DNA of 64,000 bases, taken from NCBI GenBank assembly GCA_015069495.1, contig SVIN01000001.1, positions 1 to 64,000 of the forward strand. Direction: 5' to 3'. Made by a program: the position numbers and the translations under genes. Positions 1 to 64,000 of this stretch are shown here, piece after piece (within the stretch, counting starts at the first letter, position 1; every line of letters starts with the position of its first letter). Source of the DNA: Clostridiales bacterium (lineage in GTDB: Bacteria; Bacillota; Clostridia; Christensenellales; Borkfalkiaceae). The notes below the pieces were generated by a model that did not search any database, had not been told where the DNA came from, and saw only the letters and a list, made by a program, of their open reading frames with translations.

Positions 1-728
1 TTGTTATACCCTTTGTCAACCTTCGTCAATGCGTTGATTGCTTCTTTCATCTGCGCTTCCGTTGCGCTGTAAGAAGTTTCACTGCCCGTGTTTTCTCTAC
101 CGATTTTTTCGTAGAGGGATTGCAAGTGCATCATTCTCGTACTTGCGTAAGAAGCCGCCTGCTTTGCCATCAAATCGCTGGTATCGGTCGTATCGCTTTC
201 AGGTTGTTGATATCTGTATTCGTACAAACCGTCGATATTAATGGAGTACATCGTCGACGAGCCAGTGTAAACGGGGTCCAAATATTCGTAAATATTGAAC
301 ATAACGTCGTTCATCGTAAGGGGTTTGCCATCCGAGAATTTCAAACCGTTTTTCAAAACGAACGTGTATACCGTCTTCGCGTCTTCCTTACCTTCGTTTT
401 CGATTTTGTAATCGTAATCGAGAACTACGGTTGCCTGATCCTCACCCGCTACGGTTTTACCGTCTTTGTCCGTGGAAAGCATACCGATCTGCGTCATACC
501 TACTACGTCCATATCTGCACCGGACGTTGCATAGAAAGGGTTGAACAAACCGCTCAATTCTTCGGTCATGATAACGATACTATCTCTCCGCTTACCGCTG
601 GGGATAGAACTGGAAGAACTGTCGCTGTTATCACCATTGTTGCCTTTACAGCCGCTTGCCGCAACCGTAAACCCTGCCATCAACGTACCAAGAAACAGAC
701 TTAACACTCTAATTCCTTTTTTGTTCAT
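1..728 (-). CDS. Family-5 (peptide/oligopeptide type) ABC transporter substrate-binding lipoprotein, partial
   Basis: This gene is missing from the ORF track because its 3' end lies outside the window. Reading the minus strand from the ATG at 728, with AGGAGGC six bases upstream, gives an open frame of about 242 codons to the window edge. It begins MNKKGIRVLSLFLGTLMAG and has a lipobox-like ASGC near residue 32, then a Gly/Asn/Ser-rich linker. The segment ending GLKFSDGKPLTMNDVMFN, followed by YEYLDPVYTG, is the typical N-terminal signature of SBP_bac_5 proteins (DppA/OppA type), which bind peptides or other solutes outside the membrane for an ABC importer. The real substrate cannot be read from this part. 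It starts 25 bp after the B-repeat lipoprotein and is the last visible member of the long minus-strand run; permease and ATPase genes may follow outside the window. Confidence 0.85.
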   Translation of the reverse strand, partial: MNKKGIRVLSLFLGTLMAGFTVAASGCKGNNGDNSDSSSSSIPSGKRRDSIVIMTEELSGLFNPFYATSGADMDVVGMTQIGMLSTDKDGKTVAGEDQATVVLDYDYKIENEGKEDAKTVYTFVLKNGLKFSDGKPLTMNDVMFNIYEYLDPVYTGSSTMYSINIDGLYEYRYQQPESDTTDTSDLMAKQAASYASTRMMHLQSLYEKIGRENTGSETSYSATEAQMKEAINALTKVDKGYN

Positions 729-753
729 GTTTTGCCTCCTATATATACTTTAA

Positions 754-2295
754 TTAATATTCGCCTATAAAATATTCCGCTTCCGCTTTCTTACGCATGT
801 CAACGTTGCTCGAAACCGACATCAAAATATATTCGTTTTCTACCTGCACCGAATCCACTTCTATGATGTAATCGTAGCATTCTTCTGCCCACAAATACTC
901 ACCATATACGGAAACCTTCACCGCCGTACGCGTGATGCCCGACGTGTTGCCGTTTGCGCAAAGGTGCAAATCGTAATTCTCCGTCCAGTTTTGCGCTTTA
1001 CCGATACGAATCGCGCCGCCGACCGTGATATTGGAAACCCTCGCGCCGTCTTCAATCTGCCCTGCGAATAAACCGAAATATCCTTCGTTTTTCTTGGAAG
1101 GCGCGCTGTTGAAATTCAACGTTGCATTTTCAAAGGTCAAGTTTTCAATCACTGCGCCGTCTGCGATTTTTGCAAACATACCGCCGACCGTACCCGAACC
1201 ATTGTGGTTTGCCGTTACGTTGGAAATTTTGACAATTTTATTATTTTCCGTGGTAATCGAACCCGTAAACGTACCCGTACCGAAAATCGAGGGCCATTTC
1301 ACGTCGGTGAAATCAAGGTCGGACGTAATCACATAATTGCCTTTCAAATCCCCGTTTTTACTAAGGTCGGAAGCTTTGTCGATGCGATAATAATTGTCGC
1401 CCGCTTTCGTCTTGATATAGATTTTTTGTACGGGATTGACCGCAGTACACGTTTCATAATCCAACGTACCCGTATGCGTAAACGTTTTACCGCTGATTTC
1501 CTGCGTGCAGTTTGCATCGGTGTACGCCGAAACGAACGTTTCGCCTTCCTTTTTCGGGAATTCGTAAAGCTGTTGGTTTGCATAACGGTAGCTATGGTTC
1601 ATAACCCCGTCTTTCCAATCGGGAAGCTGAATCGTATCCCAATCGTGCGTTTCCGAATTTTCAGCGTTTGTCGCCTTGTAATCGAATACGGTCGTGCTTG
1701 CCAACGTCCAATCGCCTTGCGCGTCTTGGTAGTAATATTCGAAGCAGTAATTGGGTACCCAACCTGCATACAAGGTCATCTTTAAGGGTTCGCTGTCTGC
1801 AACCGCATAATCCACGGTGTCTTCTTTGAAATCCCAATATCCGCTGTAACGATAAGCAGGCGTTACCACGTCTTCCGTACCAGGACGATAATAAAGGCCG
1901 TCCTTTTCTTCCAACTCGTTATTGTCAACGTCAACAACTTTTCCCGCAGCGTTTTTCACAACTTCACGGTTTTGATACCAACCTGCAAAGAAGCAACCTG
2001 ACATAGTCAACGTCACCTCTGCCCCTGCCGCTGTACGGGAAGAATCCGTGGGTTCAGTCAACTGAATATGCACTTTACCGCTTTCATCCGCTTGGTACTT
2101 GGAAGGATTGAACAAGTCGATGACCGTAACCCCCGTTCGGCCGGTAAAGCGACCGCCGTTGGCATCGTACGTTACTTGTATCGTATAGCCTTGTTTTTGA
2201 TATTGATCCAACTCATCCCCAGCAGAGCAGCCTACAATACAGCAGGCGCTCCCCAAGATGGATAAAGCTAAAATCGCTCTGAATTTTTTTCTCAT
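754..2295 (-). CDS. Secreted lipoprotein with InlB-type B-repeat and a GLUG-like beta-helix region
   Basis: The 513-residue protein has a signal peptide ending in a lipobox (CCIVGC, Cys about residue 23), so it should be anchored to the outer face of the membrane. Residues ~40-180 resemble InlB/Listeria-Bacteroides B repeats (YDANGG near the start, FFAGWYQN and LYAGWVPN as the GW signatures), here with long insertions. Residues ~300-430 carry a pattern of short beta strands with DLDFTDVKW, GGMFAKIADGAVIENLTFEN and FGLFAGQIEDGARVSNITV, which matches the GLUG-motif or right-handed beta-helix style of surface adhesins. It lies 26 bp downstream of the giant subtilisin gene and 25 bp upstream of the solute-binding lipoprotein, so it is probably co-transcribed with both. 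No catalytic residues are visible; a binding or structural role is inferred. Confidence 0.75.
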   Translation of the reverse strand: MRKKFRAILALSILGSACCIVGCSAGDELDQYQKQGYTIQVTYDANGGRFTGRTGVTVIDLFNPSKYQADESGKVHIQLTEPTDSSRTAAGAEVTLTMSGCFFAGWYQNREVVKNAAGKVVDVDNNELEEKDGLYYRPGTEDVVTPAYRYSGYWDFKEDTVDYAVADSEPLKMTLYAGWVPNYCFEYYYQDAQGDWTLASTTVFDYKATNAENSETHDWDTIQLPDWKDGVMNHSYRYANQQLYEFPKKEGETFVSAYTDANCTQEISGKTFTHTGTLDYETCTAVNPVQKIYIKTKAGDNYYRIDKASDLSKNGDLKGNYVITSDLDFTDVKWPSIFGTGTFTGSITTENNKIVKISNVTANHNGSGTVGGMFAKIADGAVIENLTFENATLNFNSAPSKKNEGYFGLFAGQIEDGARVSNITVGGAIRIGKAQNWTENYDLHLCANGNTSGITRTAVKVSVYGEYLWAEECYDYIIEVDSVQVENEYILMSVSSNVDMRKKAEAEYFIGEY

Positions 2296-2321
2296 AAAAT
2301 CCTCTTTATTTTACAAAAATC

Positions 2322-5300
2322 TTACTCAGCAGTATTTTCTTCAGGTGCAGCCTCGGTCGTTTCCGATTGCGCATCCTCTGCTACTTCTTTCTCGATGATA
2401 ACTTCAGGTTCTTCCGTCTTCTTTTCCTTGAAAAAGTTGAACGTTCCGTTTTTGTTTTCACGCCAGAAGATGAACCCTGCAAGTCCAAGCACTGCAACCG
2501 AAAGCATGACAATCGCTACCACGTAGCCAACCTTGCCAGGTGCAGTTACGGTCGAATCGTTGGACGAAGAATCACCCGAACTGCTCGAATCGTCCGTGTC
2601 GCCAGGAACGTCTGTACCAGGATCTTCAGGCTCAACGGGTACGTTTAACTTCAAATATTCCAACGTAGATTCCGCATTGCTCAGTTTGCTGTAAGCGTCC
2701 GTAATCAATGCTCTTTGTTCAAGCGAAGTAAGTTTATCGTATGCCGCGCGTGCAATCAAGATTGCATCTTCATCCGCAAGCGAGATGCTGGTGGGAAGTT
2801 TGTTGATTAACCCGACAACGTCCACCGCTTCCTGCGTCAATGCATTGCCGCCGTCTACAATCATGCTGAAATATTGATTCATGATGAACGTGTTATAGTT
2901 TTTACCGTTTGCAGGTTTTACCATAACGATATTCTTATCCACGTCACCGATGAAATCTACGAAGTTTGCACCAAAGTAGAAGTTGCTGAACTGCGCCGTA
3001 GGATTCCACATGTAGTATTTCACGATACCCAAACCTTCGTAATCGCCAATCTTACCCGTCATTGCAAGGCAATCGTAGGAAAGACGCGAGGTGTCGTAAT
3101 CTTCTTCCAAGATAGGTGCGTCATAGCTCTTGAATACAACCAATGCAAGGTTGTTACAATCGTAGAACGCCTTATCGCCCACTGCTTTCAACGACCAAGG
3201 AAGGGTTACGTTTTCAAGGCTTGCGCCGTAGAATGCTCTTGCCGTGATTCTTACCGTGTTCTCCGCTACGCTGTAAGCCTTCACATCTTTCAACGTAGGA
3301 TAGGAAATCAATTCAAGACCATTGTTTACACGTTGATACAATACACCGTCGATGACCTGAATCTTATCATTGATTACGTAGGTTTCTACCAATTCCTGTT
3401 TCAAAACAGCACCATTGAAGGTTACGTCTTGTATTACGCCGTAGGTTTCAATTGCACAGCCGTAGAAAGGATTTTCACCAAAGCTTTCGATTTTATCGCC
3501 AAAGATGACTTCCGTCACGTTCGAATCACCGAATGCAAAGTCACCAATCTCGGTAGCCGCACTGAGGTCTGCCTTCGTGATTGCCGTACCTTGGAACGCC
3601 ATCGCGCCAATCGAAACCGTCTTCGAAAGGTCAACGCTCGTCAAGAATTCACATTCGCTGAATGCCGCTTCACCAATCGTTGCGCCGTCTTTCAAGACAA
3701 CGGACGTGATTGCCGTATCGGTATAAGCGTAAGCACCGATTTCTTCTACATTGCTCAAATTCAATTCATCGGCAAGACCCGTCTGGTAGAATGCATATTC
3801 GCCAACCGACTTCACACTGCTAGGCAACGTGACGTTCGTCAACGAGGAGCAAAGTGCAAACGTGTAATTGGAAATGGCAGTCAAGCTGTCGCTCAAAGTT
3901 ACCGTTTCCAAATCACGGTTGTAAGCAAACGCACCTTCACCGATTTTCGTTGCACCAGAAACGTTTAAGGTTTTAAATACAGGTGCGAAAGTGCTCAATT
4001 GGTAACCAAGGATCATTTCCTGACCCTTTTCACCATTTTCACCGGGTACGTAAACAAGTCTGTATGCTTCCGAAATATATTGTCTTGCTTTTTCCGTCGT
4101 TTCGTCAAGCGTCGCGATGATTTGGTAGTCATTCAAGCTTGTACCCGAGAATGCGTATTTGCCAATCGAGGTTACGCCAGAAAGATCCAATTCGCTTAAT
4201 ACGGTTGCGCCTTCTTTATAGAACGCCGCGTTCATAAACGCATAATCGTTCACCGTTATGCCCGTACCGAAGGTAAGCGTATGAATCTTCGCGTTACCTG
4301 CAAAGGCGTATTCGCCAACCGTTACGTTGTTACCGATGGTAACTTTCGTAAGCAACGAAGGTATTAATTTTTCATGTTTTGTATAATCGTATTTGTAGTA
4401 GGTATACGATTTCGCCTGCGATTGATCCGCAACGACGTTGCCGTCTTTATCAATATAATTACCGTCTTCGTCTTGGAGATAATATTGATATGCGGTATAG
4501 TAACTGAGGCTGTTCGTATTTTCAAACGTTTGGAGATAGATGGGTGCATTGAATGCGCCTTTTCCCAACGTAACGTTGTCATTGATGACAACTTCCGTCA
4601 ACGTTTCCGCAACGTATCTAAGTTTGTTACCTACTTGATATTCGCCAAATGCGTATTCGCCTACCGTAACTTTAGCGTCTACCGATTCGCCTGCTACAAT
4701 TTCAACTTTTTCAAGAAGCGTACCTGCAAATGCATACGCGCCGATTGTCGTAAGCGTACTGGGCATTGCGGTCAAATTCGTACCTGCAAATGCGTATTTA
4801 CCTACGGATTTCACGTTCGGCATTACCACTTCTTCCAAGCTGGAGCATTCTGCAAATGCGTAATCGCCAATCGTTTCTACGTTTTCAGCCGTGAATTTTC
4901 TAATGACGGTATTGCCTGCAAATGCACCCGACGCAATCTTGGTTGCCGTCGTCGGAAAGTTGAACGAAGCGCCTTTCGGTGCGACCAAAATCAATTCGCC
5001 ATTCTTCAACAAGCATGCGCTGTTTGTCTCGTCAACGGTAATTGCACCACCTTCTTCCACGGTGAAGGTCGAGATGTTCGTACCCGTGAATGCAAATTCA
5101 CCGATAACGGCAACGTCTTTACCAAGGGTAATCGTTGTCAACGCTTCACAATCATAGAATGCATAGGAAGAAATAACCGCCGCGTTTACCTTAACGTTGT
5201 TCAATTTGGGACAGTTTTCAAATACGTAAGAACCAAGCTTCATCTTGGGAGCTTCGAAGTTTACGCCTCTCAATTCCTTATTGTCCGCAAATGCACCGAT

Positions 5301-8300
5301 ACCAAGCGATTGCGAGGATGCAGGCAAGTTCACGTTAGACAGCTTCGTGTTTTGGAAGGTGTAGTTACCGATGGATACAATCGAAGAAAGGTTTACAACG
5401 CCCAAAGGACAGTTCTTAAATGCTTCTTCGTTGATGAATTTTGCGTTTTCAAGGTTAATCTTTGTAAGCTTGGTACAACCCGTGAATGCGCCAACGCCGA
5501 TTCTGACAAGCGTAGAAGGCAATACCACTTCTTCCAATTCCGTTATGCCGGCAAATGCATACGATTCAATTGCCGTTACGCCTTCGGGAATGATTACCTT
5601 CTTAATTTTACTTTCACCAAGATACCAAGGTTTAATCTTGTAAGGGTCTTCTTCGTCAATGATATCATTCTCATCCTTAGCAATGTAATGATAGTTGGAG
5701 AATGCATATTGATAAATTGCCGTAATACCGCGGTTGCCGGGAATTTCTACTACGTCACAGTCACCTTTATAGCTGTACAAGTACATACCGTTTACAGTGA
5801 ATGGATCTTTTACCTTTACGGCGATAATTGCAGAGTAGAACGTACCGCTCCATTCGCCGTCTTCGTCCAAGTAATAAACGTCTGCGCTGACATACGTTTT
5901 ACCTTTCGCTACGGCGGTGATAAGCCCCGTCTCAGAATCTACCTTCGCAATCTCCTCGTTCATCGATTCGAAAACAACCTTCGTATATCCGTCGGGATAG
6001 TAGGAATCAAGCGTGTACGTGATTCTAACTTCTTCTGCAGGATACATAGACAACGATGCGCCGTCTTTACCGAATGCGTTGTTCGAATCCGTATCGCCAA
6101 TTTCTCTATCATCACTGCTGTTGCCGTGATATGCCTTTTTCGTGTAGAAGCCGGTCAATTCGAACTTGTTCACCGCTTCCGTTCCGCCAAAGCCAGTGCT
6201 TTCCGTAATCGTCAAAGGAATTTCCGCAAGGGGAATTTCATTGTTTCTGCTGTCTTTCTTGAACGCTCTGAGAACGGTTTCACCTACTTGCTTTGCATAA
6301 ATCGTACCGTTTTTGATTTCTGCAAGGGTAGGATCGTCTACCTTGAAATCAACGGTTTGTGCCCAGCTGGTAGAAGGGAAAACATCCAACATCAAGGTCA
6401 AGTCTTTCGTCTTGCCTGCTTCCATGGTCAAGGATTCTTCTTTGAAGCTTGCCGACAGAATTTCATCAGGAATGCGGAGTTCATACGTTGCCGAGTTCAA
6501 AGCATAGTCGTAACATACCGCGATAAACGTGTTACTGTTATATTCTACCTTGCTCGCATCGTTCTTATCCATCGCAATGGAGTTGTTTCTAATACGATCG
6601 ATGTAGTCCGTCAATTCTACCGTTACCGTCGAGGTCGAGTTGTAAGAAGAATATACGGGGTTGATATATTTACCGAAGGAATCCATGCTGTACGTATACT
6701 TAGGATCTTCAGACTTCGTAATTTGACCAACCTGCATTGCCATTGCGTAATGGTTATCGTAAATATCGATATCTGCATACAACTTCGTTTTCTTGGTTGT
6801 CTTATCGTATTCACTGCGATATCTTACGTCCGTAACCGCAGGCGCTTCAAAGTCGATATAAAGCGGGAAGGTAAAGGTATTTCTCGTATTATTCTGTTCC
6901 CCTTCATAATCGATGAAGCCTGTAAGCGTAACCGTGTAACGCGTGTTGTTCTTCAAGTTTTGTTCAATCGCCGAGAATTCGATGTCAACGTTTGCCCCGC
7001 CAATCGCACCACCGTAATTGTAGGATTTGGTAACGTTGCTTTCCGTACGCTCGAATACGACTTCACCCGTAGAATCTTCCACAATGGAGATGTCCATGGT
7101 TTTAACGTTTCTAAGCAAACCTGCAGATATGCTTCTCAAAGAGTTCACGGCAGACGTGTTATTGGTTTCCGATTCATCTCTTTGGTTAGAAATTGCAATA
7201 TAATTCTTGTTTGCAGCGATTTGCGTTGCGGTGGGGTCTTGCTTGAAGCAATACGTACCAAGCGTGAAGATGTAATCGCTGTAAAGTCCGCCGATCGCTC
7301 TCGTTGCATAAGCGTCAGCCATGACCTTGTCTTGAATATCAAGGCCTTGGTTGAGTTCGTCTTTGTTCGTGTCGTAGAATTCTTCGTCGAAGATGGGCGC
7401 TTCCGTCCAGTCGCCGTAATATGCAAGTACGGGCACGTTCAAGTTTACCTTCGAACCGCTCTTACCCGTTAACTTAATGAAGCCTTCCACGTACATACCG
7501 TGTTCAAAGTATGCTTCCAAATATTGCTTATCCGCATCGGAAAGGGTTACCTCTACCGTTACGGTCGCTTGCTGATTGCCCGATACCGTAATGGTATTAC
7601 CCGACAACGAACCGCCGTCTACGCCTTTTACTTGAACCGCAGGATTCAAAAGATAACCGTCCTGCGTTACCGTATGTTCATCGTGGCTGGTGTACGTTTC
7701 ACTGATGCCTTCCGTAATAAAGATAGCATCCAAATCATACACAGCGGAAGTATTTCTGATGTTATTGATGGCAAACTTCATGGTGTAGACGCCGTCTTTA
7801 TCTTTGTCGTCGCCCAATTCCAATTTGGTTTTGTCCATCACACTGCCGTCCTTCGCAAAGGTGGTAAGGTAAGCGTCTGCCGTCGTTGCTTTGGTGAGGT
7901 TCATAAGACCTGCACCCTGCTTTCTTACCGCGTAAGGAAGACCGTTTTTGTTCATAACGATATCCGCGGTGGACATCATCAATTGGTTTACCAATGCCGT
8001 TACTTCACGGGCAACTTCCTGATTGTAGGTTTTGCCAGTGAAACCAAACGTGTTATTTTTGTCATATCTTACGTACTGACGAATGAGTGCCGCCGCACCT
8101 GCTTGGTTAGGCGCCGCCATCGACGTACCCGACATTCTTTCATAACCGTTACCGGGTACAGCGGACAAAATTTCCCCGCCGTGCGCCGTGATTTCGGGTT
8201 TAATCTGCAAATCGGACGTAGGACCCCACGAGGAGAATTCCGACATGAAAGGACCTGCAACGTTTTCTCTGCTGACGCTTACAAAACCCGAAGGCTGTGC

Positions 8301-9986
8301 CGCCAGCATTTCGCCTTCGTCCTGCGAAATGGAACAGATGGGACCTGCGTTGTCACCAACGGACATACCGATGGTACCAGATACGTTATTATAAATAATG
8401 ATACCCGTTGCGCCCATAACTTTCAACGCGATTCTTACCTTTTCTTCGAAGGTCGATTCACCACGTTTTACAAGTACGATTTTACCCGTATAATCAACGC
8501 CTGCCATATAATCGGATTCACGGCCGATACCAGGAATCGTGATATATTCAAAGTCATGGCTATCGGTTTTGATACCCGTTTGCGCTTCGTAATTATTTAA
8601 CAATTCATCTACGAAGTTTCTCTTCTTGCCATCCGATGCAGAAGCTTCGTTGAAGTAAATGATTTCTTCGCCGTATTTAATGTAAGGGGTCTTTACACCG
8701 TCAACCGACGCTACGGACAATGCCGCCGCGTAGGTAGAAGGCGAACCTACCGTACCAGAGTCGGGGTTAGACGTCAAAGGCAAGCTACCGTTTTTCTCCG
8801 AGCTAAGCGTTGCGTTGTAGCTGTTTGCAGCCGATGCAATCAAGGAAATGCCCGCATCGCGTACGAGATCGTACACTCTGTTGACTTTTTCCTTATCCAC
8901 TTCTCTTGCGAAACCGCACGCCGAACCAAGCGACATGTTGATAACGTCTACGCCAAGGTTTACAGCGTCTTCAACACCTGCCATAATCCAGGAACTTTTT
9001 GCACCCGATTTCGTATCGGAGAATACCTTCATGATGGCAAGCTGCGCATTGGGCGCAACACCCATGATGGTATCGTCCTTACCTGCGATAATACCTGCTA
9101 CGTGCGTACCGTGTTCATTGTTAATCGGTAAAACGTCAGGGTCTTTATCTGCATAGTCGTACGCGTAAGGTACTTTCTTGTTCAAATATACGTCTTCCGC
9201 CGTCAAGCCTGCCGTAGAGGTTGCAGCTACCGTATTGCCGATTTTCTCAGCGATGGTGTCCTTTGTGAAGGCAACACCCATATCAGGGAAGTTGTCAGGG
9301 TTGAATGCAGTATGCGTATAGTCAAGCCCCGTATCCAAGACAGCAACCAAAACGCCGTCCCCTTTATAATTGTCCAAGCCCTTGAAAATACCCGTATCAT
9401 ATACGTCGACGTCGTTTGTAACAATCTCCGTAACGGCAGGATTGTACACTTCGCCTATCATCAACGATGCATCATCTTTCAACAGTTTGCCAACTTTTTC
9501 GAAATCCTTCGCTTTGAGTGTAATTTCAAAACCGCTCAATACCGTATCGTACTGTTCACCCAATTCATATTGGATGCCCGCGTAATTCAACTGCTTAATC
9601 AAGGCTTTACGTTCGCGCTCAATGTTGCTTTCAATCTTTCTTGCTTCACGCGTAGCGATATAGTCCGTCACGCTCTTCTTGCTGTTGCTATCAAGATACG
9701 TTTCCAAAATCGAAGCCGTGTTCATGGTTACGATAACGGAAATTTCATCGTCCATAGCCACCGTGTCGGGAAGCTGATAAACCACGCTTTCGTCATAGAA
9801 TGCTTCCTTCTTCGTATCAATCGTACTATTTACTTTTTGAACGTAACTCGCTTCCGTTTTAATGGGATTGAGCGCATTGTCCGCCTTTGCGAAGGTATCT
9901 ATACACACAGCCCCAAGGAAAGTCGCCGCCCACAAAATCGATGACGCTTTTATTGCTTGTTTTCTAAATTTTTTCAGTATTTTCAT
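2322..9986 (-). CDS. Giant S8 subtilisin-family protease with PA, Fn3-like, Big2-like and BspA LRR domains and a C-terminal membrane anchor
   Basis: The 2554-residue protein starts with a signal peptide, then a propeptide-like region (to ~190). The subtilisin catalytic triad is complete: D218 in VAVLDTGLDY, H292 in EHGTHVAGIIAG and S622 in SGTSMAAPNQAG. A protease-associated (PA) insert lies at ~495-575 (GKIVLVKRGESTFEEK). This order is that of cell-envelope proteinases such as lactocepin or C5a peptidase. Fn3-like beta domains follow (~700-1150), then two Big2-like Ig domains (~1180-1375). BspA-type LRR_5 repeats (AFAGNT/YAFAGC, L..V.LP..) span ~1405-2285, then comes a helical segment. The C terminus has a Ser-rich stretch, one membrane helix (VVAIVMLSVAVLGLAGFIFW, ~2484-2507) and a charged Glu-rich tail inside the cell; there is no LPXTG. 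It should cleave proteins at the cell surface, and may process the neighbouring surface proteins (inference). Confidence 0.88.
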   Translation of the reverse strand: MKILKKFRKQAIKASSILWAATFLGAVCIDTFAKADNALNPIKTEASYVQKVNSTIDTKKEAFYDESVVYQLPDTVAMDDEISVIVTMNTASILETYLDSNSKKSVTDYIATREARKIESNIERERKALIKQLNYAGIQYELGEQYDTVLSGFEITLKAKDFEKVGKLLKDDASLMIGEVYNPAVTEIVTNDVDVYDTGIFKGLDNYKGDGVLVAVLDTGLDYTHTAFNPDNFPDMGVAFTKDTIAEKIGNTVAATSTAGLTAEDVYLNKKVPYAYDYADKDPDVLPINNEHGTHVAGIIAGKDDTIMGVAPNAQLAIMKVFSDTKSGAKSSWIMAGVEDAVNLGVDVINMSLGSACGFAREVDKEKVNRVYDLVRDAGISLIASAANSYNATLSSEKNGSLPLTSNPDSGTVGSPSTYAAALSVASVDGVKTPYIKYGEEIIYFNEASASDGKKRNFVDELLNNYEAQTGIKTDSHDFEYITIPGIGRESDYMAGVDYTGKIVLVKRGESTFEEKVRIALKVMGATGIIIYNNVSGTIGMSVGDNAGPICSISQDEGEMLAAQPSGFVSVSRENVAGPFMSEFSSWGPTSDLQIKPEITAHGGEILSAVPGNGYERMSGTSMAAPNQAGAAALIRQYVRYDKNNTFGFTGKTYNQEVAREVTALVNQLMMSTADIVMNKNGLPYAVRKQGAGLMNLTKATTADAYLTTFAKDGSVMDKTKLELGDDKDKDGVYTMKFAINNIRNTSAVYDLDAIFITEGISETYTSHDEHTVTQDGYLLNPAVQVKGVDGGSLSGNTITVSGNQQATVTVEVTLSDADKQYLEAYFEHGMYVEGFIKLTGKSGSKVNLNVPVLAYYGDWTEAPIFDEEFYDTNKDELNQGLDIQDKVMADAYATRAIGGLYSDYIFTLGTYCFKQDPTATQIAANKNYIAISNQRDESETNNTSAVNSLRSISAGLLRNVKTMDISIVEDSTGEVVFERTESNVTKSYNYGGAIGGANVDIEFSAIEQNLKNNTRYTVTLTGFIDYEGEQNNTRNTFTFPLYIDFEAPAVTDVRYRSEYDKTTKKTKLYADIDIYDNHYAMAMQVGQITKSEDPKYTYSMDSFGKYINPVYSSYNSTSTVTVELTDYIDRIRNNSIAMDKNDASKVEYNSNTFIAVCYDYALNSATYELRIPDEILSASFKEESLTMEAGKTKDLTLMLDVFPSTSWAQTVDFKVDDPTLAEIKNGTIYAKQVGETVLRAFKKDSRNNEIPLAEIPLTITESTGFGGTEAVNKFELTGFYTKKAYHGNSSDDREIGDTDSNNAFGKDGASLSMYPAEEVRITYTLDSYYPDGYTKVVFESMNEEIAKVDSETGLITAVAKGKTYVSADVYYLDEDGEWSGTFYSAIIAVKVKDPFTVNGMYLYSYKGDCDVVEIPGNRGITAIYQYAFSNYHYIAKDENDIIDEEDPYKIKPWYLGESKIKKVIIPEGVTAIESYAFAGITELEEVVLPSTLVRIGVGAFTGCTKLTKINLENAKFINEEAFKNCPLGVVNLSSIVSIGNYTFQNTKLSNVNLPASSQSLGIGAFADNKELRGVNFEAPKMKLGSYVFENCPKLNNVKVNAAVISSYAFYDCEALTTITLGKDVAVIGEFAFTGTNISTFTVEEGGAITVDETNSACLLKNGELILVAPKGASFNFPTTATKIASGAFAGNTVIRKFTAENVETIGDYAFAECSSLEEVVMPNVKSVGKYAFAGTNLTAMPSTLTTIGAYAFAGTLLEKVEIVAGESVDAKVTVGEYAFGEYQVGNKLRYVAETLTEVVINDNVTLGKGAFNAPIYLQTFENTNSLSYYTAYQYYLQDEDGNYIDKDGNVVADQSQAKSYTYYKYDYTKHEKLIPSLLTKVTIGNNVTVGEYAFAGNAKIHTLTFGTGITVNDYAFMNAAFYKEGATVLSELDLSGVTSIGKYAFSGTSLNDYQIIATLDETTEKARQYISEAYRLVYVPGENGEKGQEMILGYQLSTFAPVFKTLNVSGATKIGEGAFAYNRDLETVTLSDSLTAISNYTFALCSSLTNVTLPSSVKSVGEYAFYQTGLADELNLSNVEEIGAYAYTDTAITSVVLKDGATIGEAAFSECEFLTSVDLSKTVSIGAMAFQGTAITKADLSAATEIGDFAFGDSNVTEVIFGDKIESFGENPFYGCAIETYGVIQDVTFNGAVLKQELVETYVINDKIQVIDGVLYQRVNNGLELISYPTLKDVKAYSVAENTVRITARAFYGASLENVTLPWSLKAVGDKAFYDCNNLALVVFKSYDAPILEEDYDTSRLSYDCLAMTGKIGDYEGLGIVKYYMWNPTAQFSNFYFGANFVDFIGDVDKNIVMVKPANGKNYNTFIMNQYFSMIVDGGNALTQEAVDVVGLINKLPTSISLADEDAILIARAAYDKLTSLEQRALITDAYSKLSNAESTLEYLKLNVPVEPEDPGTDVPGDTDDSSSSGDSSSNDSTVTAPGKVGYVVAIVMLSVAVLGLAGFIFWRENKNGTFNFFKEKKTEEPEVIIEKEVAEDAQSETTEAAPEENTAE

Positions 9987-10033
9987 GCTCTTTACCTAAC
10001 TTTTTTCCTTTCTTGTTGAAAGCGTTTCGCACT

Positions 10034-10064
10034 CTTCCATACGGACGTTTCCGCCGTATGGAAG
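10034..10064. other. 11-bp perfect inverted repeat in the leader of the subtilisin gene
   Basis: CTTCCATACGG and CCGTATGGAAG flank a 9-base loop. It lies 48-78 bases upstream of the protease start, between the two big surface genes. A T-run follows it only on the plus strand, so it is not a good terminator for the minus-strand transcript; it could be an operator, an mRNA-stabilising hairpin or a processing site. The same 205-bp gap contains a second small hairpin (GCTGAAA/TTTCAGC, 10169-10186) right after the upstream stop codon. Confidence 0.5.
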
Positions 10065-10191
10065 CGCGCTGTTTTTTTGTTTATGGCTCGTGTTTGCTCG
10101 GTTACAGACCGCTAGGGGTATGCGCCCTCACAAAACACTTGTCTTTCTTGTATTTTTCTTGTCAAGTCGCTGAAAAAAATTTCAGCTAAAA

Positions 10192-13100
10192 TCAACCATT
10201 CTCTGTGACATCGCCTTGATATATTATGCCATTGTAAATTTCTTGTGCGTAGAGGTATTCCACCGTATTTCCGTCTACCACAATGGTACGGATTTGTACT
10301 ATGAATTCTACACCCTTTGAGGTCGTTACCTTGTATGCTTTCACAATTTGAACGGTCCCAACCGCAGCCTTGTGCGCATCCTCTACTAAACCAGACTCTT
10401 TATTCTTGTACATTTCGTGCAAGTCATCCACTGCAACTTCCTCAGTAGCCGTACCGATAAGCGTTTCTCTTACAAGGGTAATTACGCCAATGCGGTCATT
10501 GATGAAGTCTGCGAAATATTTACCGTTGAGGTCGTACACAATCTTGGTAACGGTTGCCTGTTGTGCAATGCTTGCAGCGGTGTACATAGGCACGCTCGCT
10601 TCGCCTTCCCCATCGTCTACAATAGGCGCGGATTCTAAGGTTACGTCATAATAGGTTGCACCCGTATACTTGTCGCCGTCCTTCGTACGTACAACGTAAA
10701 GCGCTTTACCGTCTACAAATTGGATAGCGCCCTCGCTTTCAACAAGCGAACCGCCCAAGTCAACGCCGTTCTTCTTGACCGTCACGCTGAACAAGTCGCC
10801 CTTGTCATAAGTAATCACTTCGGTGCCAACCACTCTTTCCGTCAAGATTTCATATTCGCCAACGGTAAACGTTTGATGACGGGTCAATGCAAGTACCTGG
10901 TATGCGTATGCGCCAATTTTATGAGGCCCCATCTTGAAATAGAGGGTGTACGTGTACGATTTTTCCAAACCTTCGCCTGCCGATTCATTTTCAATCGTAA
11001 ACGTTGCACTGCGATACTCTTCGTGTACTTCGTAGGTAGCATTCTTAAACTTGATAAGGTTACCGTATTCGTCTTTCAAGGTCGAATCCTTCAAGAAGGT
11101 TGCGTCTGCAACAATTTCTTTTGCCGTACCGTCTTCATTGAATGAACCGTGAACAATGATTTCACCAAGCGTGTTTTCGACTTTATAACCGAACCCTGCA
11201 TAGTAAGCATAGCTGTTCAAGAAGTTGTATGCATACACTACCTGATAGGTTTCCATATCAACAATCGTATACGAGCTTACTCTTTCACCACCCGTAACTT
11301 CGGCCATGAAGGTCAATTCTACTTCAAAGCGGTAATCAGCCAAGATAACGTACGTCTTTTCTACCCCGTCTTCAACCTCACGAAGAACCACACATTTTTC
11401 CTTCGAGGTATTGCCGTCGGCGGTAATTTCAATCAACCCGTTCACTTCGAATTCCGTTTCATCGGACGCATCGAAGATAAGTGTACCCAACGTGTAAGAC
11501 TTTCCACTTTGAAGAATTGGATAGCGATCGTCTTCACGAGCAAACGACAACGAATCGCCGTCCGTGTTTTTGATGTACGTCTTCTCTGCAAACGTTAAGG
11601 TATTGGTCAATTCGCTGTCCATCGTCATCGTGACGAAACCGTAAGCGTTTGCATTCACGTTCTTCGAATCAGAAACGTAGATTTCCAAGCTACCGTTGTT
11701 TTTATAATAGAAATAACGTTCTTGGTCGCCATCTTTATCCGTGGAAATGATATAACCATATTCGTAGAAGGTCAATGTTTCCATGTCTTCTGTCAAATAT
11801 CTCGTCTTTTCCGCGTATTTAACCTGCGTAGCCGTACGGTTTTCAATGTCGTATACGTACAAGCAAGCGTCCGTGTTTGCCTTATTTACATAATAGAGCA
11901 AGTCGTCTGCGATTACGGTGTAGTAACCTACTTCCTTTTCGCCTTCGTCCGCATACTTGATTGCGTTACCGATGTCATCCAAGATCAAAACCGACCAGTC
12001 GTTTTCATTGATGTACAAGCCAACAACCTTGTTTTCATCTTCTTCTTTGTCTTCTTCCTTAAGCTTAACGATGAATGCGTCTCTGCCGCCGTATTTACCA
12101 AGCTCGCCTTCCAATCCTTCTTCACATTGATTCCAAACAAGCGTGAACACTTTGCCGTCCTGCGTGTACGTACCGTTTTCATCAATATATACACGTTCGT
12201 TGTTCGTTTTATTTATGGTATATACAATGAGCTTGCCGTAGCCGTTCAATTCGAAATAGGTCTGCCCAATCCAGGTTTGGTTTTCAACCCAAATATAAGA
12301 ACCGTATTCTTCCGAACGAACGGTAAAGCCTTCGCCAACGATATCGAAATAGAAGGTTTTACCGCTTGCGCTGTCTTTCAAGGAAATGACGTTTTCTTCC
12401 ACCACAAGGTATTGACCAGTGTAGGTCTTGGTGCTGGTAATATACGAACCAACCGTACCGTAACCGTTCAATTCCAAAATGGCGTCAGCGGTTTCATATT
12501 TTTCTTCATAATCCTCGTTTTCGCGGATGAAGATTTTTGCCCCGCTCTTGCTTGCAAGCAAGAACTTGAACGTAAGGTCGGCAGAGGTAAATTCATAAAC
12601 GTCGTAATCGCCTTCCGTACCGTTTTTGCTGATCGTACCTTCGATTTCCGCCCCGCCGTTGTCCACGTACGTAGCGTTGCCTTTACCGTCAAAATACATA
12701 GAAACGGTTTTGCCGTCTTTGTTGTGGATTTCACCGTCCGCGCTATACCAATATGCCGTATACGGTTGATATTCCAAAGGCGTAAACGTCTTATTCACGT
12801 CGTCGATTGCAACGTAGAAGGTTTTACTACCCGTTGCGTCGCCCGACATAACGGCGATGTAACCTTCTTCTTCGTTCAATGCATAAGGACCGGAATAAGG
12901 CACGCCTTCCAATTTATAATAAGCGAAACCGCCTACCAATTTCAATGTCGTATCCGTTGCCGTTGTCGTGCAGGTATAATTTTCTACGTAAGGAGTTGTA
13001 ACGTCGTTTTTGTCAACGAAGTATTCCAAGTAGAACACTTTATACGAGGTCGTTTCGCTGTCCAAAGCAAACTTGAACGATTTGATTTCAGCGGGAGCAA

Positions 13101-15456
13101 TCGGCGTATTGATAAGCGAGTTTGCATCCACGTCGCTGTAGGATTCAGCTTCATATATGAAGTATCCTTCTTCACCGTCAACGGGAGTGTATTTACCCTT
13201 CGATACTTCCTTATAGGTATTCACCTTCTTATCGTGTCCGTAGAAGGTCATATTTTCTTCGTCATCGATCACAATCAACGCCGCGTTGTATACTTTACCT
13301 TCGGACAAATAACGATATTCGTTGTACGCATTGTCTATTACTTTTACCGTGTAACCAGCGTCCAACGTACCATCGTCCTTCCAAGTACCCGTTACTCTAA
13401 ACGTGTATTGTTCATTTTCCGTGGACTTCATGCGGATGATATAACCGCCCAAGTTGGATTCTTCCGCGGTGTAATAACCCTTGATTTCTTCCGACCCGTT
13501 GGTATAAACAGCATTTATACCGCCATCCATCTTCAACGTACCGCCGCCTACCACGTTCAACTCGGTATCTTGCCATTTGCTATACAGCACGTACCCGGTT
13601 TGGCCTTGGATGGTCATAACGATTGCGTCACCAAACGCACCGCCGTATTGCGACGTCAACGAAATAACGCCGTTTTTATAGGTGTAGTAATAGTTTGACG
13701 AACCGCTCGTCGTCGTATAAGTTGCTACACCGTAGCCGTTCATCTTAATATCCGCAACACCGGTAGCATACTGCATAATGGAGTTTTGCGCTTGGTTATA
13801 ATAGAATCTCGACAACGTACCCATGTCGCGTTCTGCTTCATTCAACATGATGAAAGCATTGGCGTTGTCATAAGTACCAGTTATAAATGTAAGGGTTTTG
13901 CCCATCACGTAACCGCTGGTTGCCTTGGTGAAATCTGCCACGTGTTCGCCATCTTCATTGATGGTTTGCGTACCTACCGTATCGGCTTCACCATTCACTT
14001 TATAGGTAACACCGTTTGCGTTGTCGAAGACGATTTGAATGTTTTGGTCAAGGCCTTCGCCGACTACGTAGTAGTATGCCGTATACGCGCTGCGCTTTTC
14101 ACTGGAATATGCGAAGGTATTATCTTCGTAGAATTTACCTTCCAAAATGAATTCTCCGTTCCCATCCACAAAGTAGAAGGTTTTGCTGTCGTCGCCGTCA
14201 TATTCACCCTTGAAGAACAAGTTCCCGCGGGAAAGATATACCACGGTTTCGTCACCTTCTTCAACCAAGTAAATATGGTCGTCACCGCCAAACATATCCG
14301 TATAACCCTTTGCCCAAATACCAAACAACGTAACGTTTTCAAAGTCGTTTGCATTCGGTTCAAAAATATCCGATTCTCTCGGGGTGAACCCTTCGGGTTT
14401 ATTATGCAACAACGCATCTACAGCGTATGCATTAAATTCGGGGGTCGTGTCATTTTTATCTCTTGACCAACCCATCAAGCAATAACCTTCCTCCGTATAA
14501 TTATTGGGCATGTAGATAGGATCGCCGTACGTCTTCGTGATAACGATTTCTTCCGCAACCCCACCGTTGGGTTTGTTGGCTACAAACGTTACCGTGTACG
14601 TTCTTGGATTGAAGTAGTGTTTGAACACGTTGTTGCTTGCTGTTTCGCTCAATACTTTTTCAACCACTCTATCCGCGTGCGCGGTATTTTCCGTGTACCC
14701 TACCTTGGTTTGGGAAGAGGTATACTTTGTGCCTACGTATTCACTGCCTTCGATGGTATCGTTGATGGTATACGTACCGTCTGCATTCTTCGTGTAAAGT
14801 TCTACCGTATAAGCAACCTTATATTTCGGGGTAACCGTCAAGCCGTTTTGGGTAAGAACCGTCGTTTTATCCAAAGCCTTGCCGTTGCTGAACCATGCGC
14901 CAAACGTCAAACCGCTCTTGTTGGGGATATGTGCTTGCAATACGTCGTATACTTTTTCCCCTGCTTTCGCATAAACAGGCGTTTCAACGCCGTCAATGAC
15001 GATTTTTGCCAGCTGTGTCCATTTTGCATAATAGGTTTGGTTTGCTTCTACCACCACACTGGTCACAGGCGAGCCTTCAAACGTTTCGGTCAAATACCAA
15101 CCTTCAAAAACGTAGCCCTCTCTTGCCTCGGGGGTGGGAAGGGTATATTCTGCGCCCTTTTCCAAGGTAACCTCTTCCATCGCAACACCACCCATTACGT
15201 TAAAGGAATAGGTGAACGTATCCTTGTCAGCGCCATTGTTTTTACAGCCCTGCGCAAGAATAATACCAAGCGCCGCGCCTACACAGCATACGCCTGCAGC
15301 CACGGGCAACAAAACCTTTTTGTTGAGCAATTTCTTCAATACGTTTTTGCCTTCTTCCGTGGTTTCTTCTTTGTTTTCTTCCGTCACCGTCGTTTCTTCT
15401 ACGGTGATTTCTTCATTCTTTTCTTCCATCATGAAATCTTCATTCTTTTCTTCCAT
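10192..15456 (-). CDS. Very large membrane-anchored surface protein: InlB B-repeats followed by a tandem 'LNGYG' beta repeat region
   Basis: The 1754-residue protein begins with ~50 acidic residues (EEKNEE, TTVTEENKEETTEEGK), then Lys-Lys and one hydrophobic helix (VLLPVAAGVCCVGAALGIILAQGC, ~52-72). This topology suggests an N-in signal anchor with everything else outside; cleavage as a lipoprotein at the Cys is less likely with so long a leader. B-repeats follow at ~80-150 (GYVFEGWYLTE), ~150-220 and ~270-380 (GYCLMGWSRDK). The remainder contains repeated modules opening with MNGYG, LNGYG or DGKG, followed by Tyr-rich strands (for example ~535, 1010, 1090); I do not recognise this repeat. 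The first ATG is chosen because GAGGAG precedes it; the second in-frame ATG, ten codons later, arose by a 27-bp tandem duplication (MEEKNEDFM/MEEKNEEI) that did not copy the ribosome site. It lies 44 bp downstream of the BspA lipoprotein gene. Confidence 0.75.
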   Translation of the reverse strand: MEEKNEDFMMEEKNEEITVEETTVTEENKEETTEEGKNVLKKLLNKKVLLPVAAGVCCVGAALGIILAQGCKNNGADKDTFTYSFNVMGGVAMEEVTLEKGAEYTLPTPEAREGYVFEGWYLTETFEGSPVTSVVVEANQTYYAKWTQLAKIVIDGVETPVYAKAGEKVYDVLQAHIPNKSGLTFGAWFSNGKALDKTTVLTQNGLTVTPKYKVAYTVELYTKNADGTYTINDTIEGSEYVGTKYTSSQTKVGYTENTAHADRVVEKVLSETASNNVFKHYFNPRTYTVTFVANKPNGGVAEEIVITKTYGDPIYMPNNYTEEGYCLMGWSRDKNDTTPEFNAYAVDALLHNKPEGFTPRESDIFEPNANDFENVTLFGIWAKGYTDMFGGDDHIYLVEEGDETVVYLSRGNLFFKGEYDGDDSKTFYFVDGNGEFILEGKFYEDNTFAYSSEKRSAYTAYYYVVGEGLDQNIQIVFDNANGVTYKVNGEADTVGTQTINEDGEHVADFTKATSGYVMGKTLTFITGTYDNANAFIMLNEAERDMGTLSRFYYNQAQNSIMQYATGVADIKMNGYGVATYTTTSGSSNYYYTYKNGVISLTSQYGGAFGDAIVMTIQGQTGYVLYSKWQDTELNVVGGGTLKMDGGINAVYTNGSEEIKGYYTAEESNLGGYIIRMKSTENEQYTFRVTGTWKDDGTLDAGYTVKVIDNAYNEYRYLSEGKVYNAALIVIDDEENMTFYGHDKKVNTYKEVSKGKYTPVDGEEGYFIYEAESYSDVDANSLINTPIAPAEIKSFKFALDSETTSYKVFYLEYFVDKNDVTTPYVENYTCTTTATDTTLKLVGGFAYYKLEGVPYSGPYALNEEEGYIAVMSGDATGSKTFYVAIDDVNKTFTPLEYQPYTAYWYSADGEIHNKDGKTVSMYFDGKGNATYVDNGGAEIEGTISKNGTEGDYDVYEFTSADLTFKFLLASKSGAKIFIRENEDYEEKYETADAILELNGYGTVGSYITSTKTYTGQYLVVEENVISLKDSASGKTFYFDIVGEGFTVRSEEYGSYIWVENQTWIGQTYFELNGYGKLIVYTINKTNNERVYIDENGTYTQDGKVFTLVWNQCEEGLEGELGKYGGRDAFIVKLKEEDKEEDENKVVGLYINENDWSVLILDDIGNAIKYADEGEKEVGYYTVIADDLLYYVNKANTDACLYVYDIENRTATQVKYAEKTRYLTEDMETLTFYEYGYIISTDKDGDQERYFYYKNNGSLEIYVSDSKNVNANAYGFVTMTMDSELTNTLTFAEKTYIKNTDGDSLSFAREDDRYPILQSGKSYTLGTLIFDASDETEFEVNGLIEITADGNTSKEKCVVLREVEDGVEKTYVILADYRFEVELTFMAEVTGGERVSSYTIVDMETYQVVYAYNFLNSYAYYAGFGYKVENTLGEIIVHGSFNEDGTAKEIVADATFLKDSTLKDEYGNLIKFKNATYEVHEEYRSATFTIENESAGEGLEKSYTYTLYFKMGPHKIGAYAYQVLALTRHQTFTVGEYEILTERVVGTEVITYDKGDLFSVTVKKNGVDLGGSLVESEGAIQFVDGKALYVVRTKDGDKYTGATYYDVTLESAPIVDDGEGEASVPMYTAASIAQQATVTKIVYDLNGKYFADFINDRIGVITLVRETLIGTATEEVAVDDLHEMYKNKESGLVEDAHKAAVGTVQIVKAYKVTTSKGVEFIVQIRTIVVDGNTVEYLYAQEIYNGIIYQGDVTENG

Positions 15457-15500
15457 TATGAAATCTCCTCTGTTTCAGGTATTTAACCTTTCAACGACTT

Positions 15501-18374
15501 TTAAATTTCTGCATTATCTGTATTATTGGGATCTTCAACGTCTTCCGTTTCGACCGTAGCTTCCGTCCATACCGCATATAAAGTGGTACCAACTGCCGCT
15601 TTGTCAATATCCGCCGCCGCGTATATAACCGCGCCGTTTGCTTGCGTTGCCCAGCCCGCAAAGTCATACCCTGCGCGTTCGGGCGCCTTGATACCAAACT
15701 TCGCCATTTTGTTGGAGATACTATCTTCCGTTATCGTTACCGATACAACGTACGATTTATCTTCCGATAAGGTGCAACCCCAAATGACAGGACGGAACGT
15801 AGAGTTAAATTTATCGCTCCATTCGTTATCCGCTTTCACGTTGTCCGTGTAAATCGTCATTTCATTGCAACCATAGAATACGTGATCGCTGATAATTGCA
15901 ATATCTTTGCTCAACGTCACCGAGCTCAAGCCGTCCCAACCTTTGAATGCATACCCGCCAATTTCCTTCAAGCTGGAAGGAAGCTGTAAGGTATCCACAG
16001 CGTTCATACCATAGAACGCATACGCGCCAATCCATACTACGCTATTGCCAAGATCCAACGACTCAACGCCCTTGCACTTGTAGAAAGCATTGTTGTAGAT
16101 ATATTGTACAGTATCGGGAAGGCTAATTTTCTTCAAAGCCTCACAGTTACCAAATGCATAGCCGCCAATCGTCACAAGACTTTCACCAAAATCAACCGCT
16201 TCCAATGCAGTGTTTTTGTAGAATACTCTTTCCCCAAGTACTTGCAACGTATCGGGAAGAACCAATTCTTTCAGCGACGTGCATTTATAGAACGCATAAC
16301 TGTCAATGGTGGTCAGCGACTCACCGAGGTTCATCTTCGAGATGGACGAACACCAAGCAAAGGCATAAGGTCCAATCGAAGTGATATTTTTCGCTTTACT
16401 CAAATCCACCTCTAACAAAGCTGTACAGCTGTAAAATGCCGAACGGCCGATGGTTTTCAACGCACGAGGGAAACCGTTGGTAATCATGTTCAGTCGAGAA
16501 CAGTTATAGAAGGCGTAATCACTGATTGTCGTCAAGTTTGCGTCAAACTGTACTGCACTCAATGCAAAGCATTGATAGAATGCCGCACGGCCGAGATATT
16601 TTACACCCGAAAGGTTTACCGAAGCAAGGTATGCACAATTAAAGAATGCGTAATCGGAAACACCAACCGTTCCGCTCTTCAAGGACACATTTACAATACT
16701 GTCCTTCGCAGCACCTACCACCCAGTTACCTACGTATACAAGGCCGTCGCCTGCTTCATCCTCCTCTGCCTTCGTCCAATACGCCGTTTTCTTAAACGCA
16801 TACGTACCAATTGTACGCAACGTATTCGTTTCAGGTAAATGGAACTTATCCAAGGCAGAACAACCATAGAAGGCATAGTCACCGATTTCTACAAGCGCAT
16901 TGCCGGAATAAACCGTGCTCAAAAGTTTACAAGCATAGAATGCATAAGCATCTATCATTTCAGTCGACTCCAAGTCAACTCTCATCAAGTTGGGGCAATA
17001 TGCAAATGCGACGTCACTGATTGTACGTACCGAAGCAGGCAACTTGATACGTTCCAACGCAGGGAAGCCTGCAAACGTACTGCCTGCAATCCCAACGGTA
17101 TCCGCACGTAAAAACATGGTGTCTGCCGCGGGAATCTTATCCAATTCCGTTGCAGAAAGCGCCTTTTTGGTCTCCATCAACGAACTATCAGCCGATACGA
17201 GCCATTTGTCGATATACACTAATTTCGTGGTTTCATCTAAACCCTTATTAAATGCTTTCGTACCATGGAATGCTTGCGCGCTCATTCTCATCAGTGAATC
17301 AGGCAAATCAATATTTTCCAAGTTCGTGCATTGATAGAAACTATCCGCGTCCAACTGCACCAATTTAGAAGGAAGTACAAGGCTTGTCAACGCTTCGTTT
17401 TGGAAGAATGCACGCTGACCGATGTAAAGAAGATTGCTGTCTTCAGCAAAGGTAAGCGCTTTCACTTTCTTACACATTTGGAAAGCCATATTGCCAATGG
17501 TTTGTACGTTTTTACCAATCTTTATGGTTTCTACAGCGGTACAACCCGAAAATGCGTCATCCCCAATCGAACGTACGGAATCAGGAATTGTAATCTCCGT
17601 CAAGCTGGTACAATCGGAGAATGCCGACTGTCCAATTTTTTGTACGTTTGTACCGATGGTCAATTTCTTGATTGCTTTACAAAGGGTGAACGTCGATTCG
17701 TTAATCGTTGTTACTTTACTGGGGATAACCACTTCTTCCAAAACGATACAACGTTGGAATGCGCGCTCCCCGATGCTGATAACCGATTCGGGGATAACGA
17801 TGGATTTCAAAGATTCACACTTGTAAAATGCATTCTTACCGATACTTCTAATGTTGCTACCAAGCACCACGTCGGTGATACGCTGATTGCCTTTGAATGC
17901 ATTGTCTGCAATCGACGTAACGGGCTTTCCGCGGTAGAAATCTTCTATAACGATGCTACCAGAAGCTGTACCGCCCTTGGTAACCTGATACTCCATATTA
18001 TTGATCAGCGTATATACGCAACCCGTTTCATAAGGTCTGTAAAAATCAAAACTTTCCGACCAATTTGAAATTTCATCTTCTTCAGAACCGAGCGCTCTAA
18101 CGCGAATCGTATAATTCCCTATCTCTAATTCTTTTAAAGAATAGGATTCTTTATTCTGTTTTTTACTGCTAACTACTTCGCCATTTTCGTCTTTGATTTC
18201 AATTTCATATCGACGCGCCTGCTCTATTTCGTCCCACGTCAACAGGTGGTCCAAATCCACACTGATATTCGTAGGGGTAGCCAATTCGTAATTACCACAA
18301 CCCGTCCAACTAAAAAGTGCTGTGATTGTACAAATCATAAATACGATTACGGCGAATATTTTCAGTTTTTTCAT
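15501..18374 (-). CDS. BspA-type leucine-rich-repeat lipoprotein with Fn3-like N-terminus and C-terminal B-repeat
   Basis: The ORF track starts at 18395, but that ATG sits directly on the AAGGAGG sequence that serves the ATG at 18374; the latter gives a proper signal peptide (MKKLKIFAVIVFMICTITAL) with a lipobox-like SWTGC at about residues 22-26, and a 957-residue product. A fibronectin-like segment follows (ISVDLDHLLTWDEIEQARRYEIEI; residues ~35-110). Then come roughly thirty LRR_5 units of ~23 residues (IPDSVRSIGDDAFSGCTAVETI pattern), ~130-870, as in BspA of Tannerella. A final InlB-type repeat (AGYDFAGWATQ, LYAVWTEA) ends the protein. Such proteins sit on the cell surface and bind host or microbial ligands; the ligand here is unknown. 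It is the first surface gene after the MoxR/vWA genes, 92 bp downstream of the double-vWA protein. Confidence 0.82.
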   Translation of the reverse strand: MKKLKIFAVIVFMICTITALFSWTGCGNYELATPTNISVDLDHLLTWDEIEQARRYEIEIKDENGEVVSSKKQNKESYSLKELEIGNYTIRVRALGSEEDEISNWSESFDFYRPYETGCVYTLINNMEYQVTKGGTASGSIVIEDFYRGKPVTSIADNAFKGNQRITDVVLGSNIRSIGKNAFYKCESLKSIVIPESVISIGERAFQRCIVLEEVVIPSKVTTINESTFTLCKAIKKLTIGTNVQKIGQSAFSDCTSLTEITIPDSVRSIGDDAFSGCTAVETIKIGKNVQTIGNMAFQMCKKVKALTFAEDSNLLYIGQRAFFQNEALTSLVLPSKLVQLDADSFYQCTNLENIDLPDSLMRMSAQAFHGTKAFNKGLDETTKLVYIDKWLVSADSSLMETKKALSATELDKIPAADTMFLRADTVGIAGSTFAGFPALERIKLPASVRTISDVAFAYCPNLMRVDLESTEMIDAYAFYACKLLSTVYSGNALVEIGDYAFYGCSALDKFHLPETNTLRTIGTYAFKKTAYWTKAEEDEAGDGLVYVGNWVVGAAKDSIVNVSLKSGTVGVSDYAFFNCAYLASVNLSGVKYLGRAAFYQCFALSAVQFDANLTTISDYAFYNCSRLNMITNGFPRALKTIGRSAFYSCTALLEVDLSKAKNITSIGPYAFAWCSSISKMNLGESLTTIDSYAFYKCTSLKELVLPDTLQVLGERVFYKNTALEAVDFGESLVTIGGYAFGNCEALKKISLPDTVQYIYNNAFYKCKGVESLDLGNSVVWIGAYAFYGMNAVDTLQLPSSLKEIGGYAFKGWDGLSSVTLSKDIAIISDHVFYGCNEMTIYTDNVKADNEWSDKFNSTFRPVIWGCTLSEDKSYVVSVTITEDSISNKMAKFGIKAPERAGYDFAGWATQANGAVIYAAADIDKAAVGTTLYAVWTEATVETEDVEDPNNTDNAEI

Positions 18375-18466
18375 GAACGAAACGTCCTCCTTCATTTTGA
18401 ACGAACGTCAAAACAATTTTCCCTGCCGCAGCCGCTGTTCACGGCTGCGACAGTCTTTTTTAATAC

Positions 18467-21277
18467 TTATTTTAACTTTTTCTCTCTATATTCACGAATA
18501 ATTTCGTGAGGCCACTTAAATTTGAACTTACGAACGGCTACGTCTGTAAGGAAGAGTACGATGACGATAATCATAAACAAGATTCTCGGATCGTAAGTCT
18601 TATCAATACGGGTCACGAAGCCGTCTAAAACTTCCGAGGGTGCACTAAGGTCTTTGATAACCGCACCATTACCGCGCGTCGCAACGGTTTCCAACTTCCC
18701 GTAGGCAGTCTCACCTTCTTGCTTCGTAACTAAATCGTATTCTTCAGAATATGCAAAGGATTTGTATATTTCCTCGGTTATATTTTCACCGTTGACGTTC
18801 TTAAGAACGTTGCCGTCCTTATCGCACAAGCTAAGACGAATCTTATACACACCGCTCTTTCTTACGACAAAGTCACAACGGCTGTAATGGTTCGCCGCGG
18901 ACAAAGCCGACGTTACGTAGCAAGTGCTTTGGCGAAGGGTCGCCGCATCTGCTTGCGTCACTTCATTTAAGGAATGTGAAACTTCCTGCCCGTCTACGTA
19001 TTCGATCAACTCACCCTTGATGTATTGACCGTCTTGAAGGTTTGTGAATACACTCAGCTGATTGGTATAGTTGTCTTCCGTAATGTTATACGAAATTTGG
19101 CTGGGACGAACGCTTTCGCTCGGCATCAAATTATTGACTACGTTACGGATAAAGGTTTTACCCGCAGAACTTGTCATAAAGGCTGACGACCACTCGGACT
19201 TTTGCAAGTCGCACATGAAGCTGCCGACCATACCGTTGCCGTATTCCCACTGTGCATAAACAGGAACACTGTAATCGCCCGTCATGATGACTTCCGCCTC
19301 CGTACGAGGTTTTACACCGTAGAAACCGCCCAACGTAGTAGCCAATCTGTTTCTTTCTATGTCCAAACCAAATTCTACACCTTTCCAAATAGGCGATGCC
19401 AAATTGGTTGCAATCGGGCTAAACGTTTCATGGTTTACCTGCTTAATGGCAGGCGCGGTCAAATCCTTGCCGATTTCGTGAATCAATTGATCTGCGGTCG
19501 TTACGTATAATTGACCGTGACCCCATTCAGCCGCTTGTTTCATGTTTTTATAGATTACATCGCTCGCCGACGTCGACATATTTACACCGACAATCGAAAG
19601 GGTAGTGCCGTTTTCTTCGTAATAACCTTTAATTATATTTTCATAATGTTCAGGCATATCCGATACACCGCCGTCCGTGATAACGATGATGTGACGTCTT
19701 GCAACGTTTACCGTACGAAGTGCTTTCCCTGCACGGTCAACAGCACCCGACAATACCGTACCGCCGCCCGCTTCTTTGATCGAATTGATTGCAGAAGAAA
19801 TTCTCGAACGTTGGGTCTGAGGCGTCAAGTCCAAAATTGTCGCTTCCGTGCTATCCAACGTCATGACACCGATATAGTCACGTTCGGTCAAAAGGTCGAT
19901 ACACGAGAATGCACCCGCCTTCGCCCAGTCGAGCATATTGTTACCATAGTTATCCTCTTCCGCCATGGAACCGGAACGGTCGATGACGAGCATAACGGCT
20001 ACGGGAGGGGTATAATCGATTGCCTGCACGGGCAACATTTCTTGATACGCTGTACCATACATATCCTTACGGCTGTACGCTTCATCACCGCCAACGGTAA
20101 ACAAGCCTCCGCCGTAATCCGCTACGTACGAGTGAAGGTTTTTCACAAAACCGTCGGGCAGCGATTTGTTGGAAATGTTGTTCATGATGATTTGGTCATA
20201 CTTACGAAGTTCCTCTACTTCATAAGGCAAATCCTGACTGCCGATACCCTTAATGGTAACTTGGTAAGGCACTTCATTTTCAGCGTTCAGCATCTCGACA
20301 AGCGCGTTCGAAGTACCTTCTTGTTTTTCAATAATCAAAATTTCGTTAAACGTATCAATATATATATAGGAAGTATATTGACTGTTTTCAGCCATCTCGT
20401 CTTTGGTCGTATCCACAACGCTGAAGGTCATTTCATGCAACCCTTCGTTGGCAAACTTGTGAGTAAACACAATCGGCTGCTCGCCTTGTTTCAACGTTGC
20501 CTTGATTACCCCATTCGGTTCACTCAGCACACCATTGTCATACAATTCAATGGTCGCGGTGGTATCAACCGAGCTGTTTACCTGCAACGTGATCTTGCAT
20601 TCTTCATTTTGATTGATATGATGATTGGGATATTCCACACCAAGAATTTGAATGTCGTTTTTTCCATAATTTGCACCGATGTAAGCAACGTCAATCTTTG
20701 TACCCTGCGCCGCAATTGTACGAACCACAGAGGTCATTTCCTTATCCGTTTCTTTACCATCCGTAATCAAAACGATTTTCGAAGTTTCAGGGTGGTTAAA
20801 CAAAGTTCTCGTATATTCCAACGCCCCTGCAATGTTCGTTGCACTGGTATCAGGCAACGTAGCCGCAAGATAGCTGTCGTATACGGTCTCGATTTCATTG
20901 GTTAAAGGTACTGCATATTCTTGGTCAAAACCAAACGTAACGATACCTACGTTAAAACCGTCGTGTTTGCAATCGTCTAATACCTCTTGAATGAAGGTTT
21001 CACGTTGCTCTTTCGCCCAAGATTCGGTATCCGATACGTCCACAAGAAGAATGATTTCATTCTTTTCATTGGGGATTTGGTAACGGAATTCTAAGCCTGC
21101 AAATGCAAAAATGGACAAAACGATTACAATCAAGTGTAACACCATAGAAGTGATACGGTTACGTGTTCTTCTATAACGTTTCGACAAGGTAAAGTAAGGG
21201 ATCAACGTCGCTGCAAATGCAAGGATGATAAGCAATAAGAACCAAGGGTAAGCGAAATAAAGATGTAAATTTTTCAT
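18467..21277 (-). CDS. Double von Willebrand factor A membrane protein with GATase1-like middle domain
   Basis: The 936-residue protein has two N-terminal membrane helices (YPWFLLLIILAFAATLIPYF and MVLHLIVIVLSIFAFAGL). A first vWA domain spans ~65-240; its metal site reads DVSDT, so the last Ser of DxSxS is Thr, while the later ITDGKE is present. A beta-rich segment follows, then a glutamine-amidotransferase-like Rossmann segment (~350-450: YDQIIMNNISNKSLPDGF, GGGLFTVGGDEAY). The second vWA domain (~455-640) has a perfect metal site (LVIDRSGSM, GGTVLSGAVDRA, VITDGG). A C-terminal membrane helix (RILFMIIVIVLFLTDVAV) and basic tail end the protein. Proteins of this design are found beside MoxR and DUF58 genes and are thought to bind partner proteins through the MIDAS metal. 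It starts 18 bp after the BatA-like gene. Confidence 0.82.
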   Translation of the reverse strand: MKNLHLYFAYPWFLLLIILAFAATLIPYFTLSKRYRRTRNRITSMVLHLIVIVLSIFAFAGLEFRYQIPNEKNEIILLVDVSDTESWAKEQRETFIQEVLDDCKHDGFNVGIVTFGFDQEYAVPLTNEIETVYDSYLAATLPDTSATNIAGALEYTRTLFNHPETSKIVLITDGKETDKEMTSVVRTIAAQGTKIDVAYIGANYGKNDIQILGVEYPNHHINQNEECKITLQVNSSVDTTATIELYDNGVLSEPNGVIKATLKQGEQPIVFTHKFANEGLHEMTFSVVDTTKDEMAENSQYTSYIYIDTFNEILIIEKQEGTSNALVEMLNAENEVPYQVTIKGIGSQDLPYEVEELRKYDQIIMNNISNKSLPDGFVKNLHSYVADYGGGLFTVGGDEAYSRKDMYGTAYQEMLPVQAIDYTPPVAVMLVIDRSGSMAEEDNYGNNMLDWAKAGAFSCIDLLTERDYIGVMTLDSTEATILDLTPQTQRSRISSAINSIKEAGGGTVLSGAVDRAGKALRTVNVARRHIIVITDGGVSDMPEHYENIIKGYYEENGTTLSIVGVNMSTSASDVIYKNMKQAAEWGHGQLYVTTADQLIHEIGKDLTAPAIKQVNHETFSPIATNLASPIWKGVEFGLDIERNRLATTLGGFYGVKPRTEAEVIMTGDYSVPVYAQWEYGNGMVGSFMCDLQKSEWSSAFMTSSAGKTFIRNVVNNLMPSESVRPSQISYNITEDNYTNQLSVFTNLQDGQYIKGELIEYVDGQEVSHSLNEVTQADAATLRQSTCYVTSALSAANHYSRCDFVVRKSGVYKIRLSLCDKDGNVLKNVNGENITEEIYKSFAYSEEYDLVTKQEGETAYGKLETVATRGNGAVIKDLSAPSEVLDGFVTRIDKTYDPRILFMIIVIVLFLTDVAVRKFKFKWPHEIIREYREKKLK

Positions 21278-21295
21278 AATCTTACTCCTCCCCCC

Positions 21296-23278
21296 TTATA
21301 CACTCGCGCGGCTTTGCAGCCACCATTCTATGAAGAGAATTGCAACCAGGGCACCTGCCAAATACACCAGCAAATCGTTATAATAATTGGTTTCATCTAT
21401 CGTCTTATAAGGATTTTCCAAGGCGTCTTCGGTCACCCAAATATTGCTTTCTTCCTTAGGGATTCTCACATAAATTTTTTCCGAAATAATCTTATCCCCA
21501 AACGTAGTTTGCTGAAGCACGTATACCCCAGGGTTTTCTACGCTCAACGTAGCGGGGAATTGCGTGAATTCCCAACTGTCTTCTACGTAACCGTCACGGG
21601 TTACGTAAAGCGCATCACTGCGCGCATTTAACGCAATATTTTCCTGCACTTCAAACGAGTTGGAGCTTACCGTAGCAGGAATAAAATATTCGAAAACGTT
21701 ATACATCAAAATGGAAATATGTTCGGAAATTGCCAAGGTGGAGTAGTGTACGCTGAAGCTGGTTACGACGATTTTTTTATCGTCTTCATTGCATACCGCA
21801 AGCGTAGGAACGCCATCGCAGGTTAACAACGTTTCGTAATCCAACCCAAATTGCAACGCCTTCGTCATCGTAATGCCAAGTCGGCTTGCGTCCAAATAAT
21901 TCAAGATCGGGTGAGTCTCGCTTTCCGCTGTCATGTACTTGGTCTTACCACCCCAATTCTTTTCAGCACCGACACGGAAATCCGCTCCGTTAGGCGCTAC
22001 GTCAGGGTTGCTAAGGAATACAATACCGTCTTTGGGCAATTTTTCAGGCATTTGATGCTCGAAGAAATAGAAGTCGTAACCGCTGTAACCTTCGGGAGGT
22101 ACTTTGTCGGAAGGTCTAACTTCCGTTACCCAGAAATCCCATTTATCCTTATAAATTGTTTTCAAGTTTTGCAAAACACCAGGGAAGAAGGGGTTAGGTT
22201 CTGCACTGCGATACAATACCTTAATAATTTCCTTTTGTCCGCCAAAAATAGAGAAACTGTTATCCGCTGTAAACGAGTCGCTTTCTTGGATATACACGTA
22301 AATATTTTTATACGAGAAGAATTTTTCTTCCGGGGACAAAGGATAATACATGGTGGTCTGATTCGCCCCTTCCACTTCTTGATAGAGGTCTTCTTTGAGG
22401 AAAATCAATTTCGTTGTACCATCACGAGAACAATGTACCGTATAGGAAAGTTCGATTTCTGTACCAGTGCTGTCTTCGCCTTCAAAGTTTGCGCCGCTAA
22501 CCAAAACGTTCACGGTAACGTCACGTTCTCTGCCATAGCAAGCAACGTCTACGTACAACGAGTAGAAGTTGTCTTCCAATACCGTATACGCATCCAACAC
22601 CGCTACGTTCCATTCGTCTTCAAAGGTTACGTCCACTACGTTCAATTTACCCGAGTTGGGAACGTAAGAATAATGCGTATCCGTATACAAGAAGATTTCC
22701 GTATCGGGATTGTCATCAAGGATTGCTTCACAAAGCCCAAACGCAGCTTCAATATTGGAAACACCATACGAGCAAACGTTGTTGTCGATGAGATTATCCA
22801 ATTCTTCCGTTAGCTCACTTTGGTTCTCGGTGCTGCATTTTTCCACAAGGAATGCAGGCGTGTTGTCCGCAAGAATTACAGAAAAGATACCATTTTCAGC
22901 CAATACTTCGTCGGCAAGAGTTTGCGCTTTATCCACAGCTCTTTCAAAACGGGTTAAACCGTCACCCAAGGACTGCATACTTGCAGAAGAATCGATGATT
23001 GCGACAACCTCTCTGCGTTCTACCTTATGTCCAAGTACCTGTGCAGGTTTCGCCAAAATCATCGCCGCCGACGTCAAAATCAAAATTTGACAAAGGATGA
23101 TGAGGAGGTTCCGCAACTTACTGGTAGGAACTTTCTTCTTTCTGTATTTCAAACTCAACTTCCAAATATACGTACTGGAAATTAATTTTTGTTGGTAATT
23201 CGGTTTGATTATGTAAATGATAATCAATATGATTATACCAATCAAACCGATTAACCCTAAAGGTGCTAATAATGTCAT
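21296..23278 (-). CDS. BatA-like membrane protein with vWA domain
   Basis: The 660-residue protein opens with the BatA/N-terminal membrane-region layout: a first helix (LAPLGLIGLIGIIILIIIYII), a short Lys-rich stretch and a second helix (LRNLLIILCQILILTSAAMIL). A vWA domain follows at ~90-230 with the metal motif DSSAS (VVAIIDSSASM); the usual TDG is altered to YTDTHY. The middle is a beta-rich extracellular region, and a C-terminal helix (LLVYLAGALVAILFIEWWL) returns to the membrane. In known Bat or MoxR clusters such proteins form membrane complexes with the MoxR ATPase and DUF58 protein. Its start overlaps the DUF58 stop by 4 bp (ATGA), a sign of translational coupling. Confidence 0.82.
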   Translation of the reverse strand: MTLLAPLGLIGLIGIIILIIIYIIKPNYQQKLISSTYIWKLSLKYRKKKVPTSKLRNLLIILCQILILTSAAMILAKPAQVLGHKVERREVVAIIDSSASMQSLGDGLTRFERAVDKAQTLADEVLAENGIFSVILADNTPAFLVEKCSTENQSELTEELDNLIDNNVCSYGVSNIEAAFGLCEAILDDNPDTEIFLYTDTHYSYVPNSGKLNVVDVTFEDEWNVAVLDAYTVLEDNFYSLYVDVACYGRERDVTVNVLVSGANFEGEDSTGTEIELSYTVHCSRDGTTKLIFLKEDLYQEVEGANQTTMYYPLSPEEKFFSYKNIYVYIQESDSFTADNSFSIFGGQKEIIKVLYRSAEPNPFFPGVLQNLKTIYKDKWDFWVTEVRPSDKVPPEGYSGYDFYFFEHQMPEKLPKDGIVFLSNPDVAPNGADFRVGAEKNWGGKTKYMTAESETHPILNYLDASRLGITMTKALQFGLDYETLLTCDGVPTLAVCNEDDKKIVVTSFSVHYSTLAISEHISILMYNVFEYFIPATVSSNSFEVQENIALNARSDALYVTRDGYVEDSWEFTQFPATLSVENPGVYVLQQTTFGDKIISEKIYVRIPKEESNIWVTEDALENPYKTIDETNYYNDLLVYLAGALVAILFIEWWLQSRASV

Positions 23279-24174
23279 GCCATAATACCTACTTTTAACA
23301 ATTCACCAAACAACACCCTCTCAATCGGGGTATCAGTAGAAACGGTGATAAAATCCACACCGCGTTTCGAACAAAATGCCTTCATGTCTTCCTTGAAGTC
23401 CTTCAATGCCTCGTCGTACGCTTCTTGCATACTGCGCGTAATACGTATCTTCAAGTTTCTGAAATCCGCCGCGTCCACCGATTCCGAGTCAATCAAATTA
23501 ACACGTCCGTCGTAAGCAGGGTCGATTTCATCAGGCGTCATTACCTGAATCAAAAGCACTTGTCTTTTCTTATAACACAAATAGTCCACAGCTTTTTTCC
23601 AATTGCTTTCTGTAAAGAAGTCGGAAATGATGACCGTCAAACCATTGTTCGTGCTCATATCAGGGGTGTTGGTTATACATTTTTCAATGTCAACGTCATC
23701 CGTAAATTCTAAAGAATCGAACGTACCCATAGCGCGGAAAAATGCATTTTTACCAATCATCGTCCCGAACGGATTTTCCGCTTTTTCTTCTTTCATAAAA
23801 TGGAAGGAAACCTTGTCCATGTTATGTACAGCCAAAAATCCAAGCGCAGCCGCAGCCCCTATCGCATAGGCAGATTTTTTAGGATTATCTTTGCCCATCG
23901 ACGCGGAACAATCCAAAAAGATTTGCACCTGCATCTGTCTTTCATCGGTAAACAATTTCAGGAAATATTTTTCGAAACGGCTGTACAAATTCCAGTCGAT
24001 TCTACGGATATCGTCCCCTAACTGATATTCTCTAAAGTCGGAAAATTCAACCGTTTGTCCGTATGTGCTGACAAGGTGTTTCCCGCCGAAATAACCCGCA
24101 AGGCTCTTTCTTAAATTTAATGCTAACGTTTCCAAACGACTGAAAAATTGGTCGTTCAAATATGATTCTTTCAT
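23275..24174 (-). CDS. DUF58 family protein (vWA-like partner of MoxR)
   Basis: The 299-residue protein carries the DUF58 hallmark FSDFREYQLGDDIRRIDWNL (residues ~45-64) followed by a vWA-like fold with the metal motif LDCSASMG (~88-95) and the ISDFF strand (~180). It has no signal peptide or membrane helix and should be cytoplasmic, linking the MoxR ATPase to the membrane vWA proteins. It lies 43 bp downstream of the moxR gene and overlaps the BatA-like gene by 4 bp. The function of these systems is described as metal insertion, protein maturation or envelope integrity in other bacteria; which applies here cannot be read from sequence. Confidence 0.9.
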   Translation of the reverse strand: MKESYLNDQFFSRLETLALNLRKSLAGYFGGKHLVSTYGQTVEFSDFREYQLGDDIRRIDWNLYSRFEKYFLKLFTDERQMQVQIFLDCSASMGKDNPKKSAYAIGAAAALGFLAVHNMDKVSFHFMKEEKAENPFGTMIGKNAFFRAMGTFDSLEFTDDVDIEKCITNTPDMSTNNGLTVIISDFFTESNWKKAVDYLCYKKRQVLLIQVMTPDEIDPAYDGRVNLIDSESVDAADFRNLKIRITRSMQEAYDEALKDFKEDMKAFCSKRGVDFITVSTDTPIERVLFGELLKVGIMA

Positions 24175-24217
24175 TGTACGCTCCCTGGTACTGTTTTTAC
24201 GTATAATCCTTTATGGA

Positions 24218-25234
24218 TTATTTTACTTTCTTGTATTTGGGATTACCGCTAACTTCTTCAACGATCATCTTGATAACGTCGTCCGTCGTGATACGTTCTG
24301 CAATCGCTTCAAAGTTAAGCTTGATACGGTGACGGAGTACAGGGTATGCAAGTTCTTCGATATCCGAGAACGCTACGTTGAATCTACCCTTAATCAACGC
24401 TTTTACCTTCGCCGCGGAGATCAATGCCTGACCTGCACGGGGGCTGGCGCCGTTACGAACGTACTTCTTTGCCGCTTCCGATGCGCATTCGCTGTCGGGG
24501 TGGGTTGCACTGGTCATAATCATTGCATAGCGCAAAACTTCGTCCGCTACGGGGATTTGGTTTGCGGTAGTGCGCATGCGAAGGAGTTGTTCGCCGTTAC
24601 ATACGCTTTCTGCAACTTCCGCCATCGTCTTCTGCGTCATGTTGACAATCTGCATCAATTCGTCAAGGCTGGGGTTAGGAACGATAAGCTTGAACATGAA
24701 ACGGTCCATCTGTGCTTCAGGCAAAGGATACGTACCGTCTTGTTCGATAGGGTTCTGCGTTGCAAGTACGAAGAAAGGTTCTTTCAATTTTCTCGACGTA
24801 CCCATAACGGTTACCGTATGTTCCTGCATGGCTTCGAGCAATGCCGACTGCGTCTTAGGCGTTGCACGGTTGATTTCGTCCGCAAGGATAATGTTGCTGA
24901 AAATAGGACCGGGTTGGAACTTGAACGAAGAGTTACCGTTTTCGTCCTTTACGATGATGTTCGTACCGGTTACGTCGGCAGGCATCAAGTCGGGCGTGAA
25001 CTGAATACGCGCGAAAGGCAAATCGAATACGCGGCCGAGCGATCTTACAAGACGGGTTTTACCAACCCCAGGCACACCTTCAAGCAATACGTTACCGCCT
25101 GCGATCATGGCGATAATCGTGCCTTCAACAACTTCTTTCTGACCGATAACGTCACGGGAAACCTGCTTAAAGATTTCCGCACACTGCTTACCAAATACGT
25201 CAATGTCATTCTTTTGAACATTCATGTTTTCCAT
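24218..25234 (-). CDS. MoxR family AAA+ ATPase
   Basis: The ORF track begins at 25375, but the first 47 residues (a basic, Lys/Asn-rich run) overlap the end of the upstream gene and look unlike any MoxR. The ATG at 25234, with GAAGG upstream, gives a 338-residue protein of the normal family length. Walker A is GVPGVGKT, Walker B is IILADEINRA, followed by the MoxR-typical TPKTQSALLEAMQE and sensor ATQNPIEQDGTYPLPEAQMDRF. A C-terminal lid domain completes it. MoxR proteins act as chaperone-like ATPases on vWA-containing partners, and here the partners (DUF58 and two vWA membrane proteins) follow directly. Confidence 0.93.
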   Translation of the reverse strand: MENMNVQKNDIDVFGKQCAEIFKQVSRDVIGQKEVVEGTIIAMIAGGNVLLEGVPGVGKTRLVRSLGRVFDLPFARIQFTPDLMPADVTGTNIIVKDENGNSSFKFQPGPIFSNIILADEINRATPKTQSALLEAMQEHTVTVMGTSRKLKEPFFVLATQNPIEQDGTYPLPEAQMDRFMFKLIVPNPSLDELMQIVNMTQKTMAEVAESVCNGEQLLRMRTTANQIPVADEVLRYAMIMTSATHPDSECASEAAKKYVRNGASPRAGQALISAAKVKALIKGRFNVAFSDIEELAYPVLRHRIKLNFEAIAERITTDDVIKMIVEEVSGNPKYKKVK

Positions 25235-25289
25235 AATATTTCTACCTTCACTTAAATTATTTTTTTTCTTTTTGTTTTTGTTGTTCGAG

Positions 25290-26360
25290 TTACTTAGAAG
25301 CGTCTTCGCCGCCCTCACTGCCTTCACTGCCTTCGCCGTTCTCACCGTCGTTACCGCCGACCTTGATTGTGTCAAAGTAATTCGAGATAAGCAATTTCAA
25401 TTCTTCAGGCATTGCATTGTCTTGTGCCAAGAGCCCCAACACTTCTTCCAAGGCAACGTTGTATTCATGCCCGTAGTAGGTGTTACCGTCGATGACTTGG
25501 TTAACGGGTTTGTATTCACCGCCCGCGCCGTCGCCTTGACCGGAATTTCCTTCCTGCTCGCCCGCATCTTGGGGTAAGTCAGTCGCCTCGTCATTCGGGC
25601 TGCCGTCGTTGTCGGCTTCTTCCAACGCGATGAACTTCGCAATCACCGTGAAGCTTTCCGTCACCCCTTCGTCTACACGGTAAGGATCTGTTTTACCGTC
25701 CGACCATTCGAGGAACGCCCAGCCGTCCTTGGGCACCGCGCGAACCGGGGAAGCGTTTTGTCCTTCTTCCACCACCTGGCGAACTTCCCCTTCCAAAGAG
25801 CCGCCTTTCGCTTCGGCTTCATAGATCAGTTCGATCTGCTGAGGCGGTTCAGCCAACAGCCCCGCGAGCCATTCTTTACCGCTCATGATAATCCCTGCCG
25901 AACTCAACGTGGTTACCGTCGTCATACCCAAACCAAAGACTGCCGAAATAGAAGTGCAAATGATGAGCGGTATGGAAACGATAATCTTAATCAAATTCTC
26001 GTTCACCGTTTCCAACGCCTCAAGGGCATCTTCACGCTGGCGCATCGCAATGTAGGATTCGTCCCCTTCCAACTGCGCCATGGTCAACATTCTTTCTTCC
26101 AAACCAAGTTCGTCGACGCGTCTTGCGATTTGTTTGGTTGTGGGGCGGAATTTCTTTTCGTACAAGAAGTACGCCGCGCCCGCTGTGACCAGTGCAAATA
26201 ACAGGATTGCAACCCAGAATAAATTGGGGTTTACAAACCAAAATACCGTCGCTGAGAGGAAGAGAACCGCGAACCCCAAAACCAAGCCGAGAAGCAATGA
26301 TTTGAGGATGCCTTCCCTCGCAATTCGCGAATAATATTTCTGAAATAATTTAGCTGACAT
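25290..26360 (-). CDS. Membrane protein with bacterial-repeat domain, first gene of the MoxR operon
   Basis: The start at 26360 (MSAKLFQKYY) is preferred over the track's 26402 because GGAG lies five bases before it; it gives 356 residues. Two adjacent helices follow the N-terminal amphipathic segment (LLLGLVLGFAVLFLSATVFWF and LFWVAILLFALVTAGAAYFLY), then a cytoplasmic-looking segment, RPTTKQIARRVDELGLEERMLTM, as in DUF4175-type proteins that precede MoxR clusters. A third helix (IIVSIPLIICTSISAVFGLGM) follows. An external bacterial-repeat (InlB-like) domain sits at ~205-265 (GWAFLEWSDGKTDPYRV), and the C terminus is very rich in Gly, Asp and Glu. The repeat domain ties this gene by design to the B-repeat surface proteins further down. 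Its exact role is unknown. Confidence 0.7.
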   Translation of the reverse strand: MSAKLFQKYYSRIAREGILKSLLLGLVLGFAVLFLSATVFWFVNPNLFWVAILLFALVTAGAAYFLYEKKFRPTTKQIARRVDELGLEERMLTMAQLEGDESYIAMRQREDALEALETVNENLIKIIVSIPLIICTSISAVFGLGMTTVTTLSSAGIIMSGKEWLAGLLAEPPQQIELIYEAEAKGGSLEGEVRQVVEEGQNASPVRAVPKDGWAFLEWSDGKTDPYRVDEGVTESFTVIAKFIALEEADNDGSPNDEATDLPQDAGEQEGNSGQGDGAGGEYKPVNQVIDGNTYYGHEYNVALEEVLGLLAQDNAMPEELKLLISNYFDTIKVGGNDGENGEGSEGSEGGEDASK

Positions 26361-26421
26361 AAACTCTCCTTTCACGTTAAAAATAACGAAACGGCATAAC
26401 ACCGCAATTTTAACATCGTAT

Positions 26422-26450
26422 ATTATAGCACAAATGATTCAAAAAGTAAA
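26422..26450 (-). promoter_or_regulatory. Sigma-A type promoter of the MoxR/surface-protein run
   Basis: On the minus strand TTTACT, a 17-base spacer and a perfect TATAAT are found, ending about 60 bases before the first start codon. This is the only clear promoter seen before the 25-kb run of minus-strand genes. Confidence 0.7.
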
Positions 26451-26460
26451 TACAAATGAC

Positions 26461-26700
26461 GGGTAAAAAAGATTTTTTGCAATAAAAAAGCAAAAATTTC
26501 ATAAAAAATTCACCTTAAAAATCCCGTTTTTTCCACGGTTTTCCAAGAAAAAATCCGCTTTGTGAGAAACGAAAATAAAATGTAAAATGCTAACATTTTT
26601 TTGTTTATATTTTTGTATTTTCACATGGATTGAATACCATCAAAAAAAAGACGAATTTTGTCGCAAATCCCCCCACTTTTGCGAAAAGATGAAATGACGG
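26461..26700. other. AT-rich intergenic stretch, nothing recognised
   Basis: This stretch upstream of the MoxR-run promoter consists of A- and T-runs with no supported ORF, RNA gene or repeat. Confidence 0.5.
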
Positions 26701-26703
26701 TTA

Positions 26704-26866
26704 AAGTTGTTGAAACTCTATCACTGCGTGCCAGAATGACGCAACCTGACGTTGCACGCAGGCAAGATAATCTTGCAGCTAGTAAGGTGTCTTATCGTGC
26801 GTCTTTATAGTTAGCTACGCCCATTCACTAAGTGAGACTCTATCGCTGCGCGCCCAAATGACGGTG
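26704..26866 (-). repeat. Dispersed ~100-bp intergenic repeat, with an extra partial copy
   Basis: On the minus strand the sequence AGCGATAGAGTCTCACTTAG, then GTGAATGGGCG, and further on CGATAAGACACCTTACTAG and GCCTGC, matches in the same order the repeat at 43073-43164 and, in part, 48551-48603. A second, shorter copy of the ACTCTATC.CT motif lies at 26712-26742. The ORF of 86 codons over this area is a chance frame. Confidence 0.65.
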
Positions 26867-26878
26867 GAAGTGTGCGAT

Positions 26879-26994
26879 AGGCTCCCTTGTGTAAAGGGAG
26901 CTGTCAGCAAAGCTGACTGAGGGATTGTTGATAAATGCGAAAGACAATCCTTCCACCGCTTACGCGGTCCCCTGTCCTTTACACAAGGAAGGCT
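26879..26994. repeat. MITE-like element with 19-bp terminal inverted repeats
   Basis: The left end AGGCTCCCTTGTGTAAAGG and the complement of the right end AGCCTTCCTTGTGTAAAGG agree at 17 of 19 positions. Inside are smaller inverted repeats (AGTCAGC-type hairpin, GGATTGT/ACAATCC). No gene is encoded. From memory very similar sequences are scattered in many gut Clostridia, but this was not checked. Confidence 0.65.
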
Positions 26995-27016
26995 AAAGTG
27001 TGGGATATATCGCCAT

Positions 27017-27054
27017 GAAAAAAGATAAAACCGCCGCGAGGATTCTCGCGGCGG
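27017..27054 (-). terminator. Terminator of the 2883-residue LRR gene
   Basis: CCGCCGCGAG and CTCGCGGCGG form a perfect 10-bp stem with a 4-base loop; on the minus strand it is followed by TTTTATCTTTTTT. It lies 36 bp after the stop codon. Confidence 0.9.
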
Positions 27055-27089
27055 TCTTCGCCTATCGGTTTTCACCGAATGATTTTGGC

Positions 27090-30000
27090 TTATTCAGCTA
27101 TATAACCATAAACGATGGTTGCGTTCGAATTCTTGTACCAGTCAAGGTTCCACACGGATGCAGCTTGGTATGCAGTCTTCGGCGTGTTGATCGTCTGTTC
27201 AGCCGTCCAACCTTCAAATGCACCGCTGTAAACAACCGTAGCGTCAGCAATCGTGATGCTGTTTATCTTGCTGTTTGCAAATGCATAGTTACCGATGAAC
27301 AATACCGATTCAGGGATGACAACGTCGCCCAAGCTTTCGCAATTTGCAAATGCATAGTCACCGATGATTTCAACCGTGTTAGGAATCGTGATGTTCGCAA
27401 GCTTCGTACAGCCTTCGAACGAATACCAACCGATGTACGTTACGTTGCCAAGGAAGGTAACCGTTTCAAGGTTTGCACAACCCGTGAAGGTATGACCGTT
27501 GGGGTTCTGCATGATAGGACTCTTCTGCGTTGCGCCCGTCTGGTAAAGGTTGTTCGCGTCAGCAACGTAGGTATCCGCCAAGTTGTTCGGCGTACCAACC
27601 ACCGTCAAGCTTGCAGGAAGCGTAATCGAGGTCAAGCCCGCATAAGCGAACGCATAACCGCCGAGTTCGGTAACCGTTTCGGGAAGAGTGATATTCTTCA
27701 ACGAGGTACAGCCGTAGAACATGTAATCTTCCACAAACGTCATCTTGCTGGGCAAGGTTACGTTTTCAAGCGCGGTACAGCCTTCGAAGGTGTGCCCCGT
27801 CAATTTCGGATTTTCGCCAAGGAATACAACCGTCTTCAACGAAGTACAATTTGCAAATGCGTAGGAACGCTTTTGGTTCGAAACGCTACTGCTACCAGGT
27901 TCAGAAACATTAATGGTGGTACCAAATTCGGTCACGCTTGCAGGAATCGTAATGCTTTCAACGCCCGATTCAGCAAATGCGTAAATCTCAATCGTTTCCA
28001 AACCTTCAGGCAAGGTAACGCTGGTCAATCTCTTCGCGCCATAGAATACGCCCTCAGGGATGTTCTTCATGGTAGCGGGAAGGGTGACAGACTTCACGCC
28101 GGATTCTGCAAACGCATAAGTACCATAGCTGGTAATCTTTTCAGTAGCTTCAACGTCCAACAAAGCACATCCAGCGAATGCATACGACTGAACCGACGTT
28201 ACGTTGGTCATATCCACCGTTGTAAGAGCCGACGCGCCATCAAATGCATGCATCTGAATCGACGTTACGCCAGGCATAACAACCGTTTCAAGAGCCGTTG
28301 CACCTGCAAATGCATAAGAGCCGACGTCGGTAACCGTTTCAGGCAAGGTAATCTTCTTCAATGCAAGCATGTCTGCGAAGAAGTAGGAAGGAACACTCGT
28401 CCAGTTTGCCGTAACAACAACCTCGGTAATCGTGGTATTGCCAGCGAAAGGCGATACACCCGAAGCTGCCTTAAAGCTGTCATCCGTGATGTAAAGGACG
28501 CCGTCCGTTACTTGGTAAGCAGGCAATGCCAATACGATGTGACCGCTTGCTTTCTTGAGTGCGTTATCCTCAACCACAAACGCCGTATTTGCTTCATTTA
28601 CCGTGAACGAAACGATGTTGTTGCAGTAAGCAAATGCATTCTTGCTGATGCCCGTTACATTTGCAGGAATGGTCACTTCCGTCAAAGCCGTACCCATGAA
28701 GGCTTGCGCACCGATGGATGTCAAGGTGTCAGGCAATGTGAAATTCGTCAACGAAGTACAGTTTGCAAACGCACTTTCGCCGATGGTCTTCACCTTAGGG
28801 CATTCTACCTTGGTAAGGTTTTCGCAATCCATGAAGACTTCTTTGCCAATCGCAGACGTGGTAAGAGATACTTCTTCAAGACCAGAACCCTTAAATGCGG
28901 CATCGCCAAGAGCGGTGGAACTAGTAAACTTAGTAAAGTCGAAGGATTTAAGAGCCTTCGTACCTTCGAAGGTATTTTTCTTAAGCGAAGTAAGAGAACC
29001 AAACGTTACGCTTTCCAATCTTTCTGCACCTCTAAATGCATACGTACCCAACGTAGTAACCTTCGGCAACGAAATTTCTACGATGCCCGAATTTTGGAAT
29101 ACGTAATCACCCAAGGTCGTAAGTTTATCCGTGTTGTGAATCGTCGTCAAGTTGGAACATTCTGCAAACGCATACTTACCGATTTGTTTCATCCCCGTGG
29201 AAAGCGTCACTTCTTCAAGCGAGGTACATCCGTACAACACGTAGGAGTTTGCCGTAGAAGACCACGACGTGCCAGCACCCAAGAAGGTCATGGATTCAGA
29301 GAACTTAATCTTCTTCATGCTGGTACAATCACGGAATGCATAGTTCGCAACGCTGGTGACCGAGTCAGGAATGATGACGCCAGCCGTTTCATCGTCCGAC
29401 GTGCTGACAAGGCTGGAACAACCGTCAAACGTGTAACCCTTGATAGCAGACATATTGCTAGGCAATTTCACCGTTCTCAATTCGGTACAGCCAGCAAACA
29501 TATAGGTAGCCATCCCAGGATTTTCGTGCTTAAATTCAAAGCTCGTCAAACCGCTGTTTCTGAAGGCAGCTTGGCCGAATTCCTTCACACTTGCAGGAAC
29601 GTCAATCGTTTGAAGGGACGTACAGCCGTAGAACATAGTATAACCAAGTTTTTCAACACCTTCAGGTATGGTAACGCTTGCAAGCGACGTACAGTTATAG
29701 AAAATACCTGCACTGCCCGTCGCACCAGTAGACGTAAGGCTCTTGATTGTCAATTTGCTAGGCACTTTGATACTCGTTAAACCTGCGCCATAGAATGCGT
29801 AACTGTAAATCGTGGTCATGTCGTCATTGAGGGCTACGGTTTCAAGTGACGTACAGTTCGCGAACGCATAATAACCAAGCGTCGTAACACCCGCCATCTT
29901 GAGGTCGGACAATGCATAGCAGTAACGGAATGCATAACTACCAAGCTTGTTAACACTGTTCGGAAGTTCGATCTTACGAAGGGCATGACAGTTGTAGAAC

Positions 30001-33000
30001 GCGTAATCAGAAATCGTCGCACAAGTCGAAGTTTCAGGATTTTCGAAGATAACCTCTTCAAGGTTGATACATCCTTCAAATGCATTGAGACCAATGGTTT
30101 GCACCGATGCAGGGATGTAAAGTTTCTTAATATCTACTTGGTTTTTGAATGCGCCGTTGGTGATGGACGTTACGCCGTTTGCAATGCGGTATACGCCTTC
30201 GGCATCCGTTTCCGCAGCGCCGCTGAGGAATTGAATTGACGTCTTATCCGCATTGAATACCGTACTGCCTTCCACAGAAAGGTTTTCATTGGCAGGATCG
30301 ATGATAACCTGTTTCAACGAACCGCAACCCATGAAAGTGCCTACTGCGCTGACAACCGATTTGGAAAGTTCCACTTTCGTGATATCCGTACAGTATTGGA
30401 ACAAGGACGCGCCCAACGCGATACCATTCGCATCGGTGCTTTCGGGAATCTTCAATTCCGTAATACCGCATTGACGGAATGCAAATTGCTTGATTTCCTT
30501 CAAAGCAGAACCAGCCTGGAAGGTGATACTGTTGCAGTTTGTTGTATAAGCAAATGCATATTCACCAATGCTGGTCACCGTTGCAGGAACCACAAAGCTG
30601 GTGATAGCCGTGTTTGCAAATGCGTAGTTGCCGATGGTTGCCAACTTGCTGTTGCCTGCAAAGTTGATTTCCGTAAGGGACGTACAGTTTTGGAATGCAT
30701 AGTTACCGATGGACGTTACGTTTTCAGGGATGGTAATCGAGGTGATATCCCTGCCCTTGAACGCGTAAGCACCAATCGCCTTTGTTCTCGAAGGCAAGTT
30801 CCATTCGCAATCAGCAGGAAGGTAAGCAAACATGTAGGTACCAATGGTCAATCCATAATCCGCAGGATCCTGCCCTTCGCCAACGTCTGCAATCACCAAT
30901 TTCTTAAGGTTTTTACAACCGCTAGTTTTATTGAAGATATCGGCATTGATGGTCGTAACCGACAAAGGAAGATACAATTCTTCCAAAGACGTAAGGCCTA
31001 CAAATGCATAGTTGTTAATCGTCTTAACACGTTCAGGCAATCTAAGTACCTTTAACCCAGTCAAGCCAGACAAACCAACCGACGTACCTTGGTAACCGCC
31101 GCTAGAGGATTGCCCAGGGATCTTCAATTCTGCACCTGCGCCTTCTTCAAAGATAAGCTCTGTCAACGACGAACAACCCTTGAATGCGTTTGCTTTAATT
31201 TCCGTTACCGACTTAGGAATGAACAAGTATTCCAAAGAAGTACAGCCAGCAAACATGTTTGCCGTAATGGTTGCGATACCGTAACCCAAGGTTACTCTCT
31301 TAAGATTTGCCGCACCTGCAAATGCATTCGTCTGAATGGTAAGACCGCTCGTGGTTGTACCTTCAGGCGCTGCAGCGAAAGCAAGTTCTTGGATATCGCT
31401 GTTGCCGTTGAATGCGTATGCATAAATAATAGAAACAGTGTAAGGAACGGTGAATTTACCATTGAGGGATTCATCAAACTTATACTTTCTAGGACAATAT
31501 ATAAGCGCGTTAGGCACACCGCCTTCATGCGCATACAATGCGCCATTTTCCGTCATATACGTTGCGTGGCCATCTGCAACCGTAATCGATTCCAAGTTAG
31601 TACAGCCGTTGAGCATCGTCAACCCATCCGTCGTCGAAACACCCAAATCTGTCAAGGTGGTAGGAATCTTAATCGAGGTCATCTTCGAACAGTTTTGAAG
31701 CGCACCTGCACCGATGGTCGTTACACCTTCGGGAATTACAAATTCACCGCTGATACCACTCTTCATGAATGCGCTTGCGCCAATCGTCTTCGTGTACGAA
31801 GGCAATACAAGCGTAGCAAGTTGCGAGCAGTTTTCAAATGCGCTATCCGCAATTGCCAAACCAGTATTTTCAGGCGCACCTGCGGGTTTTTCCCTGAAGA
31901 TAACCTGCTTAAGCGAGCTACAGCCCTTGAATGCGCCTTCGCCAATCGAGGTCATGCTGTAAGGAATCGAAATTTCCGTGAAAGGCTTACCAGCAAATGC
32001 ATTACTGCTGATGCTGAGAACCCCGTCGGGGATGTTGTAGGTCGTGCTCGTTTTCGAATCGGGATAATAAAGGATTTGCGTTACGTCTTTATCGTAAAGG
32101 ACGTCATCGATTACTTTCATGTAATCACTTTCGCCGTTTTCGTAGAATATTACTTCTTCAAGCATCGTACCAAATGCACCGATGTTGAATGCAGGCGTGC
32201 ACTTTGCAACCTTTACGGTAGTGATGGTATACGCGCCCGTATCTGCATTCTTAAACGCACCGTCTGCCAATGCAAAGCTTGCGTCACCCGACTTGATGGT
32301 AACTTCTTCCAATTCAATTTTACCAAATGCATACTGACCGACAGAACCCGTGTTGCCAGGCAATTCAAGAGAAGTCAATCTCGTACCGTAGAATGCTCTC
32401 GCGCCGATATTAAGCGTGCCGTCGCCAACAGTGCCTTTGAACGTCAACGTTTCCAAACCAATACAATCTTCAAACGCACTGTCTTCGATGGTGGTTACGC
32501 TTGCAGGGATGATAACAGACTTAATAGCTACGTTGGGATCAGTGGTCGAGTATCCATAACCCTCAATATCAATGTATACACCGAATGCATTCGTTTTAAT
32601 CGTCTTCGTACCATTGGGGATTTCTACTACGTCATCGATACCGCGAGGGCAGTACAACAAGGTGGTACCGTCCGCATTAAATAACATGTTGTAGCTTGTG
32701 GTGGTCGAATTAGCAGGTTTCGAGCTGTAATATTTGTTGCCTTCGGAAACCGTAATCGATTTCAATTCTTCAACCTGACGGAACATGAGGTTAAAGCTTG
32801 AAACCTGACCCATACGCGCGGGAATATTGAAGGATGCAATGTCTGACAATGCAAACAAATTTTCCCCAACAATAAGTTCGCTTGCACCTTCACCGTCTTC
32901 GAAGATAACTTCCATACCCTTAGCACCTTGGAATGCGTTGTCACCGATTTTTTGAACGGTAACGGGTACGATAATCTTATTGAAGTTCTTGTACATTCTG

Positions 33001-35741
33001 AACAAGTACGGTGCGATATCCGTAACTTCTGCAGGGATGGTATACTCACCCGTCTTCGTTACAGGGACAAAGGACAATTCCTTCGCGCCAGTTTCGTATA
33101 CACGAACGAGCGCACCGTCGATAGACATGTAATTCTTCTGATAATTGCCGTCCATCGAAGCGCTTGCATCGTAAACGTTGATTTCTTCCAAGTTAGAGCA
33201 ATTATAGAATGCAGAACCAGTACCCGAATATGCACCTTCCAAACCAAGGTAGATAAGTTCAATGCTGTCGGGAATGTTCATCTTCTTAAGGTTTGTATAG
33301 CTCGCAAATGCACCTGATTCAATCCAAGCAACGGGTTTGCCCTTGTACATTGCAGGGATGGTAATTTCGCTAAGCGCATTAAAATCTGCACCTGCCGAAA
33401 TGCTGTACCCAGCCTGACCGCCAGCCGTGGTAATTTCGTTGTATTTGAACGCTTCTAAAATGGATGCGTAAAGCGTAACATTTTCAGCGTTACCCCACGT
33501 AGAAAGGCTGTTACCAACTTCGTCGGTGTATTTAACACCTTGACCGTTCTTTTCCGTGAACCAACCGAAGAACGTCTTACCTTCTTCTTCATATTTTTCA
33601 GCGGAGTAAGGCGATGCAATCGTGTAAGACTGACCATACGTAACTTGCATCGAACTTTCTTTTTCGTCACCAGTTGCAAGGTCAACGTATTTGCAGGTAA
33701 TCGTATAGGTGTTTGCATCCCATTGAGCGTATACAGTAATGTCTTCAGTAACGCCCGCCAATACAAAGTTTTCAGGCAATTGCGCACCGTTTTCTTCCGC
33801 GCTAAACCAACCCTTGAAGGTATAACCAGGGGTTTCAAGGTTCGAATCCAACGTCACGCTGTCACCGTTTGCCAAGTATACAGGCGCATTCGTATCCGCG
33901 TAAACACCATAATTGAAGTTAACTTTATAAGCCGTTACCGTCGTTTCAACCCATTCGGATGCTTTGTCTGCGTTATCGATAACTCTTACCTTAATAACGT
34001 GTTCACCGCTCTGCGTGAAGGTGATTGCCGATTCTTCAACGTCACCTGCTACGGAGATGATATCACCGTTGTTTACCTGAACTTCATATGCTTTTGCGTT
34101 AAGTACGGGTTGCCAAGCAACTTTACCGTTGCTATATACAAGCGAGTCAGACATTACGCCGAAACCAATTTGTACTGCATCCGAGTAAATCGAATCTGCG
34201 TCTGCCGTTGCACCAGTTACTTTTACCGATACCGAACAACTCGTTGCATCTTCCGCAATGTTGTCTGCCGTGAAGATATCGAAAGATTCGCCCGTAACGG
34301 TGTATTCTTTATTGTCGATTTTTACAACGTAACCCGTTGCGCCGTCTACTGCATTCCAAACAATGCTCGAACCAACCAATTTGATACCGGTAGGTACGGG
34401 CAAGGAAGTTTTCGTCATTGCCAATTCAGTAGCCGCAGGAGAGTTGTAACCAAACGTAACGGGAACAACCGAAATCGTGAGCGCACCCGTCAAGTTTTTA
34501 ACGCTGATGCTGTTGGTGTTCGTCGTCGTGGTTTCCCCATTGATGGTTACGCTGTAGCTTGCAGCCTCTTCAACAGCATCCCAAGTGAACGAAGCCGTAG
34601 CCGCATCATATGCCAAACCGCTTACCGCGTCAAGAGTTTTCAAAACGACAAATTCGGTCGCGTCGCTCGTCATGTAGCCGTCTGCTACTGCTTTTACGGT
34701 GAATTTGATACCAGAAGATTTCATTGCGCAGTTTGCGAAATCGTATGCATTCGTCGTAACGACTTCTTCAATGTGCGTATGAGCAGCGTCACCGCATTCA
34801 AGGGATACAAGGTAGGACGTTGCGTTGGGTACTGCTGTCCACGTCAAAATAGTGCCTTCAGACGCATAACCGCTAACCTTTGCCAACGCTTTATTCTTGC
34901 AATATGCTTTCCCAGTATTGCCGTTTAAGGTTACTTCTACCGTGTAGTTACCTTCCGCCGCGCTTGCAAAATCGAACGTGTAGGAAGATTGCGAAGTAAC
35001 CGTCTTTGCAACCTCACTACCGTCTTCTGCAAGCACTTTTACAGAGTATTGGTTGTTTGCACCCTTTGCCGTCCAGGAAATGGTGTTGCCGTTAATCGAT
35101 ACGTTGGGCGCATTGCTTTCCCACACTGCGTACAACGTGACGTCTTCTGCGATTTCCGTGCCGTCTTCGAACTTTGCCGTTACCTTTGCAGCATCGTTGT
35201 AATCACTCTTCCACCAACCTGCAAACGTTGCTCCGTCTTTGGTAGGAGTAGGAAGTTGATATACCGCGCCGTTTACCGTGGTCGCGGTTGCATATACGTT
35301 GCCATCTACAACGTAGTTTACGTTGTAAACTGCAGCGTCAGCTTCTACTTGTACAAACTTTGCGTAAACCGTCGTATCCGCTTTGATTGCCGTCGTACCG
35401 AACGCAAAAGGCGTCGTGTAGGTCTTGTTCATGTACCAACCTACGAATACATAACCGTCTTTCGCAGGGTTCGTGGCAGGTTTTGCAACGGTTTCGCCCT
35501 CTTCAACCGTCACGGAGTCAATAGCACTGCCGCCGTCTACGTCAAACGTAACGGTGTAATACTTTGTAACTTCGCTCGTGCTGTCATCACTAGCCGAAAC
35601 AGAGCTGTCGTTGTTCGTACTGCTGCTGTCCTTGTTTCTGTTGCAGCTGGCTGCACCTGCGGTACAACCAACCATGATCAAACTTGTCATGAGTAAAGAT
35701 AAATTGCGTTTTTTATTTTTCATCATGTCCACAAATTTCAT
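27090..35741 (-). CDS. Giant BspA-type LRR surface lipoprotein with B-repeats and Fn3-like domains
   Basis: The 2883-residue protein starts at an ATG with AGGAGG eight bases upstream. Its signal peptide (KRNLSLLMTSLIMVGC) has two Cys that could be the lipid site (MVGC or AASC), followed by a Ser/Asp/Asn linker. B-repeats occupy ~60-205 (GYVFVGWYMNK, ATFAGWWKSD). About five Fn3-like modules follow (~205-620; ILTWTAVPNATSYLVSL, IVWNAVDGATGYVVKI), then two more B-repeats (~620-770; GYTFKGWFSAEENG, KTFFGWFTEKNG). From ~775 to ~2860 lies an almost unbroken series of LRR_5 units (IPASVTTIEDSAFEDCIGLETL type), interrupted by short non-repeat loops. There is no sortase signal or C-terminal helix. It is likely a long surface adhesin or polymer-binding protein. 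Unlike the other surface genes it stands alone between its own promoter and terminator. Confidence 0.88.
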   Translation of the reverse strand: MKFVDMMKNKKRNLSLLMTSLIMVGCTAGAASCNRNKDSSSTNNDSSVSASDDSTSEVTKYYTVTFDVDGGSAIDSVTVEEGETVAKPATNPAKDGYVFVGWYMNKTYTTPFAFGTTAIKADTTVYAKFVQVEADAAVYNVNYVVDGNVYATATTVNGAVYQLPTPTKDGATFAGWWKSDYNDAAKVTAKFEDGTEIAEDVTLYAVWESNAPNVSINGNTISWTAKGANNQYSVKVLAEDGSEVAKTVTSQSSYTFDFASAAEGNYTVEVTLNGNTGKAYCKNKALAKVSGYASEGTILTWTAVPNATSYLVSLECGDAAHTHIEEVVTTNAYDFANCAMKSSGIKFTVKAVADGYMTSDATEFVVLKTLDAVSGLAYDAATASFTWDAVEEAASYSVTINGETTTTNTNSISVKNLTGALTISVVPVTFGYNSPAATELAMTKTSLPVPTGIKLVGSSIVWNAVDGATGYVVKIDNKEYTVTGESFDIFTADNIAEDATSCSVSVKVTGATADADSIYSDAVQIGFGVMSDSLVYSNGKVAWQPVLNAKAYEVQVNNGDIISVAGDVEESAITFTQSGEHVIKVRVIDNADKASEWVETTVTAYKVNFNYGVYADTNAPVYLANGDSVTLDSNLETPGYTFKGWFSAEENGAQLPENFVLAGVTEDITVYAQWDANTYTITCKYVDLATGDEKESSMQVTYGQSYTIASPYSAEKYEEEGKTFFGWFTEKNGQGVKYTDEVGNSLSTWGNAENVTLYASILEAFKYNEITTAGGQAGYSISAGADFNALSEITIPAMYKGKPVAWIESGAFASYTNLKKMNIPDSIELIYLGLEGAYSGTGSAFYNCSNLEEINVYDASASMDGNYQKNYMSIDGALVRVYETGAKELSFVPVTKTGEYTIPAEVTDIAPYLFRMYKNFNKIIVPVTVQKIGDNAFQGAKGMEVIFEDGEGASELIVGENLFALSDIASFNIPARMGQVSSFNLMFRQVEELKSITVSEGNKYYSSKPANSTTTSYNMLFNADGTTLLYCPRGIDDVVEIPNGTKTIKTNAFGVYIDIEGYGYSTTDPNVAIKSVIIPASVTTIEDSAFEDCIGLETLTFKGTVGDGTLNIGARAFYGTRLTSLELPGNTGSVGQYAFGKIELEEVTIKSGDASFALADGAFKNADTGAYTITTVKVAKCTPAFNIGAFGTMLEEVIFYENGESDYMKVIDDVLYDKDVTQILYYPDSKTSTTYNIPDGVLSISSNAFAGKPFTEISIPYSMTSIGEGAFKGCSSLKQVIFREKPAGAPENTGLAIADSAFENCSQLATLVLPSYTKTIGASAFMKSGISGEFVIPEGVTTIGAGALQNCSKMTSIKIPTTLTDLGVSTTDGLTMLNGCTNLESITVADGHATYMTENGALYAHEGGVPNALIYCPRKYKFDESLNGKFTVPYTVSIIYAYAFNGNSDIQELAFAAAPEGTTTSGLTIQTNAFAGAANLKRVTLGYGIATITANMFAGCTSLEYLFIPKSVTEIKANAFKGCSSLTELIFEEGAGAELKIPGQSSSGGYQGTSVGLSGLTGLKVLRLPERVKTINNYAFVGLTSLEELYLPLSVTTINADIFNKTSGCKNLKKLVIADVGEGQDPADYGLTIGTYMFAYLPADCEWNLPSRTKAIGAYAFKGRDITSITIPENVTSIGNYAFQNCTSLTEINFAGNSKLATIGNYAFANTAITSFVVPATVTSIGEYAFAYTTNCNSITFQAGSALKEIKQFAFRQCGITELKIPESTDANGIALGASLFQYCTDITKVELSKSVVSAVGTFMGCGSLKQVIIDPANENLSVEGSTVFNADKTSIQFLSGAAETDAEGVYRIANGVTSITNGAFKNQVDIKKLYIPASVQTIGLNAFEGCINLEEVIFENPETSTCATISDYAFYNCHALRKIELPNSVNKLGSYAFRYCYALSDLKMAGVTTLGYYAFANCTSLETVALNDDMTTIYSYAFYGAGLTSIKVPSKLTIKSLTSTGATGSAGIFYNCTSLASVTIPEGVEKLGYTMFYGCTSLQTIDVPASVKEFGQAAFRNSGLTSFEFKHENPGMATYMFAGCTELRTVKLPSNMSAIKGYTFDGCSSLVSTSDDETAGVIIPDSVTSVANYAFRDCTSMKKIKFSESMTFLGAGTSWSSTANSYVLYGCTSLEEVTLSTGMKQIGKYAFAECSNLTTIHNTDKLTTLGDYVFQNSGIVEISLPKVTTLGTYAFRGAERLESVTFGSLTSLKKNTFEGTKALKSFDFTKFTSSTALGDAAFKGSGLEEVSLTTSAIGKEVFMDCENLTKVECPKVKTIGESAFANCTSLTNFTLPDTLTSIGAQAFMGTALTEVTIPANVTGISKNAFAYCNNIVSFTVNEANTAFVVEDNALKKASGHIVLALPAYQVTDGVLYITDDSFKAASGVSPFAGNTTITEVVVTANWTSVPSYFFADMLALKKITLPETVTDVGSYAFAGATALETVVMPGVTSIQMHAFDGASALTTVDMTNVTSVQSYAFAGCALLDVEATEKITSYGTYAFAESGVKSVTLPATMKNIPEGVFYGAKRLTSVTLPEGLETIEIYAFAESGVESITIPASVTEFGTTINVSEPGSSSVSNQKRSYAFANCTSLKTVVFLGENPKLTGHTFEGCTALENVTLPSKMTFVEDYMFYGCTSLKNITLPETVTELGGYAFAYAGLTSITLPASLTVVGTPNNLADTYVADANNLYQTGATQKSPIMQNPNGHTFTGCANLETVTFLGNVTYIGWYSFEGCTKLANITIPNTVEIIGDYAFANCESLGDVVIPESVLFIGNYAFANSKINSITIADATVVYSGAFEGWTAEQTINTPKTAYQAASVWNLDWYKNSNATIVYGYIAE

Positions 35742-35890
35742 CAGTATATCCTCCTAAAAAAAATTAAACTAATTTATAAAAACATGTATATTTGACAATG
35801 CTGACGCGCTGTGAGAAATTTCCCTTTCCCTGCAACGCTCTTCTCGAATTTTTTTCCAAGTGGAGCATTGTAATTGTATGTTTTGTTTAC
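35742..35890 (-). promoter_or_regulatory. Long possibly structured leader of the 2883-residue LRR gene
   Basis: The predicted transcript has ~130-140 untranslated bases. Near its start lies ACAATGCT and near its middle AGCATTGT, perfect complements that could close a ~75-base domain. I could not match it to a known riboswitch class, so a regulatory function is only a possibility. Confidence 0.3.
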
Positions 35891-35918
35891 TTTATAATAT
35901 AATACCGCTTTCTGTCAA
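35891..35918 (-). promoter_or_regulatory. Sigma-A promoter of the 2883-residue LRR gene
   Basis: On the minus strand TTGACA, 16 bases and TATAAA are found, with a second overlapping TATTATA series. This is among the best promoters in the window. Confidence 0.75.
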
Positions 35919-36254
35919 GCGATTTTGCGAGTTTTTTTGTATCTTTTTTTGCATGATTGCAATCAAAAAAATCGATTGACAAAAAATATTTAATCAAAAT
36001 TTTCATGAAATGAAAAACAAAAATGATATTTCCGTCTGCGGAGTTTTTCCACATATATATTTTATTATGTTTAGAAAACACCTCTTTTTTACTCTTAAAG
36101 TTGGTATTTTTATTAAATTCAAAAACATAATTTACCATATTTATAGGATAAATTGTTGCAATTCTTATAAACAATTATGCCAAAAATTATCATACTTATA
36201 GGCAAAATTTACTAAAAAAATTTTTACACAGAAAAAAGTTTTATAATAAAGGTA
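35919..36254. other. AT-rich intergenic stretch, no gene recognised
   Basis: The two overlapping ORFs listed here (35887-36174 minus, 36010-36201 plus) are made of Phe/Ile/Lys/Asn-rich frames in very AT-rich DNA, have no good ribosome site, and are not believed. Confidence 0.5.
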
Positions 36255-36309
36255 TAAAAAAATACAACCGCCCCATCGTAATAAAATACGTAAGACGGTT
36301 GTTTTTTGT
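36255..36309 (-). terminator. Terminator downstream of the rRNA methyltransferase gene (possibly bidirectional)
   Basis: ACAACCG and CGGTTGT enclose a loop with an inner CGTA/TACG pairing. A/T runs on both sides allow termination on either strand; on the minus strand it follows the methyltransferase gene. Confidence 0.65.
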
Positions 36310-36396
36310 TATGATTTTTTTGCTCTTCTTATTGATTTTTCCTTTGCGGCTGATTACAACTTCCCTTGCCCGCAATGGCAACCTTAGTTGTTGAAA

Positions 36397-37824
36397 CTAT
36401 TGTTTGCAAAGACAAACAATAGTCTCCACATGTTTGGTCTGCGGGAACATGTCATAAGGCTGAATGCGTTCTATCGCATAATAGCCAGGCAAGATTTCCC
36501 CGTCCGCTACATTTTCATAGGCAGGATTTTTCGCCAATTCCCCCGATTCGTTTTCTATCAATCTACCCGTCAAAATCCCCAAATCGCGGGCGAGCGTCGC
36601 AGGATTACAGCTAATCAAGGTCATTTTTTCAATACCGCTGGCAAGCAACGCTTTTACCACACTGCGCGCAATCCCTGCGCGGGGCGGGTCAAGAATGAGA
36701 CGAACTTTTTCCCCTTTCTCTTTTTCCATCACGGCTGTCAAATGCTCTTCCACGTAACCGCAGATATTGGTCATATTAGTCAATTCGTTTTTCACCTTTA
36801 ACGAATCCGCACAACGAGAGGCTTCGGGTTCTAACTCAATACCATATACTCGTTTTGCTTTTTTGGCAATCATAGCAGTCAATAACCCGCCGCCCGAATA
36901 GGCGTCGATAACCACTTCGTCACCATCCTCGCAAACCGTCTTCAACGCATCCTTGTATAATTTCGCACGCACGTTTTCGTTGACTTGTAAAAAGGTCATT
37001 GGCCCCGCTTCATACGCAATCCCGCCTTCCTTGGCTTCAAAGACTCCTTCACCATGCACCAATTGAAATTCTTTACCCATAATCACGTTGGTATCTTGGT
37101 CGTTGAAATTGAGGTAGAGGGAAAATTCGCGTAAAACTTCCGTCAGCATACCAATTAAATAAGGTAAGTTGGGCAAACCGCGTTTCGCCGTAACCAACGT
37201 CACGATGTATTTATCGCCGATTTCCCGTGCAACAATATGACGGAGTGAACCCGTTTTTGTTTCCTCGTTATAACCTTTCACTGCGCATTCGGTCATATAC
37301 CGTTTGATAACGGCAATCAATTTTTCCGACCATTCGGGGTGAATCGCGCATGCCGTGATCGGTACGATGCGATGGCTGTGTTCGGCGTAGAACCCAATCA
37401 CGTTGTCACCGTTTTTGTCTACCCCGACAGGGATTTGCAATTTATTTCGGTAGGCGTAGGGAGCATCACTCTTGATTGCAATGGGCACCGATACGTTCAA
37501 TCCGCCGATTTTACGTAAAGCATCTTTCACAACGGTTGCCTTATGGCTAAGCTGAGCGGCATACTCCAAATGTTGCAAACAACACCCCCCGCAACGTGAA
37601 AATACGGGGCATTTCGGGCGCACGCGTTCTTCGGCAGGCGTGAGAATTTCTTCCACTTTACCATAGCCGATATTACCCTTGATCTTTAATACCTTGAAAC
37701 AAACCTTTTCTCCAGGCAAACACGCCGGCACGAAAAAGGTGATTCCTTCATGCTTAATGATGCCTTCGCCGTTGGAACCTATCCCATCTGTCATCGCGCA
37801 AATGATATCATTTTTCTCAATCAT
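36397..37824 (-). CDS. rlmD: 23S rRNA (uracil-C5) methyltransferase, RlmD/RlmCD (RumA) family
   Basis: The 475-residue enzyme transfers a methyl group from S-adenosylmethionine to a uracil in 23S rRNA. An N-terminal TRAM domain (~1-60) binds RNA. The Fe-S cluster cysteines appear in CPVFSRCGGCCLQHL with the fourth in ACAIHPEW. The SAM-binding motif is IDAYSGGGLLTAMIA, and LDPPRAG and the catalytic ISCNPATLARDL are present. Gram-positive members often modify two positions (RlmCD); one enzyme is seen here. It is 24 bp downstream of a membrane protein gene and probably ends the operon that begins with the four-helix-bundle gene. Confidence 0.92.
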   Translation of the reverse strand: MIEKNDIICAMTDGIGSNGEGIIKHEGITFFVPACLPGEKVCFKVLKIKGNIGYGKVEEILTPAEERVRPKCPVFSRCGGCCLQHLEYAAQLSHKATVVKDALRKIGGLNVSVPIAIKSDAPYAYRNKLQIPVGVDKNGDNVIGFYAEHSHRIVPITACAIHPEWSEKLIAVIKRYMTECAVKGYNEETKTGSLRHIVAREIGDKYIVTLVTAKRGLPNLPYLIGMLTEVLREFSLYLNFNDQDTNVIMGKEFQLVHGEGVFEAKEGGIAYEAGPMTFLQVNENVRAKLYKDALKTVCEDGDEVVIDAYSGGGLLTAMIAKKAKRVYGIELEPEASRCADSLKVKNELTNMTNICGYVEEHLTAVMEKEKGEKVRLILDPPRAGIARSVVKALLASGIEKMTLISCNPATLARDLGILTGRLIENESGELAKNPAYENVADGEILPGYYAIERIQPYDMFPQTKHVETIVCLCKQ

Positions 37825-37848
37825 AACCCCTCCTTATCTTATTTTCAC

Positions 37849-38373
37849 TTATTTCCCTATAATACGCTTTACCAGCATGTTAACTGCAAAGCGCCATTTA
37901 TACATGAGGTAATCATACCCCACAAACATGATTGTGCCAAATATCAATATAATGTAAAAAATGTATTGGTCTACAAAAGGAATCGTCGTTGTCATTGCAA
38001 AGACGAATCTCCAAATAACGTACATGGTAGAATCAAACCATACGGCTTTTATTCCGCACGCCAGCCAACGGTTGATTTTTACCTTTAACTGCAACTCATT
38101 GACAAGCGGATGTAAACCGAAAAACATAATAAACGGCAACAAATCAATAAAGCCCGACGCATTAAAAATCAGGGCAAGAATACAAGTTGCCAAATACGCC
38201 AATACGTACCCGCGATAGCTTTGCTTTGCCAACGGCATCATCAAGGCAATCCCCGCAAAGAGATAACCCGTAAACAGAAGAACTGCCGAATAAATCCCGA
38301 CGGTTAAAAAAATCGTCGCAACCGCACAAGCCAACGCGGACAGCGCTATTTCATGAGAAGATATTTTTTTCAT
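37849..38373 (-). CDS. Small polytopic membrane protein of unknown function
   Basis: The 174-residue protein is almost wholly hydrophobic, with about five predicted helices (for example ALACAVATIFLTVGIYSAVLLF, VLAYLATCILALIF, YIFYIILIFGTIMFVGY) and a basic C-terminus. Its size and helix layout recall the S components of ECF vitamin importers, but no ligand signature is recognised. Its ATG overlaps the stop of the four-helix-bundle gene by 4 bp, so the two are translationally coupled. Confidence 0.65.
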   Translation of the reverse strand: MKKISSHEIALSALACAVATIFLTVGIYSAVLLFTGYLFAGIALMMPLAKQSYRGYVLAYLATCILALIFNASGFIDLLPFIMFFGLHPLVNELQLKVKINRWLACGIKAVWFDSTMYVIWRFVFAMTTTIPFVDQYIFYIILIFGTIMFVGYDYLMYKWRFAVNMLVKRIIGK

Positions 38374-38714
38374 GATACCGCCTTTGCAGTGGTAATCGAT
38401 GCAATCAACTTTCTTCGTATCGTACCATTCATATTTTTATATTGGTTGTATATCTCTTCACTAATCGCACGCACTCTATATAATATCTCCAACCAGTAAT
38501 CCGTCTCGTAACATTCTTTCAAGGCAATTTCCATCTTATGAACAAAATCCGCACGGCTCTGCGCATATTTCGCTTCACAGGCATTCGCCCCAATAGAAGA
38601 ACTTGCTCTCAATAATTGATTCACAAATACCGACCGACCGCTGATTTCATCACAAACACCAGTCAAGCCAATAGTCAATTCAATCGCTAAATCTCTAATA
38701 TTTTGCGTGCTCAT
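38370..38714 (-). CDS. Four-helix-bundle (S23 / 23S rRNA intervening-sequence type) protein
   Basis: The 114-residue protein matches the S23 family: IRDLAIELTIGLTGVCDEI, then VNQLLRASSSIGANACEA and KMEIALKECYETDYWLEIL. Members were first found in intervening sequences of 23S rRNA but are often free-standing, as here; their function is poorly known and a nucleic-acid-binding role has been suggested. It is the first gene of a three-gene run and lies next to the ACGATATA hairpin array. Confidence 0.85.
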   Translation of the reverse strand: MSTQNIRDLAIELTIGLTGVCDEISGRSVFVNQLLRASSSIGANACEAKYAQSRADFVHKMEIALKECYETDYWLEILYRVRAISEEIYNQYKNMNGTIRRKLIASITTAKAVS

Positions 38715-38726
38715 ACATATCCTCTT

Positions 38727-38932
38727 TACGATATACTCTCTTCGTTCGCACGATATAATTACATTACGATATAGGTTCGCCTTGCGCCCTACGATATGAT
38801 ATAAATCCTTTACGTTTTAGCAACCACGCTTCTGCGAGGTTTGCTAAAACATATCGTATCGCAGATATATCGTACGTATAACGTATATCGTAAATCCAAC
38901 GGATTTATATCGCTAAAAGACTTTGTCTTTTA
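38727..38932. repeat. Hairpin array with ACGATATA spacers, symmetric four-plus-four layout
   Basis: Four copies of ACGATAT point rightwards (starting near 38728, 38750, 38766, 38790), and four copies of ATATCGT or ATATCG point leftwards (near 38851, 38868, 38884, 38908). Between them sits a long hairpin, GTTTTAGCAA...TTGCTAAAAC. The leftward spacers separate short different hairpins: TACG-TATAA-CGTA, AAATCC-AAC-GGATTT and TAAAAGAC-TTT-GTCTTTTA. The last ends exactly at the stop codon of the J-like gene. Confidence 0.75.
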
Positions 38933-39544
38933 TTATCTGCAACCGCAACACAAACTAAATAAGCAATCTACGCAAAGATAGGTGTAACAGCAGGAAATGC
39001 AATTGGAACACGCACTGCTTCCACCCATTTGGTCGTCGTAAGGCGAATTTTGATAAGGGTTTTGCGGGTTCGCATACGCTTGTTGCTGTTGGTAATTGTT
39101 TTTCGCATTTAATTTACCGTATTGCGTACGGTATTTTTGATTATCGGGATCCATTTGCATCGCAATTTCCAATTGCTTTTTACTATCGTTAATCCAATTT
39201 TTCTTGTAAAAAACAACTGCTTGCATATAATGCCATTCCGCCGAACGTTCGTTAAAATTATCCAAACGGGCTTGCGCTTCCGCAATTTTATTTTCCTTTA
39301 ATAATTGCGTAATTTCCTCAAAAGTATTTGGACCTTCCGTGTTCTTTTCTTGGTCTCTGCGATTGGTCATAATTTCACGGTACGCCGTTTCTAACTTCGT
39401 CAGCATGCGCGCCGCCTCGTTGCCCGCTTCGCCGTCCTGCCAACGCTCTTCACGGTATTTTTCCGTCAATTCGCTGTAACGGGCGGTAATCTCTTCGTCC
39501 GTGGCAGTTTCTTTTAAGCCAAGCAATTCGTAATATTCGTTCAT
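38933..39544 (-). CDS. J-domain-like protein with TPR-like helices and Cys-rich C-terminus
   Basis: The start at 39544 (MNEYYELLGLKETATDEEI) is chosen because the upstream in-frame ATG overlaps the AGGAG site; the product has 203 residues. The N-terminus looks like helices I-II of a J domain, but the HPD tripeptide needed to stimulate Hsp70 is absent (EKYREERWQDGE in its place). Residues ~90-150 form TPR-like helices (AEWHYMQAVVFYKKNWINDS). A Gln/Asn/Pro-rich linker precedes a C-terminal stretch with nine Cys (CSNCISCCYTYLC...CCGC), which may bind metal or be lipidated. It is 45 bp downstream of the DUF5685 gene, suggesting joint function. Confidence 0.75.
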   Translation of the reverse strand: MNEYYELLGLKETATDEEITARYSELTEKYREERWQDGEAGNEAARMLTKLETAYREIMTNRRDQEKNTEGPNTFEEITQLLKENKIAEAQARLDNFNERSAEWHYMQAVVFYKKNWINDSKKQLEIAMQMDPDNQKYRTQYGKLNAKNNYQQQQAYANPQNPYQNSPYDDQMGGSSACSNCISCCYTYLCVDCLFSLCCGCR

Positions 39545-39589
39545 CTTTCTATATTCTCCTAAGGGCATTTACCCCAATATTTTACTTTG

Positions 39590-40486
39590 TTAGTTTTCCT
39601 CTGTTTTCAAGGTTTTATCCTTGGATTTACATTTCCCGCTCGCTCCGCAACCGTCCATGATACGCTTGGTCATCATCGGCAAACCGCGAAGTAATACGTT
39701 ATCCACCAAATCACGATTGAAATGGAAGTGTAAATGGGACAGATTCTCTCGAATATCATAAAAGAGGGCGTGGAACACAAACCGCACGTCCTCAGCGTGT
39801 TTTCCGTACAGTAAAGCGCATCGGTTCTTTTCACCGTATGCCAAAACGAAGGGATTATACGCTCCCTTTTTCACGTCCTTGTCGTAATCATCCAAGGCGT
39901 CGATAAGGTAAATCCATTTCCCCAACGTATAAAAAAGGTTGTGGGAATATTCCGTTGTTTTCTTCCCTAACGCATAATCGCAAAATTCCGCAAGCATATT
40001 CGCTGTCGCATCTGCCGCACGGTCAATGCTGTCCGTTTGTGTTTTCTCCGTTTCCTCTTGCGCGTGCATATTCTCACGGACAATCCGCGCAATCTCAGGA
40101 TACGCTTTTTTTACTCGGCGAAACCCCTTTTTGAACCACAAGCGTTTCCCGCGCCCTTTATCGCCGTCTGCGATATCGTCGGTGTATTTGTAGTAAACCA
40201 AAGCGGTATTGAGCGCGCCCAATTGCCTTGTCATTTCGTCCACGTTCGCCATTTGACGGGAACGGATACAATGGGTCAAACAGTGGGATTTTTCTATTTG
40301 CACGTCAAGCCCCGCCAAATTGTGTAAAATAACCGAAAGAAACGTTACGTCGTAGGAAAGCCCCATCCGCGCGCTTTGCCCGCAGACCTCGGAAATACCT
40401 TTGCAGACCCCGCAATACATGGCGCGGTATAAATTGTCGTCTTTGATATATAAATACGGCGTATCCGTGCGAACGTATCCAAACAT
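39590..40486 (-). CDS. DUF5685 family protein
   Basis: The 298-residue protein starts MFGYVRTDTPYLYIKDD and has the Cys pattern MYCGVCKGISEVCG and CLTHCIRSR near the N-terminus, followed by an all-helical body with DDIADGDKGRGK and LIDALDDYDKDVKKGAYNPF. These are hallmarks of DUF5685, common in Clostridia and of unknown function. The Asp-rich helices resemble those of isoprenoid-synthase-like folds, which is only an impression. The gene is transcribed with the J-like gene from a promoter at 40519-40547. Confidence 0.8.
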   Translation of the reverse strand: MFGYVRTDTPYLYIKDDNLYRAMYCGVCKGISEVCGQSARMGLSYDVTFLSVILHNLAGLDVQIEKSHCLTHCIRSRQMANVDEMTRQLGALNTALVYYKYTDDIADGDKGRGKRLWFKKGFRRVKKAYPEIARIVRENMHAQEETEKTQTDSIDRAADATANMLAEFCDYALGKKTTEYSHNLFYTLGKWIYLIDALDDYDKDVKKGAYNPFVLAYGEKNRCALLYGKHAEDVRFVFHALFYDIRENLSHLHFHFNRDLVDNVLLRGLPMMTKRIMDGCGASGKCKSKDKTLKTEEN

Positions 40487-40518
40487 TTTTTACCTCTACC
40501 CCCAACTTCGGCAAAATC

Positions 40519-40547
40519 ATCTTATCATATTTTTCCCCTAATGACAA
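40519..40547 (-). promoter_or_regulatory. Promoter of the DUF5685 / J-like pair
   Basis: On the minus strand TTGTCA, 17 bases and TAAGAT are found, about 33 bases before the start codon. Confidence 0.55.
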
Positions 40548-40616
40548 GGGCAAAGAACCCGCCCTTCCCATTATTCACGGAAAATGACGGATTTCTTCAC
40601 ACATTTTTCAAAAACT

Positions 40617-42155
40617 TTACTCTTTATCGGGTACGGGCACGATTTCACCGTCCGCGAAACGCAAAATCAAATCGGACATCTTCGCCAAATCATTGGCAAC
40701 GACCGTCTTGAAACGCAAAGGACGGTAACGCAGGTCAAGCAAGCACTTGGGCGGTTTCATCGCCGTCAAAAGGTTCAAACGCTTGATGCCTTTAAAGCTG
40801 TCCTTTACGTCATTCCCCGACAGCGCATACAATACGTCCTGCGGGAATTTGTAAGGATTTGCGGTAGAAAGTACAACCGAAGGCGTATCGTCCTTAGGGT
40901 CTTCCTTTTCCTTTTCTTCGTGATATTTCATGTGTACGGCAAGCGCAACCCCTGTATGAGTATCCATTGCATAGCCGTATTCATCAAAAATTTCGTACAT
41001 CGCTTCCACCGTATCGTCTTCGGAAGCAAAGCCCGCGTAAAAATCTTTATCTAATAAGTTTTTCTCTTTCTGTGTGATACAATATTCTTTTTCTTTCGCC
41101 AACTGTTGCATGCGTTGTGCGGTCAATTCAACATTTCTACCGCTGATTTCAAATAATAAACGTTCAAGGTTGGAAGAAACCAAAATATCCATTGAGGGGG
41201 ACATGGTACGGTGGAACGCACGTTTCACGTCATATACACCTTTGGCGAAAAAGTCCGTTAATACTTTGTTGCGGTTGGAAGCGCAAACCAATTTTCTAAT
41301 CGGCAAGCCCATTTGCTTTGCATACCAGCCTGCCAAAATATCCCCGAAATTACCCGTAGGCACAACAAAATCAATGGTATCGCCCATCTCAATTTGCCCC
41401 GAAGTCAACATATCCACGTATGCGGAAAAATAATACGCAATCTGCGGTGCAAGTCTGCCGAAGTTGATGGAGTTCGCACTGGAAAGACGCACCCCCTTAT
41501 CCGCAAGCTTCGCGTTGAATTCTTCGGAAGCAAACAAGCGTTTTACTGCGCGTTGACAATCATCAAAATTGCCTTTTACACCAGAAACGCAAACGTTGTT
41601 TCCGTCTTGAATGCACATTTGCAAACGCTGCATTTTCGCAACGCCCTCATCGGGGTAGAATACAGCCACCTTCATACCAGGTACGTCGCGGAAACCTTCC
41701 AACGCCGCTTTACCCGTATCCCCGCTGGTCGCCGCCAAAATGAGGATATCTTCCTTGACACCCGTCACTTCACAGCTCTTTTTCAAAAGGTAAGGCAATA
41801 CCTGCAACGCAACGTCTTTGAATGCGCAGGTCGGGCCGTGGAATAATTCCAACACGTACAATCCCACTTCCCCGTCCACTTTTATCAAAGGAATGGGGTC
41901 TTTTGTGGTGAAGGAAGCATACGCCTTTTCACAAGCTTCTTTGAGGTAATCCGCCCCCAAATCGTCCGCAAGATATTTACCCAAAATGAACGCCGCGCGT
42001 TCGGGATAGGACATTTCCGCCATGGACTGTAATTCGTCCGCGGATACGGAAGGGAACGTTTCAGGTACGTATAACCCGCCGTTTTTTGCCAAACCTTGCA
42101 CGATCGCTTGCGCACCCGTTACCTTTTCACCGCCTCGTGTGCTGATAAAATACAT
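40617..42155 (-). CDS. thrC: Threonine synthase
   Basis: The 512-residue enzyme makes threonine from O-phosphohomoserine with pyridoxal phosphate. The N-terminal YFISTRGGEKVTGAQAIVQGL and the PLP lysine K113 in HGPTCAFKDVALQ are diagnostic, and ILAATSGDTGKAALEGF is the phosphate-binding part. The length and SSANSINFGRLAPQIAYYF fit the long (E. coli/yeast-like) threonine synthase class. No T-box or other amino-acid leader is visible upstream. It stands alone; other threonine genes are not in the window. Confidence 0.95.
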   Translation of the reverse strand: MYFISTRGGEKVTGAQAIVQGLAKNGGLYVPETFPSVSADELQSMAEMSYPERAAFILGKYLADDLGADYLKEACEKAYASFTTKDPIPLIKVDGEVGLYVLELFHGPTCAFKDVALQVLPYLLKKSCEVTGVKEDILILAATSGDTGKAALEGFRDVPGMKVAVFYPDEGVAKMQRLQMCIQDGNNVCVSGVKGNFDDCQRAVKRLFASEEFNAKLADKGVRLSSANSINFGRLAPQIAYYFSAYVDMLTSGQIEMGDTIDFVVPTGNFGDILAGWYAKQMGLPIRKLVCASNRNKVLTDFFAKGVYDVKRAFHRTMSPSMDILVSSNLERLLFEISGRNVELTAQRMQQLAKEKEYCITQKEKNLLDKDFYAGFASEDDTVEAMYEIFDEYGYAMDTHTGVALAVHMKYHEEKEKEDPKDDTPSVVLSTANPYKFPQDVLYALSGNDVKDSFKGIKRLNLLTAMKPPKCLLDLRYRPLRFKTVVANDLAKMSDLILRFADGEIVPVPDKE

Positions 42156-42367
42156 AATAAAATACCTACCTTTTACGTTGTATATCTGTGTATTGCCGTT
42201 TTTTTACGCGCAAAACGGGCAGTCCCCCGACCGCCGCATTATTTCCCCTTTACCAAAGTGTTACAATCAGCCAAAAAGCGCAAAATGCGACGGCTTTGAG
42301 GCTAGTGCGGATATATTGCTTTGGTTATCGCATCATAATATCAACCGTGAAAATCGGTTATTTTGTA

Positions 42368-42404
42368 TTCGCGGCGGGGAAAAGCACTTTTTCCTCGCCG
42401 CGAA
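42368..42404. other. Strong GC-rich hairpin downstream of the P-loop gene
   Basis: TTCGCGGCG and CGCCGCGAA form a 9-bp stem that extends inwards through GAAAA/TTTTTC. It lies 20 bp after the stop of the P-loop gene and probably ends its transcript, though no proper T-run follows on the minus strand. Confidence 0.55.
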
Positions 42405-42424
42405 ATAAACACATGAATGTAAAA

Positions 42425-42838
42425 TTAAGCGTCCAAATACTTGCTTACGAAATCGGGCAATTCTTCTCTTGCAGCGGTTACAGATACCGTAACGGTAACG
42501 CTGGAATCTTTTGCAACTTTTTCAAGCATATAGAAGAATGCAGCCATTTCTTGAACGGGTTTGCCTGCAATACGAACAACGCCGTCGATGAATACGTATT
42601 CATTGTCGTTGTTGCCTGCGATAACGCCTTTGATGAACCCGCACAAAGCAGCTTCGCCTGCGATGTCATAATCGCTGGTATCAATGAAACGGATTTCACG
42701 TTCCAAATCGTACATACCGCGCTTGCTGTCGGTGATAAAAATCATATGTCCTTTTGCTACGGAAACGGTTTCGTTTGCCGCATCAATCATCATCTTGGTT
42801 TTACCAGTACCTTTTGCGCCGTAAATAACTTTAATCAT
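42425..42838 (-). CDS. Small P-loop ATPase-like protein of unknown function
   Basis: The 137-residue protein opens with a clear Walker A motif (VIYGAKGTGKTKMM, residues ~4-17); a Walker-B-like strand is NEYVFIDGV (~79-87). The rest resembles a minimal RecA-like or thymidine-kinase-like core without further domains. Upstream are GGGAGG and a promoter (42907-42935); it is monocistronic. The true substrate is unknown. Confidence 0.75.
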   Translation of the reverse strand: MIKVIYGAKGTGKTKMMIDAANETVSVAKGHMIFITDSKRGMYDLEREIRFIDTSDYDIAGEAALCGFIKGVIAGNNDNEYVFIDGVVRIAGKPVQEMAAFFYMLEKVAKDSSVTVTVSVTAAREELPDFVSKYLDA

Positions 42839-42906
42839 AATAAAAATCCTCCCAATGTTTTGGTGATAACCGCTCGGAATTTAGCTTCCGTAGCTCGGTT
42901 TTCTAT

Positions 42907-42935
42907 AGTTTAGCAGATTTTTCAAAGAATTTCAA
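42907..42935 (-). promoter_or_regulatory. Promoter of the P-loop gene
   Basis: On the minus strand TTGAAA, 17 bases and TAAACT are found, leaving a leader of about 65 bases. Confidence 0.45.
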
Positions 42936-42988
42936 TACCTTTTTGAAAAATTTTCCTGGTTTTTTGAAAAAAATTTTTCGTGAAATAG

Positions 42989-43016
42989 AAAAAAGAGGGT
43001 TTCCACCCCCTTTTTT
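42989..43016. terminator. Bidirectional-looking terminator
   Basis: A-run, GAGGG, a short loop, CCCCC and T-run. It may end read-through from the aminotransferase gene (minus strand) after the repeats. Confidence 0.5.
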
Positions 43017-43072
43017 ATCGATTATCGCATGTTTTTATGTATCGCACCCCCTGTCATTCTAGCGTCCCCCGC

Positions 43073-43195
43073 TGTCACTCTGGAGCGAAGCGATAGAGTC
43101 TCATGTTAGTGAATGCGCGAAACATTCTACAAACACGTCCGAAAAGACACCTTACTGCCTGCAAACTCAGCTTGCCGAAGCGATAGAGTCTCTTA
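43073..43195 (+). repeat. Dispersed ~90-bp repeat, second copy, with a duplicated GCGATAGAGTCTC end
   Basis: AGCGATAGAGTCTCATGTTAG, GTGAATGCGCG, ACGTCCGAAAAGACACCTTA and GCCTGCAA occur in the same order and spacing as in the copy at 26760-26862 (reversed). A further GAAGCGATAGAGTCTC lies at 43176-43193. Confidence 0.65.
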
Positions 43196-43206
43196 TACCT
43201 CAATAT

Positions 43207-43328
43207 GCCTTCTCTTGCGAGAGAAGGTGTCTCGAATGTGAAATGTAATGAACTGAGAGACGGATGAGTAGTCAAACACCTCATCACCGCTCCACAAGCT
43301 CCGCGGAGCTTCTCCCACTGGAGAAGCC
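43207..43328. repeat. MITE-like element with imperfect terminal inverted repeats
   Basis: The left end GCCTTCTCTTGCGAGAGAAG and the complement of the right end GGCTTCTCCAGTGGGAGAAG match at most positions, and each end can itself fold. Internal GATGAG/CTCATC and CTCCGCGGAG pairings are present. There is no coding capacity. Confidence 0.6.
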
Positions 43329-43395
43329 ATAAGCACAGCATTCATAAACCAAGGCGGACGGTCGCATATCGACCGCCCGCCCATTTAAAATCTCA

Positions 43396-43484
43396 GCCAC
43401 AACGCAACGCTTGCGTTGCAATTCACGTGCCATAGGCGCAATTCACGGCAGAGCCAATTCACGACAGCTTTGCTGTCAATTCAC
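43396..43484. repeat. CAATTCACG hairpin array, copy 1
   Basis: The end module GCCACAACG plus CAACGC-TT-GCGTTG is followed by CAATTCACG spacers separating GCC-ATA-GGC, GGC-AGA-GCC and ACAGC-TTT-GCTGT. It lies just past the 3' end of the aminotransferase gene. Confidence 0.8.
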
Positions 43485-43502
43485 TCTACAACGTCAGGTT
43501 GC

Positions 43503-44702
43503 TTACTTCAATTCCGAAACAAACTTCTTGATACGCGCAAGACCCGTTTCAATATCCGCTTCGCTCAGCGAATAGGACAAACGCAAACAATCATCCGCAC
43601 CAAACGATACACCAGGTACGGTTGCTACTTTTTCCCCTTCCAACAACGCGTCTGCGAACTCGATAGAGTTCGTCAAAGGCTTGCCGTTGTAACTCTTACC
43701 ATACAAACCGTCAATCACCAACATAACGTAGAACGCGCCGTCGGGTTCTACCGCTTGCACACCATCGATTTCCGCAATCAACTTCAAGAGTTTTTCACGT
43801 CTGCCGTCAAACACCTTGACCATTTCTGCAATTTCTTCTTCGGGAGCGTTCAACGCTTCGATGGTTGCATACTGCGAAATGGAACTCGCGTTCGAGGTTG
43901 CGTGGCTCTGGAAAGAGTCAATCGCTTTCGCGATATCCTTCGGCGCTGCCAAATACCCGATACGCCAACCGGTCATGGCATAAGTTTTCGATACGCCGTT
44001 GATGGTAATGGTTAAATCCTTCATTTTCTCGCTTGCCTTGGCAATCGAGAAAGGTTTTACACCGTTATAGCAAAGTTTTTCATAGATTTCGTCTGCCAAA
44101 ACGAAGATTTCTGCTTCTTCGCAGACTTTCGCAATCGCGCGGACTTCTTCCTCGTTGTAAACCGCACCCGTGGGGTTGGACGGCGAGTTGAAAATCAACG
44201 CTTTTGTCTTGGGCGTGATTGCCGCTTTCAATTCTTCCGCAGTGAATTTATACTTATTTTCCTTTGCGCAGGAAAGGTATTTCGGCACACCGCCGCATAC
44301 TTTTACCACTTCAGGATAAGTAAGCCAGTAGGGTTCGGGAATAATCACTTCGTCCCCTTCGTCCAAAATTGCATAACATGCGTTGAAAATCGAATGTTTC
44401 GCACCATTGGAAACGATGATTTGCGAGGGTTCATAGGTCAAGCCGTTGTCCTTTTCAAACTTTTCGCAAATCGCTTTACGCAAAGACAATAACCCCGATG
44501 AAGGCGTATATTTGGTATGGCCTGCGTCCAACGCCGCTTTCGCCGCGGAAATGATATGTTCGGGCGTATTGAAATCGGGTTCGCCGACACTGAAAGAAAC
44601 TACGCTTTCCCCTGCCTGCTTCATCGCTTTCGCTTTCGCGGAAATCGCCAAAGTCAACGAGGGAGATAAAGTTGTCATCCTTTGCGCTACTCTGTTTTTC
44701 AT
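43503..44702 (-). CDS. aspC: Pyridoxal-phosphate aminotransferase, aspartate aminotransferase (class I, AspC/AspB-like)
   Basis: The 399-residue enzyme should move amino groups between aspartate (or related amino acids) and 2-oxo acids. It shows the subgroup I-gamma features: VVSFSVGEPDFNTPEHI, YTPSSGLLSLR, NSPSNPTGAVY, LADEIYEKL, and the PLP lysine in INGVSKTYAMTGWRIGY, plus a C-terminal LRLSYSLSEADI. The exact substrate (aspartate, aromatic or other) cannot be settled from sequence. It is monocistronic with its own promoter, and its 3' end runs into intergenic repeats. Confidence 0.9.
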   Translation of the reverse strand: MKNRVAQRMTTLSPSLTLAISAKAKAMKQAGESVVSFSVGEPDFNTPEHIISAAKAALDAGHTKYTPSSGLLSLRKAICEKFEKDNGLTYEPSQIIVSNGAKHSIFNACYAILDEGDEVIIPEPYWLTYPEVVKVCGGVPKYLSCAKENKYKFTAEELKAAITPKTKALIFNSPSNPTGAVYNEEEVRAIAKVCEEAEIFVLADEIYEKLCYNGVKPFSIAKASEKMKDLTITINGVSKTYAMTGWRIGYLAAPKDIAKAIDSFQSHATSNASSISQYATIEALNAPEEEIAEMVKVFDGRREKLLKLIAEIDGVQAVEPDGAFYVMLVIDGLYGKSYNGKPLTNSIEFADALLEGEKVATVPGVSFGADDCLRLSYSLSEADIETGLARIKKFVSELK

Positions 44703-44746
44703 CTGTTTATTCTCCGTTTTTTATTTTTGGCTATGTCACCTTTCAT

Positions 44747-44775
44747 ATTGTACAAGTTTTACAAAAAAAAAGCAA
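44747..44775 (-). promoter_or_regulatory. Promoter of the aminotransferase gene
   Basis: On the minus strand TTGCTT, 17 bases with a long T-run, and TACAAT are found, about 45 bases before the start. Confidence 0.5.
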
Positions 44776-44888
44776 GTTTTCACGCCCCACTTTTATGAAA
44801 TAGTTCAAAAATAATCGAAAAAGTTAGAGGATGGCTTGTTTGATATTCATTTCACTGATTGATGCAAACTTTATTTTTCAATTTCGTG

Positions 44889-44917
44889 TTGACTTTATCC
44901 ATTCACTATGGTATAAT
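44889..44917 (+). promoter_or_regulatory. Promoter of the PH-like gene
   Basis: TTGACT, 17 bases and a perfect TATAAT are found, about 55 bases before the start codon. Confidence 0.8.
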
Positions 44918-44973
44918 GTGACAAATTATTCGCGAAATTTACATCAGCTGTTAAAAACAAAGGAGGAAATTTT

Positions 44974-45486
44974 ATGAAAAATTATCAATTGTTACCCAAC
45001 GAAGTCGTTCGTTTTCAAACGCAAATCACATTGCAAACAGAAAAAGGCGATATCCCAGCAGGATTGATTTTAACCAATTTAAACTTCATTTTTGTGACAG
45101 AACGCAAAAATTTCTTGTGGTTTAAGAGAAAGCCTTTCCATGCCGCTTACGCCAAGGAACTTGTCAAAGTTGACAAGGACGCCCCGCAAATCAAACAAAC
45201 GGGCACCTCAGTCAAAATTTGTTTCAGCGACAAAGATCGCACCCTTGTCTTCAACGACAAGAAAGAAGCGCGTGATTTTGTCATCAACGCGTGGGAATTG
45301 GTTACGGGTAAAAACACCTTCGAACGCAGCATCGACAAGTTGAAGCAAGCGCTTGACTGTATTGACGACGTTTTGAAATTCGACATCCGCGACATTATCA
45401 AGAGTGCGCTTGACAGTCGTGTTAACTTAGGCAACAGCATAGGAGAATTCGTAGCCAATCTACTGCCCAATAAAAAAGATGACTAA
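44974..45486 (+). CDS. Hypothetical protein with PH/GRAM-like N-terminal region
   Basis: The 170-residue protein has AAGGAGG upstream and is transcribed alone. Residues ~1-110 show the beta pattern of a bacterial PH or GRAM-like domain (ITLQTEKGDIPAGLILTNLNFIFV, VKICFSDKDRTLVFNDKKEARDFVINAW). The C-terminal ~60 residues are amphipathic helices (FERSIDKLKQALDCIDDVLKF). It has no signal peptide or membrane segment. I do not recognise a named family; membrane-lipid or protein binding is a guess from the fold impression. Confidence 0.65.
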   Translation: MKNYQLLPNEVVRFQTQITLQTEKGDIPAGLILTNLNFIFVTERKNFLWFKRKPFHAAYAKELVKVDKDAPQIKQTGTSVKICFSDKDRTLVFNDKKEARDFVINAWELVTGKNTFERSIDKLKQALDCIDDVLKFDIRDIIKSALDSRVNLGNSIGEFVANLLPNKKDD

Positions 45487-45496
45487 TCCATTGCAC

Positions 45497-45526
45497 AAAA
45501 AAAGTCGGGAAGACCCGACTTTTTTA
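45497..45526. terminator. Bidirectional terminator between the PH-like gene and prfA
   Basis: AAAAAAAGTCGGG, AAGA and CCCGACTTTTTT form a perfect stem with T-runs on both strands, placed between two convergent genes. Confidence 0.9.
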
Positions 45527-45532
45527 TTTATC

Positions 45533-46603
45533 TTATTCTTCAGACGATGCCAACAATGCTTCTCTGTCTGCAATCGCCAACGCTTCCACCATGCTGTCAA
45601 TATCCCCCGTCATAAAAGCTTCCAAATTGTATTGGCTAAGCCCAATGCGGTGGTCGGTCACACGGCTCTGCGGAAAATTGTAGGTACGGATACGCTCGCT
45701 GCGATCCCCCGACCCGACCATACTGCGACGGTTCTCCTCGCGCGCCTTGGCGTTTTGACCATTGTAAAAATCGTACACGCGCGAACGCAATACTTTAAAT
45801 GCGCGCTCCTTGTTTTTCAATTGCGAACGTTCGTCCTGACAAGTCACCACAATCCCCGTCGGGAAATGCGTAATTCGCACCGCGGACGCCACTTTATTGA
45901 CGTTTTGACCGCCTGCCCCGCCTGAATGGAATATGTCGATACGAATGTCTTTGTCGTGAATTTCCACCTCGACCTCTTCCGCCTCAGGAAGCACCGCCAC
46001 CGTTGCCGCTGAAGTGTGGATTCTGCCCTGTGTCTCGGTAGCAGGTACGCGTTGAACACGGTGAACGCCGCTTTCGTACTTCAACATTTTATACGCGCCC
46101 GCGCCCGTTACGTTGTAAATCGCTTCCTTTACGCCCCCCAATTCCGTGGCATTGATATCCATTTCTTCCACGCGTAAACGGTGCGCCGCACAGTAGTTGA
46201 GATACATACGGCAAAGTTCCCCTGCAAATAAAGCGGCTTCTTCCCCGCCCGTACCTGCGCGCACTTCTAGAATACAACTTCTTTCGTCGTTTTTATCCTT
46301 GGGTAAGAGTAGAATTTTCAACTCGTTGACGATTGCGGGCAAACGCTCTTTACAAGCATATCCCTCGTCCAACAACATCTTTTTCATTTCGGGGTCGGTT
46401 TCCAGTTCCGCCATCTCGAACGCATCCGTCATTTCACGGGAAACCCCTAAATATTCGTCGTATTTTTCCACCGTTTCCATGAGGTCGGATTGCTCCTTCG
46501 AATACTTCTGCCAAGTACCCATGTCTGCGATGACTGCCGAATCAGCAAGCTGTTCAGATAAAAATTCATACCGCTTTTTAACGTCTTCTAACTTCTTAAA
46601 CAT
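45533..46603 (-). CDS. prfA: Peptide chain release factor 1
   Basis: The 356-residue factor reads UAA and UAG stop codons and releases the finished peptide. The catalytic GGQ is in HSGGAGGQNVNKVAS, and the stop-codon-reading tripeptide is PAT in RVPATETQGRIHTS, which marks RF1 rather than RF2. It is 47 bp downstream of the DUF1385-PrmC fusion, whose PrmC half methylates the GGQ glutamine of this very protein. Confidence 0.97.
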   Translation of the reverse strand: MFKKLEDVKKRYEFLSEQLADSAVIADMGTWQKYSKEQSDLMETVEKYDEYLGVSREMTDAFEMAELETDPEMKKMLLDEGYACKERLPAIVNELKILLLPKDKNDERSCILEVRAGTGGEEAALFAGELCRMYLNYCAAHRLRVEEMDINATELGGVKEAIYNVTGAGAYKMLKYESGVHRVQRVPATETQGRIHTSAATVAVLPEAEEVEVEIHDKDIRIDIFHSGGAGGQNVNKVASAVRITHFPTGIVVTCQDERSQLKNKERAFKVLRSRVYDFYNGQNAKAREENRRSMVGSGDRSERIRTYNFPQSRVTDHRIGLSQYNLEAFMTGDIDSMVEALAIADREALLASSEE

Positions 46604-46650
46604 ATGCGTTCCTTTTGAAAATTACGCCCGATAAACCGAGCGCAATTTTT

Positions 46651-48492
46651 TTACATAACTATTTTTACGTAACGGTCAAAACCGTTGAAATCCTGCACGA
46701 CCATCGAATAGGAAGTACCGCGGAACATCTTCACAATTTCTTGTGCCTGCCCTGCCCCGACTTCCATAATCAACGTGCCCCCGCGGTTGAGATATTTAGG
46801 CGCTTCCGCCGCGATACGGCGGTAAAAATCCAAACCGTCCGCGCCGCCGTCCAAGGCAAGATGAGGCTCGTAATCTTTCACTTCACGCTGTAAAGTATCG
46901 ATTTCCGCCGTAGGAATGTACGGAGGATTGGTCACGATAACATCAAACCGACCGCGAATACGCTTGAAAAGGTCGGATTGAATGAACAAAATATCCGCTT
47001 CGTTCGCTTCCGCATTTTCTTTTGCGAGCGCCAATGCATCTTCGCTGATATCCACAGCCGTCACCTTTACTTTACGGTTACATTCTTCCAATCGCTTGTA
47101 AATGGCAATCGCCAACGCACCGCTTCCCGTACAAAGGTCAAGGACTTGGTTGCCCTCTTCCGCAATACCAACCGCCATCATCGCCATTTCTTCCGTTTCG
47201 GGACGAGGAATCAGCACGCGTTCGTCTACTTTAATGGTATAACCGCAAAAATCGGTATCCCCAATGATATACCAAAGAGGTCTGCCTGTCAAGCGTTCAT
47301 CCGCAATACGGATGATTTCTTTGGCTTGCGCTATGCGCAAAACCTTTTCTTTTTCCGCAACTTCGCTCTTGGGGATATTCAACGTCAAGGCAAAAATCCA
47401 TTCCGCTTCTTCGCCGTCAATATCTGCCGCCGCAAAACGTTTTTTCGTGTTGGCAAGCAACGCGCTCATTTTACCAGGCGTAGCAAATACTCGTTCGGGA
47501 ACGGTGGGGTCAGCCTCCATATCAAGGACGGTTTTGAACGCCGTAATAGCGCATTCTATCATGCCGTCTTCGGGTTCACGCGTGGTCAAACGCTGTAACA
47601 ATAAGCCAGGGAATTTAAAGATAAGGAAGAACTTACTTCTCGTCTTCGCCAATAAACGCAACACTTCGTACGAACAACCCGCCACGATGGGAAGCATCAA
47701 AACTTTCAAACCGACACGCACGAGATTGTAGAGTTTTTCATTGTCAATGGGAAGCCATTTTACCACGGCAAGATTAACAAGGGAGAAAACGACGATACTC
47801 ACCACCATAACGATGAAGAGGAAGGTCGTACCGCAACGGTCGTGCACACGCGAGCACCCGCGCACGTTTTCAATCGTTAATTCTTTCCCTTCTTCAAAAC
47901 AAGTGATGGTTTTATGTTCTGCACCATGGCACATAAACACACGTTTGAGGGAAGGAATCAAAGAAATCAACAGAATATACAAGATGAATAAGGCAATACG
48001 GATACCGCCTTCTGCAAGGTTAAACCACAACCCTTCCAAGCCCGTACTGGTCTTATCGAAAATACTTTCAGGTAAAAATCCCGTCAAAAATTGCGGAGCC
48101 CAAACAAAGATAAGGACGGCAAGCGCAATCCCTAACACCAACGCAAGACCGCTGAAAATACTGTCAAATGTGATATGGTGTTTTTCTTCCAGCCATTTCG
48201 AAGCTTTGGTCTGTTCTTCTTCGTCTTCCATGGCAACGTCCGCACTTCGCATTAAGACACGGTTGCCATCGATTAAAGAGGTAATAAAATTAACCACCCC
48301 ACGAATAAAGGGCAGTCGGGTGATTTTCTTTCGTTTGTCAGGGGGAGTCAAGCGTTCGGATTCAATTTGGATTTTCCCTTCGGGATCACGCACGGCGGTC
48401 GCCATAGCGGATTTTCCGCGCATCATAATCCCTTCCATAACCGCTTGCCCACCGATATGGGTACAAGTTTTCGTTACTTTTTCTTTTTTCAT
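46651..48492 (-). CDS. prmC: Fusion protein: DUF1385 membrane protein (YqhQ-like) plus PrmC release-factor glutamine methyltransferase
   Basis: The 613-residue single frame has no internal stop. Residues 1-~310 are a DUF1385 protein: GGQAVMEGIMMRGKSAMA at the N-terminus, several membrane helices (VLGIALAVLIFVWAPQFL, IALFILYILLISLI, FLFIVMVVSIVVFSLVNLAV) and MCHGAEHKTITCFEEGKEL. After PEDGMIECAITAFKTVLD the chain passes directly into PrmC (~330-613): an N-terminal helical domain, RPLWYIIGDTDFCGYTIKVD, RVLIPRPETEEM, SAM site VLDLCTGSGALAIAI and catalytic NPPYIPT. The PrmC half N5-methylates the GGQ glutamine of release factors. In many Firmicutes the two are neighbouring genes between rpmE and prfA, so this looks like a gene fusion that tethers PrmC to the membrane. 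Confidence 0.93.
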   Translation of the reverse strand: MKKEKVTKTCTHIGGQAVMEGIMMRGKSAMATAVRDPEGKIQIESERLTPPDKRKKITRLPFIRGVVNFITSLIDGNRVLMRSADVAMEDEEEQTKASKWLEEKHHITFDSIFSGLALVLGIALAVLIFVWAPQFLTGFLPESIFDKTSTGLEGLWFNLAEGGIRIALFILYILLISLIPSLKRVFMCHGAEHKTITCFEEGKELTIENVRGCSRVHDRCGTTFLFIVMVVSIVVFSLVNLAVVKWLPIDNEKLYNLVRVGLKVLMLPIVAGCSYEVLRLLAKTRSKFFLIFKFPGLLLQRLTTREPEDGMIECAITAFKTVLDMEADPTVPERVFATPGKMSALLANTKKRFAAADIDGEEAEWIFALTLNIPKSEVAEKEKVLRIAQAKEIIRIADERLTGRPLWYIIGDTDFCGYTIKVDERVLIPRPETEEMAMMAVGIAEEGNQVLDLCTGSGALAIAIYKRLEECNRKVKVTAVDISEDALALAKENAEANEADILFIQSDLFKRIRGRFDVIVTNPPYIPTAEIDTLQREVKDYEPHLALDGGADGLDFYRRIAAEAPKYLNRGGTLIMEVGAGQAQEIVKMFRGTSYSMVVQDFNGFDRYVKIVM

Positions 48493-48550
48493 TTATTTAC
48501 ACCAATATATAATATGGTTGAATTTTTTATTTACTACTCTCACAAGAGAA

Positions 48551-48603
48551 ATCATTTAGTGAATGCGTAGTGTAATCTGTTACGTGTGTGATAAGATACC
48601 TCG
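48551..48603 (+). repeat. Partial third copy of the dispersed repeat
   Basis: TTAGTGAATGCG, then ACGTGTGTGATAAGATACCT, match the central part of the repeats at 43073 and 26760. It runs directly into the hairpin array. Confidence 0.5.
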
Positions 48604-48737
48604 CGAAGAGGTGAATTGCCCTACGGGCGTGAATTGAAAATTGAATTTTCGTGAATTGTACTATGCGTACATGAATTGCAACGCTTTGCGTTGCGTTGTG
48701 GCTTTTTTTAATAACAACTGTATAGCTGTCACTTCAC
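48599..48737. repeat. CGTGAATTG hairpin array, copy 2
   Basis: Spacers GTGAATTG or CGTGAATTG separate CCTC-GCGAA-GAGG, CCC-TAC-GGG, AAAATT-G-AATTTT and TAC-TATGC-GTA. The conserved end module CAACGC-TTT-GCGTTG plus CGTTGTGGC follows, then a decayed ACTGT-ATAG-CTGTCACTTCAC. It lies between the DUF1385-prmC start and rpmE, so it is probably transcribed with them. Confidence 0.8.
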
Positions 48738-48795
48738 TTTTGAGAGAAAGCACGGCTTTCCTGACGGACGCGCAAATACGCATCTCGTCTTAACA

Positions 48796-48906
48796 ACGCA
48801 GATACAAGCAGTTCAAGGCGCGCTGAGCACCCCGACGGGAGTGTACATAGACGTACACGAGCAAACCGCGCGGAAACGCAACGAAGAAATGTGAAGTAAA
48901 TACACC
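48796..48906. repeat. ~110-bp structured repeat, copy A
   Basis: AAGCAGTTCAAGGCGC, GAGCACCCCG, GGGAG(T)GTAC, GTAC and CGCGGAAACGCAACG recur in the same order at 59913-60028. The central hairpin GTGTAC/GTACAC is CGTAC/GTACG in copy B, a paired change that keeps the stem. Confidence 0.7.
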
Positions 48907-48922
48907 ATCAACAAAGTAGAAA

Positions 48923-48952
48923 GGGGTTTAGGACTTGGCAGTCCTAAACCCC
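48923..48952 (-). terminator. Terminator of rpmE
   Basis: GGGGTTTAGGACT and AGTCCTAAACCCC form a perfect 13-bp stem with a 4-base loop, 12 bp after the rpmE stop; on the minus strand TTTCTACTTTG follows. Confidence 0.75.
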
Positions 48953-48964
48953 ACGGCTTACCAA

Positions 48965-49168
48965 TTAAAGACCATATCTCTTTTTGAACTTATCGACACG
49001 TCCACCGGTATCAACCAACTTTTGCTTGCCCGTGAAGAAAGGATGGCAGTTGCTACAAATATCTACCTTCATAACGTCGCCGTCTTTCGTCGTACCAGTT
49101 TTGAACGTAGCTCCACAAGCGCAAGTAACAGTTACTTCATGATATTTAGGATGAATATCAGCTTTCAT
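48965..49168 (-). CDS. rpmE: 50S ribosomal protein L31, zinc-binding form
   Basis: The start at 49168 ([12 protein letters not shown]) with GAGGTG upstream gives the usual ~67 residues; the 24 extra residues in the ORF track lie over the promoter. Cys residues in TCACGATF and [10 protein letters not shown] mark the zinc-holding (C+) form. [16 protein letters not shown] is the typical end. The order rpmE, DUF1385, prmC, prfA is kept as in many Firmicutes, here with repeats inserted behind rpmE. Confidence 0.96.
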
Positions 49169-49211
49169 TATTTTCACCTCGCTGTTAGTTTTTCTTTCAA
49201 TATGCTTACCA

Positions 49212-49240
49212 ATTATAACGCTTTTTTTCATACTCGTCAA
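49212..49240 (-). promoter_or_regulatory. Promoter of rpmE
   Basis: On the minus strand TTGACG, 17 bases and a perfect TATAAT are found, about 40 bases before the start; it is divergent from the MDR gene promoter. Confidence 0.75.
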
Positions 49241-49270
49241 CTGTTTTTAACACGAATTTATAAAAAATAC

Positions 49271-49299
49271 TTGCAAATTTCTCGAAAATAGTTTATACT
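49271..49299 (+). promoter_or_regulatory. Promoter of the MDR dehydrogenase gene
   Basis: TTGCAA, 17 bases and TATACT are found, about 75 bases before the start. Confidence 0.6.
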
Positions 49300-49378
49300 T
49301 AATCTGTAATTGCATACAATAGGCTATATTCCCACCCATTTTACGGGAAAATACCCAGCCTGTTTAGAGAGAATCTTT

Positions 49379-50380
49379 ATGAAAGTTTGGCAACTGCTCT
49401 ACCCCAACAACCTGCAACACGTCGTTGCACCCGACTTAAAACGTCCCGAAGATAAGGTCAAGGTCAAGGTCACCAAGGCTTTATTGTCCGAATCAGACAT
49501 CGCAATCTATTCGGGCATACAGAAAGTTCCCACCCCCATCATCCCCGGTCGATTTGCCATCGGTCAAGTCACGGAATCGGAGCAGGATTCTTTCATCCGT
49601 AAAGGCGAACGCGTATACCTTGCAGGCACAACGGAAGATGAAGAAACACCCGACGGCTTTCGTATCGCAGGCGAAACGTCGGACGGATTTTACCGTGATT
49701 TCGTTTTGGCGGGCGTAGATGACGTTTACCCCCTGCCTTCCTCGGTCTCCGACGAAGCGGCATTCCTCATCGATGCCATCGCACTTGCCGAACACGTCGT
49801 TGATGAAATGAATATCAGCGTAGGTCAGCATATCTTGGTTACGGGCGGCGGCTTGTACGGCAATATTCTTTGCCAAATCCTCATTTACCACCGCGCAGTA
49901 CCCATCCTTGCAGACAACAATCCCGAACGCTTGGCACGCGCAAAACGCAGTGGGATTTATTATACCTTCCCCAACGACGATACGTTAAAAGCCCGCGTAT
50001 TGGAAGTAACGGGCGGAAAGCTTGCCGACGGCGCAGTGTACCTCGCTTTTGCCAACCGCAGCGAACCCTCGACTCTTTTCTCCCTCGTGAAACGCGACGC
50101 GTACGTGTCCTTCTGTTCGTTGACCAGCAATAAACCCTTGCAGGTGAATTTGCAAAACGCCATGAAAAATAACGTGACTGTCAAAGGCATCACGGAAAGC
50201 CGCGCGTTCGTTTCCACCGCCATCAACCTTTTGGCAAACAAAGCGGTGAACTTCTCCGAATTCATTTTCCGCAGCCACCGCGAGGAAGAATTGCCTACAT
50301 TATTAAAACAATACGCAGAACTTTATACAAGCAACGCGTACCTGCCTGAACAGTTCGACATTATGAAATTTATCTTCTAA
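49379..50380 (+). CDS. Medium-chain dehydrogenase/reductase-like protein without zinc ligands
   Basis: The start at 49379 (MKVWQLLYPNN) fits the family N-terminus better than the track's start 69 bases earlier; the ribosome site is weak (GAGAGAA). The 333-residue product has a GroES-like N-domain (KVKVKVTKALLSESDIAIYSG) and a Rossmann NAD(P)-binding domain with HILVTGGGLYGNILCQ. The catalytic Cys/GHE and the structural four-Cys lobe of zinc alcohol dehydrogenases are missing, so it is either a zinc-free reductase or a derived member. A sugar- or polyol-phosphate dehydrogenase role (TarJ-like) is conceivable but not supported by specific residues. Confidence 0.75.
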   Translation: MKVWQLLYPNNLQHVVAPDLKRPEDKVKVKVTKALLSESDIAIYSGIQKVPTPIIPGRFAIGQVTESEQDSFIRKGERVYLAGTTEDEETPDGFRIAGETSDGFYRDFVLAGVDDVYPLPSSVSDEAAFLIDAIALAEHVVDEMNISVGQHILVTGGGLYGNILCQILIYHRAVPILADNNPERLARAKRSGIYYTFPNDDTLKARVLEVTGGKLADGAVYLAFANRSEPSTLFSLVKRDAYVSFCSLTSNKPLQVNLQNAMKNNVTVKGITESRAFVSTAINLLANKAVNFSEFIFRSHREEELPTLLKQYAELYTSNAYLPEQFDIMKFIF

Positions 50381-50389
50381 ATAAATTGA

Positions 50390-50582
50390 GTGAATTAACG
50401 GCTCAGCCGTCGTGAATTGCGCTTTTGCGCGTGAATTGGTTTCACCGTGAATTGCAACGCTCTGCGTTGCGTTATGGCAAATTTTAACAACAACGACAGT
50501 ACAACTGTCATTTTACGAAAACAACGTTTTCAATTCACAAACTTTTGGTTCCATTCACGCAAAGCACTGCTTTGCATTTCAC
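50390..50582. repeat. CGTGAATTG/CAATTCACG hairpin array with orientation switch, copy 3
   Basis: The left half uses CGTGAATTG between ACGGC-TCA-GCCGT, CGC-TTTT-GCG, GGT-TTC-ACC and the end module CAACGC-TCT-GCGTTG plus CGTTATGGC. The right half uses degraded CAATTCAC or CATTTCAC around GACAGT-ACA-ACTGTC, GAAAAC-AAC-GTTTTC and CAAAGC-ACT-GCTTTG. It fills the gap between two plus-strand genes and ends 9 bases before the ribosome site of the phosphodiesterase. Confidence 0.8.
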
Positions 50583-50599
50583 CCTATAAGGAGTTTCTT

Positions 50600-51151
50600 A
50601 TGCAAAAAATCATCATTGCATCCGACATTCACGGTTCTGCGCGCTGGTGCGCGGAGCTTTTATCCGCCTTTGAAAACGAAGGCGCAGACAAATTGATCCT
50701 TTTAGGCGACCTTTTATACCACGGCCCCCGCAATGATTTCCCCGACGAATATTCCCCTCGCAAGGTATTCGACATGCTCAACGGCATGAAAGATAGAATC
50801 ACCTGTGTGCGCGGAAACTGCGACAGCGAAGTCGACCAAATGGTGTTGGAATTTCCCATCATGGCGGATTACGCATTGTTGGAAGTAAACGGCAAAACGC
50901 TGTTTTTGACGCACGGTCATCTATTCAACGCGGATATGCCACCTTTGTTGAAAAAGGGCGACCTGCTGTTGAATGGTCATTTCCACACTCCTTGTTGTAA
51001 GGAAATGGACAACGGCGCGACCTACGTCAATTGCGGTTCAGTTTCCCTGCCTAAGGACGGCACACCGCATTCTTATATTTTCATCGACGGCAATACGCTG
51101 TATTTAAAGGATTTGGAGACGGGCGGAATTTTTGATTGCCTTGATTTGTAA
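50600..51151 (+). CDS. yfcE: YfcE-type metallophosphodiesterase
   Basis: The true start is the ATG at 50600 with AAGGAG nine bases before it; the 51 upstream residues in the track translate the hairpin array. The 183-residue protein has the metal-binding set of YfcE/MJ0936 enzymes: ASDIHGSARW, LLGDLLYHGP, VRGNCDSEVD, LTHGHLFNADM and LNGHFHTPC. Such enzymes hydrolyse simple phosphodiesters with manganese; the natural substrate is uncertain. Confidence 0.92.
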   Translation: MQKIIIASDIHGSARWCAELLSAFENEGADKLILLGDLLYHGPRNDFPDEYSPRKVFDMLNGMKDRITCVRGNCDSEVDQMVLEFPIMADYALLEVNGKTLFLTHGHLFNADMPPLLKKGDLLLNGHFHTPCCKEMDNGATYVNCGSVSLPKDGTPHSYIFIDGNTLYLKDLETGGIFDCLDL

Positions 51152-51178
51152 GGCATTTTTCGACGAAATATGACAAAA

Positions 51179-51207
51179 CACTTGGGGTTGTCCCCAAGTG
51201 TTTTTTT
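51179..51207 (+). terminator. Terminator of the phosphodiesterase gene
   Basis: CACTTGGGG, TTGT and CCCCAAGTG are followed by seven T. Confidence 0.93.
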
Positions 51208-51394
51208 GCGCATATTTTTCACCCCGCCGATAGGGGACTATACCCCAATATATGCGGTTCAACGCATACCTGCCCCCTTCTTTTCCATTTTTCGACGTAT
51301 GCGGTTTCCGATATATGCGGGTAACCCCATACGGGTGAAATCGACACAATCCGAGCGTCGAATTTCGTCTTATGTGTAAAAGGGCATATTTGGC

Positions 51395-51691
51395 TTACTT
51401 TAACAGCACGATCACCAACAGCACCGCAAGGCATATCCCGCCGAAAATCCAACGGATGGTTTTTTGTGTTTTTTCATCCATCGGGGTGTAAATGGTATGC
51501 CCGCAATTGGGACATTTTCCATTCTCCATCAGCGTACCGCATTTATGACAATGCACCATAGCAGGCGTTTTATCCTTTATCAATCCCACGCGTTTGGGTG
51601 CGTTTTCTGGGTTTTGCGTTTCTTTTTCGCGCATTGCTTCATCCATTTGCGCAAGAATTTTTGCCTCTTCTTCCTTTTTCTGCTGTTTCAT
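51395..51691 (-). CDS. Small tail-anchored zinc-ribbon protein
   Basis: The 98-residue protein has a charged helical N-terminus, a zinc ribbon (CHKCGTLMENGKCPNCG, ~48-64) and one C-terminal membrane helix (IRWIFGGICLAVLLVIVLL). It would be fixed to the inner face of the membrane by its tail. It starts 8 bp after the cardiolipin synthase stop and so belongs to its transcript. The function is unknown. Confidence 0.75.
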   Translation of the reverse strand: MKQQKKEEEAKILAQMDEAMREKETQNPENAPKRVGLIKDKTPAMVHCHKCGTLMENGKCPNCGHTIYTPMDEKTQKTIRWIFGGICLAVLLVIVLLK

Positions 51692-51699
51692 AACTTACC

Positions 51700-53310
51700 T
51701 CAAAATAAAGTTTCAAATATACGCAACAAGGCGTCGAATAATTGTCCAATCAAAGTCCTTTCAATATCCTTTTGTCCGCAAAGTTTCGACACTGCAAAGG
51801 TTTCCTCACAATCCCGCTTCACCTCTAAAACCGCATCGTGCCCCGCGATATACACCGCATTTTCAAAATGGTGATATAGACTGCGGTAATCGAAATTGAT
51901 TGTCCCCACCACCGCGCAAGTATCATCCGAAACAATACTTTTTGCGTGTAAAAATCCAGGGGTATACTCGTAAATTTTTACCCCGCCCTTCATGAGGATT
52001 TCATAATTAGCGCGAGTCAAACGATAGGTCATCTTTTTATCAGGAATCCCAGGGGTCACAATCCGCACGTCCACCCCGCGCGCCGCCGCCTGCACCAGCG
52101 CCGCGCGCATATAATCATCCAAAATTAAATACGGAGTGAAAATATACACATACCTTGAAGCGCGCTGAATGATATCCAAATACACGCTTTCCCCTACGCT
52201 GACCTTATCCAGCGGTGAATCATCATACGGCGCAATCATTCGCCTATCTTCACCATTCAACGCATACATGGTATCCCCGTTTATGGGCGGCAGATATGTC
52301 TTCAGTTCTTCTTTATCCGTCCGAAAGGCATTCCACACGTTAAAAAACATCTTCACAAAGGACGCCACAGCCATGCCCGTGATACGCACCCCCGAATCCT
52401 TCCAATATCCAAACCGACGCTTTTCACCGATATATTCATCTGCAAGGTTGATCCCGCCCGTAAAGGCAACTTCACCGTCCACCACCAAAATTTTTCTGTG
52501 GTCGCGGTTGTTGAGATGCACCGCAAACACGGGCACCACGTTATTAAAAGTCATACATCGAATATTTTCGTGCAAGCTTTCCAAATAGCGGTCATAATGC
52601 GGAGGCAAGTGCATCATGCACCCAAAATCATCGTAAATGATACGAATCTGCACCCCAAGTTCCGCTTTTTCCAATAGGATTTTTAAAATTTCATTCCACA
52701 TTTTACCATGTGCAATAATGAAATAATCCAACAGAATATACTTTTCCGCCGAACGCAAATCATGGAGCATCGCGGGAAACATTTCCTCCCCGCTCTTGTA
52801 ATAAGCCACGTCCCCTGCCTTATAGGTAGGATATTGCGCGCACATCGATAAAAAATGCACGATGGATTGATTGCGGTTTTCCACCTTTTCCAACGCATAT
52901 TGCCCGTAAAAATCAATAAACTGCGCATCGTTTTTCACCGCAGTGTTGTTTATCCGCTCCTGCATCCAACGCGTGGGTCTGCCCTCGCCGTACAAAAGGT
53001 ACATCGGCACGCCGACAACGGGCGCAAGCAACATCATCAAAATCCAATTCAGCTTGATGGACGGTCGGTCGTTGTAATTAATCAAATACAAAACGGTAAG
53101 CACTGCGCACACACTGACCAATACCTGCAACAACACCCCTATGGCGGTATTATACACAAACAAATACGTAAGCAATACCAACCCAACCAGTTGCCCAAGC
53201 ACCAGCAGTAAAAAAATAAAAAATCGGTTGTATAAATACAGCTTGTAACTGCGGTTATTGGCAACCGTCCTTTCAATTTTTTGTTTTTGTCTTTCGCTTA
53301 ATCTTTTCAT
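51700..53310 (-). CDS. cls: Cardiolipin synthase (phospholipase D superfamily)
   Basis: The 536-residue enzyme joins two phosphatidylglycerols into cardiolipin at the membrane. Two N-terminal helices (FFIFLLLVLGQLVGLVLLTYLF and VLLQVLVSVCAVLTVLYLI) plus a third hydrophobic stretch (LNWILMMLLAPVVGVPMYLLYG) precede two PLD domains. Their catalytic HKD motifs are NRDHRKILVVDGEVAFTGG and FLHAKSIVSDDTCAVVGTIN. It has a perfect sigma-A promoter and precedes the zinc-ribbon gene. Confidence 0.94.
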   Translation of the reverse strand: MKRLSERQKQKIERTVANNRSYKLYLYNRFFIFLLLVLGQLVGLVLLTYLFVYNTAIGVLLQVLVSVCAVLTVLYLINYNDRPSIKLNWILMMLLAPVVGVPMYLLYGEGRPTRWMQERINNTAVKNDAQFIDFYGQYALEKVENRNQSIVHFLSMCAQYPTYKAGDVAYYKSGEEMFPAMLHDLRSAEKYILLDYFIIAHGKMWNEILKILLEKAELGVQIRIIYDDFGCMMHLPPHYDRYLESLHENIRCMTFNNVVPVFAVHLNNRDHRKILVVDGEVAFTGGINLADEYIGEKRRFGYWKDSGVRITGMAVASFVKMFFNVWNAFRTDKEELKTYLPPINGDTMYALNGEDRRMIAPYDDSPLDKVSVGESVYLDIIQRASRYVYIFTPYLILDDYMRAALVQAAARGVDVRIVTPGIPDKKMTYRLTRANYEILMKGGVKIYEYTPGFLHAKSIVSDDTCAVVGTINFDYRSLYHHFENAVYIAGHDAVLEVKRDCEETFAVSKLCGQKDIERTLIGQLFDALLRIFETLF

Positions 53311-53345
53311 TTCCTTGTATAGTATGTTTTTATTGGTATGAAAAT

Positions 53346-53374
53346 ATTATACCACCCTTGTCAAATTTTGTCAA
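53346..53374 (-). promoter_or_regulatory. Promoter of cls
   Basis: On the minus strand a consensus TTGACA, 17 bases and a consensus TATAAT are found, about 35 bases before the start. Confidence 0.85.
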
Positions 53375-53474
53375 CGAATACAGAAAACTTTCACAATACT
53401 TCCATATTATATACATACGCGCGCGTAAAGAAAAAAATTTTTTAAAAATTTTCAAACTTTTTTTCAAAAAACTA

Positions 53475-53503
53475 TTGACAAATACAAAATTTTATATTAT
53501 ACT
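53475..53503 (+). promoter_or_regulatory. Promoter of rubrerythrin
   Basis: TTGACA, 17 bases and TATACT are found, about 55 bases before the start. Confidence 0.8.
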
Positions 53504-53557
53504 ATTTACAGTTATTAAAACTAAATCCTAATAAGAAAAACAATAAGAGGTGCAATT

Positions 53558-54196
53558 ATGAAAAAATTTGAATGTAAAGTATGTCATTATGTAGCGGAAG
53601 GCAGCGCGCCTGAAGTATGTCCCGTTTGCAAGCAGAGCGGTAAATTTGAAGCCATCAATCCTTTGAAGGGTACGAAGACGGAAGCAAACTTGCAGACTGC
53701 ATTTGCAGGTGAATCGCAAGCAAGAAACAAGTACACCTATTTCGCAAGCAAGGCTAAGAAAGAAGGTTTTGTACAAATCGCGGCAATTTTCGAAGAAACT
53801 GCAAAGAACGAACAGGAACACGCTAAGATCTGGTTCAAGTTGTTGAACGGCGGCGACATCTCCTCTACCGCAGAAAACCTTTTGGAAGCTGCTGAAGGTG
53901 AAAACTACGAATGGACGGATATGTACTACGAATTTGCAAAAGTAGCACGTGAAGAAGGCTTCGAAGAAATCGCAAAATTATTCGACGGCGTAGCTGCAAT
54001 TGAAAAAGAACACGAAGAAAGATACAGAAAGTTGCTTGCAAACGTGAAAGGCGACTTGGTATTCTCCAAGGACGGCGACGCTGTATGGCAGTGCTCCAAC
54101 TGCGGTCATATCGTAGTTGGCAAGAAAGCTCCTGACGTTTGCCCTATCTGCGCACATCCTCAGGCATACTTCCAAGTTCGCGCTGAAAATTATTAA
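53558..54196 (+). CDS. Rubrerythrin with rubredoxin-like domains at both ends
   Basis: The 212-residue protein should reduce hydrogen peroxide in the anaerobic cytoplasm. A rubredoxin-like iron site ([19 protein letters not shown]) lies at residues ~6-24 and a second ([20 protein letters not shown]) at ~181-200. Between them is the four-helix diiron domain ([42 protein letters not shown]). Classical rubrerythrin has only the C-terminal and reverse rubrerythrin only the N-terminal rubredoxin, so this one combines both. AGAGGTG lies upstream, and it is monocistronic between a strong promoter and terminator. Confidence 0.93.
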
Positions 54197-54227
54197 TTTG
54201 CCCACACAATTATCCCTTATCATATAG

Positions 54228-54267
54228 AAACCCCGACGGGAATAACCTCCCTCGTCGGGGTTTTTTT
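54228..54267 (+). terminator. Terminator of rubrerythrin
   Basis: AAACCCCGACGGG pairs with CTCGTCGGGGTTT and is followed by a T-run. Confidence 0.92.
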
Positions 54268-54302
54268 CTTACATTTAGCCATACCATGTACGCGTTGAGT
54301 AT

Positions 54303-54329
54303 AAAAAAAGAGCCTTTCGGCTCTTTTTT
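54303..54329. terminator. Terminator of the Fn3-like lipoprotein gene (bidirectional)
   Basis: AAAAAAAGAGCC, TTTC and GGCTCTTTTTT form a stem with T-runs on both strands between two convergent genes. Confidence 0.85.
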
Positions 54330-54330
54330 A

Positions 54331-57300
54331 CTACGCTATAGGCTTATAGAAGTAATAATCCGCGCTTCTTTCATCGCCAAAGCCTCGCCACCAACCGCGC
54401 AACTCTATCACGTCACCCGATTGCAAAGGTTGTTCCAACGTATACGTATATGCATACGTTTTTCCGGTCTGATACGAAAGTTTTGCCACGTATTCGCCGT
54501 TCACCCATAATTCAAGCAAAGCCGCTTCCATAGCACCAAACGAGACCACGGTACCGTCCTCAATAAAGAACGCTCCAATCCCTATGCAACAGCAATTCAC
54601 TTCCAACTCGACTGCTTCGGAAGAATGATAATATTCCCCGTTAGCCAGTAAAATATCCGCTTCCACAAACACGTTCACCCAGCCAAATTCAGGCAAATCC
54701 ACCACACACGTTCTATCCGTCGTCTTTATCGTTTTCCATACCGTGCCGTCGCGTAAATAGGACGTAAATACATAGTTCATGCCGTCGATAATATCCACGC
54801 CCGCGTCTACTTTCACCGTCGAAAATGCCGTTTTCTCCAAATCAAGCTTTGCGCTGAATAAATTTTCCGTTTGGCTTAAATCGTAATATACCGAACCTGG
54901 GGTATATTCCGTATACGTCGGGACAGCCGTCGGAGCCTCTTTCACCTCGTAGCTTACCCATTGAAGATAGGTGCGGTTGTCAAAGGCGAAAAATTTCGCC
55001 AACTCTTCCGACCTTGCCGATAAAGCCACCCCCATATTGTAGGTTTTGTACTCAAGTTCCGCAAACATTGCATTCACTTCTTCTCGCGTAAACGTAAATA
55101 TCCCCGTAGAAGAATACGTAGACATTTTGTAATATTCCATATGATACCGCCTATCCGTCAGTTTCGGGAAGGTTTCTACCGTTATCGCACCATCTTGTAT
55201 GGAAATATCTACCCACATTTTATAAATACTCTTATCGTGACGATCCAATACCTCATCGCCCGTCTTTAAGTAATAGGTATTTTCGTTGAGTTTCCCCGCA
55301 GGCAGTACAATACGCAACGTATGCTCGCCCTTTTCCAAAAAGCCCTCTGTATTATGGTCTGTCGCAGTATGAATCGGATAGGTTTGCCCCGAGGCAGTAC
55401 CCTTTGCCGAGTCAAGCACTTTTCCGCTGGGCGAAATCAACTGATAATCAAACCTTGCCCCGCTGATGGGAGTCTCCCAAAAGATTTGGCTGTAGTAACC
55501 GGTTGTATTTTCCATGGTATACGTCAACTGAGGATTGCGGGTTACGTAAAAAGAAACGCCCTCGCTGTTAATTGTTGTCACGCCGTTCCCTTTCACCTTC
55601 ACGTCCACACGGAATTTTTCATATTCTTTCAGGTATTCGGAAGCGACAAACTCAGTGTCGCCCGTATAGATCACCTCGCTGATGCCATCGCCAACCAACT
55701 GAAGTTGATACTCTTCTCCTTCCTCAACGGCATCCCACGCCACGCCGTAATCATCGTGTGTCAGATTCTCTACCTTTTCCAGCTTTTCCACAGTAATACG
55801 TTCGGAATACAGTCCGTTGACGTACCAAATTCCCGTGTCTTTTGCTTGGGTGTTATCCGCCAAAGCGCATACCGCAAAATCATCTTCCCCTGCGTTGTAA
55901 ATCTTTATCTCCCATTCTTCTTTCAACACAGTATATCCTGTGGATATAGCGTAAGATTGAATCGCTTCTACTCCCGCATAATCCCAATACAGCGTACTGT
56001 TTTCCACGTATAAATTTTCCGCGAGCCCCAACGTTCGAATGGTATATTCTTTCCATAACGAAGTTAAATTTGTATTGTATAAGGTAGCCGAACCAAGCTC
56101 GCGTACACGAATGGTAAATTCCTTTTCCTCTGTGCTTTCATAGATTTCGGCGGGAAGGAAATATACCTCGTCCACGGTGGTAATTTCCCCGTTGAACTCT
56201 ACCTCGAAATCCCCTGCTTCGTCTTGAAACTTTATCCTTGGAGTGCGCACGTACGAATTATTTACTTGCATCAACTCCAACACAACCGGCGTTGAGCGCA
56301 CTCGGACAGTGTGACTGCTTTTTCTGGGAATCACAATCAAGTGTTCAGGATACACCGCTGTCGCATATAAAGAATAGTCCACCCCTCTCTCTGTTGCCGT
56401 AATCGCAAAATCCTGCGACGCTTTCCCCTCTTGAACGGAAAGTTCTTTCGATTCTTCAAAGCTAATGGCTTTGCGTTTTTCCAATATACAGCCCGTTGCC
56501 CATTGGTCAAAGCCTGTTACGTCTGCACGTATACGTTCGTAAGCGGCAACTTCCGTCACCTCGATATCCAAGTCCGTAGGGAATATAACGGTATGAATTT
56601 TATCGGTATAATACCCCTCTATTTCTGTTTCAGGGATAACGTTAAAGGTCAATTCCCCCTCGTAGACCATATCTGGATTTGTCAAATATTCCTCTAAGGA
56701 GTAACTTGCCTCTTTACAATAAATTTCTTCCCCGTTGACGGTCAAGTAATAGGCGGATGCGCAATCTTCCCATTCCAAGCTGGAAGTTTTTGCGTTATAC
56801 GTTACCTCTTCCACCCTACCCTTATATTCAGGTTCGCATACGGTAGGGACAGAGGGTAAGAAATCATCACACCCCCTGCCTTTACGCAAGGTTGCCGTCA
56901 CCACGACGCGGAAATTATCCGTCTTCGCTCGGTACGGATATGCAAAACCCAAGCTATGAAATACGTCATAGACAAGATTGTCTTCGCAGATATATTCCTC
57001 ACCGTCGTAAATTTCTAATTTGTAAGAATAATCAAGCGAGTCCAAATTCTTCCCTTCGGGATTTTTTGCGAACGCGCCCGACCATCTTATATACTTTGTT
57101 GTGTGCCATACCGAAGGGGAATGCGCAATATTGACGGCAAGCTCCTGAGAAGCCGTGCTCATCCAAGCGCCGTTTTCTTCCCCCATCGCGCGTACGGTGA
57201 CTTTCAACGCCGTCCCTGCTTCAATGACAGGTAAAACGTTAAACGTAGGTTCTGTGACCGTGTATTCTTCATGATTGGCATAGACCAAATAATACTTCGC

Positions 57301-57801
57301 GCCATCTATCGCATTCCAATGTACCGCCCTCGTTTCTTGGGAAAGGTACAATTGCGGAGAAGCATATACTTCATAAGGCACACGCAAATGCCAAAGCGGA
57401 TTTTCATAAGAATCGCCGTAAGCAATCAACAATAAATTTACGTTTTTGGACATTTTATCGCCCGATTGCAACAAAGTATCTTTCGTTCTTACCCAAAGTT
57501 TCCCCTCGTCATTCACAAAATGATCTTCCGTTAACTTTGAAGCAAGCACATAAAGTTCCCCTTGCGAATCCTCTATATACACGCTGTATCGCCCCGCGCT
57601 GCCGTCGTGTTCCCAAACGACTCGATTTTCCACCCAATCATACGCCAGTCCTACGTCGTTTGTCTTTTTCTCCGTACCGTAATTTCTCAATTCGCTTTGC
57701 AAATTACTGATGATACCGCACCCCGAAAAGCATAAGGCACACAACAGTACGCATATACACAAAATGGCGTAGAAATATCTCTTTTTTATGATTGAACGCA
57801 T
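54331..57801 (-). CDS. Large secreted lipoprotein made of Fn3-like beta modules
   Basis: The start at 57801 (MRSIIKKRYFYAIL) is chosen because the track's ATG, 21 bases earlier, lies on the AAGGAGG site; the product has 1156 residues. The signal peptide ends in a lipobox (CFSGC, about residue 28). The rest is a series of Fn3-like units (AVHWNAIDGAKYYLVYA, SLEWEDCASAYYLTVNGE, VAWDAVEEGEEYQLQL), similar to those in the N-terminal parts of the two BspA lipoproteins, but with no LRR or enzyme domain. It has its own promoter and a palindrome in the leader. It is probably a surface binding protein; the ligand is unknown. Confidence 0.78.
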   Translation of the reverse strand: MRSIIKKRYFYAILCICVLLCALCFSGCGIISNLQSELRNYGTEKKTNDVGLAYDWVENRVVWEHDGSAGRYSVYIEDSQGELYVLASKLTEDHFVNDEGKLWVRTKDTLLQSGDKMSKNVNLLLIAYGDSYENPLWHLRVPYEVYASPQLYLSQETRAVHWNAIDGAKYYLVYANHEEYTVTEPTFNVLPVIEAGTALKVTVRAMGEENGAWMSTASQELAVNIAHSPSVWHTTKYIRWSGAFAKNPEGKNLDSLDYSYKLEIYDGEEYICEDNLVYDVFHSLGFAYPYRAKTDNFRVVVTATLRKGRGCDDFLPSVPTVCEPEYKGRVEEVTYNAKTSSLEWEDCASAYYLTVNGEEIYCKEASYSLEEYLTNPDMVYEGELTFNVIPETEIEGYYTDKIHTVIFPTDLDIEVTEVAAYERIRADVTGFDQWATGCILEKRKAISFEESKELSVQEGKASQDFAITATERGVDYSLYATAVYPEHLIVIPRKSSHTVRVRSTPVVLELMQVNNSYVRTPRIKFQDEAGDFEVEFNGEITTVDEVYFLPAEIYESTEEKEFTIRVRELGSATLYNTNLTSLWKEYTIRTLGLAENLYVENSTLYWDYAGVEAIQSYAISTGYTVLKEEWEIKIYNAGEDDFAVCALADNTQAKDTGIWYVNGLYSERITVEKLEKVENLTHDDYGVAWDAVEEGEEYQLQLVGDGISEVIYTGDTEFVASEYLKEYEKFRVDVKVKGNGVTTINSEGVSFYVTRNPQLTYTMENTTGYYSQIFWETPISGARFDYQLISPSGKVLDSAKGTASGQTYPIHTATDHNTEGFLEKGEHTLRIVLPAGKLNENTYYLKTGDEVLDRHDKSIYKMWVDISIQDGAITVETFPKLTDRRYHMEYYKMSTYSSTGIFTFTREEVNAMFAELEYKTYNMGVALSARSEELAKFFAFDNRTYLQWVSYEVKEAPTAVPTYTEYTPGSVYYDLSQTENLFSAKLDLEKTAFSTVKVDAGVDIIDGMNYVFTSYLRDGTVWKTIKTTDRTCVVDLPEFGWVNVFVEADILLANGEYYHSSEAVELEVNCCCIGIGAFFIEDGTVVSFGAMEAALLELWVNGEYVAKLSYQTGKTYAYTYTLEQPLQSGDVIELRGWWRGFGDERSADYYFYKPIA

Positions 57802-57840
57802 ACCTGCCCCCCTCCTTTTCATATTTTATAGAATAATTTT

Positions 57841-57853
57841 GTTCACTGTGAAC
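57841..57853. promoter_or_regulatory. GTTCACTGTGAAC palindrome, possible operator
   Basis: A perfect 13-bp palindrome centred about 35 bases downstream of the -10 box and 40 bases before the start codon of the Fn3-like lipoprotein gene; a bound repressor there would block elongation. No regulator gene is nearby. Confidence 0.4.
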
Positions 57854-57879
57854 GCAAATTTTCTTACTTTTATATTCGT

Positions 57880-57908
57880 ATTATAGCACCGTTTTCCATT
57901 TTTGTCAA
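57880..57908 (-). promoter_or_regulatory. Promoter of the Fn3-like lipoprotein gene
   Basis: On the minus strand a consensus TTGACA, 17 bases and a consensus TATAAT are found. Confidence 0.85.
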
Positions 57909-57928
57909 TACCCATTTTAAAAAGGTAA

Positions 57929-57956
57929 ACAAAAAGCCTGCGCAAGCGCAGGCTCT
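57929..57956 (-). terminator. Terminator of hisS-trxA
   Basis: AGCCTGCGC and GCGCAGGCT form a stem with a 2-base centre (4-base loop in practice); on the minus strand TTTTTG follows. It lies right behind the trxA stop. Confidence 0.88.
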
Positions 57957-57960
57957 TATA

Positions 57961-58287
57961 TTACGAAAGATTCTTTTCCACGAACTTTTCCAACACCGCT
58001 TGGGGTACAAAACCCAAACTGTTGTCTACGGGTTTCCCGCCCTTGAACGCGATGATGTTGGGGATCGAAGTGATACCGTACTTCACCGCCGCCGCTTCGC
58101 TGTCCTCTTCGTCGATATCGATTTTTACAAATACCGCTTTGTCCTCGTACTTATCCGAAATATCTTCAAAGACGGGCGCAAGCATACGGCAAGGACCGCA
58201 CCAGCTTGCCCAAAAATCACAATACACCGTTTTGTCCGTCGAAGCAATCAATTCTTCCAAAGCTTCCGCATTTACATATTTTACCAT
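57961..58287 (-). CDS. trxA: Thioredoxin
   Basis: The 108-residue protein carries the active site WCGPC (Cys 30 and 33) within FWASWCGPCRMLAPVF, the cis-proline in TSIPNIIAFKGG and the usual length. It reduces disulfides in the cytoplasm. It is 12 bp downstream of hisS and shares its terminator, an unusual but plausible pairing. Confidence 0.96.
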   Translation of the reverse strand: MVKYVNAEALEELIASTDKTVYCDFWASWCGPCRMLAPVFEDISDKYEDKAVFVKIDIDEEDSEAAAVKYGITSIPNIIAFKGGKPVDNSLGFVPQAVLEKFVEKNLS

Positions 58288-58299
58288 ATTTTTTCCTCC

Positions 58300-59550
58300 T
58301 TATTTCCCTTGAAAATATGTAACCATATCCTCAAAAACAACCATTTCATTCGTACCGTCCGCCATGCACTTGACGTTGGCTTTGCCTTCCGCCAATTCAT
58401 TACCGCCGATAACCGCAACGTATTTCGCACCGATTTTGTCTGCGTATTTGAACTGTGCCTTGACCGAACGGTCCATCAAGTCCACTTCCGCGTTCACGCC
58501 CTGCAAACGAAGCTGCGCCGCCAACGCAAACGCTTTTTTACGGCAATCCGCGTCCATACCCGCGATATACACGGTAGGAACGGGCGCCGCGGGAATTTCC
58601 ACACCCGTCTGTTCCATCACAATCAAAAGACGTTCGATACCCGCCGCAAAACCAACCGCAGGGGTGGGTTTTCCGCCAAGCTGTTCAATCAAGCCATCGT
58701 ATCTACCGCCCGCGCAAACCGTACCCTGCGCGCCAATCGAGGTCGATACAAATTCAAACACTGTACGGGTGTAATAATCCAACCCGCGCACGATACGGGG
58801 GTCGATTTCATATTCCACACCCGCAAGGGTCAAGCAAGCTTTGACTTCTTCAAAATGTGCATGGCAATCTTCACAAAGATAGTCCAAAATTTTGGGCGCA
58901 TTCGCGTTGATTTCCTTACAGCCCGCTTCCTTACAGTCAAGCAAACGCAAGGGGTTCTTTTCATAACGAGTTTTACAATCCCCGCAAAGCTTGTCCAAGT
59001 TCGGTGCAAAGAAATCCTTCAACGCCTTGTTGTATGCCGCACGGCAGGTCGGACAGCCAATCGAGTTGACGTAAAGCTTGATTTGCAAGCCCAACTTTTT
59101 CAACAAAGTATCCGCAATAAAGATGGTTTCCGCATCCGTCTGCGCCGCCGCAGAACCGTAAACTTCCACACCGAATTGGTGGAACTCACGCAAGCGCCCC
59201 GCCTGCGGACGTTCATAACGGAACGCGGGCGTGATATAATACATTTTTGCAGGCAATACTCCGTTTGCCATACCGTTTTCGATGAAGGAACGCGCCGCGC
59301 CTGCAGTGCCTTCGGGTTTCAGGGTAATCGAACGGTCGCCCTTGTCTTTGAAGGTGTACATTTCCTTCGTCACGATATCGGTGGTTTCGCCCACACCGCG
59401 CTGAAAAAGTTCGGTGTGTTCAAATACGGGGGTGCGAATTTCCTTTACGTTGAATAACGTGGAAACTTCACGCGCCATATTTTCTACGTATTGCCATTTA
59501 TAAGAATCTTGGGGCAGAACGTCTTTTGTGCCCTTGGGAATGTTAATCAT
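58300..59550 (-). CDS. hisS: Histidyl-tRNA synthetase
   Basis: The 416-residue class II synthetase charges tRNA-His. Motif 1 region TPVFEHTELFQRGVGETTD, motif 2 FRYERPQAGRLREFHQFGVE, the histidine loop GLDYYTRTVFEF, and motif 3 GFAAGIERLL are all present, followed by the anticodon-binding domain (TVYIAGMDADCRKKAFALA). An insertion domain has a Cys set (GCPTCRAAYN, LCGDCKTRY, CEDCHAHFEE) that could hold zinc. No T-box is visible upstream; instead a hairpin array fills the region before it. Confidence 0.96.
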   Translation of the reverse strand: MINIPKGTKDVLPQDSYKWQYVENMAREVSTLFNVKEIRTPVFEHTELFQRGVGETTDIVTKEMYTFKDKGDRSITLKPEGTAGAARSFIENGMANGVLPAKMYYITPAFRYERPQAGRLREFHQFGVEVYGSAAAQTDAETIFIADTLLKKLGLQIKLYVNSIGCPTCRAAYNKALKDFFAPNLDKLCGDCKTRYEKNPLRLLDCKEAGCKEINANAPKILDYLCEDCHAHFEEVKACLTLAGVEYEIDPRIVRGLDYYTRTVFEFVSTSIGAQGTVCAGGRYDGLIEQLGGKPTPAVGFAAGIERLLIVMEQTGVEIPAAPVPTVYIAGMDADCRKKAFALAAQLRLQGVNAEVDLMDRSVKAQFKYADKIGAKYVAVIGGNELAEGKANVKCMADGTNEMVVFEDMVTYFQGK

Positions 59551-59578
59551 ATTATTTTGTCCTATTTTTTATTTTTAT

Positions 59579-59912
59579 CAATCCGCAAACCAGAGGTTTA
59601 CAATTCACGCCAAACATTTGCAATTCACGACAGTTTAACCGTCAATTCACGACAGCATAGCTGTCAATATCTAATTTTCTCAATCCGCAAACCAAAGGTT
59701 TGCAATTCACGAAAACGAAGTTTTCAATTCACGCAAAGCATTTGCAATTCACGCGCAAGCAGCGCAATTCACGACAGCGTAGCTGTCAATATCTAATTTT
59801 CTCAATCCGCAAACCAAAGGTTTGCAATTCACGAAAACGAAGTTTTCAATTCACGCAAAGCATTTGCAATTCACGACGGTTTAACCGTCAATTCACGACA
59901 GCGTAGCTGTCA
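59579..59912. repeat. CAATTCACG hairpin array, longest copy (copy 4) with 122-bp higher-order repeat
   Basis: About fourteen hairpins are separated by CAATTCACG: CAAACC-AAA-GGTTTG, AAAAC-GAA-GTTTT, CAAA-GCA-TTTG, GCGC-AAGCA-GCGC, ACAG-CGTAG-CTGT, ACGG-TTTA-ACCGT and variants. A block beginning CAATATCTAATTTTCTCAATCC repeats with a 122-bp period; in the last block the GCGC hairpin is replaced by the ACGG one. It lies between hisS and hslU. Confidence 0.88.
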
Positions 59913-60028
59913 AAACGGCGGAGATGCAAGCAGTTCAAGGCGCATCGAGCACCCCGCAGGGAGCGTACAAGAGGTACGTGACCAAGGGGCGCGGAAATGC
60001 AACGCCGAAATGCGAAGTATATACGCCG
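59913..60028. repeat. ~110-bp structured repeat, copy B
   Basis: It follows the hairpin array directly and matches copy A at 48796. Its ends AAAACGGCG and CGCCGTTTTTT also pair, so on the plus strand the whole could act as a large terminator-like fold behind hslU. Confidence 0.7.
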
Positions 60029-60032
60029 TTTT

Positions 60033-61343
60033 TTAGAGAATATACTTTTTAAGGTTCCTATCCCCAGTCAATTTCTTTAAATGCTCATCCACATAATTGC
60101 GGTCGATGTTCAGGGTAAACATGGGATAATCCCCGCCTGCGTTGAAGGAAATATCTTCCAATAAATATTCCATGACCGTGTGCAAACGTCTTGCACCGAT
60201 ATCTTCCGACGTCAAGTTCAACTCTACCGAAACTTCGGCAATCCGTTCAATTGCGCCTTTATCAAATTGTAAATCAATGTTATCCACAGCAAGCAACTGA
60301 CTGTATTGGAAGACAAGCGAATTTTCCGTTTCTGTCAAAATACGCACGAAATCCTCTTTCGTCAAACTGCGCAATTCCACCGATACAGGGAAACGACCCT
60401 GCAATTCGGGAATCAAATCCTCAATCGCCGCCACGTGGAATGCGCCCGCCGCGATAAACAAAATGAAATCCGTTTTGATGGGACCATACTTGGTCACTAC
60501 CGTCGAACCTTCCACGATGGGCAAAATATCGCGCTGTACCCCTTCGCGGGAAACGTCCGCACCATTGCGGTTACCCTTGCCTGCAATTTTGTCAATTTCG
60601 TCGATAAACACGATACCGTCGTTTTCTGCACGGTATAACGCTTCCGACTTAATCGCATCCTCGTCCACCAATTTATCCGATTCTTCCGCGAGCGCAATTT
60701 GGAAGGCCTCACGTACCGTCAAACGGCGTTTCTTCTTTTTCTGTGGGAACATATCCCCGAAAATACTGCCAATGGAAATGGCTGTCGCACCAGGCATCAG
60801 CTCCATGGGTTGCTGAGGCACGTCCACCACTTCCATTTCAATGGTAAAGTTGTCATACGCGCCGCTGCGCAATCCGTCCAAAAGGTTTGCCTCAAACACT
60901 TCTTTTGCCGTATCGCCCTTTTCATCCTTTTTCGCCTCTGCAAGCACGCGCAAGATACGCTTTTCCGCCGCCGAAGTCGCACGGGCTTTTACCTCTTCTT
61001 CCTTTTCCGCTTTCACCAAACGATACGCGCATTCTGCCAAGTCGCGGATCATACCTTCCACGTCCTTGCCCACGTACCCAACCTCGGTGTATTTGGTCGC
61101 TTCCACCTTCACAAAAGGTGCTTTGACAAGCTTTGCCAAGCGACGGGCAATCTCCGTTTTACCAACCCCCGTCGGGCCTTTCATGATGATATTTTTCGGT
61201 GTGATTTCCTCACGGATTTCCGTAGGCAATTGCGCCCTTCTGTAACGATTGCGCAAAGCGATTGCCACCGCCTTTTTTGCCTCGTCCTGACCGATGATAT
61301 ATTTGTCTAATCTATATACGATTTGCTTGGGGGATAAATCCAT
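60033..61343 (-). CDS. hslU: ATP-dependent HslUV protease, ATPase subunit HslU
   Basis: The start at 61343 (MDLSPKQIVYRLDKYIIGQDEAKKAV) has AAAGGAGG before it; the track's longer form reads back into hslV. The 436-residue AAA+ unfoldase has Walker A GPTGVGKTEIA, the pore loop GYVGKDVEGMIRDL, Walker B IVFIDEIDKIAG and the sensor-2 part EDIGARRLHTVMEYLLEDI; the C-terminal KKYIL docks into HslV. It follows hslV with one base between stop and start. Confidence 0.96.
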   Translation of the reverse strand: MDLSPKQIVYRLDKYIIGQDEAKKAVAIALRNRYRRAQLPTEIREEITPKNIIMKGPTGVGKTEIARRLAKLVKAPFVKVEATKYTEVGYVGKDVEGMIRDLAECAYRLVKAEKEEEVKARATSAAEKRILRVLAEAKKDEKGDTAKEVFEANLLDGLRSGAYDNFTIEMEVVDVPQQPMELMPGATAISIGSIFGDMFPQKKKKRRLTVREAFQIALAEESDKLVDEDAIKSEALYRAENDGIVFIDEIDKIAGKGNRNGADVSREGVQRDILPIVEGSTVVTKYGPIKTDFILFIAAGAFHVAAIEDLIPELQGRFPVSVELRSLTKEDFVRILTETENSLVFQYSQLLAVDNIDLQFDKGAIERIAEVSVELNLTSEDIGARRLHTVMEYLLEDISFNAGGDYPMFTLNIDRNYVDEHLKKLTGDRNLKKYIL

Positions 61344-61344
61344 T

Positions 61345-61968
61345 TCAATCCTCCTTTTTCGTGCGTTTGGCACGAGGTTTTACAGCCTTCTTTTCCTCAT
61401 TTGCAGGGGGCAGGGTTACGTTGAGTGCATCTTCACCCACCACTTCACAACGAATGTTATCGTTGGTGAATACGCAAATTTCCGAAGCGATTTTCAACGC
61501 CTTTTTCGCAATCGTTTCCGCATCGTAATCGGTTTCCTTGTACAATGCGCGCGCCGCCGCCAAAGCATAGTTACCGCCGCTGCCGATAGCGCAAACCCCT
61601 TCGTCGGGTTCAATCACTTCACCCGTACCTGACAAAATCAACAACGTGTTTTCGTCTGCTGTAATCATCATCGCATCCAACTTACGGCCGATTTTGTCAC
61701 TTCTCCAAAGTTCTGCAAGTTCCACAGCCGAACGCATGAGGTTACCGCCGAACTTGTTCAGCATCCCTTCAAAACGCTCGGTAAGCGCAAAGGCATCCGT
61801 CACTGAACCTGCAAAACCCAAAATGACTTTACCGCCGAAAATACGGCGAACTTTTACCGCTGTGTTCTTAAAAATAACCGATTCGCCCATCGTCACTTGT
61901 CCGTCGCCGGCAATTGCCGTCACGCCGTTACGCTTGACCGCGCAAATGGTCGTTCCTCTAAATTCCAT
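61345..61968 (-). CDS. hslV: ATP-dependent HslUV protease, peptidase subunit HslV
   Basis: Of the two close starts, the ATG at 61968 has AAGGAG at a good seven-base distance, while the one at 61974 is almost on it; the product has 207 residues. The protein is a proteasome-like N-terminal nucleophile hydrolase: [24 protein letters not shown] near the N-terminus supplies the catalytic Thr, so the few residues before it must be removed. [14 protein letters not shown] and [16 protein letters not shown] fit the family. A basic tail ([14 protein letters not shown]) is longer than usual. It overlaps the trmFO end by 11 bp. Confidence 0.95.
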
Positions 61969-63277
61969 CTTCATACTCCTTAATCGTTGCTATCGCCCTT
62001 TCCGCCAACGCGCGGTATCTTTCCTTTTTGTCGCGGATACGCACGGGCATCGGCGCAAGAATACCAAAGTTCGCGTTCATGGGTTGGAAGTCCTTCGTCG
62101 GGGAAGAAATATGCGTCTGCAACGCCCCGCAAACAGTGCGTTCATCAAATACATGGGTGGGACGTCCAAGAATTTCATCCGCAATACGGATCGCCGCAAG
62201 CAACCCGCTTGCCGCGCTTTCAACGTAGCCTTCCACACCCGTAATCTGCCCTGCGAAAAACAGCCTTTGATTATTTTTAACCGAAAAATGCCGAGTTAAA
62301 ACATCGGGCGACTGAATATACGTATTTCTGTGCATAACGCCATAGCGTAAAAATTCTGCATTCTTCAATGCGGGAATCATGGAAAATACACGTTTTTGTT
62401 CGGGGAACTTCAAATTGGTTTGAAAACCGACCAAATTATAGGTCGTGCCTTGTTCGTTTTCCTTGCGAAGTTGTAACACCGCGTACGGGCGTTTACCATC
62501 CTCGTCAAACAATCCTACGGGTTTCAGCGTGCCGTAACGCAACGTATCCCGACCGCGGGAAGCCATCACTTCCAAGGGCATACAGCCTTCGAAAATTTCA
62601 CCCTTTTCAAACTCGTGCAAGTGCGCACGCTCTGCCGACAATAACGCGTCTACAAATGCGTAATATTCTTCCTTATTCATCGGGCAATTGATATAATCGC
62701 CCGTCCCCTTGCCGTAACGATCCCCCGTGAATGCGCAACTCATATCCACGCTATCCGCGGAAATAATCGGTGCGGACGCATCGTAGAAATGTAACCCGCC
62801 GCCAAACAAGCGCACAATATCCTCGCTGAGCGCATCCGAGGTCAGCGGCCCTGTGGCAATGATTACGTACCTGCCCCCGTCCTCTTCCGTATCAGGCACC
62901 TTGGTGACCTCGTCAGACACAAGGGTTAAGTTGGGGCAAGTTTTCAATTTTTCCGTAATATACGCGGAAAACTTATCTCTATCCACCGCCAAAGCCGCAC
63001 CCGCAGGCACTTTGGTCGCGTCCGCCGCCTCGATAATCATCGAACCGAGCAAACGCATTTCCTCTTTCAATAACCCGCAAGCATTGGCGTAGAAATCGTT
63101 ACTCTTTAACGAGTTCGAACACACCAATTCGCCAAAGTTTCCACTCTCGTGCGCGGGGGTAAACTTCTTCGGTTTCATCTCGACAAGGGTGGTTTCAATG
63201 CCGCGGCTAGCCAAATAGTACGCCGCCTCGCTGCCCGCCAAGCCCCCGCCGACAATCAACACCTTTGCTTTATTCAT
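61958..63277 (-). CDS. trmFO: Methylenetetrahydrofolate-tRNA-(uracil-5-)-methyltransferase TrmFO
   Basis: The ATG at 63277 with GAGG seven bases upstream is preferred to the TTG used by the track; the product has 439 residues. The flavoenzyme makes ribothymidine 54 in tRNA with methylene-tetrahydrofolate. The FAD motif is [18 protein letters not shown], with [13 protein letters not shown] and [14 protein letters not shown] behind it and [19 protein letters not shown] near the end. It overlaps or abuts topA upstream and hslV downstream, in the common Firmicutes order, although xerC, often found between trmFO and hslV, is absent here. Confidence 0.96.
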
Positions 63278-63279
63278 AC

Positions 63280-64000
63280 TCAATCCTCAAACCCCTCAGG
63301 AAAATATCCCGCATCGTCATAATCAAAATACAACGGTTCTTCGGGCATGGGCGGTTCAAAATCGTCCGCCATTTCCACATTTTTCTTTGCGGGTTTATCC
63401 GATTTTACCTTATAATCGCAATCCTTATTGCCGCATTTTACCGCACCGCGGCTCGTTTGAATCAACGGTGTTTGGCATTGAGGACATTTTTCACCCGTGG
63501 TGATATCCCAACTCATAAACTTGCAATCGGGATAACCCAAACAGCTGTAATATACTTTACCGCGCTTGGATTTTCTCACGCTCATTGCCGAACCGCAATC
63601 GGGACAAAGCCCCGCCAACTTCGGTTCTTCATCCGTAGGCATGGACATGGTGGATTTACAATCAGGATAGCTGGGACAAGCCAAGAATCTACCGAATTTA
63701 CCACTCTTAAACACCATGTTTTCCCCACATTTCGGGCAACGCACCGCGGACAATTCTTCCTTGCTTTCGCTGAGAATATTTTGACATTCGGGATAGTTCG
63801 AACAAGCCAGATATTTCCCAAACTTACCCATTCTTCTAAGCATGAAATGCCCGCATTTTCCGCAAATTTCCTGCGTTAAAGTATCACCGTACGCGGAAGC
63901 CTTGCGCAAGTTCTTTTCAAATCCAGGGTAGAAACCGTGGATAACGTCGCGCCATTCCACACCGCCGTCTTCAATATCGTCCAAGCGGGTTTCCATACCA
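63280..64000 (-). CDS. topA: DNA topoisomerase I, C-terminal part (gene runs off the window)
   Basis: The frame is open to the window edge; the ATG at 63996 is internal. Visible are the end of the core (METRLDDIEDGGVEWRDVI) and four zinc-finger repeats of the topoisomerase C-terminus: CGKCGHFMLRRMGKFGKYLAC, CPKCGENMVFKSGKFGRFLAC, CPDCGSAMSVRKSKRGKVYYSC and CPQCQTPL...CGNKDC. They bind single-stranded DNA in the enzyme that relaxes negative supercoils. The tail is acidic and Pro/Glu-rich. Confidence 0.95.
   Translation of the reverse strand, partial: GMETRLDDIEDGGVEWRDVIHGFYPGFEKNLRKASAYGDTLTQEICGKCGHFMLRRMGKFGKYLACSNYPECQNILSESKEELSAVRCPKCGENMVFKSGKFGRFLACPSYPDCKSTMSMPTDEEPKLAGLCPDCGSAMSVRKSKRGKVYYSCLGYPDCKFMSWDITTGEKCPQCQTPLIQTSRGAVKCGNKDCDYKVKSDKPAKKNVEMADDFEPPMPEEPLYFDYDDAGYFPEGFED

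Follow-up and report, generated by a model that had tools for sequence, protein, structure and literature searches.

An inverted heptamer array adjoins an S23p/IVP gene

The window, by which we mean the whole 64-kb stretch of DNA analysed, contains an array of heptamers and hairpins at positions 38728-38932 that starts 13 bp upstream of a PF05635 gene (Table 1). The central hairpin has the arms GTTTTAGCAA and TTGCTAAAAC, and the small hairpins that separate the heptamers of the distal half-array differ from one another. The original prediction had described four ACGATAT repeats, a long central hairpin and four mirrored repeats with differing hairpins in between, all of which we found at the locus. 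Some of its details needed amending. The number of repeats was right, but the fourth right-hand repeat is ATATCGC and not ATATCGT; hairpins do lie between the spacers, but two of the three left-hand inserts (CTCTCTTCGTTCGC and AGGTTCGCCTTGCGCCCT) form only imperfect ones; and the plan of a fixed spacer with variable hairpins holds, whereas its 'orientation switch' is more accurately a pair of inverted half-arrays that are complementary to each other. Seven exact copies of ACGATAT within 164 bp have a chance probability of about 1e-15 (shuffled expectation, 9.45 per 64 kb), and the folding z-scores of the array against shuffles are -5.9 and -7.1, one for each strand. No known RNA family matched within the window, and no PADLOC defence system was matched. 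We also noticed that GGATTTATATC in the distal half-array (38901-38911) is able to pair with GATATAAATCC near the centre, an alternative long-range pairing, and that the GATATAAATCC motif recurs in the genome G017 and in the copy on contig C10 (L241 and L267).

Table 1 Features of the focal locus and sister elements in the window
Feature	Coordinates	Strand	Details
Host gene without family	37849..38373	-	174 aa; overlaps the PF05635 stop codon at its start
PF05635/TIGR02436 gene (23S rRNA-intervening-sequence protein, S23p/IVP)	38370..38714	-	114 aa
Gene-proximal half-array	38728..38797	+	ACGATAT x4 at 38728, 38750, 38766 and 38791; variable inserts
Centre	38798..38850	.	GATATAAATCC at 38798-38808, then long central hairpin at 38814-38850; from sequence and fold
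Distal complementary half-array	38851..38913	-	ATATCGT at 38851, 38867 and 38885; ATATCGC at 38907
Outermost hairpin	38914..38932	.	TAAAAGAC-TTT-GTCTTTTA; abuts the stop codon of the DnaJ-like gene
Host DnaJ-like gene	38933..39568	-	211 aa; its stop codon is one junction
Sister CAATTCACG element without gene	50391..50579	.	left CGTGAATTG half-array, core GTTATGG.., right half-array
Sister CAATTCACG half-array	59592..59913	+	three tandem units

The protein encoded beside the array matches Pfam PF05635 (E = 2.9e-20) and TIGR02436 (E = 2.1e-22). It is predicted to fold as a four-helix bundle (pLDDT 94.8), for which the best match in the PDB is 2rld, of the S23 family; 2gsc is also among the closest, and both entries contain five chains. 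The S23p protein of Xanthomonas is a homopentamer (PMC4990558). The partner found is not the transposase or nuclease that had been suggested for each spacer family but a small four-helix-bundle protein without known catalytic activity. The next structural matches were to Avd of diversity-generating retroelements (DGRs), alone (4dwl) and as subunits of the DGR ribonucleoprotein (8ub7), both with a TM of approximately 0.8. This shared fold raises the possibility that the protein acts like Avd and that a reverse transcriptase acting in trans copies the array RNA. We consider this highly unlikely. Avd belongs to a ribonucleoprotein (4dwl, 8ub7). No RVT_1 domain was found in this genome, which is 76% complete, and we did not notice a pair of template and variable repeats, although no dedicated search was made. 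In the absence of a detectable reverse transcriptase in this incomplete genome, we rejected the DGR reading.

Two heptamer families are dispersed in the genome

The genome comprises 1.74 Mb. It contains 40 ACGATAT-N(5-30)-ACGATAT pairs, compared with none for the reversed control pattern, and these are spread over some fifteen loci, mostly as one-sided half-arrays. A single locus with gradual decay of a gene would have refuted the original prediction, and this is not what we observed. A distinct family, CAATTCACG, accounts for a further 91 pairs. (A triple-pattern scan of the contigs additionally picked up numerous chance matches and simple repeats.) Half-arrays most often contain four heptamers, as in 39 of 49 AATTCAC runs; among 21 ACGATAT runs, ten had four heptamers and six had five. 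The unpaired spacer measures 7 nt in the AATTCAC, GTGAAGT and GTTATAT families. We dropped a 7-nt unpaired spacer as a rule for all families, as it would shrink to 5 nt in ACGATAT should the outer A-T pair be closed, which leaves only the 7-nt unit in common across families.

The inserts between heptamers vary in sequence while remaining palindromic. Arms of at least 4 bp were present in 44 of 63 distinct ACGATAT inserts, where shuffling predicts 0.8, and 26 different arm starts were counted; for CAATTCACG, 39 of 67 distinct inserts had such arms (1.5 expected). For 15 ACGATAT inserts of one length, the covariation score of the stem columns was 0.705 compared with 0.256 after shuffling, and none of 500 shuffles reached it; the heptamers in these rows are identical by choice of the search pattern. 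Across both families, 502 stem positions comprised 477 Watson-Crick, 8 G-T and 6 A-C pairs, without an excess of G-U. From the scarcity of G-U pairs we infer that the palindromes are maintained at the level of DNA and not RNA, or are young.

Three PF05635 genes were found in this genome. Besides the focal gene, the one at C40:24530-24835 sits between about ten CGTGAATTG and four CAATTCACG repeats with differing hairpins, and the one at C40:41581-41868 has plain TTCACTC/TTCACTT repeats upstream, without hairpins. The half-array at C40:24250-24460 (L226, 1220-1450), with about ten repeats and two alternating hairpins, appears to be a recent tandem expansion. The focal protein (ACGATAT) and the protein encoded at C40:24530-24835 (CAATTCACG) are approximately 46% identical. 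The proposal that two spacer families represent separate lineages of one mechanism is supported by this pairing of each family with its own PF05635 paralogue, and by the match between family and protein clade across genomes described below.

A different, dispersed repeat of about 110 bp (AAGCAGTTCAAGGCGC..GAGCACCCCG..GTACG..) occurs at 48780-48905 and 59915-60035 of the window and in L242 near 4860-4980. It sometimes adjoins hairpin arrays, and a sequence resembling it fills the intergenic gap beside the DnaJ-like gene in the congeners L345 and L350.

Heptamer families follow PF05635 clades

A de novo search revealed further families of hairpin arrays beside PF05635 genes in congeners, Akkermansia and Clostridia, namely AGTTATATT, AGTGAAGTT, ATGAAAT, CATGAATTG, AGTGTTATT and GTGATGT; GTGAAGT, GTTATAT, ATGAAAT, GTGATGT and other heptamers occur there in similar layouts. 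Most of the genomes compared were metagenome-assembled (MAGs). Mapping spacer family onto a tree of 56 PF05635 proteins, 29 of which were labelled, partly by eye, required seven changes, close to the minimum of six; shuffled labels required 19.1 on average, and none of 200 shuffles was as low. The RCGATAT clade comprises the proteins of this genome, G017, G004 and a Clostridiales MAG (65-67% identity). ACGATAT arrays also accompany PF05635 genes in rumen Akkermansia, where the half-arrays stand in the opposite order and the proteins belong to another clade, so the match of the heptamer there may be convergent. On the evidence of sequence alone, the spacer families may themselves be diverged relatives. 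Many fit a loose A[GA][TC]GA[AT]xTT pattern by eye, and the earlier description of the spacers as unrelated is doubtful.

Two layouts were observed. In the first, found for CAATTCACG, for AGTGAAGTT in congeners, and in Akkermansia, the gene lies between the half-arrays; in the second, both half-arrays lie upstream of the gene, as in the window and in L267, L272, L249, L305, L307, L308 and L319. The Akkermansia MAGs G380-G386 each have five to nine PF05635 genes, which represent several clades and array types. In L305, L307, L308, L255, L258 and L375, a very long perfect hairpin, usually situated behind a tRNA gene, immediately precedes the array; these hairpins are possibly terminators or the element's own end.

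The focal site is empty in the nearest congeners

In most congeners the 174-aa gene directly follows the DnaJ-like gene, and the gap between the DnaJ-like gene and the next gene is at most 53 bp in 24 of the 28 congeners with readable ends. Approximately 560 bp, comprising the array and the PF05635 gene, occupies this gap in the present genome and in G017. The site is empty in G078 and G026, the nearest congeners by DnaJ identity, and the same gap is filled differently in L345, L350 and L354.

Comparison of the two occupied sites revealed that all eight heptamers in G017 are GCGATAT, and here seven of the eight are ACGATAT. Most hairpins in G017 are other palindromes, for example AAAAAGCC-GGA-GGCTTTTT where the window has TAAAAGAC/GTCTTTTA. 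The heptamers have therefore changed in concert without homogenization of the hairpins, from which we infer a common reader of the heptamers rather than unequal crossing-over. We also considered whether hairpins and short repeats expand merely through slippage and template switching behind terminators, with the PF05635 gene a bystander. Near-perfect stems with few G-T pairs would fit palindrome correction by template switching, and tandem expansion has reached ten copies at C40:24275. Such growth would not account for heptamers that stay conserved between varying hairpins and change together, that number mostly four per side and that track protein clades across genera, and we give this explanation little credence.

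Gene-less CAATTCACG copies at different loci and in different contexts are 93.5% identical over 199 bp. For ACGATAT, the focal and C10 copies have only 65 bp in common, at 86% identity. No target-site duplication was seen in the copies or in the empty-site comparison, where the host sequence is too diverged for certainty, and no linked transposase was found. The element resembles MITEs in its short gene-less copies with inverted ends that are related to a gene-bearing element, but differs from them in that neither a transposase linked to it nor a target duplication was found. A GIY-YIG candidate partner downstream of the PF05635 gene in L319 (approximately 850-1108) was rejected, as it is a remnant with a reading frame that appears broken by eye and was not seen elsewhere.

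The dispersed intergenic palindromes, arranged head-to-tail and inverted, are also reminiscent of REP/BIME sequences moved by RAYT (REP-associated tyrosine transposase, Y1 HUH), and the genome does encode one Y1_Tnp protein. That gene has the appearance of an ordinary copy of the IS200 type and is not surrounded by arrays, and we disfavoured it as a partner. The arrays moreover reverse the organization of REPs, with conserved linkers and variable palindromes, they have no RAYT partner, and their heptamer families follow PF05635 instead. A REP/RAYT origin is accordingly very hard to credit.

At the level of whole genomes, PF05635 genes and arrays co-occur no more often than by chance, as 8 of 20 genomes with CAATTCACG arrays carried PF05635 (7.4 expected). 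Genomes rich in arrays can lack a PF05635 match altogether, including G066 (94 CAATTCACG pairs) and G035 (64 pairs, 93% complete). The gene is therefore either often lost or not needed for spread.

An array directly upstream of the gene, as in the window and several relatives, could alternatively be regulatory. The protein would bind the array in its own mRNA leader, as well as dispersed arrays in other mRNAs, and control translation, termination or stability, with spread being incidental. Arrays are often located behind stop codons and tRNA genes, and heptamer repeats close to start codons have been interpreted as sites for regulators (PMC4679880). We think this account unlikely, given that half-arrays enclose the gene in the CAATTCACG and Akkermansia elements, that gene-less copies are dispersed, that the stems contain few G-U pairs and that arrays are abundant in genomes without the gene.

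Plain heptamer arrays flank other PF05635 genes

Tandem repeats with a period of 7 are frequent in the flanks of PF05635 genes that lack hairpin arrays. A lag-7 score of at least 0.7 was reached by 25.6% of 160 PF05635 flanks compared with 1.9% of controls 700-900 bp away, and only lags of 7 and 14 stood out. For plasmid-borne PF05635 genes (from Nostoc, Anabaena, Planktothrix, Dolichospermum, Gloeocapsa, Treponema, Bernardetia and Monoglobus), the period was found in 20 of 22, compared with 1 of 22 controls. In 40 of 96 genes, the upstream flank is an inverted copy of the downstream one, compared with 3.4% of mismatched pairs. Plain heptamers occurred at 31 of 55 non-hairpin genes and at none of 32 hairpin-type genes, which suggests that the two kinds of array are alternatives; mixed plain and hairpin forms were seen in Akkermansia (L314, L320 and L321). 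Hairpin arrays thus look like a variant of plain heptamer arrays, usually with four heptamers per side and a hairpin in between.

Heptamer arrays end rRNA intervening sequences

S23p/IVP proteins are named for intervening sequences (IVSs) in 23S rRNA. Both the role of the protein and the origin of IVSs have been described as unclear, and IVS mobility has been proposed but not shown (PMC4990558). In a sample taken across phyla, four PF05635 loci lie inside 23S rRNA (L291, L297, L302 and L303), and in L300 (1229-2003) a PF05635 gene with inverted heptamer ends interrupts RNase P RNA. We found that these insertions carry inverted heptamer arrays at their ends, the downstream end of L303 being unresolved. 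Those of L291, for example, read GGTTAGA TGTTAGA GGTTAGA AGTTGGA and TCCAACA TCCAACT TCCAACA TCTAACC. The rRNA insertions have about four heptamers per side, like the focal element. In Coxiella, the terminal stem of the IVS measures 28 bp, and GACAGAT heptamers precede the ORF (PMC4990558); four heptamers of 7 nt would give the same length, a coincidence that is suggestive only.

The focal element encodes the same protein family as the IVSs of Leptospira and Coxiella that carry an S23p/IVP ORF, and it has inverted complementary half-arrays where they have inverted complementary ends. It differs from them in its hairpins between heptamers, its dispersed gene-less copies and its location between protein genes, as the focal copy is not inside 23S rRNA but between the DnaJ-like gene and the 174-aa ORF. 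Its two complementary half-arrays are found on the same side of the gene, which sets this copy apart from a textbook IVS; the sister CAATTCACG and Akkermansia elements have the gene between the half-arrays.

TAACTGA heptamer repeats in Cyanobacteria, Beggiatoaceae and Bacteroidetes are likewise intergenic direct heptamers with a patchy distribution, and have no known mechanism (PMC4679880). A link to PF05635 was not proposed for them in that work, and we did not notice TAACTGA in the loci read here. Our literature search found no earlier report of a connection between heptamers and PF05635; its coverage of subscription journals was thin, so this is weak evidence of novelty.

A probable selfish element related to intervening sequences

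We conclude that the focal array is probably the repeat part of a small selfish IVS-like element that carries its own S23p/IVP gene, the product of which is inferred to recognize the heptamer. Such an element would combine one S23p/IVP gene with two half-arrays, inverted relative to each other and each of about four heptamers. The protein, which is related to pentameric four-helix bundles, would recognize its own heptamer, and the complementary half-arrays could pair into a long stem like that of classical IVSs. The hairpins between heptamers would be free to vary while palindromic, looping out and so keeping the heptamers in register, and gene-less copies may spread through the genome in the manner of MITEs, moved by host enzymes or an unknown partner. 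That the protein recognizes the heptamer, that the stem forms in vivo and how the element moves are all inferences, and there are no binding data. Given the unlinked transposase, the failure to find a reverse transcriptase or a target duplication, the chance-level co-occurrence and the inferred nature of binding and movement, we limit our verdict to a selfish IVS-like element and regard the pairing of protein and heptamer as its main testable claim.

More tentatively, and with more doubt than conviction, S23p/IVP proteins in general may be sequence-specific readers, each with its own heptamer, of a widespread selfish class in which half-arrays of about four heptamers would suit a ring-shaped reader and hairpins keep the register. 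If so, this class would cover rRNA IVSs, plain heptamer arrays and hairpin arrays, with many orthogonal protein-heptamer pairs. The findings themselves connect two puzzles, the role of S23p/IVP and the heptamer repeats reported from several phyla without a mechanism. PF05635 genes from different phyla sit within inverted heptamer arrays, and the agreement of heptamer family with clade names a testable ligand. The findings also account for a type of hairpin array in gut genomes that resembles CRISPR but is not one.

PF05635 genes with heptamer flanks were also seen inside other systems in L369 and L370 (Nostoc and Anabaena plasmids), L377 and L373, where the pair of genes on either side is cas2 and cas1, hsdS and hsdR, or drmD and pglX. 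On two contigs deposited as phage (L375 and L376; MT835815.1 and MT835590.1), PF05635 genes are accompanied by hairpin arrays of the AGTGATATT type and related ones.
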